From a virus, in the IMG/VR virus record IMGVR_UViG_3300028394_000216, positions 1 to 32,082 of that record: a DNA stretch of 32,082 nt; one strand, written 5' to 3'. This document shows, one piece after another, positions 1 through 32,082 of this stretch. The position numbers and the translations under genes are program-made. Each line of letters opens with the position of its first letter. Within the stretch, counting starts at the first letter, position 1. The notes under the pieces are model-generated. The model was not told where the DNA came from and searched no databases. It saw nothing but the letters and a program-made list of their open reading frames with translations.

Positions 1-530
1 CTTGCATCTCCAGCATAGCCTTTGTCTCGAAATCCAACCCTTTTAGCTCTGTCTGTCTTCACAATTGCTGCACTTATATCAATTGAATTGCGCCTATAAC
101 TTGTTTCAAAGTAAGAATAAGGCGGCAAATCTCTACCGCCAGGCCGATTGTGGGAATGCACCATGTCAAACAAAATGACATCAGGCTGCCCAGTGGCCAC
201 GTTCAAAATCTCTACCGCCCTGGGGATAAAGTAATTATCCGCATTGGTCAGCAGCAAATAATCGCCCGTGGCCTGCTCAATCCCAATCTGCCTCAAAGAA
301 TGCCCGTAGTCGTTGAATCTAGACTCTGTGCAAAAATACTTGATTTTCTCTGGCATCTGCTTGGCCAGTGGCCGCATTGCCTGCTCAAACTCGGTGCTTG
401 GCCCATCGTGAATGACTGTAAGTCGCCAGTTGTCTGCGCTCTGATTTATCCAAGACTGGACAAATACCCGCATTTCATTGGTGCGCTCATAGGCCACCGC
501 GAATACATCAATCAAACCATGCCTTCGCAT
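1..530 (-). CDS. Glycosyltransferase family 2-like protein (3' end beyond window)
   Basis: The reading frame stays open from an ATG at 530 to the left edge, so only about 176 N-terminal residues are visible. Reading the reverse strand gives a GT-A type start: a beta-strand segment followed by TVIHDGPSTEFEQA, then a segment ending LLLTNADNYFIP, where NADN sits where the family's DxD-type nucleotide-sugar site is expected. The start overlaps the end of the upstream glycosyltransferase-like gene by 23 bases. The Shine-Dalgarno signal is weak. Phages use such enzymes to glycosylate virion proteins, DNA or the host surface; the acceptor cannot be told from sequence. The family is fairly sure, the exact start less so. 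Confidence 0.75.
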   Translation of the reverse strand, partial: MRRHGLIDVFAVAYERTNEMRVFVQSWINQSADNWRLTVIHDGPSTEFEQAMRPLAKQMPEKIKYFCTESRFNDYGHSLRQIGIEQATGDYLLLTNADNYFIPRAVEILNVATGQPDVILFDMVHSHNRPGGRDLPPYSYFETSYRRNSIDISAAIVKTDRAKRVGFRDKGYAGDA

Positions 531-1200
531 ATTCTGGTCGATTCTCTTTGAGCCATGGCATTGCATCCTCATGTAGTTTTTGGAATTCCATGCCAATGGT
601 ATTGCTGCCAATGTGGTGGACATAACTGGCTGACACAAAATGTGCATAGCCTTTTTTTATCAAATCCATACAATGCACATCATCTGAGTACCAATTCAGA
701 GGGGGAAACTTTTCCTCCGAAAAAGCATCACTTGATATCCATGCAAATATTGGGCTGACCACTTGGCTCATTCTGATGTAGTTTTCAGACGGGAATTTAT
801 AGCCACTGAGCTTCTCACCCTCTTTGCTAATTCGCACATTCTGGATAGGCCGTGCCGCATCGCACCTTGCCGACACCCAGCCAGGCTTGACACTGTTCAT
901 GCTTTTCACGATCTGAACATCTTCCATCAGCACCTTCACACTTGTCGGTGTCAGCACTACATCATCATTGGCCACAATGCATGATGACCAGTCTTTCATG
1001 GCCGCCTCAATCACTTCGTTGTAATCCTCGCCAAAGTTCCTTGGTTGGCCAAAGATTTTGTAATCGGCATCAAAATGCTCAATTACAGACTCTGGGCCGC
1101 GCAGATAAACCGGACACTCTGGCGCGTATTGCCTGATTGACTCCAACAACACGGTCAGACCATGGCCTTTGACTGTGGCAATGACAATTGGGCAGATCAT
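508..1200 (-). CDS. Glycosyltransferase-like protein (GT-A fold, 230 aa)
   Basis: The N-terminus PIVIATVKGHGLTVLLES is typical of the first Rossmann-like strand and helix of GT-A enzymes. Around residues 75-85 CIVANDDVVLTP provides a DD motif equivalent to the metal-binding DxD. Near residue 170, NWYSDDVHCMDLIKKGY and then YVHHIG resemble the distal acidic and histidine region of family 2-like enzymes. AAGG lies seven bases before the ATG. The start overlaps the stop of the 98-aa gene by ATGA, which implies translational coupling. It is followed directly by a second glycosyltransferase gene. The fold is fairly confident; donor and acceptor are unknown. Confidence 0.65.
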   Translation of the reverse strand: MICPIVIATVKGHGLTVLLESIRQYAPECPVYLRGPESVIEHFDADYKIFGQPRNFGEDYNEVIEAAMKDWSSCIVANDDVVLTPTSVKVLMEDVQIVKSMNSVKPGWVSARCDAARPIQNVRISKEGEKLSGYKFPSENYIRMSQVVSPIFAWISSDAFSEEKFPPLNWYSDDVHCMDLIKKGYAHFVSASYVHHIGSNTIGMEFQKLHEDAMPWLKENRPEYAKAWFD

Positions 1201-1493
1201 TTTTTGGCCTTATTTCTTGCAGATATTGCAGCCGCCTTTGCCTTGGCATCGGCCTTGGAGCTGGCGCCCCATGCCTTCAGACTCAGCAGAAGCCTGGTCG
1301 GCTCACCGCCCTTCATCTCAGGCCCAGGCATATTGCCCATCCGCGCCAAGAATGATGCGCGTCTTGGGTTATCACCAGCCTTGACTGGCGCCTTGAGGTC
1401 CATGCCAGCAGCCTTCGCACTGGCACGGCCCTTGGCATTTAAGCCACCAGAGGGTGATTTGCCCTCTTTACGTTGCCAAGCCGGTGTCTTCAT
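1197..1493 (-). CDS. Small basic phage protein, DUF6321-like
   Basis: A 98-residue Lys/Arg/Ala-rich protein. Its N-terminal half reads PAWQRKEGKSPSGGLNAKGRAS, then a NPRRASFLARMGNM segment. I recall this pattern from a conserved phage domain of unknown function (DUF6321). The C-terminus is an Ala/Lys-rich tail (about residues 78-98) likely to be helical and strongly basic. Its ATG overlaps the stop of the 50-aa gene (ATGA). It belongs to a run of small basic proteins downstream of the large terminase. The charge suggests nucleic-acid contact, but that is inference; no enzymatic motif is visible. Confidence 0.7.
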   Translation of the reverse strand: MKTPAWQRKEGKSPSGGLNAKGRASAKAAGMDLKAPVKAGDNPRRASFLARMGNMPGPEMKGGEPTRLLLSLKAWGASSKADAKAKAAAISARNKAKK

Positions 1494-1642
1494 TTCTTTG
1501 GCTTCTTTGCGGTTTTGGCCGCAGCCTTGAAGTCAGCAGCACTTGGCGCGCCTTTAGCACCAGGCTTGCGCATCTTCTCTTTCGAGCCAGCCTTGATGCG
1601 TTCTTGCTTGGCATGAATGTTTGCGTATAAACCTTGCTTCAT
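1490..1642 (-). CDS. 50-aa basic protein
   Basis: A short gene of 50 codons plus stop. It reads MKQGLYANIHAKQERIKAG at the start and becomes Lys/Ala-rich, ending KTAKKPKK. I recall the same N-terminal pattern from many small phage proteins of unknown role. Support for its reality: GGAG lies about seven bases before the ATG, and both ends overlap neighbours by ATGA (1639-1642 with the 156-aa gene, 1490-1493 with the 98-aa gene). The protein is highly basic with no membrane segment. Function unknown. Confidence 0.72.
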   Translation of the reverse strand: MKQGLYANIHAKQERIKAGSKEKMRKPGAKGAPSAADFKAAAKTAKKPKK

Positions 1643-2109
1643 GACATATCTCCATCTTGATAATCTTCACCATCTTGCTCACCCGTATTGGGTCCACCGA
1701 CCACCCATGCATCGCAAGTGCGACTCGCTGCGCACTTGAAATCAAAGATTTCGCAGTAACCCAGATCGGCCAACTTGATTGTTCCCCATGGGTCAGCTTC
1801 CATGCCAATACCCTCTGCAATGCACTGCTTGATCTTGTCAGACACATTGAATGCCGCGCAGTTACCGCATAGGCTTTTCTTGGCATCCTCGGCTGAGACA
1901 TCCCACTGGTCAGCCTTCTTTTGCCAAAACGCACTGTTTGGCAGCTTGGGATTCTCAGGACCATAGGCCGCACTGGTAATTGCCTTGGCGCGGTTTTTAA
2001 GGTTGAGCGTAATGTCTTGCGTGGGCATGGGGCAGTTTTCGCCTGCGCTCATGTCTTCTCCAGGCTCTTTGTCCATGACCTGGCGCATGGTGCGTTGCAT
2101 GGTGGCCAT
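1639..2109 (-). CDS. Cys-rich protein, possible metal or Fe-S binding
   Basis: A 156-residue protein with seven cysteines at about residues 26, 81, 84, 96, 119, 126 and 132, arranged CGNC...C...GYC...C...C. The central segment loosely resembles the cluster-binding pattern of high-potential iron-sulfur proteins (CxxC, later C, later GxC), but spacing is not canonical and zinc binding is equally possible. Its ATG shares one base with the upstream stop (TAATG) and its stop overlaps the next ATG (ATGA). A competing reading frame across 1554-1973 lacks recognisable features and breaks this coupling, so I treat it as a shadow. Function unknown. Confidence 0.72.
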   Translation of the reverse strand: MATMQRTMRQVMDKEPGEDMSAGENCPMPTQDITLNLKNRAKAITSAAYGPENPKLPNSAFWQKKADQWDVSAEDAKKSLCGNCAAFNVSDKIKQCIAEGIGMEADPWGTIKLADLGYCEIFDFKCAASRTCDAWVVGGPNTGEQDGEDYQDGDMS

Positions 2110-2282
2110 TATTTCATCCCCTTTTTAGGTTTCTGCTTGATCTTGGCCTCAGACATTGCAATGGCAATTGCCTGCTGTGGATTCTTCACCACCTTGCCAG
2201 TGCCACCGCTATGGAGCTTGCCGGCCTTGTACTCACCCATCACCTTGCCGACTTTCTTTTGCGCTTTGGTCATCATCTTCAT
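2109..2282 (-). CDS. DUF6496-like small basic protein (57 aa)
   Basis: The sequence MTKAQKKVGKVMGEYKAGKL followed by HSGGTGKVVKNPQQAIAIAM matches my memory of the DUF6496 family found in phages and bacteria. I chose the ATG at 2282 because GGGGGA precedes it by about six bases. The longer frame opening at 2357 would overlap the terminase gene by 43 bases and adds a stretch that does not look conserved. The product is Lys-rich and probably cytoplasmic. Its TAA and the next gene's ATG share one A (TAATG). No activity is known for the family. Confidence 0.72.
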   Translation of the reverse strand: MKMMTKAQKKVGKVMGEYKAGKLHSGGTGKVVKNPQQAIAIAMSEAKIKQKPKKGMK

Positions 2283-2314
2283 AGGTTTCCCCCATTGGTT
2301 TGTCAATACCCGAA

Positions 2315-3721
2315 TTATGCAACCCGCACAAGGTTTCTGCGCAGTGGCTGAGACCATTTGCCTGATCCGCTTGAGCCGTACATTCCCGCAATCGCGTCAC
2401 TTGCAAATGTCAGGACAAAGGCATCGGCCTTGTCAGGACTTGGCAGGCCGCGTCTCTTAATCTCGTCTTTCCCCTCGATGGCGATCTTGCCATTGCTGGT
2501 GAATGAGTACCGCACTGTGGCCAGTTCAGCAATCAGCACCTCATCCTTTGGCATCTTGCAATCTCTGGCTTCCAGCCAAGCCCGTGCCTTGTACCAAAGT
2601 TCAGCTTTGAGATTCCTGTAAGTCCCGCCCATCGCGGGTGATTCTGAGACGTTAATCCCTCTGACCGGCAGGCCCAGCTCCCGCAGCCGGTCTACCACCC
2701 CAGCACCCAATCCAATCGAGTCGACCAGTATTTCCTTTGGCTGCTGGCTCGGTGGCAGCGCCTTGTACTCGGCCACCACCGCACCAGTCAATTGCATCAA
2801 GTCCAGATTTTTCCATGTCCGAATATTCTCAGTCACCGCATTCCCTTGGCGCTTGCATAGCGCTGATCTGTCACTTCCAAACCGCGCCACATCCAAGCCC
2901 CAGATCATGGGCGCGTACTCACTTGGCGCGACATCCCTATTTACTGCACTTTCCAGCAAGTCCATGGCAATCACAGTATCGTCATCACCCTTTGGAAACT
3001 CCCCGATCACGCGAATCCGGTAGACGTTACTCTCCTCCCCATAGCGCATGGCCATCTCTTTGACGTACTCATCACTCACCCTAGGCGAGTCAGTGCAGGC
3101 CACTTGAAACGTGGTCCACTCATCAGCCAGGCGCGTGTGGGTGTCGTAGAAAAACCCACTGGACCTCACCGGATTCCCCAATAACAGCGTCACCGCGTTA
3201 TGCCCAGACATCGATCCAGCTGCGGCCTCGAACACTTGCTCTGGCACACCAGAAGCCTCATCGGCCACCAGCATTACATTCTCTGAGTGAATCCCCTGCA
3301 AAGCCTCTGGCTGCTCGGCCCTCGATGTCCTGGCCGAAATAAACATCTCAGTCGGTGCAGCATTGAATTCAATCCTCTCTTGCTTGACAGTCAACAATCC
3401 CTGCAAAGGCAAAGGCATCGCATTGATCCAGCGCTTCAGCTCTGCAAACATCGCGTCATAAAGCTGAGAGCTTGTCGGTGCAGTCACCACCACCTTGACC
3501 GGAGACCGCGTCATAAAGTACCAGAGCATGGCCCAGCTGCTTGCCGTACTCTTTCCCACCCCGTGGCCAGACCGAACACTTATCTTCCTATCCCCACGGG
3601 CAATCGCACCAAGAAACTTCACTTGCCATGGGTCAGGGTCAACCCCCAACACCTCCCGCACAAATAGCACGGGGTCCGGCTGATACCGATCCACCCACTG
3701 GGCAAAGACGTTTTCTTTCAC
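2315..3721 (-). CDS. terL: Terminase large subunit (packaging ATPase-nuclease)
   Basis: A 468-residue packaging motor. Walker A is SGHGVGKST (residues 51-59) and Walker B is MLVADE (150-155, with the catalytic Glu at 155). The C-terminal RNase H-like nuclease shows its acidic residues in GLDVAR (D277), ILVDSIG (D334) and SPDKADAF (D430, D433). Length fits the usual 450-550 residues. Translation starts at GTG, preceded by GAGGGG at suitable spacing, and this GTG overlaps the upstream stop (GTGA, 3718-3721). It would act with the portal and small subunit to cut and pump DNA into the prohead. The small subunit gene lies upstream, separated by a non-coding origin-like region and three tiny genes. 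Confidence 0.96.
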   Translation of the reverse strand: MKENVFAQWVDRYQPDPVLFVREVLGVDPDPWQVKFLGAIARGDRKISVRSGHGVGKSTASSWAMLWYFMTRSPVKVVVTAPTSSQLYDAMFAELKRWINAMPLPLQGLLTVKQERIEFNAAPTEMFISARTSRAEQPEALQGIHSENVMLVADEASGVPEQVFEAAAGSMSGHNAVTLLLGNPVRSSGFFYDTHTRLADEWTTFQVACTDSPRVSDEYVKEMAMRYGEESNVYRIRVIGEFPKGDDDTVIAMDLLESAVNRDVAPSEYAPMIWGLDVARFGSDRSALCKRQGNAVTENIRTWKNLDLMQLTGAVVAEYKALPPSQQPKEILVDSIGLGAGVVDRLRELGLPVRGINVSESPAMGGTYRNLKAELWYKARAWLEARDCKMPKDEVLIAELATVRYSFTSNGKIAIEGKDEIKRRGLPSPDKADAFVLTFASDAIAGMYGSSGSGKWSQPLRRNLVRVA

Positions 3722-3915
3722 AAACCCCTCACTTGCTTTAAGTTCCGACCCGTAATCCTATTGGTCCAGCATGATGCACACAACCACCTGGTCGCACTCA
3801 TCTCAACCCCACCCTCTGGCGGCTTCTCGACCAAGCAAGCATTGCATTTCTGCAATCTGTGGCCATGGCAGTTGCCATTCAACCTGACTGGGTTATTTAC
3901 AAAATTACTTTTCAT
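3718..3915 (-). CDS. Small zinc-ribbon-like protein
   Basis: A 65-residue protein with two CxxC pairs, CNAC at 24-27 and CASC at 46-49, separated by 18 residues. This is a classical layout for a four-Cys zinc ribbon. The N-terminus also holds NCHGHR. Start and stop both overlap neighbours by four bases (ATGA at 3912-3915, GTGA with the terminase). Such mini-ribbons in phages often bind nucleic acid or protein partners; nothing here says which. It is likely co-translated with the large terminase. Confidence 0.7.
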   Translation of the reverse strand: MKSNFVNNPVRLNGNCHGHRLQKCNACLVEKPPEGGVEMSATRWLCASCWTNRITGRNLKQVRGL

Positions 3916-4073
3916 TGGATTTTTGTTATTTTATTATTTTGGTGAATTAACCATTTATCACCTAATAATCTAATTGCCTTGACATATTGCAGTTGATTAT
4001 GTCTGTTTGTACTACGAGGCACATAATCGACATTGAATAACTGTCGCACTTTAATAAGCATTTGTGTATTCAT
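3912..4073 (-). CDS. 53-aa hypothetical protein
   Basis: The product starts MNTQMLIKVRQLFNVDYVPR and is rich in Asn, Arg and Lys, with no membrane segment or known motif. I chose the ATG at 4073 because it overlaps the upstream stop as ATGA and has GGGA about seven bases ahead. The frame is open further upstream to 4148, but that would overlap the previous gene by 79 bases. The stop overlaps the start of the zinc-ribbon gene (ATGA). Function unknown; its reality rests on the coupled arrangement. Confidence 0.6.
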   Translation of the reverse strand: MNTQMLIKVRQLFNVDYVPRSTNRHNQLQYVKAIRLLGDKWLIHQNNKITKIQ

Positions 4074-4234
4074 ATTATTCCCACGATCTGGTTGATATCG
4101 ACCCACGCATGCAAAACAGTGCTGCCGTCTGGACTCATTAAGGTGCAAAACAACTTGCCGTCTTTTTCCTCATCACTGTCGATCACGATCCATTCCTGAC
4201 CCTTGAAAACCACTGTCGCTAGTTTAGATTTCAT
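4070..4234 (-). CDS. 54-aa hypothetical protein, first gene of the terL segment
   Basis: The product is mainly beta-strand-like, with VFKGQEWIVID, GKLFCTLMSPDG and VLHAWVDINQ, resembling a small SH3-like barrel, though that is only an impression. The ATG at 4234 has GGAG seven bases ahead and was preferred over an in-frame ATG at 4273 that lacks a good ribosome site. It is the first gene after the 310-base non-coding region, so a promoter for the terL segment probably lies just upstream on the minus strand. The stop overlaps the next ATG (ATGA). Confidence 0.6.
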   Translation of the reverse strand: MKSKLATVVFKGQEWIVIDSDEEKDGKLFCTLMSPDGSTVLHAWVDINQIVGII

Positions 4235-4299
4235 TCGTTTACTCCGTTGTTTATGGAGTTGACATTTTTGCACAATTTGACTTGTTTGGTAACTAGTTC

Positions 4300-4326
4300 A
4301 ATATTTTTTTAAAAAATTTTTTTTGT
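4300..4326. other. AT-rich tract beside the DnaA-box cluster
   Basis: A nearly pure A/T stretch with runs of seven T, six A and eight T lies about 85 bases from the nearest DnaA box. An AT-rich segment beside DnaA boxes is the expected form of a DNA unwinding element. It could also serve in promoter or terminator function for the leftward genes. Role inferred from composition and position only. Confidence 0.4.
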
Positions 4327-4360
4327 AGGTGTTTAGTGCCGCCACAGTCGCCCCCGCCAA

Positions 4361-4404
4361 GCCGGCCACGGGGGGGTCTCGGCCACCGACCGCCAGCCGG
4401 CCAC
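4361..4404. repeat. GC-rich repeat block, GCCGGCCAC twice
   Basis: GCCGGCCAC occurs at 4361-4369 and 4396-4404. Between them is a run of seven G at 4370-4376 and further GGCCACC copies. This GC block sits between the AT-rich tract and the DnaA boxes in the non-coding stretch downstream of the small terminase gene. That location would also suit a packaging (cos or pac) site, but nothing in the sequence proves it. Confidence 0.5.
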
Positions 4405-4411
4405 CACCGAC

Positions 4412-4499
4412 TTATCCCCAGATTTTGGCCAACTTTATCCACAGATTCCTGTGCATAACTATGCTTGTAATACTTTGATGCACTTAATTCTGTGGATAA
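4412..4499. other. Cluster of four DnaA boxes, putative origin
   Basis: Within 88 bases there are TTATCCCCA at 4412-4420 (one mismatch), TTATCCACA at 4435-4443, TTATGCACA on the minus strand at 4450-4458 and TTATCCACA on the minus strand at 4491-4499. Three of the four match the bacterial consensus TTATNCACA exactly. With the neighbouring AT-rich tract this looks like a bacterial-type initiation region. The stretch 4235-4544 holds no convincing gene; an open frame across 4293-4511 simply translates these sites and the GC block. Confidence 0.6.
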
Positions 4500-4544
4500 C
4501 GACTTGTCCACTTAACATAATGGTCGTTGTATAAAGTGACTGAA

Positions 4545-5051
4545 TCATTTGGTATTCATATCTTCAATTGTCACGCTGCGCTTGCGTAATGCATCAAGGG
4601 CCATGCTTCCAAGGTCGATGTTGACCAATGGTTGCTGCTTGTCACCATACTCATCTGGCGCCTGCTTTGAGGCCATCCAGCGCCTTGTGTCCACCCGTAG
4701 CTTGGCCACTTGCGCGTCTTGAGGCGTGGCAGCGTCTGCAATTTCTAGCGTCTGCTCTGCTAAACTTCTCCCACCTCGCGTGCGTGCGCGTGCGAGGAGT
4801 TCCCCCCGCTTGGCATCTTTTTCTATCCATTTGTAGAAACCACCGATGCTTATGTCCAAAGACTTAATCACTGAATTGACTGTTTTACCCTCGGAGATAT
4901 GGTCAAAGAGCATAGCCTCACCACCGAATGCGTGAATTTTCTTATTGATCCCAGACATCTCTTTGCGCTCGATTGCAGCCTGGTCACGCAATGTGAGCTG
5001 ACGCTCAACAATGTTGTCAGCAAGTTCACTTAATGTTTGTGCTTTGGCCAT
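4545..5051 (-). CDS. terS: Terminase small subunit
   Basis: A 168-residue protein. The middle contains a helix-turn-helix segment, TVNSVIKSLDISIGGFYKWI (about residues 56-76). It is followed by SLAEQTLEIADAATPQDAQV and LRVDTRRWMASKQAPDEYGD, the conserved pattern of Sf6 gp1-like small terminases. It would bind the packaging site on phage DNA as a ring and regulate the large subunit. AAGGG lies about eight bases before the ATG, and the gene overlaps the nuclease gene by 26 bases. In most phages terS directly precedes terL; here an origin-like region and three tiny genes intervene. Confidence 0.85.
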   Translation of the reverse strand: MAKAQTLSELADNIVERQLTLRDQAAIERKEMSGINKKIHAFGGEAMLFDHISEGKTVNSVIKSLDISIGGFYKWIEKDAKRGELLARARTRGGRSLAEQTLEIADAATPQDAQVAKLRVDTRRWMASKQAPDEYGDKQQPLVNIDLGSMALDALRKRSVTIEDMNTK

Positions 5052-5412
5052 TCAAATACCCTTCAATGATTTTGATTGCATCTGGCGCTGATCTTGAGAC
5101 CAGGCACAGATATCCTTTTGCGTTTAACTGCAAACCCACAGAGCTTTGTTTCTCTGAAACCACTCCGGCCTTGGTCTTCATCTCGATGAAAAGCCCGTGA
5201 AACCCATTTTTAGGCTCCAAGACGCACAGATCAGGCATCCCTGCCAAAACCCCTTCACTGTGCAATCTGACGCGCTCTGAAGCGCTTCTATCGCCTCCAT
5301 TGGGTATTGCTGCAATGATGACCTCTGGATAAAACGCTCGAACGTGTTGCACCACCTTGACCTGGTCAATGTGTTCAATGCTTTTTCGTTTGCGCTTTAT
5401 GTCAACCACCAT
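5026..5412 (-). CDS. VRR-NUC domain nuclease (Holliday-junction resolvase-like)
   Basis: The 128-residue product shows the VRR-NUC pattern: IPNGGDRS, then E..RLHSEGVLAGMPDLCVL with the catalytic PD, then LFIEMKTKAGVVSEKQ giving the ExK pair and a trailing Gln. This is a PD-(D/E)xK nuclease fold of the size seen in phage stand-alone VRR-NUC proteins, which cut branched DNA. I used the ATG at 5412, just inside the end of the upstream gene. GAGG lies too close to it, so the neighbouring GTG codons at 5409 or 5406 are possible starts. It would resolve replication or recombination intermediates before packaging, which suits its place beside terS. Confidence 0.85.
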   Translation of the reverse strand: MVVDIKRKRKSIEHIDQVKVVQHVRAFYPEVIIAAIPNGGDRSASERVRLHSEGVLAGMPDLCVLEPKNGFHGLFIEMKTKAGVVSEKQSSVGLQLNAKGYLCLVSRSAPDAIKIIEGYLNGQSTNIK

Positions 5413-5717
5413 GCCTCGGATTCTACTGCCGTGGCTTTGGCTTGAAACATGTGGCATCGGTGTTTGACATCGGTCGGGAATGCAGCCAGTCCAGTTCGGC
5501 CGCACTGATGTTCGGACCATGTCACTGTTGCCCATCCACCTCTGACCTTTGCCTGGTCAAACATCCACTGCAATGGTTTTGCGTTGACCTTCCTGTGCCT
5601 TTCCATTTGTTCTGCTGGCATCGACTGGTGTTGTTCGACCATTTCCGCATTAGCGCAGTTTTGACAGAAAACGCGCTCATCTTCGACCATTTCATCAATT
5701 GTGGATAACCTGTGCAT
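5397..5717 (-). CDS. 106-aa Cys/His-containing hypothetical protein
   Basis: An AGGA-containing ribosome site lies a few bases before the ATG at 5717. The product has CQNC near residue 18, then scattered Cys and His (CGRTGL, HRCHMF), suggesting a small metal-binding protein, but no family is recognised. Its first codons are built from two adjoining DnaA boxes (minus-strand TTATGCACA and TTATCCACA), so protein start and origin signals coincide. It is the first gene after the iteron region and overlaps the nuclease gene by 16 bases. A copy of the iteron (5643-5653) also lies inside it. Confidence 0.62.
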   Translation of the reverse strand: MHRLSTIDEMVEDERVFCQNCANAEMVEQHQSMPAEQMERHRKVNAKPLQWMFDQAKVRGGWATVTWSEHQCGRTGLAAFPTDVKHRCHMFQAKATAVESEAWWLT

Positions 5718-5839
5718 AACTTTCCTTTCTGTTGGACCATCAAATGCTCGTTTCTAATACGGAAAACCCTTAAGGAATTTTCCGCCTTTCCGCATTAGAA
5801 ATCTGAGTAGCCACTAAGCCGAGACTGGTCTGTGGATAA
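5700..5839. other. DnaA boxes in the iteron region, putative origin
   Basis: TGTGGATAA at 5700-5708, TGTGCATAA at 5711-5719 and TGTGGATAA at 5831-5839 are perfect minus-strand matches to TTATNCACA. The first two overlap the start of the 106-aa gene; the third sits at the base of a long hairpin. Together with the iterons they suggest an initiation site bound by both a phage protein and host DnaA. Confidence 0.6.
5761..5783. other. Nested palindrome between iterons
   Basis: GGAAAA at 5761-5766 and TTTTCC at 5778-5783 flank the perfect 8-base palindrome CCTTAAGG (5768-5775), almost sharing one centre. It lies between the first two iterons of the array. It may be a dimer-binding site or part of the origin; role unknown. 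Confidence 0.5.
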
Positions 5840-5864
5840 GTGGGTCTAATGACCCCACTTATCC
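5834..5864. other. Long inverted repeat in the iteron region
   Basis: GGATAAGTGGGTC at 5834-5846 and GACCCCACTTATCC at 5851-5864 form a 13-pair stem with a single bulged base and a TAAT loop. The outer base pairs include the TTATCC core of DnaA boxes on both strands. No T-tract follows, so it is unlikely to be a terminator. A protein-binding or origin structure is more likely. Confidence 0.6.
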
Positions 5865-5939
5865 AACAATCCCTGCCATTGTCTAATACGGAATTCCGCA
5901 TTAGTTCCGTATTAGTTCCGCCTTTCCGCATTAGACCAA

Positions 5940-8069
5940 TCATGAGAGTCTGACCCAGCCTGATAGTGGCTCGTTTGGTGCGAATCTGGTGAAGATGGCC
6001 GTGCCAATATGCTTGCGGATATAGCCTGCGTCACTGCCTTTGACAGTGCTAAATATTTCAGTCCAATCCAGTTGGTAGGCGTTTTGGAGTTCTTTTGGCA
6101 CGACTGGCCTGCCTGGTCCCCTGCGCATAATGACGCTGCCTCTGTCGTTGATGATGGACTGGACATGGTTGCAGACCTCATCGCACTTGTCTTGGATGCG
6201 CTGCTCTTTGGCGCTGTCTTGCTGGGACTGCTTGGCGGCCATCCGGTCTTGTTCTGACGACATGGCTGGAATGGCCACCCGACAAATAATCTCTTGCATA
6301 TCGCCAGCTGGGGTCAGGACAACTTCTGGGAATGTGATGGAGTCGAATTTGATCTCTCTAAACTGAGGCTCGTAGCGCGTTTTTGTCAGCTTTAGGTAGC
6401 GCTGGTTATCCTCATCCATGAAAAGCACGCCAGTCAGGGTTGCATCGCCTGTAAATGCGCTTGCACCACGGGCCATGGCATCGGAGTCTTGTCGGCTTAT
6501 TGTTTTGTTTGTGTGGGTCAGGATACAGACTGGCGCTTTTTGCTGAATGAAAATGGTCTGCTTGATGGCGGCAATATAGGCTCCGACTTCTGAGTTGTCA
6601 TTCTCGTTGTCAATATCCATGGTCGCATTGGCCGTGTCCAAAACTAATAATGGTTTGATATTGTTAACTGTATGGCGCTCAATATTATGTGCAAGCCTAA
6701 GTAAATCTTTGACATTAGACCTTCTGGCATCAATAACCACAAACCAGTCGTTTAGGTTATTTATCTTGTAATGCTTTGAATATGCAAAAAGAGTTCGGAT
6801 TATCTGGTCACTGTCTTCAGTCACGATAATTGACTTGCGTTTCTTTTTAGCGTGAATCTCGCAGCCATCCACTGCAAACCCTGCCATGACCATGCACATT
6901 GACAGCACTGCTGTGGTCTTTCCGACTCCAGGCTGACCGGCCAAGATGAAAAACGAATGGGCCATGAAACCCTCGATTAGGTAATCGATGGGGTTTAAGT
7001 GGGTCAGGTCTAGCGTCAGCTCTGGCCATGACGGGTCTGGCGCATCTTCTGTGACTGGTGCATTGATCACGGCTGCAAAGTCTTCCACGGCTGACTTGCG
7101 TTCTGAGGTCTTTGTTGGTGGCTCCCAACCGCAGTCTTTAGCGTGTTTGAAGAGTGTGCCAATGCCAACACCCTTGCCCTGGTGAAAGCTCTTCCAATGG
7201 ACTTCAATGTCTTTTGTGCCTTCGTATTTGCTACCGCCTTGGGACCATGAGTCCCATATAGATAAGCCTTGCTCACCGAATTCAGTGTGCAGCGCTTGGC
7301 CGATCTCTATCCACTGGTCGTAGTCACAGTCTGGGCTAATGTGATGCAAAGCCTGCACGGCCTTGGCCATTTCATCTGGAGCGCCTTTGGACAACATCTG
7401 GGTGAAGTCAAATGATTGTGATGGGGCGACTGACTTTGGCTCTTGCAGCTGGTGCTGCTCAATGATGCCCCAGTCCATTAACAATTCATGCAAATTGACG
7501 GCCTCTTGGAATTCACCGACCACCGAATTGCCAGAAAGTAACACTGACTTGCCTGCACTGTTTGGCAGGCCGAATACTTCCAGTTCTTGGCCGCCACCCA
7601 GTTTGTACTTGGGCAGCACCTGGTCAGATTCTTTGGGTGGTTGGACCCATAAGAAGACATGACGGCCACGGCCTGAGACAGAAACCTCGGTCAGCATCTG
7701 CTTTTGCTTGACAAACTTGGCCATGCGCTGAATAGCCACATTGGTGGGGCCGGAGGCGTGTTTCATATCCACATCAAGGCAAACCAAATAGTTCCCTGAT
7801 GCGCTGATGATGGGGCGCTGCTGGACTAGGCCAAGATATTGACCATGGGGTGCATCTTCCATGGCCCAGATGTCTTCAGAGTTGTACAGATCGCTTGGGT
7901 CTGTATCCCGTGCCACACCTTGGCCGCTTCGTTTGTATGGAATCTTTTTGTTGCCTTGCAGGGCAAAGGTACAAAAGACAGCATCAGGGGCGACAGCGCC
8001 AATCTTGCAAGCCACACTCTGTGACTGGGCGAATGTATTGGGCAGGGGTGTTTCAGTTATAGTGGTCAC
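5940..8069 (-). CDS. Primase-helicase (AEP-type primase, PriCT-2, RecA-like helicase)
   Basis: A 709-residue multidomain replication protein. N-terminal part: CLDVDMKH with the metal-binding DxD (D99, D101) and VSVSGRGRHVFLW with His137, the archaeo-eukaryotic primase pattern. Residues about 236-316 (SPDCDYDQWIEIGQALHTEF, later HWKSFHQGKGVGIGTLF) fit PriCT-2. The helicase part has Walker A GQPGVGKT (378-385), Walker B-like LLVLDTAN (about 474-481) and THTNK. The C-terminal 100 residues are basic and may bind DNA. I prefer the GTG at 8069, which AAAGGA precedes by six bases; an upstream ATG at 8096 has no clear ribosome site. It ends six bases from the iterons, so it is the likely initiator as well as primase and helicase. 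Confidence 0.88.
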   Translation of the reverse strand: MTTITETPLPNTFAQSQSVACKIGAVAPDAVFCTFALQGNKKIPYKRSGQGVARDTDPSDLYNSEDIWAMEDAPHGQYLGLVQQRPIISASGNYLVCLDVDMKHASGPTNVAIQRMAKFVKQKQMLTEVSVSGRGRHVFLWVQPPKESDQVLPKYKLGGGQELEVFGLPNSAGKSVLLSGNSVVGEFQEAVNLHELLMDWGIIEQHQLQEPKSVAPSQSFDFTQMLSKGAPDEMAKAVQALHHISPDCDYDQWIEIGQALHTEFGEQGLSIWDSWSQGGSKYEGTKDIEVHWKSFHQGKGVGIGTLFKHAKDCGWEPPTKTSERKSAVEDFAAVINAPVTEDAPDPSWPELTLDLTHLNPIDYLIEGFMAHSFFILAGQPGVGKTTAVLSMCMVMAGFAVDGCEIHAKKKRKSIIVTEDSDQIIRTLFAYSKHYKINNLNDWFVVIDARRSNVKDLLRLAHNIERHTVNNIKPLLVLDTANATMDIDNENDNSEVGAYIAAIKQTIFIQQKAPVCILTHTNKTISRQDSDAMARGASAFTGDATLTGVLFMDEDNQRYLKLTKTRYEPQFREIKFDSITFPEVVLTPAGDMQEIICRVAIPAMSSEQDRMAAKQSQQDSAKEQRIQDKCDEVCNHVQSIINDRGSVIMRRGPGRPVVPKELQNAYQLDWTEIFSTVKGSDAGYIRKHIGTAIFTRFAPNEPLSGWVRLS

Positions 8070-8116
8070 TGAAATTCCTTTAATTTGGGGTTTCATGTAG
8101 TTGCCATTTTGAATTC

Positions 8117-8157
8117 CCCTCGGTCACTGTTAACGCATGGGCCGAGGGATTTTTTTT
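8117..8157 (+). terminator. Intrinsic terminator-like hairpin on the plus strand
   Basis: CCCTCGG (8117-8123) pairs with CCGAGGG (8142-8148) across an 18-base loop, followed by A and eight T. On the plus strand this fits a rho-independent terminator. No rightward gene precedes it in the window, so it would stop antisense transcripts. On the minus strand it is a hairpin without a U-tract in the leader of the primase-helicase gene. Confidence 0.5.
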
Positions 8158-8171
8158 GCGAGGTTTGAATT

Positions 8172-8264
8172 CTATACAAGCCATTTAAAAGCCAAATGGA
8201 CCAAGTAGGCCCAAAAGGCTGCAAGCAAGGCAATAACAATTGCCCAGGCGTATAAATTCCTCAC
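8172..8264 (-). CDS. 30-aa single-span membrane protein
   Basis: A 30-codon gene starting with GTG, which overlaps the stop of the nuclease gene (GTGA, 8261-8264). The product begins MRNLYAW, continues as an unbroken hydrophobic stretch (AIVIALLAAFWAYLVHLAF) and ends KWLV. It would cross the inner membrane once, with the short positively charged N-terminus probably inside. AAGG lies about seven bases before the start. No family is recognised at this size. Its location between replication genes is unusual for a lysis protein. Reality is supported by the coupling and the clean membrane profile. Confidence 0.55.
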   Translation of the reverse strand: MRNLYAWAIVIALLAAFWAYLVHLAFKWLV

Positions 8265-9268
8265 TCCTTTGCCTTGACCAGGCTTGGGGCAGCACTCTTC
8301 TCACCGACTAGGTCTTCGCTCACCTCGACACCGAGTTTTAAGACGGCACTGGGGCTTTTGAGTTCCCATGCAGTAGGCGTGTCTTTGAATGCTTCCATGA
8401 CCAGCGCCTCATCTTTCCAGAATTTGGTCTTGCGGCCTGCGCGCATGGTCCAGCCTTGAATAGCTTTGCCTTCAGTGATCTGAGCCTTTGCAGCAGACTG
8501 CACTGCATCGGCCCATGCGGCCACTAGAGCCGCGTTCTCTAGCATCTCTGGGGTGACAGTCGTATCAGGCTTGAAATCGCTCCTAGCGGTCTCTTGGACC
8601 TTCTCACGCATGGATGGGCAGATGGTCTTGGCCTTGCAGTACCGGCAGGCATCTGGGCTTGGTCTTGTTGGTGCATCGCCTGAGAGCGCCAGCTCTGCTG
8701 CCGACAGCAAGCGCCTGCCATGCAGCTCCAAATAGTTGCCAGACACTGTCCACTTGCTGTGGCCGACACGGGGCTGGAATATGTGCATGGTGCATTCGAT
8801 GGTGTTTGGCGCCTTGAGCTGACGCATTGCACCAAGGGCATAGGTCAGCAGCTGCTTGTTGTCCTCTGCATCCACAGCCACACGGCCAGTCTTCAGATCA
8901 ATGACATGGAGGTGGTTGCCATCGACCAGGATGGCATCAGCAGTGCCACCAAGCGCTGGGTGCAGAGACTTCAGACCCTCATCGAGGTTGACCTCGATCA
9001 GCTTCTTGCGTGGGTTTTCGACCAGAGTATTGACAAAGTCTGCATAGCCTTGGGCCATGGCCACATGGTCCGGATCAGTGCCATCAGGGATTGCACCACC
9101 GCGCAGAATGATCTCTGACAGCTCATGGATGGCCGTGCCAATGGCAGCCGCCTCGCCTGCTGGCTCATAGGGCATGAGGGATTCGAGGCGATAAGAGCCT
9201 GGGCATTGCATGAATCGGTCTGTGCGTGATGCTGACAGTCGGGCGTGTTTGCGGGTTTCGTGTTGCAT
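8261..9268 (-). CDS. DUF2800 / RecB-like PD-(D/E)xK nuclease, probable Fe-S protein
   Basis: A 335-residue protein with the DUF2800 pattern. GTAIHE (44-49) carries the motif-I His, GGTAD (107-111) the catalytic Asp, VIDLKTG (122-128) the D-x-K pair, and QLLTYA (139-144) the Gln/Tyr motif of RecB/Cas4-like nucleases. Cys22 (QCPGSYR) and Cys208, Cys211 and Cys217 (CRYCKAKTICP) match the four-Cys layout that holds a 4Fe-4S cluster in AddB and Cas4. AGGAG sits at ideal spacing before the ATG. In phages this family commonly lies beside SNF2 helicases and DUF2815 ssDNA-binding proteins, as it does here. It probably processes DNA ends during replication or recombination. Confidence 0.88.
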   Translation of the reverse strand: MQHETRKHARLSASRTDRFMQCPGSYRLESLMPYEPAGEAAAIGTAIHELSEIILRGGAIPDGTDPDHVAMAQGYADFVNTLVENPRKKLIEVNLDEGLKSLHPALGGTADAILVDGNHLHVIDLKTGRVAVDAEDNKQLLTYALGAMRQLKAPNTIECTMHIFQPRVGHSKWTVSGNYLELHGRRLLSAAELALSGDAPTRPSPDACRYCKAKTICPSMREKVQETARSDFKPDTTVTPEMLENAALVAAWADAVQSAAKAQITEGKAIQGWTMRAGRKTKFWKDEALVMEAFKDTPTAWELKSPSAVLKLGVEVSEDLVGEKSAAPSLVKAKE

Positions 9269-9280
9269 GGTTTCTCCTGG

Positions 9281-10507
9281 TTAAATAATTTGATTGACAA
9301 CATTGAGCTTCTTTAAGACCTTGGCCAGCACATTGTGGTCCAGACTTGCCTTAATGGTCAAAATGTAGATGACGGGTGGAATGCCTGACTTGTTGATGTT
9401 CTCGACTCGGCTTGATGCCTGCTCCAGTGCAGAAGTGGACCAAGTGCATTCAACAAAGACAATCGTGTCGGCAGCGGATAGGTCCACACCTTCAGACATG
9501 GCGGCAATGTTTCCGATGATGCATTTGGTCTGGCCAGACTGGAAATCTGCAATGGCCTTGTCGCGCTTCGGTCCTGACGTTTCACCCGTAATTACTACGG
9601 GTTTGTGGACCATGAGCAATTTTTCCAGCTCGGCCACCACATCCTTATGGTGCGCAAAGACTACCACCGGCTCTTCGGCCTGGAGCAAGTCATCGATGAA
9701 TTCACTGGCGGCCTTGACTTTGCGTATCCCAGCTTCGCGCATGATCTCGGCCAAGCCTTCAAAGGCCATGAGGGCGTTAGGGTTGGCCATCAAGGCATCG
9801 GCATCAAAGGCTTGCTCTCGCTTGTCATTGGGCAGATCAAACGTGATCAGACTAACCTGTGGGTCTTTGTAGTCTTTGAAGATCGCTTCCTTCTTTCTGC
9901 GCAGCACATGGGGCTTCATCAGCTCTTTGAGTTCAACCAGGTTAGACGCGCCACTGGTGTCCAAGCCCCATGGCGCTGACCACATCTTTGCGTATCTGGC
10001 CGCAAAATCAAACCAGCCGCCTCTGTAAATGCCAAGGCCGTGCAAGATGGGCCACAGCTCTATCGGCCTGTTTGGGATGGGCGTGCCAGACAATGCATAA
10101 ACATGGCCAATCTTTTTCATGGCCAGCATTGCAGCCTTCGTTCTTTGGGCCTTTGGATTCTTAATCCTATGGCACTCATCCAAAACTAGGGTCTTATATC
10201 TGTCCACTTGCGTAACACCATATTGCAGAACATCGTAATTGATGATGGTGATATCTGCACTATTCACCTCTGAAGCCTCGCGTTTCCCATTGACCACATG
10301 GACTGAAGTCTTGGGGGCCAGCTTGCTGAAAGCCGCCTCCCAGACTGTCTTGGCAATGGCTGGGCAAACGATCAGGGCTGGGAGGTTTTCAAGTGCAGCA
10401 GCTGCTGTGGGTAGCGTCTTGCCAACACGGGGCTGGTCGGCCAGTATGGCCCTGCGCCTAGAAAGCAAGAAGAGCTTGGCCTCTTGCTGATGGGGGAATA
10501 ACTGCAT
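9281..10507 (-). CDS. SNF2-like DEAD-box superfamily 2 helicase
   Basis: A compact 408-residue SF2 ATPase. Motifs: Q-type start FPHQQEA (4-10), Walker A QPRVGKT (25-31), motif Ia VCPAIAKTVWE (47-57), DECH box (110-113), motif III SGTPIPNR (140-147), VVFAHHKDVV in the second RecA domain, SEGVDLS, and a motif VI-like QASSRVENI near the end. It resembles SMARCAL1-type annealing helicases and phage relatives. GAGG precedes the ATG. It is the first gene of the leftward replication segment, driven by the promoter at 10536-10564. A role in fork remodelling or recombination is likely; the classical Arg-finger positions are partly divergent. Confidence 0.88.
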   Translation of the reverse strand: MQLFPHQQEAKLFLLSRRRAILADQPRVGKTLPTAAAALENLPALIVCPAIAKTVWEAAFSKLAPKTSVHVVNGKREASEVNSADITIINYDVLQYGVTQVDRYKTLVLDECHRIKNPKAQRTKAAMLAMKKIGHVYALSGTPIPNRPIELWPILHGLGIYRGGWFDFAARYAKMWSAPWGLDTSGASNLVELKELMKPHVLRRKKEAIFKDYKDPQVSLITFDLPNDKREQAFDADALMANPNALMAFEGLAEIMREAGIRKVKAASEFIDDLLQAEEPVVVFAHHKDVVAELEKLLMVHKPVVITGETSGPKRDKAIADFQSGQTKCIIGNIAAMSEGVDLSAADTIVFVECTWSTSALEQASSRVENINKSGIPPVIYILTIKASLDHNVLAKVLKKLNVVNQII

Positions 10508-10530
10508 GATCGTTTCCTCGTTTTAAGTTG

Positions 10531-10560
10531 TTGCGATCATATCTGTATTTGTGCTAAAGT
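10531..10560 (+). promoter_or_regulatory. Possible rightward promoter for the SSB gene
   Basis: TTGCGA (10531-10536), an 18-base spacer and TAAAGT (10555-10560) preceded by TG give a weak extended -10 promoter. It overlaps the leftward promoter almost completely, so the two would compete. Another -35-like TTGACG at 10572-10577 lacks a good -10 partner. Confidence 0.3.
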
Positions 10561-10564
10561 GCAA
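10536..10564 (-). promoter_or_regulatory. Leftward promoter for the replication segment
   Basis: On the minus strand TTGCAC (10559-10564) and TATGAT (10536-10541) are separated by 17 bases. The -10 box matches the sigma70 consensus at five of six positions. It would start transcription about 20 bases before the SNF2 helicase ATG. It sits in a divergent intergenic region and faces the rightward ssDNA-binding-protein gene. Confidence 0.5.
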
Positions 10565-10618
10565 TTTCTGTTTGACGACAGAAACGTAAAAACCTCAAAC
10601 CCTTAAAAGGAAAAAACC

Positions 10619-11185
10619 ATGACCAGAGTTGTAACCGGCAAAGTTCGTTTCTCATACTTCTCAGCTTTGACAGCGCGCAAGAATGAGATGAACGGCAAAG
10701 AAGAGTTCTCAACACAAGTGCTTGTCCCAAAGACAGACACCGAGACTGTGAACCAATTGAAAGCGGCAGCCAAGGCCGCATTGACCGCCAAGTTCGGAGA
10801 CAAGATTCCGAAAAACATTCGCAATCCCTTGCGTGATGGCGACACCGAGAGCAAGTCTGATGGCGGCCCACTGGGTCCAGAGTACGCAGGGCATTACTTT
10901 TTTAACACCAAGTCCACCAACAAGCCTGGTGCAGTGGATGCCCATGGCCATGACATTCTTGGATCACAAGATATTGTCTCTGGCGACTATGGCCGCGTGT
11001 CTTTGAATGCCTATGCTTATGACCAGGCGGGCAACAAAGGCGTGTCGTATGGTTTAAACAACATCATGCTTTTGTCAAAGGGTGACTCGCTGGGTGGTGC
11101 AAAGCCATCGGCTGCATCTGACTTTGGCGTGGTGGCCGGCAAGAGCGCACCAGCTGCTGTACCTTCAATCGACAACGACTGGTGA
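10619..11185 (+). CDS. DUF2815 single-stranded DNA-binding protein (Enc34-like)
   Basis: A 188-residue protein fitting the DUF2815 family, whose phage Enc34 member is an OB-fold ssDNA-binding protein. Conserved stretches seen: TGKVRFSYFSAL near the start, FSTQVLVPKTDTET (about 30-43), NPLRDGD (69-75), YFFNTKS and YGRVSLNAYAYDQAGNKGVS (about 124-143). The tail ends in the acidic/aromatic SIDNDW, like the partner-binding tip of bacterial SSBs. AAGGA is well spaced before the ATG. It is the natural partner of the nearby DUF2800 nuclease and SNF2 helicase, although transcribed in the opposite direction. The stop lies 21 bases inside the tail-to-tail HTH gene. Confidence 0.88.
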   Translation: MTRVVTGKVRFSYFSALTARKNEMNGKEEFSTQVLVPKTDTETVNQLKAAAKAALTAKFGDKIPKNIRNPLRDGDTESKSDGGPLGPEYAGHYFFNTKSTNKPGAVDAHGHDILGSQDIVSGDYGRVSLNAYAYDQAGNKGVSYGLNNIMLLSKGDSLGGAKPSAASDFGVVAGKSAPAAVPSIDNDW

Positions 11186-11365
11186 TTTGTCGATCAGTTT
11201 ATTAAGTGCCAAGTGCAATTGATTAACTGATGTCCACAGAGGCTCCACAGTTCCACTCAGCCACCGGCTTACCTGGGACTGCTGGATGCCAGCCTCATCG
11301 CACACCGCAGCCATGGTTATCTTGTGAGCCTTGGCCCTTGCGCGTATTGTGTGAATTGATTCCAT
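11165..11365 (-). CDS. HTH (XRE/Cro-type) repressor-like protein
   Basis: The 66-residue protein is essentially one DNA-binding domain: TMAAVCDEAGIQQSQVSRWL (about 17-36) is a helix-turn-helix with the typical Q-S-Q-V-S-R-W recognition helix, followed by helices typical of Cro/C1 proteins. It has no dimerisation or cleavage domain. No Shine-Dalgarno precedes the ATG, and a -10-like TAGAAT ends only six bases upstream, so the message may be leaderless, as for lambda cI. It is the only leftward gene inside the rightward segment, overlaps the SSB gene tail-to-tail by 21 bases, and is divergent from the GIY-YIG-like gene across an operator-like region. Confidence 0.78.
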   Translation of the reverse strand: MESIHTIRARAKAHKITMAAVCDEAGIQQSQVSRWLSGTVEPLWTSVNQLHLALNKLIDKSPVVVD

Positions 11366-11367
11366 GG

Positions 11368-11396
11368 CCGCATTCTAATTGCGGTATATGTAAAAA
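11368..11396 (-). promoter_or_regulatory. Possible leaderless promoter of the HTH gene with palindrome
   Basis: On the minus strand TAGAAT matches the -10 consensus at five of six positions, and TTGTTT lies 18 bases upstream. The predicted transcription start falls on or next to the ATG at 11365. The -10 lies inside an imperfect palindrome with CCGCA (11368-11372) and TGCGG (11380-11384) arms, which could serve autoregulation. Confidence 0.4.
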
Positions 11397-11403
11397 AACA
11401 ACA

Positions 11404-11431
11404 TGGACAGAATTAGTTCTTGCAAGATAAT
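11404..11431 (+). promoter_or_regulatory. Rightward promoter of the GIY-YIG operon
   Basis: TGGACA (11404-11409) and GATAAT (11426-11431), each five of six consensus matches, are 16 bases apart. The promoter lies wholly within the nested inverted repeats at 11406-11442, so a bound dimeric repressor would block it. Confidence 0.55.
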
Positions 11432-11442
11432 TAAATTCTGTC
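11406..11442. promoter_or_regulatory. Operator-like nested inverted repeats
   Basis: GACAGAATT (11406-11414) and AATTCTGTC (11434-11442) form a perfect 9-base inverted repeat. Inside, almost concentric, is the perfect 10-base palindrome TCTTGCAAGA (11418-11427). Position between the HTH gene and the divergent operon, over a promoter, makes this the likely binding site of the HTH protein. Confidence 0.6.
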
Positions 11443-11472
11443 ACAATCCGTTTGTAATGACGGAGACAGATT

Positions 11473-11952
11473 ATGAGATATGCAACTTGGACAATTGAAA
11501 AGCTAGAGGCCTTGGCAAAACAATACACCAGAAAAATTGATTTTCAGAATAGCCATAGTGGGGCTTATGGGACTGCTAGAAAACTCGGAGTCTGGAATCA
11601 AATCAGCGCCCACATGGAAACAAATCACAAAAGAAACATTGTGTATGTGGCCAAGGTCTTAGACCCTGACTTTGAGAATGTTTACAAAGTTGGCATTTCC
11701 TCTGATGGTCGAATCATGCAACGCGCTTATGACAATGCACGCAAATCAGGGCTTGACCTTCAAGTGATCAGATTCACAAAAGTCAATTTAGACGCTGGGA
11801 AAATTGAAAAAGAGCTGCTGGCAATTGGGACCAAGATTGATCAGCAAACAAAAGAGAGACTGGGCCGCTTTGATGGCCACACTGAATATGTATTTATGGC
11901 AGAAGAGCAAATTGCAAAGTGCCATAAAACATTAGACCAATACGCTATTTAA
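11473..11952 (+). CDS. GIY-YIG (T5orf172-like) nuclease-family protein
   Basis: In this 159-residue protein the C-terminal two thirds follow the GIY-YIG layout of T5orf172/MUG113-like domains: IVYVAKV (56-62) as first strand, VYKVGISSDGRIMQRAYDNA (70-89) with the YxVGI motif and conserved Arg84, IEKELL (111-116) carrying the Glu, and GHTEYVF (135-141) as the final GxTEWF-like strand. The N-terminal 45 residues (TARKLGVWNQISAH) look helical and may bind DNA. GGAG precedes the ATG at good spacing. First gene of the rightward operon controlled from the operator region. Could be a nuclease acting on host or phage DNA; catalytic activity is not assured. Confidence 0.62.
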   Translation: MRYATWTIEKLEALAKQYTRKIDFQNSHSGAYGTARKLGVWNQISAHMETNHKRNIVYVAKVLDPDFENVYKVGISSDGRIMQRAYDNARKSGLDLQVIRFTKVNLDAGKIEKELLAIGTKIDQQTKERLGRFDGHTEYVFMAEEQIAKCHKTLDQYAI

Positions 11953-11972
11953 ACCACAAACGAAAGAAACCG

Positions 11973-12065
11973 ATGAAACAGAAAATCATTACCACCCTGA
12001 TCGAATGGACCTTGGCCATCATTATTTTTGGCGGCATTGGCGTGATGCTGGCTTGGAGGGGTTGA
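11973..12065 (+). CDS. 30-aa single-span membrane protein
   Basis: Thirty codons starting MKQKIITTLIEW, then a hydrophobic segment (TLAIIIFGGIGVMLAW) and a terminal RG. One transmembrane helix with charged flanks is clear. The ribosome site is weak (GAAAG about eight bases ahead). It lies between the GIY-YIG-like gene and the 91-aa gene, whose start follows its stop by two bases. No family recognised. It has the same length and layout as two other 30-residue membrane proteins in the window. Confidence 0.55.
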   Translation: MKQKIITTLIEWTLAIIIFGGIGVMLAWRG

Positions 12066-12067
12066 GC

Positions 12068-12343
12068 ATGAAAACAACACCCGCCTGCCCCGATGGCCTG
12101 TATCAATTTGATTGTGAAATTGAGGGGGTTGACCTGATCTGTTTCATGGAATATTACCCAGAAGAGATCGGCTCAGTTGATTCCTATGGCTCACCCTATG
12201 AGCCTAATATTGATGAATGCATGAGCTTAAATAACGCATACATCGCTGGCAATGATGTGGACATTGGCCACTTGCTCTTGCAAGAGTTTGTGGACCATAT
12301 TGAGGTCTCTGCGCTTGAAAAGTTTAAGGATGGCGATCTGTGA
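12068..12343 (+). CDS. 91-aa acidic hypothetical protein
   Basis: Starts at the ATG at 12068, preceded by GGAGG with about eight bases spacing. An ATG further upstream (12005) in the same frame would overlap the membrane-protein gene and adds an unconvincing stretch. The product is acidic (many Asp and Glu), with LYQFDCEIEGVDLICFMEYYPEE in the N-terminal half reminiscent of a small beta-sheet protein, and a helical end (LLLQEFVDHIEVSALEKF). Its stop overlaps the next GTG start (GTGA). Function unknown; the early position and charge would suit a host-takeover or inhibitor protein, which is inference. Confidence 0.62.
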   Translation: MKTTPACPDGLYQFDCEIEGVDLICFMEYYPEEIGSVDSYGSPYEPNIDECMSLNNAYIAGNDVDIGHLLLQEFVDHIEVSALEKFKDGDL

Positions 12344-12555
12344 AACCCGCCCACCACTACCATGTGCCAAATGAGCAATTTATGAATTCCCACAAAGAAT
12401 TGCCACCGGCCATTGATGCCTGCCTCGACCTGGTCAATGACCTACTTCATCCAGAGGTTTATGGTCACGCCATTCCCACTGAGGTCAAAGCCCGTGCATT
12501 CGTTGTCAAAACAATGCTGGAGCGCTTGAAAGCCAGAATGGAGACCAGCACATGA
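12340..12555 (+). CDS. 71-aa hypothetical protein
   Basis: The start is GTG at 12340, inside the stop of the 91-aa gene (GTGA). The product is mostly helical: PPAIDACLDLVNDLLHPE and EVKARAFVVKTMLERLKARM. The N-terminus is His-rich (HHYH). No motif or family recognised. Its stop overlaps the next ATG by ATGA at 12552-12555, so it is probably co-translated with both neighbours. Confidence 0.6.
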   Translation: MKPAHHYHVPNEQFMNSHKELPPAIDACLDLVNDLLHPEVYGHAIPTEVKARAFVVKTMLERLKARMETST

Positions 12556-12938
12556 CCAGAGGCTTGAAACCCCGTGTAGGCCCTGCCATTGAGGCAGCGC
12601 TCCAGAAGAAAGGCAATCTGTCAGACCTTGATCTGGCCAAGATTTGTTTTTGTGCCAGACGCAGTGCGGCCAGAGAGCTGTTTGACCTTCACTGCAATGA
12701 ATTGGTATATATCAGTGGATATACCAGAGTCAGCAACAATGGCCAGTGGCGGCCTCTGTGGTCATGGGGTGATGGTGAAGATGCCATTGCCCCTGGTCCC
12801 GTGCCAGGCGCTGATCGCATTCGGAAATACCGCGACAAAAAGAGTGCAGACGATAAAGACTTTGACGCTGCTAGACGCAGGCAGAAAAGACGGGTTGTCA
12901 AACGCGACCCACTTGTGGCCGCGTTTTTTGGGTCTTAG
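12552..12938 (+). CDS. Winged-helix DNA-binding protein
   Basis: 128 residues. The segment GNLSDLDLAKICFCARRSAA, then RELFDLHCNELVYISGYTRV and RPLWSWGDGEDA, has the layout of phage and prophage winged-helix proteins in which a helix-turn-helix is followed by two strands and a W-G-x-G turn. The C-terminal third is very basic (DAARRRQKRRVVKRDP), suggesting additional DNA contact. It is the last gene of the rightward operon. A terminator hairpin lies in its final codons, and the stop overlaps the stop of the opposing ejection-protein gene by four bases. Probably a regulator or replication accessory. Confidence 0.68.
   Translation: MTRGLKPRVGPAIEAALQKKGNLSDLDLAKICFCARRSAARELFDLHCNELVYISGYTRVSNNGQWRPLWSWGDGEDAIAPGPVPGADRIRKYRDKKSADDKDFDAARRRQKRRVVKRDPLVAAFFGS
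12901..12929 (+). terminator. Intrinsic terminator inside the end of the winged-helix gene
   Basis: AACGCG (12901-12906) pairs with CGCGTT (12920-12925), with an inner CCA/TGG stem and CTTG loop, followed directly by a run of six T (12924-12929). It would end the rightward operon within its own last codons, just before the convergent leftward genes. Confidence 0.55.
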
Positions 12939-14977
12939 TCGTTTAAGAGACCAGGTCTTGGTGCTGTCGCGCCAATGTAGCTTGCACCATAAGGCACAGT
13001 CTTACCAAGCATTCTCGCACCAGCTGCCACGGCCTGTTGCAATCTGGCCATGGCACTTTCATCACGCAATGCTTTGCGCACAATATCTGGGTCTTCTGAG
13101 ATCAGAATCTGAGCCACTCTCTGGCGATCTTGCTCTGACATTCCTTTGTTTGCATCACCCAGCATTTTGCTGACTATGCGGAATGCAGCCATGGGGTTTC
13201 CAGTAACAGCATTGGCCATCTCATCAGCCGTAATGGTCGAGCCAGTACGCTGGGCCTGCATAATTGATGCAGCCGTGTCAGACCCGCCAAGCACTTTATT
13301 CTTAGCGACTTGTGACTGAGCCGCTGTGCCAATGCGCGTCAAGATGCCATCAAGCTCGTCACCAGGATAAATGGTGCGCAAGATAGCGCCTTGTTTGGTC
13401 TCAGGACTGGCCAACACACCCATCATGGACTTGGCGCGGCCAGACCCCATCTGATTGCGAATAGCATCCATAGCGCCAGCCCTAAATGCATTGACTGCAC
13501 CAGGATTGCTGGCCATGTCTTCCATCATTATTTGGACTTCATCAGCGCTCTTGCTAAAGATGGTGCGGCCTTCTTTGAATGCATCCCTGGCACTTCTAAG
13601 CTGTGAGGCTTCAGCACGGGTTGCAGCCAGTCTTGGTGATGATGAATCAATCGCGTCTCTCAAAGCGCCTTCAACGGGTTTAAGAGCTGCTCCAACACCA
13701 CCCTTGCCACTTGTAAACGCAGAGTCAATTGATGTCTGAATACCTCTTCGGACAACTTCAGCATCTTCCAATGTTGGCGCTTTGGCAAACACAATATTGC
13801 CATCTTTGTCAAAAGAGAAAAATGGCTTCTTGCCCGTCTGGGCCGTGTAGATTGCATTGATGTCGGCAATGGCCGTTGGCGATCTTTGAAGTGCGTCTTT
13901 AAGACTTCCCAATAAATCTTGGCCAATGATGCCGCCAGTGCCATAAGCGTCTTTGTAGGCTTGGTTTTCCAAGGCCCTTGCTTCGTCATTGGTTGATCGA
14001 TAGAAGCGCAAAACATTTTCATTCTGTGGCCGTGGTCCAACAAAGTTGGGGTTAAGGCCACTGACTAGTTTTTGCTGCATATCTGTCAAGGCTTCTCTGC
14101 GCAAAGTATCTGGGCGTGTAGATAAAGCGCCTTGAATCGTTGTGGATGCCTTGCCGCCTTGGGTATAAAGACCGCGCACAGCAGCCAGTAGTGTTTGGTT
14201 TTCGGCCAAGATTTCGCCGTTGGCAATACGTTGCACGATCTCATCTGTGGTCAGACCAGTCTCGCCTGCAAGTCGTTGAATCTCAGCCTCTGCTGCCTTA
14301 CCACCGCGACCACCGGCCAAACGTCTGGCAGCATCGAGGGCCATGTCTGTGACTTTACCAGCACCCATGAATGCAGCCTGTACCACTGGGGCAACAGATG
14401 CACCCATCATTGTGGAGCCTGGCACTCTGGCCGCACGGGCCGCAAAGTCTCCTTCGCCAGTCATAAAGCCTGTAATGCCACCTTGAGCGCCACCAAGCGC
14501 TGATGTGCCGGCCAATGCCCTGACCAATGGTGCGACACTTGCCGCCACCCTTGGACCAGTCAATGGCGCAGCAGTGCCACCAGTGGCCGCAGTCAATGCA
14601 GCCGCTGATCCAACACCGCCCAGTGCCTCATAACCCAATGCCTCAAATGGGGCTTGTGCTTGATAAGCCTTCATCTTGCCTTGAATTTCAGCAAGCACTT
14701 TGCCGTAATCTTCACCAGTAACAGATGCACGCAAACGTGCCTCCATCTCGTCAGCAGAGCCAAGGGTCACGCCCTGCGCAATAGAGCGCAGACGTTGGGT
14801 TGGCGCTTCTGGCAGTGGCTGTGACAATGCAGGCGCTGGTGCTGGTCGATCAATGTTTAGGCTTTCAGACAGAATGCCTTTAAGAATATTCAGCTTTTCA
14901 GTAGATAAGCCAGAGACATCGCCCTGTTTAATCTTGAGCAGTTCTTCGGTTGAAAAACCTTCTAATCCAGTGGTCAT
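12935..14977 (-). CDS. Internal virion / DNA ejection protein (680 aa)
   Basis: Large protein with a short N-terminal motif (FSTEELLKIKQGDVSGLSTE) seen in phage and prophage ejection-type proteins. An Ala/Gly-rich hydrophobic stretch (roughly residues 110-220: YEALGGVGSAAALTAATGG and following) could insert in membranes. The rest is a long helical region with low-complexity Ala, Gln and Arg content. It is the last and largest of four consecutive Ala/Gly/Gln-rich genes after the gp10-like gene, matching the place of ejection proteins in podoviruses. The start overlaps the stop of the 461-aa gene (ATGA). Assignment rests on composition and order rather than a catalytic motif. Confidence 0.72.
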   Translation of the reverse strand: MTTGLEGFSTEELLKIKQGDVSGLSTEKLNILKGILSESLNIDRPAPAPALSQPLPEAPTQRLRSIAQGVTLGSADEMEARLRASVTGEDYGKVLAEIQGKMKAYQAQAPFEALGYEALGGVGSAAALTAATGGTAAPLTGPRVAASVAPLVRALAGTSALGGAQGGITGFMTGEGDFAARAARVPGSTMMGASVAPVVQAAFMGAGKVTDMALDAARRLAGGRGGKAAEAEIQRLAGETGLTTDEIVQRIANGEILAENQTLLAAVRGLYTQGGKASTTIQGALSTRPDTLRREALTDMQQKLVSGLNPNFVGPRPQNENVLRFYRSTNDEARALENQAYKDAYGTGGIIGQDLLGSLKDALQRSPTAIADINAIYTAQTGKKPFFSFDKDGNIVFAKAPTLEDAEVVRRGIQTSIDSAFTSGKGGVGAALKPVEGALRDAIDSSSPRLAATRAEASQLRSARDAFKEGRTIFSKSADEVQIMMEDMASNPGAVNAFRAGAMDAIRNQMGSGRAKSMMGVLASPETKQGAILRTIYPGDELDGILTRIGTAAQSQVAKNKVLGGSDTAASIMQAQRTGSTITADEMANAVTGNPMAAFRIVSKMLGDANKGMSEQDRQRVAQILISEDPDIVRKALRDESAMARLQQAVAAGARMLGKTVPYGASYIGATAPRPGLLND

Positions 14978-16359
14978 CGTGGGCCTCCAGAAGAATTCAA
15001 TTGCAATTGTCTATCAATAGCATTTAACAGTTGATTTCCACCACCACCACCACTGCTGTAAGGCGTGACTTTGTACATGGGCGCAAACTGCTCAAAGCCT
15101 GGTAATTTGCTTGCACTCTGCAAATAATCTTCTTGTAATTTCAAACGATATCTGGCTACTTTTTGAGCTGTGGTCAAAGCAGTTGTAATTTCAGCAGGAC
15201 TTAGTGTTTGATCACCAGAAGCTGCTCGTTTAAGTAGTTCACGCTCTGATCCAATAATGCTACCTTGACCACGCATTTGCCCAGCAGCATCAAGTTCTTG
15301 TTGAGCTAGACCTTGTAAAACAATCCTAGTATTTGCCAATTTTTCATTTGCGTCAGCTCCAGCAACATTCAATTGCTGACCAATTCGCAACATCGCTGTT
15401 CTGTAATCTGCACCTGGTCCAACAATGGCCTTATCAAGTGCAGGCAAAATTCTGTCAATGTTTAGCAATGTTTCATTTGCAGACCTTGCACCCATAGTCA
15501 ATTCATTAAGTGTTTTTGATACGTCACCACCAACACCAGCCAAGAATTGCTGATTGCCAGGCATCTTGACTTCAACTTGTGTTTTTGGCGCGATCTGTGA
15601 ACGATATTTACCAACATTTTCAATGCCTGCTTGGCCCGTTCCAGCCAATGACTGGCCACTAATATATTCATATGCACGCAAATCAGGTGACTGGGCCTCG
15701 TATGGTGTGGCGCCTGTGTATTCTTTTGACTGGCCAAGTTTATTGAATTGCATCATTTTGACTTGGCCATTGACCACCATTGGCTCTGGCTTTCCAAAAT
15801 CAGTTTGGGCCATGCCAATCTTGAGCAATTCTGGCTGACCTTCTTTGCGCGTCATGCCGCCAAGAATTTGGCGCATCTCTGGGTTTAATGAACTAACAAT
15901 GCCAGGCGTAGCAGTTGGTGCAGGCATTTGTGCAGCCAATTGAGCGCGTGCGACAGTTGGACCAGCTGGGCCAGCCACAGACACTGGCGCTGCCAATGCC
16001 GCTTGAGCTGATGTCAATGGCGTTTCAGCTGGACCAGCAAATAGCTTTCTATAAGCCTCATTGCCAGCAGCCTCTGCTTGCATCTCTTTGAGTTTTGCAC
16101 CCAAAAGCAAATTTTGAAAAGCACCAGAAGCGCCTTTCTCATAAGCACCTTGGCCAGCCTCAAGGGCAGAACCAAGAGCCTGGCCAACACTAATTCGTTG
16201 TGGACTACGGCCACCAGCTTTGAGCAATGCAGCCGCTGCCGACAGTGTGGACTGCAAACCCAATTGCTCTTTTTGTTTAGCAGTCAGTAATTTTTCAAGT
16301 TCACTGTCACCACCACCAAATAGATTGCCTAAAAGGCCATCAATATTAAAATCAGCCAT
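14974..16359 (-). CDS. Putative internal virion protein (461 aa)
   Basis: The N-terminus MADFNIDGLLGNLFGGGDSE is Gly-rich. It is followed by helical, Ala/Gln-rich sequence (SAAAALLKAGG, SVGQALGSALEAGQGAYEKG), a Pro/Ala linker around residues 110-150 and a helical C-terminal domain ending in a Gly run (SSGGGGGNQLL). No enzyme motif is visible. The gene order gp10-like, GNAT, then four such proteins is that of podovirus ejection modules, and I infer virion location from that. It couples to the 680-aa gene by ATGA. The poly-Gly codons form a short CCA microsatellite. Confidence 0.65.
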   Translation of the reverse strand: MADFNIDGLLGNLFGGGDSELEKLLTAKQKEQLGLQSTLSAAAALLKAGGRSPQRISVGQALGSALEAGQGAYEKGASGAFQNLLLGAKLKEMQAEAAGNEAYRKLFAGPAETPLTSAQAALAAPVSVAGPAGPTVARAQLAAQMPAPTATPGIVSSLNPEMRQILGGMTRKEGQPELLKIGMAQTDFGKPEPMVVNGQVKMMQFNKLGQSKEYTGATPYEAQSPDLRAYEYISGQSLAGTGQAGIENVGKYRSQIAPKTQVEVKMPGNQQFLAGVGGDVSKTLNELTMGARSANETLLNIDRILPALDKAIVGPGADYRTAMLRIGQQLNVAGADANEKLANTRIVLQGLAQQELDAAGQMRGQGSIIGSERELLKRAASGDQTLSPAEITTALTTAQKVARYRLKLQEDYLQSASKLPGFEQFAPMYKVTPYSSGGGGGNQLLNAIDRQLQLNSSGGPR

Positions 16360-16369
16360 TTTTTACCCC

Positions 16370-17329
16370 TTAACCAATTAGGCCAAGAATACCGCCACCA
16401 ATTGCGCCCAATGTAGTGCCAACACCTGGCACAACACTGCCTAATTTTGCACCAGCCAAAGCACCGCCAAGAGCGCCAGATACTGGGTTTTGACTGTATG
16501 GAGTCTGAGTGACCATGCCCAAGTTGGCAGGCTGCGCACCCAAACTGGTTTGCACTACGCCAAGGCGCTGGAGGCCAATGTTTCGGATTGCATCCATTTG
16601 TTGCTGGTCCAAAGCCTGACGCGCACCGCCAGCACCCATGACCGCTTGAGCGCCACCAAGACGCAATGCTTGTTGCTGTGCAGCCAAATTGCCTAGCTGG
16701 CTTGCACCGCCTAGTCGCAATTGCGCACCTTGCAAGCCTGCTTGCTGATTGGCAATGTCGGCTGCTGATCTGCGAGCAATATCAGCCTGCTGCATGGCCA
16801 TGGCCTGGTTGAATGCCTGCTCGTTTAAAGTTGTGCCAAGTGTGGCTGCCTGCTTGGCGAACCCTTGGTTAGTCAGAGCCTCGGCCACACCTTGGCGTGA
16901 TCCACCAAATGCACGGGCAGCGTTTGCGCGCTCACCAGTTTGCTGGATGGCAGCGCGTCTTGCTGATTCCAAATCGCCCAATGCGTTCTCACGCACCATG
17001 CTTGTGTATGGATTCATGTAAGAACCAATTGAGCCTGGACCTTGGCCCATGCTTAGATTGGTCTGCTGCGCTGTGATCTGACCAGGCTGATAGACACCGC
17101 CATAAGCCGCCATTTGTGCGGCCAAGTCTGTGCCAGATATGCCTGGGCCAGCAAGGCCGGTGTTGACCAGAGCCTCCTCGCCTGCCTGATACAAAGGGTT
17201 ATAGCCAGCAAACTGCTGGACAGGCAATGCACCAGCGACCCCTTGGGCCTGCTGAAAGTTGGCCAAGAATGCTTCTTTGATCTGTGGATCAATGGAGCTT
17301 GTTGAGGTTGTTGTTCCACCTTTTGACAT
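16370..17329 (-). CDS. Putative internal virion protein (319 aa)
   Basis: Gln/Ala-rich helical protein. The N-terminus SKGGTTTSTSSIDPQIKEAF is low-complexity. The middle has many AQQ and LGG repeats (SQLGNLAAQQQALRLGGAQA), and the C-terminus is a hydrophobic Gly-rich segment, SVVPGVGTTLGAIGGGILGL, resembling glycine-zipper tails that can associate with membranes. These traits are shared by ejection proteins that form a channel through the cell envelope. It lies ten bases upstream of the 461-aa gene. Role inferred from composition and position. Confidence 0.62.
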   Translation of the reverse strand: MSKGGTTTSTSSIDPQIKEAFLANFQQAQGVAGALPVQQFAGYNPLYQAGEEALVNTGLAGPGISGTDLAAQMAAYGGVYQPGQITAQQTNLSMGQGPGSIGSYMNPYTSMVRENALGDLESARRAAIQQTGERANAARAFGGSRQGVAEALTNQGFAKQAATLGTTLNEQAFNQAMAMQQADIARRSAADIANQQAGLQGAQLRLGGASQLGNLAAQQQALRLGGAQAVMGAGGARQALDQQQMDAIRNIGLQRLGVVQTSLGAQPANLGMVTQTPYSQNPVSGALGGALAGAKLGSVVPGVGTTLGAIGGGILGLIG

Positions 17330-17338
17330 ATCGCCACC

Positions 17339-18460
17339 TTATCCGAGTAAAGATTTCATTTTCTTGGCAGGCACTTTGCCTTCGTTGATCATGTCCAAGA
17401 GTCCCTTGCCATATTTATCGACTGAGGATTTCTTGATCACATATTCACCAATGTCAAGATTGACAGCGCCATCATCTGGGCCTTTTGGATTTGGGCCAAA
17501 CATTAGGCCGCCATGGACATAACCACCTTTGGCCATAGCACCGCCACCGCCACCACCAGTAGGACTACCACCGCCATCACCGCCAGAATCCCCACCAGGG
17601 CCGCCTGCATCAAATGTAGTTCCAGCAGCCCTAGCAGCAGCCAATTCTTTTGCCGCATTGGCAGCAGCGATCTGGTCATACAGACCAGGGTTATAGCCGC
17701 CCATTGGCAGATTGCCGACAACATTCTGATAAGGATTGCCGACTGGTCTCATCTGGCCCATGATCTGGGCATAGGGTGAGCCACTGCCACCCACTGCAAA
17801 TGGGTTGTATTGAGAGCCAATGGGAATGGATTGATAGTTATTGAAGTTCTGGGCAAAGCCTTGGGTTGCACCAGCAAATGGCGTGGTCGCTCTGAAACGA
17901 TTCTCAATGTCTGTGCCAGGCATTCCAGTGATCTGACCCACTTGGCCCGTTGTGATGCCAAGACGATTCATCTCGGCAGCAATTTGGGTGTCGGTCAAAT
18001 TGGGCGTTGTTTTGAGCCAGTTGGCAAATACGTCGTAATTGCTTGTGGTGACTGGCGTTGTCACTAATGGAGTTGTCACAATTGGTGTTGTCACCTTGGG
18101 AGCAAATGGTGCAAGTCTTGACTGCACTTGGCCAACTGGCACACCCGTCATGCTTGAAATCTGCTCGGCATTAAGGCCCAAACGATTCACTTCAGCAGCA
18201 ATTTGTGCATCAGTCAGATTGGGCGTTTGCAAATAGTTATAGAGACCAGTCTCAGCTTGCGTTGCAAAGGTTGGCTTTGTAGCCGTTGCAGTTGGTGTCG
18301 CAGCCGTAATGCGCTGCTGCACAGTATCCACTGGCACACCCGTCAAGGCAGAAACCTCTTGTGCTGAAATTCCAATGCGGTTTATTTCATTGGCAATTGC
18401 CGCATCTGACAAGCCTGGTGTCTGCAAATATGCAAGCAATTGTTCGGTCTTTGTAGCCAT
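17339..18460 (-). CDS. Virion-associated protein with three HTH-like repeats (373 aa)
   Basis: Three homologous units of about 45 residues occur at 8-51, 72-116 and 143-189. Each has a short segment ending in PxLxD, then a pattern such as DAQIAAEVNRLGLNAEQISS and a GVPxxxVQxR helix, resembling tandem helical DNA-binding or peptidoglycan-type modules. A Thr/Pro linker (VTTPIVTTPLVTTPVTT) precedes the third. The middle is Asn/Gly/Pro-rich and a poly-Gly stretch follows. The end, GAVNLDIGEYVIKKSSVDKY followed by GKGLLDMINEG, is a motif I recall from the C-termini of phage structural proteins. It sits in the ejection-protein block. The repeats are clear; their function is unknown. Confidence 0.65.
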   Translation of the reverse strand: MATKTEQLLAYLQTPGLSDAAIANEINRIGISAQEVSALTGVPVDTVQQRITAATPTATATKPTFATQAETGLYNYLQTPNLTDAQIAAEVNRLGLNAEQISSMTGVPVGQVQSRLAPFAPKVTTPIVTTPLVTTPVTTSNYDVFANWLKTTPNLTDTQIAAEMNRLGITTGQVGQITGMPGTDIENRFRATTPFAGATQGFAQNFNNYQSIPIGSQYNPFAVGGSGSPYAQIMGQMRPVGNPYQNVVGNLPMGGYNPGLYDQIAAANAAKELAAARAAGTTFDAGGPGGDSGGDGGGSPTGGGGGGAMAKGGYVHGGLMFGPNPKGPDDGAVNLDIGEYVIKKSSVDKYGKGLLDMINEGKVPAKKMKSLLG

Positions 18461-18469
18461 AGTCTTCCC

Positions 18470-18838
18470 CTATAAATCTTTTGCAAGTACAGCCCATTTT
18501 GGTTTGTACCCTTCGTCTTTCAAAAATGTCTCTGACCAGCCCCTTCGGCCTGCCAAAGTCACCCTGGTGCAGCCAACAGACTTGCCCCAGGATTCGATCA
18601 ATGGTCGCATCCGTGAGAGTTCATCTAGGTCGCCACCAGCCAGAAAATAATGCAAATTCTTTAGCCTGGGATAGACAATGATCTCTGTCAATACCACCGA
18701 GTCTTTGGCTGGCCACAGCTGTAATCTGTGATCCTCGACCATCTCAGCGACATCGTCAAAATTATGTGTGCCTCCACTGTATTCTAAGGCAGCCTCCACA
18801 TGATGGCGTAGCCTGTCCAAATGTTCTTGGTCGCTCAT
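18470..18838 (-). CDS. GNAT-like acetyltransferase domain protein
   Basis: 122 residues with the layout of a reduced GNAT fold: VVLTEIIVYPRLKNLHYFLA (strands 3-4), GGDLDELSRMRPLIESWGKS (the acetyl-CoA loop and helix equivalent), CTRVTLAGRRGW (strand 5) and FLKDEGYKPKWAVLAKDL (final helix and strand). The classical Q/RxxGxG/A pyrophosphate loop is degenerate, so activity is doubtful. Phage T7 gp13 and many podovirus relatives carry a similar protein next to the internal virion proteins, as here. The start overlaps the stop of the gp10-like gene by ATGA. Either a virion assembly factor or a modifying enzyme. Confidence 0.7.
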   Translation of the reverse strand: MSDQEHLDRLRHHVEAALEYSGGTHNFDDVAEMVEDHRLQLWPAKDSVVLTEIIVYPRLKNLHYFLAGGDLDELSRMRPLIESWGKSVGCTRVTLAGRRGWSETFLKDEGYKPKWAVLAKDL

Positions 18839-20313
18839 CGCTTACCAGCTGGCACGGCATCAAGCCTCATCACCCCGACACGCCAGTCGGCCAAAGTGTT
18901 GCCAGTGACCCTCATATTGACTTGGCGGCCAGAAAACCTCACTGAAGTTGGGTTGGCTGCCGTGTATGGTCCAAATGATGATTGAGTGCCAGTTGGGTAA
19001 TTGCGGGTTTTAAATGAAACCACAGCCTCACCCAAAGTCTGCTCATCGGGAATGACCTGACGCACCGACATGATGTTGTCGCCATTGCCAAGCTGGACTG
19101 GTCCACTTTCAGCATATAGGCTGGCGCTGTCATAGTTAAAACCGACCTCATGCTCATAGATGTAGCCATTGCTGGAAACCATCAATGGATAGGTAAACAC
19201 TCCGGCATCGACCCCAGCAGTTCTGGCCAATGTGCCAATGTTCCAGTGGTTTTCGCGGTAGTTGAAAGTGACATAAGAGTCGTTCTCATTACTCGATGCA
19301 CTTGGGTAATACCACCAGATTTCGCCAAACTTGCTGACATGGACCGCATAGATTTTGGAGGCTTGGGCATAGTTGATGTTGTCAAATATGTAATCTGACA
19401 CATCACTTGGCAGTGGCTTGACATAGCCGTCATATATCCAAAAGCCTGCGCGTGACATCCAAATGGCTGCCGTATCAATAGCCGCCACCGCTTGGGCCGA
19501 AATGAGACCGCAGCCAGAGCCAGCCTTTTCAAAGCCATAGACAAATGGCGCGCCCACATACTGGGCCGTGTGGACATCCACATCTGTAAAGAGTAGGTTT
19601 ACACCTTTGACCCGCTTTCCAGCGATCAATGTGCCAGGGCTGGCCAAGTCATAGTCGCCTGCAAGATTGTCGCCTGCTGGTGTCCAAAGGGTATTGTTCT
19701 CTTGGTCGCACCACTGCACCTTGCGTGGGTTTCCACCAGCGCCAAGGGCAAAGATAATGCGCTCTTGGGTGACTAAAACCGCCTTGTTTCCCGTTGGTGC
19801 ATTGGTAATGGCTGCGGCCAATGTAGGCGTTGAAAAACCCAATTGCCATTCATAAATCTTGCCATCAGTGCTAGAGCAAGCAATCAAATACTCGCCCCAT
19901 GTATCAAGTGACCAGGTGGTGGCAGGGATGGGTGTGCCAGTGTCTGGCCTTGCAATACCATAGGCAAATGTGCCATAGGTGCTGTATCCATAGCCGGTGA
20001 GGGTTGTGGAGCTTGCGTAGCCACTGGTGAAGCCCGTTGGCGTAATGTCTTTGAGTGTTCCAGCCTCATTCATGGCGTAGAGCTTGGTATGCGTTCCAGC
20101 GCCAATGTATCGGTTGCCACTGTTATCGCGCCAAGTGATGATGCCTCGGCATGAGCCAGACATCTGTGAGCTTGACCTGGTACGCCATCCATTGATGGGC
20201 CTGAGTGTCCCCTCATACCAGCGCACTAGGTTTGCGTCATACCAGCGACCAGCTGCCTGGTATTCAGTGCCGTTTCTGTAAACCCCTGGTGGTAATTTGA
20301 TTGGTATATACAT
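18835..20313 (-). CDS. P22 gp10-like packaged-DNA stabilisation / tail protein
   Basis: A 492-residue beta-rich protein, close to the size of P22 gp10 (about 470). The start LPPGVYRNGTEYQAAGRWYD is followed by LVRWYEGTLRPINGW, typical of the family. A series of WD- or propeller-like strands follows (IYEWQLGF, VQWCDQENNTLWTPAGDN). The end RFSGRQVNMRVTGNTLADWR is the conserved C-terminal signature. In P22-like virions this forms a ring below the portal adaptor and holds DNA in the head. No good ribosome site is visible before the ATG; translation may depend on the upstream gene nine bases away. Confidence 0.8.
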   Translation of the reverse strand: MYIPIKLPPGVYRNGTEYQAAGRWYDANLVRWYEGTLRPINGWRTRSSSQMSGSCRGIITWRDNSGNRYIGAGTHTKLYAMNEAGTLKDITPTGFTSGYASSTTLTGYGYSTYGTFAYGIARPDTGTPIPATTWSLDTWGEYLIACSSTDGKIYEWQLGFSTPTLAAAITNAPTGNKAVLVTQERIIFALGAGGNPRKVQWCDQENNTLWTPAGDNLAGDYDLASPGTLIAGKRVKGVNLLFTDVDVHTAQYVGAPFVYGFEKAGSGCGLISAQAVAAIDTAAIWMSRAGFWIYDGYVKPLPSDVSDYIFDNINYAQASKIYAVHVSKFGEIWWYYPSASSNENDSYVTFNYRENHWNIGTLARTAGVDAGVFTYPLMVSSNGYIYEHEVGFNYDSASLYAESGPVQLGNGDNIMSVRQVIPDEQTLGEAVVSFKTRNYPTGTQSSFGPYTAANPTSVRFSGRQVNMRVTGNTLADWRVGVMRLDAVPAGKR

Positions 20314-20321
20314 GATGACAA

Positions 20322-20972
20322 TTATGTAATGTTGGAGACAAAGCTCATTGTGACAATGGCTGATGGCACTGCTGGCCGTGTCGGGCTTGTTCCAGCAGGG
20401 TACTGCTCAATTGAAACCCCCGTATCGGTTGGCCTCCACATTATCTCAACATAGTTGGTTGCATTTAAGCTCACAAAATAATTCAAAGCTATGATGAGAT
20501 GGAATGGGTCACCGGCCGATTTCCTTGGGGCCAAACCAAATCGACTGTTTGAATTGGCCACATTTGTGCCATTGACCCGAAACCAGACATCCACATCCTG
20601 AGACGAATTTGTCGTGTTTGTAAACTGAATGGAAAACTGCAAGTTCCAGATTCCGGCATCGGCCACAGTAATTCTGGACCCGCTGGCAATAGTCACGCCA
20701 TTGGAAAAGTCTGTGGTGTTAAATGTGACCGGATAGGCCGTGGTGGTGTTGGCAGCCACTTGATCGGTCGAGTCTTGAAAAGCCCCATAAGGGTTATTCA
20801 TAAACCGACCGCCCCTTGGTCCAAACAGAGACCCCAGCACAAATGACAGTTTTTTAAAGTAAACAGTCAATGCACCATTGTTTTCGTTGAAATGCCTGCG
20901 CTCATAGGTCTCGGTCGGATAACCGAGTCCTGGTGGAGCTGGATTCTCAAGTTGTTGTGTTTGGCTTGCCAT
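20322..20972 (-). CDS. Jelly-roll (C1q/TNF-like) virion protein
   Basis: 216 residues. The N-terminal 70 contain a Pro-rich arm and a helical stretch (GALTVYFKKLSFVLGSLFG). The remainder is a beta-sandwich recalling C1q/TNF-like phage domains: ITVADAGIWNLQFSIQF, then DVDVWFRVNGTNVANSNSRF and NYVEIMWRPTDTGVSIEQ. Such modules form trimeric head fibres, decorations or receptor-binding tips. First gene of the leftward ejection segment, with its start in the divergent region facing the plus-strand acidic protein gene, so a promoter for this segment probably lies between 20973 and 21030. Confidence 0.68.
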   Translation of the reverse strand: MASQTQQLENPAPPGLGYPTETYERRHFNENNGALTVYFKKLSFVLGSLFGPRGGRFMNNPYGAFQDSTDQVAANTTTAYPVTFNTTDFSNGVTIASGSRITVADAGIWNLQFSIQFTNTTNSSQDVDVWFRVNGTNVANSNSRFGLAPRKSAGDPFHLIIALNYFVSLNATNYVEIMWRPTDTGVSIEQYPAGTSPTRPAVPSAIVTMSFVSNIT

Positions 20973-21017
20973 GACCCAATTTTGCCCTAAACAGCCCCCA
21001 ATAGATAAGACTTTTCA

Positions 21018-21045
21018 TTGACACAAAATCGGACTACGATAATTT
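21018..21045 (+). promoter_or_regulatory. Possible promoter of the lone rightward gene
   Basis: A perfect -35 TTGACA (21018-21023) is followed after 16 bases by TAATTT (21040-21045), a poor -10. A small GCAGC/GCTGC hairpin (21047-21061) follows in the leader. Since the gene has no co-directional neighbour it needs its own promoter, and this is the best candidate. Confidence 0.35.
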
Positions 21046-21078
21046 TGCAGCAATCGGCTGCTTTAACTGGGGAATATT

Positions 21079-21279
21079 ATGAAATTTGAAATGGAATTTG
21101 GTTGGACAGGAAATGAGACAGTTACGATCACGACCTTTGATTTTGACAAAATCGCCATTCTGCAATCCTTCATCAATCACATGGAATCGACAGGTTGGGT
21201 CGAATATGAATATGAAGATGCTGACGACCTTGATGAAGAATTTGAAGACACTGAAGAAGAAGAAGTTACAGAGGTTTGA
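21079..21279 (+). CDS. 66-aa acidic protein
   Basis: The N-terminal half is strand-rich (MKFEMEFGWTGNETVTITTF), then comes a helix (DKIAILQSFINHM) and a strikingly acidic tail in which about half of the last 30 residues are Asp or Glu. GGGGA lies about six bases before the ATG. An overlapping frame seven bases further on gives a Lys-rich composition without sense and is rejected. It is a single rightward gene between two leftward segments, with its own promoter-like sequence. Acidic DNA-mimic tails occur in phage inhibitors of host DNA-binding proteins; that is speculation here. No family recognised. Confidence 0.65.
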   Translation: MKFEMEFGWTGNETVTITTFDFDKIAILQSFINHMESTGWVEYEYEDADDLDEEFEDTEEEEVTEV

Positions 21280-21287
21280 TTCCTGAT

Positions 21288-21317
21288 GGGGCTTACTTGG
21301 CCATCAAGTACAGCCCC
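21288..21317. terminator. Hairpin between convergent genes, no U-tract
   Basis: GGGGCTTACTTG (21288-21299) pairs with CAAGTA-C-AGCCCC (21305-21317), a 12-pair stem with one bulge and a five-base loop. It lies just past the plus-strand acidic gene and covers the last codons of the minus-strand 47-aa gene. It could halt both transcripts, but neither side has a clear T run. Confidence 0.45.
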
Positions 21318-21436
21318 ACATTTGAAAATGCGTAGCCTGCATAGACTACCGCCATGTGCGGATTGCCTTTAAGCAGCTGCTCCCCAGCAATGTAGGCATA
21401 GATCGCGCCAGTCAGAATGATCAGCCAAGCACTCAA
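21293..21436 (-). CDS. 47-aa two-span membrane protein (TTG start)
   Basis: The frame opens at TTG (21436), overlapping the stop of the phosphoesterase gene (TTGA). It reads SAWLIILTGAIYAYIAGEQL, then a polar turn (LKGNPH) and MAVVYAGYAFSNVGLYLMAK. Two hydrophobic helices joined by a tight loop, with few charges, indicate a small inner-membrane protein. I recall similar short proteins ending GYAF.NVGLY.MAK in phage genomes, which supports it despite the rare start codon. Last gene of the lysis/accessory segment. Confidence 0.62.
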   Translation of the reverse strand: MSAWLIILTGAIYAYIAGEQLLKGNPHMAVVYAGYAFSNVGLYLMAK

Positions 21437-22419
21437 AATGCACCTACGTCAATCACTTCACCACGAAACTCAATCTGATCCTCATCAAATTTGTGGACCA
21501 GTTCTGGCCAAAGCAATCGACCATTAAAGAAATTCAGCACCGCAAAGCCTGATCGGTGATTGCCTGGATTTAGTTCAGCATAAGTAAATTGAGGGCCATC
21601 AATTTCAGCCAATGTTCCGCAATCGACCCCGAAACGATTTCCTCGAAGATCTTGGAACGGGGTCACTTTCAATGCGTGTAAATGCCCACAGATAGTTGAG
21701 ACACCCGCATTTAGGGTCGATGTGTGCGTTGCGTGAATTCCATTCTTATAACGATGTTTGATAATTACATCATCGGTGGGCCATACTGCCCAACAGAATT
21801 CCCAATCTAAAAAGTGGTCTGTCAGTTTAAAACCTAATACTTCTTTAAACTGTGGTGCGTGTTGCGCTAAACGATTGCCAAATCTAACGTCATGGTTTCC
21901 CCATGTCCACAGTAGCTTTACATTGTGCCTGGCTGCTTTGGCCACTTCTTCGATCTCACCCAACGCAGCTTGCGTAGCTTTTAATTCTTGAATAACAGTA
22001 GTCGCTGGTTGTTCAGTTACGTCATGGCGGCTTATTGAAGCCCCGTCAAACGCGTCTCCATTGCAGATGACAACCTGGGGGGAAAATTCTTGAATAGCCC
22101 ACAGTAAGCCTTTAAAGGCCGTGGACCTTTGACCAGGTATAAAGTGCGCATCAGAGAAAACGATTACAGTGCCATCTAGCATTCCAAGCTCAACTTGCTT
22201 TAGTGGACTGAATGACTTGGGTCTGTTTTTGTCATACAAAGCACCTCGATGGTCTTTGGCATTAAGTTTCATTTTGTAATGCTCTTCAATCCATCTTCTG
22301 CGCAAATGAACGGCCCTGGTGTTTATTCTAAGATGATCTGCCATTTTTTGGGCAGACTGAAGTTCACCCCACAGCTGGATAAATTCCATGTCCGTGCAAG
22401 TTTCGTTATGGGCGCCCAT
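21433..22419 (-). CDS. Calcineurin-like metallophosphoesterase with N-terminal HTH-like region
   Basis: The core carries all metallophosphoesterase motifs: SDAH (D90, H92), GDAFDG (D122), GNHD (174-177), HATHTS and GHLH (245-248), which bind a two-metal centre. The first 45 residues (LWGELQSAQKMADHLRINTR, then HLRRRWIEEHY) look like a helix-turn-helix, a fusion seen in some phage phosphoesterases. I chose the ATG at 22419 because AAGGA precedes it by five bases; the frame is open to 22485 but deep inside the upstream gene. Substrate unknown; phage members act on nucleotides or nucleic acids. It overlaps the metallopeptidase gene by 14 bases. Confidence 0.85.
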   Translation of the reverse strand: MGAHNETCTDMEFIQLWGELQSAQKMADHLRINTRAVHLRRRWIEEHYKMKLNAKDHRGALYDKNRPKSFSPLKQVELGMLDGTVIVFSDAHFIPGQRSTAFKGLLWAIQEFSPQVVICNGDAFDGASISRHDVTEQPATTVIQELKATQAALGEIEEVAKAARHNVKLLWTWGNHDVRFGNRLAQHAPQFKEVLGFKLTDHFLDWEFCWAVWPTDDVIIKHRYKNGIHATHTSTLNAGVSTICGHLHALKVTPFQDLRGNRFGVDCGTLAEIDGPQFTYAELNPGNHRSGFAVLNFFNGRLLWPELVHKFDEDQIEFRGEVIDVGAF

Positions 22420-22780
22420 TGGAATCCTTAAAGAGTATTTTTTCAAGCAGATTGACCACCCTATGCTCTTGAGCCTCAATCTCATCCTGAGATGACTTAG
22501 GGTCTTGAGCCACAGTCACGAGGTCATGCAAAAAGACATGAAGCAATTCATGCAGGGCCGTCTGGTCTAAAGATTCTGGGGTGATCTTTTCAGCACCAAA
22601 GTCACCCAAACGATATGTGGCCAGTCTGGCCCCTTCATTGAATTCCACAGAGGCCATGGCATTCTTTGCAGGCTTCAGACCCTTCTCGATACGCCAGTCG
22701 CCAAGATTAAGCACTTGCTGCCATTTCCGCACACTTTGTGCAAAAAGCGCGGAGTCTTCTGGTGTAGGAATGTTTGACAT
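22406..22780 (-). CDS. Putative zinc metallopeptidase (HExxH)
   Basis: A 124-residue protein with HELLHVFLHD at 77-86, that is the zincin HExxH motif (H77, E78, H81), and a downstream Glu/His (E105, H106) that could supply the third ligand. The N-terminal half (WQQVLNLGDWRIE, ASVEFNEGARLATYRLG) gives strands leading to the active helix, as in small phage and SprT-like zincins. AAGGTG precedes the ATG. It lies between endolysin and phosphoesterase. It might process virion or host proteins; no target is indicated. Confidence 0.75.
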   Translation of the reverse strand: MSNIPTPEDSALFAQSVRKWQQVLNLGDWRIEKGLKPAKNAMASVEFNEGARLATYRLGDFGAEKITPESLDQTALHELLHVFLHDLVTVAQDPKSSQDEIEAQEHRVVNLLEKILFKDSNGRP

Positions 22781-22810
22781 ATCAACACCTTATATGACTT
22801 TTATGTCAAT

Positions 22811-23254
22811 TTAATTTAAAAGCAAGCACTCAGCTTTTCTGCGCTTCAATAGACCAGGCAAAACTTTGCCCCCACCTTTGGTCCAGAGCATGAGCTGCTC
22901 TTGAGCGCCTTCCCAGTCACCGGCATTGATTTTTCGCTTTAAGGTGGAAGTCTGAAGCCGGCCAATGCCTAAGTTGTAGCAGAAGTCAACAATGGCATTG
23001 CACTTCCTTTCGTCTGTGGCCAGTACGGGGCAGTTCCTTAATGCCCCTGGCAGATAGGTATGCTCCAGCTCAATCATCAGCAAAGCTCTGGCAGTTGGCT
23101 CATCCATTGGCGGGTCTTCCAATGTCACCTTGCGCTTGTCAGCGTAATAGGTTGAGCCGTAGCCAATGGTGGCCACACCAGCTGGGCAAAGATAGGGCTT
23201 GGCCCGATAGCCCTCAAACTGGCGACAAAGTGATGCGGCCAGCTCTAAGTTCAT
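22811..23254 (-). CDS. Endolysin, GH24 lysozyme family
   Basis: A 147-residue T4-type lysozyme. E14 (QFEGYRAKPYL) is the catalytic Glu and T29 (ATIGYG) the Thr. The residue between them, which is Asp in most members, is Cys23, giving E-x8-C-x5-T, a known natural variant. The C-terminal part (FCYNLGIGRLQTSTLKRKIN, then GLLKRRKAECLLL) is the usual helical domain. There is no signal peptide, so export needs the holin encoded immediately upstream, with which it shares ATGA. It cleaves the glycan strands of peptidoglycan at lysis. Confidence 0.92.
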   Translation of the reverse strand: MNLELAASLCRQFEGYRAKPYLCPAGVATIGYGSTYYADKRKVTLEDPPMDEPTARALLMIELEHTYLPGALRNCPVLATDERKCNAIVDFCYNLGIGRLQTSTLKRKINAGDWEGAQEQLMLWTKGGGKVLPGLLKRRKAECLLLN

Positions 23255-23745
23255 AATCCGCGCTTGGCCAATGTGCGATCAAGAAACCAGAAGTTGATGG
23301 TCCCAGCCAGTAAGGCCGAGAAGTCTGGAGTCATCATTGTCTTGAACACTTCTATTGGCAGAGCGCCAGCAAGCCAGGCATTCCATGCAAACCAGACATG
23401 GATAAAGCTCCACACAAACAAAACCCAGTATGTGACCACGGGCCGGACTGATGCGGATAAAGATGCGGCCCATCCACCGGCTGCCTTGACCATGTCGGCC
23501 TGCTGCTGGATGGCGCTGTTAAAGGCATCCATGACACCCACATCGACAGCTGCCTCACGTTGAGCGCCAATCTCTGCAAGTTTCATTTGGCCGCGCATTT
23601 GCTCCAGGTCGCACTGGCGCGCAAACATATTTAGCTCGTGCAGACGTTCATGCTTTTTATCAAAGTATTTCAAGACCTCTGGGGCCATGCGGAAAATACC
23701 GCCAAAGATGGAGCCTAAAAGGCCACCAGAAAGAATATCAAACAT
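23251..23745 (-). CDS. Holin, GTA-type 3TM family
   Basis: 164 residues from the ATG at 23745, which AAGGA precedes by about six bases; a longer frame to 23808 would overlap the next gene heavily. The start FDILSGGLLGSIFGGIFRMA and APEVLKYFDKKHERLHEL is the pattern of the three-span holin family first named from gene transfer agents. A charged helical middle (QCDLEQMRGQMKLAE) follows. Two more hydrophobic spans lie at VVTYWVLFVWSFIHVWFAW and near residues 128-160. It forms the lesion that releases the adjacent endolysin. Confidence 0.78.
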   Translation of the reverse strand: MFDILSGGLLGSIFGGIFRMAPEVLKYFDKKHERLHELNMFARQCDLEQMRGQMKLAEIGAQREAAVDVGVMDAFNSAIQQQADMVKAAGGWAASLSASVRPVVTYWVLFVWSFIHVWFAWNAWLAGALPIEVFKTMMTPDFSALLAGTINFWFLDRTLAKRGL

Positions 23746-23977
23746 CGCATTCCTTACATTTATTTTTGGTTGACATTTTGACTCCAGCCAGAACACCGAC
23801 AGAAGCACCGAGGATGGTCATTAGTGCCGGACTGAGCATTTTGAAGATTTCTGCATTTTCGACTTCTTTTGACCATAGACCGACAAGCAATGCACCGACC
23901 ATGGCCAGCAGACAAAGACACAAAGTGATTGCCACCAAAATGGTCACAATGAACGTCAATTTTTCTTTCATGTCCAT
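23738..23977 (-). CDS. Two-span membrane protein, holin/antiholin-like (79 aa)
   Basis: Two hydrophobic helices: FIVTILVAITLCLCLLAMVG (about 9-28) with a following leucine-rich end, and MLSPALMTILGASVGVLAGV (about 47-66). The C-terminus is charged and Cys-containing (KNKCKECDV). AAGGA precedes the ATG. It overlaps the holin gene by eight bases. The topology fits a second holin or antiholin, an arrangement common in phage lysis cassettes, but no family is recognised, so this is inferred from context. Confidence 0.65.
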   Translation of the reverse strand: MDMKEKLTFIVTILVAITLCLCLLAMVGALLVGLWSKEVENAEIFKMLSPALMTILGASVGVLAGVKMSTKNKCKECDV

Positions 23978-23988
23978 GTTGTTTATCC

Positions 23989-24225
23989 TTATGCGTATAA
24001 GTCTAATTTACGATTCTGAAATATCTCCATGCGGAGTCTTTCTTGAACAACTTTTTTAGTGTAAATCTCAAACGCTACGTCTTGCAATTCACCCTGTTTT
24101 TTCTTGGCCAATTCATTTGCCTTATTCATTTCATGCTGTTTTTCTAGTTTCACTTGAGCAAGGTCATGCCTATTTGGATATCCTGATGGCTGCACAGTTG
24201 GAAATAATTTAATTGTGTCAATCAT
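23989..24225 (-). CDS. 78-aa hypothetical protein, coiled-coil-like
   Basis: Begins MIDTIKLFPTVQPSGYPNRH and continues as a long charged helix (LAQVKLEKQHEMNKANELAK and on to LRMEIFQNRKLDLYA) likely to form a coiled coil. No membrane segment. GAGGG lies about five bases before the ATG, which overlaps the upstream stop (ATGA, 24222-24225). I recall the start pattern from small phage proteins of unknown role. Position between membrane-protein genes suggests a lysis or assembly accessory. Confidence 0.65.
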   Translation of the reverse strand: MIDTIKLFPTVQPSGYPNRHDLAQVKLEKQHEMNKANELAKKKQGELQDVAFEIYTKKVVQERLRMEIFQNRKLDLYA

Positions 24226-24506
24226 TTTTCCCTCTGTATTGCGTTTTTATACCCAGATATGACCAATGCTCTTATTTCATGCGAGTCTGAATTACCCGCC
24301 CACTCACTCAAGTTATTCCAGATGACGATAAAGTCTGTACTTTTGCACAATGTCTGATGTTTTGTAAGCCACTCAACCATTTTTCTGTGTCTCTCAGTCG
24401 GGTCATGGATGCCCCAGGCAATTGAGTAGAAACCCCTGACACTGCAAAGGTCTTGACCAGTAGAGTGAAGTGCTAAAGTTAAAACAAGTGCAGCCACCCA
24501 TTTCAC
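24222..24506 (-). CDS. 94-aa protein with N-terminal signal/anchor segment
   Basis: Starts at GTG 24506, fixed by its GTGA overlap with the stop of the 30-aa gene. The frame is open to 24554 but that extension only translates the neighbouring gene in another frame. The N-terminus MKWVAALVLTLALHSTG looks like a signal peptide or membrane anchor. The rest (SVRGFYSIAWGIHDPTERHR and FIVIWNNLSEWAGNSD) would be periplasmic, and Cys21 and Cys54 could form a disulfide. No family named. A spanin-like or superinfection role is conceivable because it lies in the lysis region; that is speculation. Confidence 0.62.
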   Translation of the reverse strand: MKWVAALVLTLALHSTGQDLCSVRGFYSIAWGIHDPTERHRKMVEWLTKHQTLCKSTDFIVIWNNLSEWAGNSDSHEIRALVISGYKNAIQREK

Positions 24507-24595
24507 GTCATAGCCCAAACGATGATGTAAAAACACCAGACGACAGTAATGCAAAAAAGGACTGCGCTAGTGAAAGCCACAGCCCAGTCTTTCAT
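24503..24595 (-). CDS. 30-aa single-span membrane protein
   Basis: Thirty codons from ATG at 24595. The product starts MKDWAVAF and is then hydrophobic almost to the end (TSAVLFCITVVWCFYIIVW), finishing AMT. Both ends are coupled: ATGA with the 75-aa gene (24592-24595) and GTGA with the 94-aa gene (24503-24506), and GGAT lies about seven bases ahead. This double coupling is the main support. One transmembrane helix; function unknown, perhaps a small holin or regulator of lysis. Confidence 0.6.
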   Translation of the reverse strand: MKDWAVAFTSAVLFCITVVWCFYIIVWAMT

Positions 24596-24819
24596 TTTTT
24601 AATCCAAGTCTGCCAGACAGCACCAGCCGCCATGATTAGACCAGCCACCCACAGAATAGGCTTGGCAGCAGAAGCAATCCATCCCAAGACTTTAAAAGCA
24701 CCTTGCAAGGCATCAAAAGCCTCTACAAGACCTTTAGTGTTCTTGTCTATGCTATCGACCTTGCTTTCGACTTCAACCAGCCTGTCGTAGATTTGCTTGT
24801 GGGTGATTTCTTGTGTCAT
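24592..24819 (-). CDS. 75-aa coiled-coil plus membrane-anchor protein
   Basis: The first half is a heptad-type helix (THKQIYDRLVEVESKVDSID, then KNTKGLVEAFDALQGAF) and the second half a single hydrophobic span (GWIASAAKPILWVAGLIMAA) ending in WIKK. This architecture is frequent in phage holin-like and haemolysin XhlA-like proteins. Its ATG overlaps the tail-chaperone stop (ATGA). First gene of the lysis-associated run of five membrane proteins. Confidence 0.68.
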   Translation of the reverse strand: MTQEITHKQIYDRLVEVESKVDSIDKNTKGLVEAFDALQGAFKVLGWIASAAKPILWVAGLIMAAGAVWQTWIKK

Positions 24820-25322
24820 GGCGCATCAGGCCAAGTAATAGTCCAAGGGAAACCAGACTGGCCAGTCACATCACGCAAAGCCTGGCGATAAGTGGCCCAG
24901 GCTGCATCCAGTGTTGTTGCAGTCTCAGCAGCCTTAATGACTCGCCAATCAGATTCAGCCAATTTACTGTCGCGTGTGGAGCGCACAGACTTAGCCTGTT
25001 CAGCATCTTTAGCGGCTTTGTAGGCAGTCTCATGCTCAAGGGCTGTGGTTGTTACGCCCTCAAAAATAGTATCTGTAAAGACAGGGCCAAGCACATACTT
25101 TGTGTACCACTTACCATCTACTTGCTCAACACCAGAGGCTTGAGAGTATTGGTAAACAGTACCGCCAGATGCTTGTGCGCCTTCAAAGACTACATCAGCA
25201 CCCAAAGCCGTTAAGACTTCAGTTGTTGTTATGTCCCATGATGGGCCACCATTGGCTTGTTGATATGCACGAAATTCTGCTTCGTACATTACTGCGCCTG
25301 TTGATTGAATTCTGATTTGCAT
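24816..25322 (-). CDS. Tail (fibre) assembly chaperone-like protein
   Basis: 168 residues from the ATG at 25322, which has GAGG about nine bases ahead. The C-terminal segment RDSKLAESDWRVIKAAETAT followed by AAWATYRQALRDVTGQSGFP and WTITWPDAP is a well-known signature of phage tail assembly chaperones (Phage_tail_APC type). The N-terminal half is beta-rich and may contact the fibre (YEAEFRAYQQANGGPSWDI). It directly follows the large fibre gene, the usual place for a dedicated folding partner. Confidence 0.78.
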   Translation of the reverse strand: MQIRIQSTGAVMYEAEFRAYQQANGGPSWDITTTEVLTALGADVVFEGAQASGGTVYQYSQASGVEQVDGKWYTKYVLGPVFTDTIFEGVTTTALEHETAYKAAKDAEQAKSVRSTRDSKLAESDWRVIKAAETATTLDAAWATYRQALRDVTGQSGFPWTITWPDAP

Positions 25323-25332
25323 TTTAATTACC

Positions 25333-27339
25333 TCAAGCAATTGCTAAAAAGATGTATGTGCCACCTGATGCGTTTAAAGCGGCTGGCGCAGTTGAACTTA
25401 ACTCAAACCCTGCGCTGTATGTGTCAATGTAGTCGGTGTTTGTTACTTCAGCGGCTGTGCTATTTAAAAGAATATAGGGGTCATTACCACTCACAATTCC
25501 TCGTGCTGTGTCCCAAACATACCAGTCGCCAGTTGTATCCATTCGTTTAATCAAAACAAACCTAGCCCCGCTTGTAAAGCCACAGTCAATTTGTTTTGTT
25601 GTGGCTGTTCCTGTGTACGAACCAACCTTAGAAACACCTGCACAGGTTGCAAAAAGGTAAGCAACATAAGTAGCGGCAGAAGTATTGACCTCTGTCGCAG
25701 TTCCAATACTAAAAACAGAAGTTGTTGGCGTTGTACTGTTCCAGCGTGTAGCACCTGTTGCTTTAGCGGCTGTGGTATTTAAAACAACATATTCTGTATT
25801 TGCCAATGCACTTGCATATACTTGCCATGCTGTTGTTCCAGAACGCCCTTTTACAATCATCATTTCAGGCACTATACCCAAGTTGTGGCTAAATGTCGTA
25901 GCACTTCCCGTTCCTGTATAGCAAACCTCATCAAAAAAGCTAGGGGCGCGTTTAAACAAATAATTTATAAATGTGTTTGAACTTGCATTTGTAATTGTTG
26001 AAGTAGTGCCAACTTTGACACCATCCATTACATCCCAAGGATTAGCTTGTAGTATGGTTGTCCCTGCCGCTACTTCAGCCGCAGTAGATGATGTTACAAG
26101 ATACCCAGTTCCAGTAAGTCTTGAAGAAAATAAAGATGCTACTGCTGAACCACGATTTTTAATCAACACAGCATCATCAGTCTGACCACCAGTAACAGTT
26201 GCATTTGCACCAGTACCAGTTCTAGCAGACAAGCCAAACACACTAGTCCCACTCGTAGGCACTTTCATTGGGCCTCTACGAATGGCTATGTAGACGTAAG
26301 TGACACTTGATTGAAACCCACCTGTTATAAATCCCGTTGCAGTTGGGCCTCCGTTAGGAACTCCAGCGGCACTTTCTGCGCCACTACTGTTTGCAACCAA
26401 TTCTTGCCATTCATTTGACGCTCCCCCATTGGTGAAACCACGCATTGAGTCATACATTAACCAGCCGCCTGTGGTGCTAGAAGGTTTAGCAAGAATCCAT
26501 TGAGGCTCATACCCCAATGAAACTGTCGCAACACCGCTACCATTAGTCGTAAACGACCCACACGAAATCACATTGTCTGTACCAGTTAGACCAAAGCCTC
26601 CTGCGTTGTGGGCAAATATGTATGCAACATACGTATTGGTATTAGCGTTTATGTCTTGATTATTACCAACTGTAAAAACCGTGCTAGTAGGCGCAACAGA
26701 TATAACATTGTTACCAAACCAAGTTTCTTCTTGAGCGCCAGTAAAACCGTTGTCTAAATTTAAAAAACCATGTTGTTGATAATCATATCGGTGATAAACG
26801 GGCCATCCTGTATTGCTTGCATTGTTAAGTCGTTTAACAATAATGCACCCAGGTACAGAACCAAGATTGTGAGCAATGTTTTGTGTAGAACCATTCCCTG
26901 TATAAGTCACAACATCAAAGAACTTTGGTTGCTTGCGGAATGTCCATGAGACATAAGTTGAGCCAGAACCATCGCCAGCACCACCAAAGTAAGAACCAGC
27001 GTTTCTCGTAAAACCAGTTGTGTTTAATGTAATTCCTGGGTTAGGTGTTCCATCAGACTGTTGAGCTGTTGTTCTATCACTTTGAATATATTGTGTAAGA
27101 CCATTTGTCCTAGCAGAATCAAACCACCCATGGCTTTGTGCGTAATCTCTACCTTTTAACCAAACCAAACCACCCTTGGTAGATAAATCAATTCCATTAG
27201 TGATTGTTTGAGCCGCACCAGTTCCTGTGTAAAGGTATGTGCTAAACACATCCTCAATGTAGTTAACAGCAGTAGCCGCCTGTGCAAACTCACCAAAGCC
27301 TTGAGCAGAAGCCGCACCCCTTGTTTGTACTAATGGCAT
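25333..27339 (-). CDS. Large tail fibre / host-recognition protein with repeated domains
   Basis: 668 residues, beta-rich, low in charge and high in Thr/Gly/Ser/Asn. A domain of about 100 residues recurs. FFDVVTYTG...IAHNLGSVPGCIIVK (140-169) matches FFDEVCYTG...FSHNLGIVPEMMIVK (468-497), and YVAYIFAHNAG (237-247) matches YVAYLFATCAG (558-568). Related strands occur near 31-62, 260-300 and 571-612. I recall this repeat type from phage tail-spike and fibre proteins (DUF7483-like). It likely forms a trimeric fibre contacting the host surface. Followed by its presumed chaperone gene. Confidence 0.78.
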   Translation of the reverse strand: MPLVQTRGAASAQGFGEFAQAATAVNYIEDVFSTYLYTGTGAAQTITNGIDLSTKGGLVWLKGRDYAQSHGWFDSARTNGLTQYIQSDRTTAQQSDGTPNPGITLNTTGFTRNAGSYFGGAGDGSGSTYVSWTFRKQPKFFDVVTYTGNGSTQNIAHNLGSVPGCIIVKRLNNASNTGWPVYHRYDYQQHGFLNLDNGFTGAQEETWFGNNVISVAPTSTVFTVGNNQDINANTNTYVAYIFAHNAGGFGLTGTDNVISCGSFTTNGSGVATVSLGYEPQWILAKPSSTTGGWLMYDSMRGFTNGGASNEWQELVANSSGAESAAGVPNGGPTATGFITGGFQSSVTYVYIAIRRGPMKVPTSGTSVFGLSARTGTGANATVTGGQTDDAVLIKNRGSAVASLFSSRLTGTGYLVTSSTAAEVAAGTTILQANPWDVMDGVKVGTTSTITNASSNTFINYLFKRAPSFFDEVCYTGTGSATTFSHNLGIVPEMMIVKGRSGTTAWQVYASALANTEYVVLNTTAAKATGATRWNSTTPTTSVFSIGTATEVNTSAATYVAYLFATCAGVSKVGSYTGTATTKQIDCGFTSGARFVLIKRMDTTGDWYVWDTARGIVSGNDPYILLNSTAAEVTNTDYIDTYSAGFELSSTAPAALNASGGTYIFLAIA

Positions 27340-27348
27340 GGTTTTCCT

Positions 27349-28158
27349 TTAAGCAAACTTAGTCTGTGAAGTGAACACAGTAAATGCCGCACTGCCTGTC
27401 TTGATGATTGTGTACATATACACATCAACTGAGCTTGCATTACCAGCCGCATACGCTGTACCGCCTTGATACTTAGGGGTCACAGTTGTGCCATCCACTT
27501 GAACCACGTTGTTGTAGTAAGCAGTAGCACCTTGAGTCACCAAGAAAGCCACAGTCATTGATTGACCTGTGGACATTGCCGTGTTTAGACTTGTCCCACT
27601 TGATGCTCTAAAGTTAACTGTCCAGTTTGCGCTGGCATTGCTGGTGTAATACAGCACAGATTGCGTGGTGATGTCATAGTTGATTGTGCCTGTGGCTGCT
27701 GTCGCTGATACTGTGGCAATTTCTGCCGTATCGTTCAGCACCATCGCAATGGCGCTTGATGAGCCAGAGAAAGTATTTGTGCCAGTAAAGGTCTGTGTCC
27801 CTGCAAGTGTCGCGTCACCAGCAGCAGCAGCAGCAAAACCTAATGTGCCGGACCCGTTAGTCTTGAGGACATAGTTGGCCGTGCTGTCAGCTGTGGGCAA
27901 TGTGAATGCTGTGACAAAGCTCTGCAAGTTGGAGTCATAGGCCAGCACATCAGTGCCAATGGCCACGCCAAGTGCTGTCCTGGCTGCTGATGCCGTAGCG
28001 CCACCAGTGCCGCCTTTTGTGACTTTTAGCACTGGACCAGCGTCAAACAGCGCGTCAATGCTGTCTAAATCGGTATTGATCTTTGTTCCCCAGGTGTCGG
28101 TAGATGCACCAACTTCTGGTTTGGTAAGCAATAGATTCGTGGTGGTTGTATCAGCCAT
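27349..28158 (-). CDS. Tail fibre protein (269 aa)
   Basis: The N-terminus [20 protein letters not shown] with [15 protein letters not shown] is a recognisable conserved module at the start of many phage fibre proteins, thought to attach them to the virion. [20 protein letters not shown] linker follows, of the type found between fibre shaft repeats, then a Thr/Ser/Ala-rich shaft and a beta-rich C-terminal tip ([20 protein letters not shown]). It lies upstream of the larger fibre gene, nine bases apart. Virion location is inferred from these modules. Confidence 0.8.
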
Positions 28159-28166
28159 TTTTCACC

Positions 28167-28979
28167 TCATGCGGCAATTTGCCAAGATTCACTATTATCA
28201 GCAATTGGAGTCCAAGTTTCACTTGAATCACTAATTGCAGTCCATGTTTCTGACTGGTCAGAGATTGGTGTCCAAGTTTCTGAATTATCAGATATCCCAG
28301 ACCAACTTTCTGCCGTGTCACTTTCTGCTACCCATTTTAGTCTTGCATTGACCGCCATGGATGACGATTCTGTAAATGCAATTGCACCAGGCTGCCTGCG
28401 CTGCGCATTGACCACCAAAGTGCTTGTGCCAATAATGGCAAAACCAGAATTGCCAAGAATACTTGTGCCGACTGTCAGTGTCGATGTGTCTATGATGCTG
28501 GCCGCGCCAATGGCGTATCTGAGACCAGCCACGGCCATGGTGCTGGTGTCACTGATGGCGGCTGCACCCACCGCATAACGCACCCCAGCCACGGCCATGG
28601 TGCTTGTGTCACTGATTGCGGCTGATGCAGTTGTCAGCCTATTGGCCGCCACGGCCATGGTGCTTGTGCCAGTTATTGAGAAAGCGCCACTTAATGTCTT
28701 ATTGGCATTGACCGCCATTGTGCTGGTGGATGTAATTGCTATTGCAGCAGACACATACCTGACGGCAGCCACCGCCATAGTGGACTGGTCAAAAATCTCA
28801 AATTGGGCGTTTGATACAGTTCTACCAGACACCGCCATGGTGCTGGTGTCTGAAATAATTATTTGAGGCTCAAATGTGCCTCTGGAGTAATTGCCCTTGC
28901 CGTAAGAGCCGTAGCCGTAGCCTACCCTCGGATCAGAGTATTGGCCAACACCAAAATTCCCCGATCCATAGGCTGCCAT
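28167..28979 (-). CDS. Repeat protein with two tandem repeat families (270 aa)
   Basis: The first 36 residues are a Gly/Tyr-rich segment (GYGYGSYGKGNYSRG). From about 37 to 220 nine units of 19-22 residues carry the core DTSTMAV or a variant (TSTMAVAANR, TSTLVVNAQR), suggesting stacked beta-strands. From about 220 a second set of 10-residue units runs SDNSETWTPI, SDQSETWTAI, SDSSETWTPI. The DNA repeats are correspondingly near-identical, so unit number may vary. It lies between fibre genes and is probably part of the fibre or tail tip. Confidence 0.72.
   Translation of the reverse strand: MAAYGSGNFGVGQYSDPRVGYGYGSYGKGNYSRGTFEPQIIISDTSTMAVSGRTVSNAQFEIFDQSTMAVAAVRYVSAAIAITSTSTMAVNANKTLSGAFSITGTSTMAVAANRLTTASAAISDTSTMAVAGVRYAVGAAAISDTSTMAVAGLRYAIGAASIIDTSTLTVGTSILGNSGFAIIGTSTLVVNAQRRQPGAIAFTESSSMAVNARLKWVAESDTAESWSGISDNSETWTPISDQSETWTAISDSSETWTPIADNSESWQIAA
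28175..28870. repeat. Tandem coding repeats in the 270-aa protein gene
   Basis: Two repeat arrays lie within the gene: about five 30-base units at the left end (the protein C-terminus) and nine units of about 60 bases carrying GCCACGGCCATGGTGCT-like cores, with copies around 28500-28680 nearly identical. Divergence rises towards the array ends, which suggests unit duplication by slippage or recombination. Confidence 0.7.
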
Positions 28980-28980
28980 A

Positions 28981-29376
28981 TCAGGCCAAAGTGATGCTCA
29001 AGGATGTGGCTGGAATGCGCAAGACATCGCCATCATTGATGGTGCGCGCTGTGGTCAATGGCGCCCAGGCTAATAGATTGCCTGATGTGCTTGCATCAAA
29101 GATGCCGGCCCATCCCACTGATCCCCAGTTTCCACCAGAAGCAGCTGCAAACTCGATGGCCGCTGCATTGGTGAATGTCGTGGCAGTGCCAGAGCCGGAG
29201 ATGGTGCCAGTCACTACCCGTGCGTAGCCACTGCCAGACACCTCAGTGCCGCCACCCGTGTCACTGGGCGTAGCCGTGAAAAGGCCAACATACCAGGCAG
29301 TGGGGCGGGTTGCCGAATTTGTAGTGAAAACCCAATTTAAAACTAGGTTTTCGGTGTAGTCGGTAAAAGATGACAT
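28981..29376 (-). CDS. Virion-associated beta-rich protein (131 aa)
   Basis: Starts MSSFTDYTENLVLNWVFTT, then AWYVGLFTATPSDTGGGTEV and SGYARVVTG, a conserved pattern I know from small phage structural proteins near the tail-fibre genes. GNWGSVGWAGIFDASTSGNL and LLAWAPLTTARTINDGD complete a beta-sandwich. No catalytic residues. Gene order (adaptor, this gene, repeat protein, fibres) suggests a tail or fibre-attachment component, but the precise role is unknown. Confidence 0.68.
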   Translation of the reverse strand: MSSFTDYTENLVLNWVFTTNSATRPTAWYVGLFTATPSDTGGGTEVSGSGYARVVTGTISGSGTATTFTNAAAIEFAAASGGNWGSVGWAGIFDASTSGNLLAWAPLTTARTINDGDVLRIPATSLSITLA

Positions 29377-29386
29377 GGTCTAGTCC

Positions 29387-30010
29387 TTATCCAAAAGTCT
29401 TTGCACGGGTCAGCAATGCACCACCAGAAGATGCACCGCGATCATCGGCAGTTTGTAAATCGTTTAAGGCTCGCTCATAGAGCGTTGCCCATGTCTGGAT
29501 TCTCGCATCATCTTGCAAGTATGGTGCAGCCTGGAGCAATGCCCCATACAGATAAATATCAGGACTCGATGACAAAAGCCAGTTGCTGGCCACACTGCTT
29601 GATAACTTTGTTAACTTGGCGTAATAGGTCAGCTCGGTCGTGTAGTTACTATCTGGTGTTGGGACAATTCTAAACTGGCCACCAACAACACCAAAGAATT
29701 TTGGCTTGCCGCTGGCCGTGTAATTGGCTGCCTCATTGTCCAAGGCATCAATGCTCAAAAACTGCAATGGGGTCTGGGGATTGGTGCTTGTGAGCTTCAA
29801 AGATTTGGTCTCAAGAAAGTCGCTTGGCACTGCGCCATATTGGGCGTCAAAAGAAGCATTGGCCCTGACAATCATCTGCCTGGTGCGCAGTGTGCGTTCC
29901 ACTTGTGCCTCGGCCAGAGAGATAAAGTCAGGAATGGCCGTGGTTAGGTCCGACCGATTAAGCCAGTCACCAATGGATGTCTTCAGCTCTGTATAGGTTG
30001 TCAGTGCCAT
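29387..30010 (-). CDS. Head-tail adaptor, P22 gp4-like
   Basis: 207 residues from ATG at 30010, which shares its first base with the preceding TAA (TAATG). The open frame extends to 30049 but without support. The start MALTTYTELKTSIGDWLNRS, then IPDFISLAEAQVERTLRTRQ, is the helical N-terminal signature of gp4-like adaptors that bind under the portal ring. A beta-insertion (LTSTNPQTPLQFLSIDALD) and a helical C-terminus follow. It would connect portal and tail in a short-tailed virion. Supports the podovirus assignment. Confidence 0.82.
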   Translation of the reverse strand: MALTTYTELKTSIGDWLNRSDLTTAIPDFISLAEAQVERTLRTRQMIVRANASFDAQYGAVPSDFLETKSLKLTSTNPQTPLQFLSIDALDNEAANYTASGKPKFFGVVGGQFRIVPTPDSNYTTELTYYAKLTKLSSSVASNWLLSSSPDIYLYGALLQAAPYLQDDARIQTWATLYERALNDLQTADDRGASSGGALLTRAKTFG

Positions 30011-30660
30011 TATTGGGCCTCTTTTTCCATCTCTTCTTTCACAATCCAAGTGTGTTCATGGCGAAATTCAAACGTGCCAATGTGGCCAATTTCCTTTGAA
30101 ACGTCATGGTCGATGTAAACCTTGTAGCCCAGCTCTTGAGCTTTCTTACAAAAGAACACATCTTCTCCCATGTAGCCCCGTGTGGTCTGCCATGGCATAT
30201 CAAACCATGGCTCACTCATGCCCTCAAACACCTCGCGCTTGATCAGCATTATGCCAGTGCCAATGCTTCCCACCTCTTCTAATCCAGTAGATTCTGGCAT
30301 GGTGTAGACCGCCTGGCGCTTGCCATTCTCGTCATAGTTCTGGGCAGTTGGGCCGGTGGGCATTCTGCGTCTGGCACAGTTGGCAGCCACAATCTCTTTG
30401 TCGTGCTTTAAGAGCCGCTGGACCATGTCCTGTGGGAATGTCATGTCCGAGTCAATGAAAAGAATGTGGGTGCAGCCTTCGGCCATGGCATCCAAGCAAA
30501 GGTCAGCCCTTTGGTTTTGAATAATCGTGCCTTGCATCAATTTCAGACTGATAGCGTCTTCAGTGTTGAGTGTGTGATAAGCCACCATATTGACCATGCA
30601 ATATGTGTAATTTGTGTGGACCTGATCACGGGCCGGTGTGCAGACTGCAATGTAATTCAT
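30010..30660 (-). CDS. Glycosyltransferase (GT-A fold, phage type)
   Basis: A 216-residue enzyme. NYIAVCTPARDQVH opens the fold, THILFIDSDMTF contains the DxD metal/nucleotide-sugar motif (D70, D72), and RGYMGEDVFFCKKAQELGYK (about 161-180) the acidic catalytic region, followed by HDVSKEIGHIG with the metal-binding His. This is the pattern of the phage glycosyltransferases found next to structural genes. It may glycosylate capsid or tail proteins, as it lies between capsid and adaptor genes. Starts with ATGA overlap at 30657-30660. Confidence 0.8.
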   Translation of the reverse strand: MNYIAVCTPARDQVHTNYTYCMVNMVAYHTLNTEDAISLKLMQGTIIQNQRADLCLDAMAEGCTHILFIDSDMTFPQDMVQRLLKHDKEIVAANCARRRMPTGPTAQNYDENGKRQAVYTMPESTGLEEVGSIGTGIMLIKREVFEGMSEPWFDMPWQTTRGYMGEDVFFCKKAQELGYKVYIDHDVSKEIGHIGTFEFRHEHTWIVKEEMEKEAQ

Positions 30661-30974
30661 ACTTGTCCAGGGCGAGTTCTAAAAAATTTATTGTCGGAGT
30701 CGTTGAGCCAGCGTTTCATGTACTCCTGGTCATCGATCTTGCCCTCGGCCTTCATCTTGTAAAAAAGGGATTCGGGGATGGATGCCACCAAGTGCCACTC
30801 ACCAGTCCAGTTGGCTTTCTCATCCACAGCGTTATAGATGGCCTTGTTGGCCTCAATCACCGCTGTGACATCTTGTTGGGTCTCAATGGTCACATCGCCA
30901 GTATCAGCATTTTCATGCCAGATGCGCTTGATGCCTTGATCTTTGTTTTCGCTAAATAGTCTTTTGTGAATCAT
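30657..30974 (-). CDS. 105-aa hypothetical protein downstream of the capsid gene
   Basis: Opens MIHKRLFSENKDQGIKRIWH, continues with a strand-rich part (DTGDVTIETQQDVTAVIEAN) and a helical, Trp-containing end (YMKRWLNDSDNKFFRTRPG). I recall similar proteins following the capsid gene in podoviruses; the role is unknown. It has no Shine-Dalgarno sequence. The U-tract of the capsid-gene terminator ends three bases before the ATG, so expression must depend on read-through. Its stop overlaps the glycosyltransferase start. Confidence 0.68.
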   Translation of the reverse strand: MIHKRLFSENKDQGIKRIWHENADTGDVTIETQQDVTAVIEANKAIYNAVDEKANWTGEWHLVASIPESLFYKMKAEGKIDDQEYMKRWLNDSDNKFFRTRPGQV

Positions 30975-30977
30975 GTT

Positions 30978-31007
30978 AAAAAAAGGGCCAAGTTTCCCTG
31001 GCCCTTT
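30978..31007 (-). terminator. Intrinsic terminator after the major capsid gene
   Basis: On the minus strand AAAGGGCCA pairs with TGGCCCTTT (30999-31007 and 30982-30990 in window numbering) across an eight-base loop, followed by a T run. A textbook rho-independent terminator. It should make most transcripts end after the capsid gene, leaving the genes to the left at a lower level. Confidence 0.82.
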
Positions 31008-31021
31008 CCGTTTACCTTCGA

Positions 31022-31984
31022 TTAAGAAGTGATCAAGTCAGCGGCCAAACCATGGGCCAACTCAGAAGTGACCTTGTGACCCCATTCCACGATCAGCATA
31101 CGCTTTTCAGCATCGCCAGTCTTGGCCAATTCGACTTGCTGATAAGGGCGCAACATAACCATCTTGGCGTAATCAGGATCGATCACCCATGCATCACGCT
31201 CACGTTGGAATCTGTTCGCAATAACTTGCACGTTTCCGAAATCGCTGACATAAATGTCAACGGCCCCGACCAATGTGGCAGGCTTTGCACCGCCATCAAT
31301 GTTGAAACGGCTTGAGGCAATACCAGAGAAACCTGACACGCGCTGCTTGTTAACAGGACCGCACATCAAAATCTTAGGTGTACCGCCTTGTGTCCACACT
31401 TTCTGAATCACATTCTTGAGAATGGTTTCAGTGAATGTGCGCACTGTGCCATCTGTACGGGCGCTGTTTGGCAGCGTTGTGTAAGATGGATCAGTACCAT
31501 TGGTCTGCTTGTCTGTGTTCGTCTTGATATACGCACCCAAAGAAGCAGTCACACGGGCAGTTGTCGAGTCACCAGCGACAGCAATACCACCATTCAACAT
31601 CACGAATTCTTGGTCGCGACGTAATTCAGCGCCCCTTTTCGCGATTTGGTATGCTAATTCTGAGCGACGCCCTGCCTTGTTGACCACTTCTTCAGTGGCT
31701 GACAAGATGATTGTCTTGCGTGAAATCTGTGCATAGTTTTGCATACGCACAGTAGCAGTTACAGAGTCAAACGATGCAACATCGTCACCCTCAAGCTGTG
31801 CATTTGCGGCAGCTGAGGCAAGCGTATCAGTCTGATACTCAAACAAAGCATTGGACACGTTTTCACGGCCAATGTTTGAAGCATATGGAGTTTCTTCCGG
31901 TGCTATATTTGTGATGATATTGCTCAAATCTTCCCGAATACCCTTTGCAGAGTAAGTCAGGAATGTGTTACTTACGATAGCCAT
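31022..31984 (-). CDS. Major capsid protein, SU10-like (DUF5309)
   Basis: A 320-residue HK97-fold capsid protein of the SU10/DUF5309 type. NTFLTYSAKGIREDLSNIIT and NIAPEETPYASNIGRENVSN form the N-arm. ARRMQ-like TATVRMQNYAQISRKTIILS leads into the long spine helix region (SELAYQIAKRGAELRRDQEF). The A-domain includes KILMCGPVNKQRVSGFSG and DIYVSDFGNVQVIANRFQRE, and the end is KMVMLRPYQQVELAKTGDAE. GAGG sits well before the ATG. A strong terminator follows, consistent with high expression. Confidence 0.92.
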   Translation of the reverse strand: MAIVSNTFLTYSAKGIREDLSNIITNIAPEETPYASNIGRENVSNALFEYQTDTLASAAANAQLEGDDVASFDSVTATVRMQNYAQISRKTIILSATEEVVNKAGRRSELAYQIAKRGAELRRDQEFVMLNGGIAVAGDSTTARVTASLGAYIKTNTDKQTNGTDPSYTTLPNSARTDGTVRTFTETILKNVIQKVWTQGGTPKILMCGPVNKQRVSGFSGIASSRFNIDGGAKPATLVGAVDIYVSDFGNVQVIANRFQRERDAWVIDPDYAKMVMLRPYQQVELAKTGDAEKRMLIVEWGHKVTSELAHGLAADLITS

Positions 31985-31991
31985 AATTTCC

Positions 31992-32082
31992 TCATTTCAA
32001 TAAATGTTCAATTGCAGAAGCCGCATCATCGATGCGACCAGTTTTTGCAAGACGCTGCTTTGCTCGCACACTCTCAGTTGTT
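31992..32082 (-). CDS. C-terminal end of an unidentified protein (5' end beyond window)
   Basis: The minus strand is open from the right edge to a TGA at 31992, giving 29 complete residues that read ESVRAKQRLAKTGRIDDAAS and end AIEHLLK. Charged and helical; it could be the tail of a scaffolding protein, which usually lies just before the capsid gene, but too little is visible to say. The capsid ribosome site follows its stop closely. Confidence 0.6.
   Translation of the reverse strand, partial: TTESVRAKQRLAKTGRIDDAASAIEHLLK

Follow-up and report, generated by a model that had tools for sequence, protein, structure and literature searches.

A primase-helicase gene and the repeats beside it

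The window, the whole stretch of DNA that was analyzed, covers 32,082 bases and is a linear fragment of viral DNA, so the absence of a gene from the window alone says little. It carries rep, which encodes a fusion of an AEP primase(-polymerase), a PriCT-2 domain, a RecA-like helicase, and a putative C-terminal iteron-reading domain. An earlier reading of the same DNA, made from the sequence alone, had recognized the fused primase-helicase but ended its unit at 8069; the gene, on the minus strand, starts at 8096. Downstream of rep lies an origin-like block, in which the seven copies of CTAATRCGGAA and the three DnaA boxes described in that sequence-only reading were all found as exact matches at 5643-5934. 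The features of the locus are collected in Table 1.

Table 1. Features of rep and of the adjoining repeat block (positions in the window unless given as Rep residues)
Feature	Position	Strand	Basis or remark
rep, fused AEP primase(-polymerase)/PriCT-2/RecA-like helicase/putative C-terminal iteron-reading domain, 718 aa	5940..8096	-	Pfam and fold matches
C-terminal domain, residues 621-718	5943..6236	-	only part of Rep that follows iteron type
AT-hook-like motif R-[RK]-G-x-G-R-P	residues 658-664 of Rep		in the C-terminal domain
Predicted helix pair	residues 678-684 and 691-705 of Rep		AF2 model
Iteron 1, CTAATGCGGAA	5924..5934	-	exact match; 5 bases past rep stop codon
Degenerate half copy, AGGCGGAA	5916..5923	-	direct reading; preserves 8-11-11 start spacing of other types
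Iteron 2, CTAATACGGAA	5905..5915	-	exact match
Iteron 3, CTAATGCGGAA	5894..5904	-	exact match; 11 bp from iteron 2
Iteron 4, inverted copy abutting iteron 3	5883..5893	+	exact match
Conserved dyad/hairpin, outer arm overlapping DnaA box	5833..5865	.	strand folding and compensatory changes
DnaA box TTATCCACA, part of hairpin arm	5831..5839	-	exact match
Iteron 5, arm of convergent pair	5788..5798	-	exact match
Iteron 6, opposite arm of convergent pair	5754..5764	+	exact match
DnaA box TTATGCACA	5711..5719	-	exact match
DnaA box TTATCCACA	5700..5708	-	exact match
Iteron 7, inside coding sequence of next ORF (5397-5717)	5643..5653	-	exact match
Second cluster of three DnaA boxes	4435..4499	4435(+), 4450(-), 4491(-)	about 1.3 kb from iterons

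Pfam matched Rep to PriCT_2 (2.3e-21) and AAA_25 (1.6e-16); the helicase part, with the Walker A motif GQPGxGKTT, gave AAA_25/DnaB_C matches and KaiC/RepA folds. An AlphaFold model of full Rep, built from 21 relatives, was weak to moderate (pLDDT 70). A Foldseek search matched the N-terminal third to the primase-polymerase of phage NrS-1 (six chains, E 9e-8 to 1e-6), covering the AEP/PrimPol fold with its helix bundle, and the expected AEP catalytic residues D108, D110, and H146 are invariant in 21 relatives. The center of the protein matched KaiC/RecA-type ATPases, including the hexameric helicase RepA of RSF1010 (1g8y; E 4e-3, probability 1.00), a similarity by fold only.

The C-terminus is basic, as had been noted, with a pI of 9.1 for the last 98 residues and 10.1 for the last 64, against 5.9 for the whole protein. 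When the last 134 residues were modelled alone the AF2 pLDDT was 88; the model runs from the end of a beta hairpin through a 38-residue helix (615-652), a strand, a short strand, and the helix pair to a final strand. Foldseek gave no match to this model in the PDB with E below 0.8, and sequence and profile searches with the C-terminus gave none, so we do not claim a known DNA-binding fold for it. Among 50,697 phage records the C-terminus occurs only in MW202879.1. Plasmid homologues were partial, under 50% identical, with none covering 80%, which leaves a recent plasmid ancestry unsupported. We class the putative replicon as one of the iteron type in which the combination of domains is new and the C-terminal domain has no known relatives; among the papers covered by a literature search, none combined phage, iterons, DnaA boxes, and a primase-helicase.

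The seven exact copies of CTAATRCGGAA in the block are the only ones in the record, against 0.02 expected by chance from shuffles. Five lie on the minus strand and two (5754-5764 and 5883-5893) on the plus strand. In-phase direct repeats adjoining an initiator gene, here with 8-11-11 spacing and an inverted copy, are a feature of iteron replicons; the second copy of the series is degenerate in the window's type. An A/T-rich opening element was sought beside the iterons, and from -200 to about +1600 in the window no 30-mer reached 76% A+T, the nearest that did lying about 1.6 kb from the iteron block. The unit thus appears to work like an iteron replicon, but to depart from that type in missing the A/T-rich opening region. 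Rfam and tRNA scans gave no matches.

Exact TTATSCACA boxes number six in the window, against 0.76 expected and a maximum of four in 100 shuffles; the second cluster, at 4435-4499, had been absent from the sequence-only reading. It adjoins a conserved G7 run (4370-4376) and an A/T tract (4300-4325). The dyad, previously described as a 13-pair inverted repeat, is present and conserved, with 12 perfect pairs (5833-5844/5854-5865), or 14 with one bulge when folded as a single strand. It seems to be more than an inverted repeat: six different sequence versions of it all gave single-stranded DNA fold z-scores of -3.8 to -6.2. In one relative (L064) both arms are altered and the stem is kept, at the cost of a broken DnaA box, and in one clade C hairpin a C/G pair is replaced by A/T. 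Because such paired changes keep the stem, we regard the hairpin as a structural element, apparently acting on the single strand and resembling the ssi sites of RSF1010 (PMC4538821) or the stem-loop of the pRN1 origin (PMC4234260).

Iteron types and the C-terminus of Rep

Three scans of viral contigs yielded over 100 rep loci, of which 102 were distinct and had both protein and origin sequence after removal of duplicates. The iteron/DnaA-box unit is conserved among them, as the sequence-only reading had proposed to check, and its layout is kept down to about 50% protein identity, although the repeat word differs. In relatives at least 76% identical whose protein ends as in the window, the distances of the seven iterons and the three DnaA boxes from the stop codon are almost unchanged. 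The remaining relatives lack CTAATRCGGAA and carry another word at the same places. We distinguished type A (CTAATRCGGAA, the window's type), type B1 (GTAATGCGGTA), type B2 (GTAAA[C/G][C/A]GGTA), type C (TCGRRGATACC-like words, at about 51% protein identity and including the complete circular genome MW202879.1), and type D (a fifth word, in L149 and L150).

Across the types the same order recurs: starts spaced 8-11-11 (found in clades B and C), an inverted copy, the hairpin with its DnaA box, and the convergent pair, after which come one or two DnaA boxes and, within the next ORF, a final copy. At that last site, iteron 7, the word changes in the other clades too; it is mismatched in L034, where one wrong-type copy is tolerated at the block edge. 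Three DnaA boxes in the first cluster were found in 28/28 type A, 7/7 B1, 33/36 B2, and 2/2 D loci, and two or three in 25/26 of clade C, so that 98/99 relatives having the region carry two or three. Given this conservation, DnaA likely assists at the origin. The second cluster holds two or more boxes in 45/55 non-C relatives; clade C keeps its G/C run and A/T tract there, and the boxes are gone.

A few other leads were set aside. The sequence TTCCTTTGG, which lies between the convergent iterons and was set against the NrS-1 site TTTGGTTA, was considered as a primase start motif common to all types, but type A and most of type C do not conserve it. By eye, no origin of this type was present in the stretches read on either side of repA in MW202711.1. 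The one match in genome_contigs, to a MAG called Acidimicrobium, is probably a misbinned phage contig, and we draw no host claim from it.

Comparison of Rep proteins part by part showed them to be recombination mosaics. Four relatives with B1 iterons (L033, L034, L036, and L037) are about 90% identical to the window through residue 620 and 51 to 55% beyond it. Most B2 phages are 80 to 94% identical to the window in the N-terminus, about 72% in the helicase, and about 50% in the C-terminus, and L047 combines a divergent N-terminus with a type A C-terminus and type A iterons. A natural swap is seen between L009 (type A) and L036 (type B1), which share 95% identity over residues 1-360 and 97% in the helicase, against 51% in the C-terminus. 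L151 and L149 share 85% identity through residue 620 and 60% after it, and L151 carries B2 words; L151 appears to be an independent switch between a D-like Rep and B2 words, its C-terminus being no closer to B2 than to B1.

Mapped on domain trees, iteron type changes 24 times on the N-terminal tree, 11 on that of PriCT, 8 on that of the helicase, and 4 on that of residues 621-718, the minimum possible for five types. All 22 alignment columns that separate A from B perfectly lie in residues 623-718, with none in 1-620, and so do all 13 that separate B1 from B2. Along the DNA toward the end of rep the changes number 25, 17, 8, 6, 5, and 2; the origin itself shows 2, and the stretches past it 10 and 18. 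Because the changes are minimal there and rise on both sides, the exchanged cassette is taken to be the C-terminus plus the origin. At residue 661 every A and B1 protein (TAAT words) has P, 36/36 of B2 (TAAA words) have S, and those of D have A; the AT-hook-like motif occurs in types A, B, and D, which use words containing TAA(T/A), and is absent in C, whose words have no TAA. These correlations suggest DNA contacts. The sequence-only reading had held that the protein reads the iterons through its C-terminus, and co-switching of domain and word now makes residues from about 621 to 718 the likely reader.

The main caveat is that adjacency alone could produce this co-switching. The coding region of the C-terminus neighbors the iterons, and one crossover can exchange both without touching either. 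On such an account another part of Rep, or another protein, would read the iterons, and the C-terminus would merely travel with them; the contiguity of the two, the exchange tracts that span both, and the gradual drop in change counts toward the origin all fit it. Concerted change of all copies requires a reader, however, and both trees and columns single out 621-718, with an edge near residue 621, whereas residues 521-620, only 300 bp further, show 5 changes against 2 and no column separating A from B. Recombination is seen in flanks about as far apart (upstream 5 changes and downstream 10 and 18, against 2 in the block), which favors, without proving, a functional bond. The apparently independent switch in L151, and the tracking of word type by residue 661 (P/S/A) and by the GRP motif, absent in C, also speak against mere linkage, and we consider it unlikely.

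Position of the probable origin and the apparent lack of a polymerase

GC skew passes at the rep stop from about zero or negative to clearly positive in ten near-complete relatives, in MW202879.1, and in the window. Genes on either side run in the same direction, with no change of coding strand at the step, and third-position skew shifts there too. In four circular or end-repeat complete genomes the cumulative minimum lies at -22, -31, -152, and -223 from the rep stop; these genomes are related, two of them belonging to clade C, and are not four independent tests. The maximum is not opposite the minimum, lying at about +11 to +12 kb in three genomes and -10 kb in one. The block thus sits at the cumulative skew minimum, a check that the sequence-only reading had put forward, and 5643-5939 is probably the replication origin, with the C-terminus of Rep as its reader.

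The iterons could instead be operators, through which the C-terminus of Rep represses or activates a promoter of the downstream genes (a small ORF, VRR-NUC, and terminase), with replication starting elsewhere, for example at 4435-4499. The convergent pair does lie just before the next ORF and the last copy inside it, and clade C has TTGACA beside the pair; yet no sigma-70-like promoter was found at 5400-6000. The second DnaA-box cluster, with its A/T tract 1.3 kb away, would offer a starting place, but the skew minimum falls at the rep stop and not there, and in clade C that cluster is without any boxes while the first keeps its own. Initiation also accounts better for the conservation of the hairpin and for a binding protein that is a primase-helicase, and the operator reading seems to us as improbable as mere linkage. 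A double role of the iterons as operator and origin is possible.

It had also been noted that no polymerase is visible in the window. Searches of 17 near-complete relatives found no DNA polymerase of family A, B, or C, each search having a working control; a DNA_pol_B_2 search without one was not counted. In phiM5 and MW202496.1, phages that are sisters by terminase and capsid, a DNA polymerase is annotated (of family A in the former), and the lineage therefore appears to carry the iteron replicon instead. The claim needs qualifying in that the N-terminal fold of Rep matches the NrS-1 primase-polymerase (E 9e-8), and Rep itself could polymerize. In a variant of our preferred explanation, genome replication would rely on the phage's primase-polymerase, following the proposal made for NrS-1, and would not use the host replicative polymerase. 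Together with its helicase and SSB partners, the NrS-1 enzyme synthesizes long products (PMC8718748), and the phage encodes an ssDNA-binding protein (Pfam) and no polymerase of families A, B, or C was found; sequence similarity to NrS-1 is marginal, however, polymerase activity is not readable from sequence, and in RSF1010 the RepB' protein, also beside a RepA helicase, only primes, with Pol III extending (PMC4538821). We hold this variant to be possible but rather doubtful.

A candidate self-contained replicon and its nearest counterparts

The best reading, which we think probably correct, is a self-contained replicon in which Rep would recognize the origin through its C-terminus, unwind it, and prime, with DnaA assisting. 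The lineage is podovirus-type, apparently without a conventional DNA polymerase, and rep would encode the initiator of the adjacent origin. C-terminal domains (about 621-718) of several Rep molecules would bind the 11-bp-phased iterons, the inverted copy and convergent pair fixing polarity. Host DnaA at the neighboring boxes would help to open the DNA or to distort it. Rep's RecA-like ring would load on the opened strand, and the hairpin would be exposed, where Rep's own AEP/PriCT-2 domains would prime. Host DNA polymerase III would then extend or, less likely, Rep's own primase-polymerase activity. We infer DNA binding, opening, loading, priming, origin activity, and the choice of elongating polymerase. 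The sequence-only reading had the host replisome loaded after recruitment of DnaA; DnaA may load host DnaB, but this is not required, and because ring helicase and primase are both phage-encoded, host DnaB/DnaG may be dispensable.

By its parts, the unit is closest to RSF1010 (IncQ; RepB'/RepA/RepC) fused into one chain. The iterons of RSF1010 are about 20 bp long; those of the phage are 11 bp. Both systems pair an AEP primase with a RepA-type hexameric helicase (by fold match to 1g8y in the phage), have iterons read by a dedicated domain (putatively so in the phage) and hairpins beside them, and lack, apparently so in the phage, the usual polymerase of their own (PMC4234260, PMC4538821). RSF1010 differs in using three separate proteins, including the RepC initiator and RepB' primase, where the phage has one ORF, and conserved DnaA boxes set the phage apart; its C-terminus may be no relative of RepC. 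P4 alpha, previously named among the closest arrangements, holds as a functional analogy only: a single chain there too combines a primase, a helicase, and DNA binding at the C-terminus (putative in Rep), and iterons are present. Its helicase, however, is of superfamily 3, a feature of P4 alpha, pRN1, and NrS-1 that Rep, with a RecA-like helicase (AAA_25, RSF1010 RepA fold), does not share, and we know of no comparable DnaA-box layout in P4. The P4 primase is of the Toprim type (PMC4234260), another kind than that of Rep.

NrS-1 resembles Rep in its N-terminal AEP fold and helix-bundle domain, but its helicase ring belongs to superfamily 3 and its start site, of 8 nt, is found twice per genome (PMC7102993). 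In layout, the nearest counterparts of the unit are pRN1, with ORF904, and Bordetella phage BIP-1/BPP-1, which share the AEP primase, PriCT-2 (BIP-1), a C-terminal DNA-binding domain (putative in Rep), and an origin hairpin directly 3' of the gene (PMC4234260). They differ in having a superfamily 3 helicase and no origin iterons, and the hairpin beside rep is far smaller than the 100-nt stem-loop of pRN1. In lambdoid phages the DNA-binding domain of the initiator O and the origin iterons covary and swap as a module, although that initiator is unrelated to Rep. In such trading of domain and origin, the unit is closest to the PLE satellites of Vibrio cholerae, whose RepA DNA-binding domain and origin iterons likewise covary and swap (PMC8263062); the initiator is again unrelated, and PLE replicates only during ICP1 infection.

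At its furthest, the argument would assign to one polypeptide the recognition of the origin, its unwinding by the ring, de novo priming, and the bulk of DNA synthesis in a tailed phage of 36 kb. Its origin specificity would pass between phages as a single cassette of C-terminus and iterons, so that at least five replicons would share a fixed syntax and yet be orthogonal to one another, and selection against cross-recognition might keep them diverse; we consider this whole unlikely. Origins of uncultivated phages are rarely located, and here a lineage appears to use an iteron replicon where phages with sister capsids, phiM5 and MW202496.1, carry an annotated DNA polymerase. Its relatives form a natural domain-swap series, in which a constant primase-helicase is joined to exchangeable readers and a constant syntax to exchangeable words. 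Initiator-iteron recognition thereby becomes testable residue by residue, and several possibly orthogonal replicons are on offer.

Features at the edge of the putative origin

The 106-aa ORF at the edge of the putative origin (5643-5939, just past the stop of the primase-helicase gene, rep) gave no match in a family search, and the complete circular clade C genome MW202879.1 keeps a corresponding small ORF. The N-terminus of this ORF must change with the iteron word; MW202879.1 retains it as a small ORF nonetheless. The related locus L034 carries a type A iteron at +291 downstream of the rep stop, inside the next ORF, while its origin and Rep C-terminus are of type B1. These mixed iterons mark a recombination edge within the origin, and the type A copy beside a B1 origin and C-terminus suggests that one outer copy of the wrong type is tolerated.

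Coordinates of features in the window and in a clade C relative
Feature	Position	Remarks
Glycosyltransferase-like gene	window 3-647	
Possible third glycosyltransferase-like gene	window 508-1200	no Pfam match
DnaA-box, G/C-rich and A/T-tract element	window 4289-4545	3' of terminase small subunit gene
106-aa ORF	window 5397-5717	two DnaA boxes and last iteron within 5' end
Small Cro/C1-like HTH gene	window 11165-11365	opposite strand to ssDNA-binding protein gene
Glycosyltransferase-like gene	window 30010-30660	
Gamma-delta-type serine resolvase gene	L088 23827-24495	clade C

Other genes and a related contig

The glycosyltransferase-like genes adjoin podovirus structural genes, and the overlap between the antiparallel HTH gene and the gene for the ssDNA-binding protein lies at the 3' end of the latter. 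Locus L149 lies on CAINTF010000009.1, a 9.9-kb phage contig of the same lineage as the window, in a genome bin labelled Acidimicrobium; this placement is probably a binning error.

The element after the terminase gene and the clade C resolvase

In the element, three DnaA boxes are followed by a G/C-rich stretch, which includes seven or eight consecutive C residues (GACCCCCCC), and an A/T tract (AAAAAAAATTTTTTAAAAAA). L027, L033, L056, and L119 have counterparts at roughly +1400 to +1760 relative to the rep stop codon; clade C (51% Rep identity) keeps the C run and A/T tract, without the DnaA boxes. The element is possibly a packaging site (cos/pac) or a second replication site. Immediately 3' of it, clade C carries a gamma-delta-type serine resolvase gene (about +1.6 kb from the rep stop in L112, L119, and L121), so named in the MW202879.1 annotation; in clades A and B its place is taken by an unrelated small ORF. 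The clade C resolvase is a plasmid-like trait.
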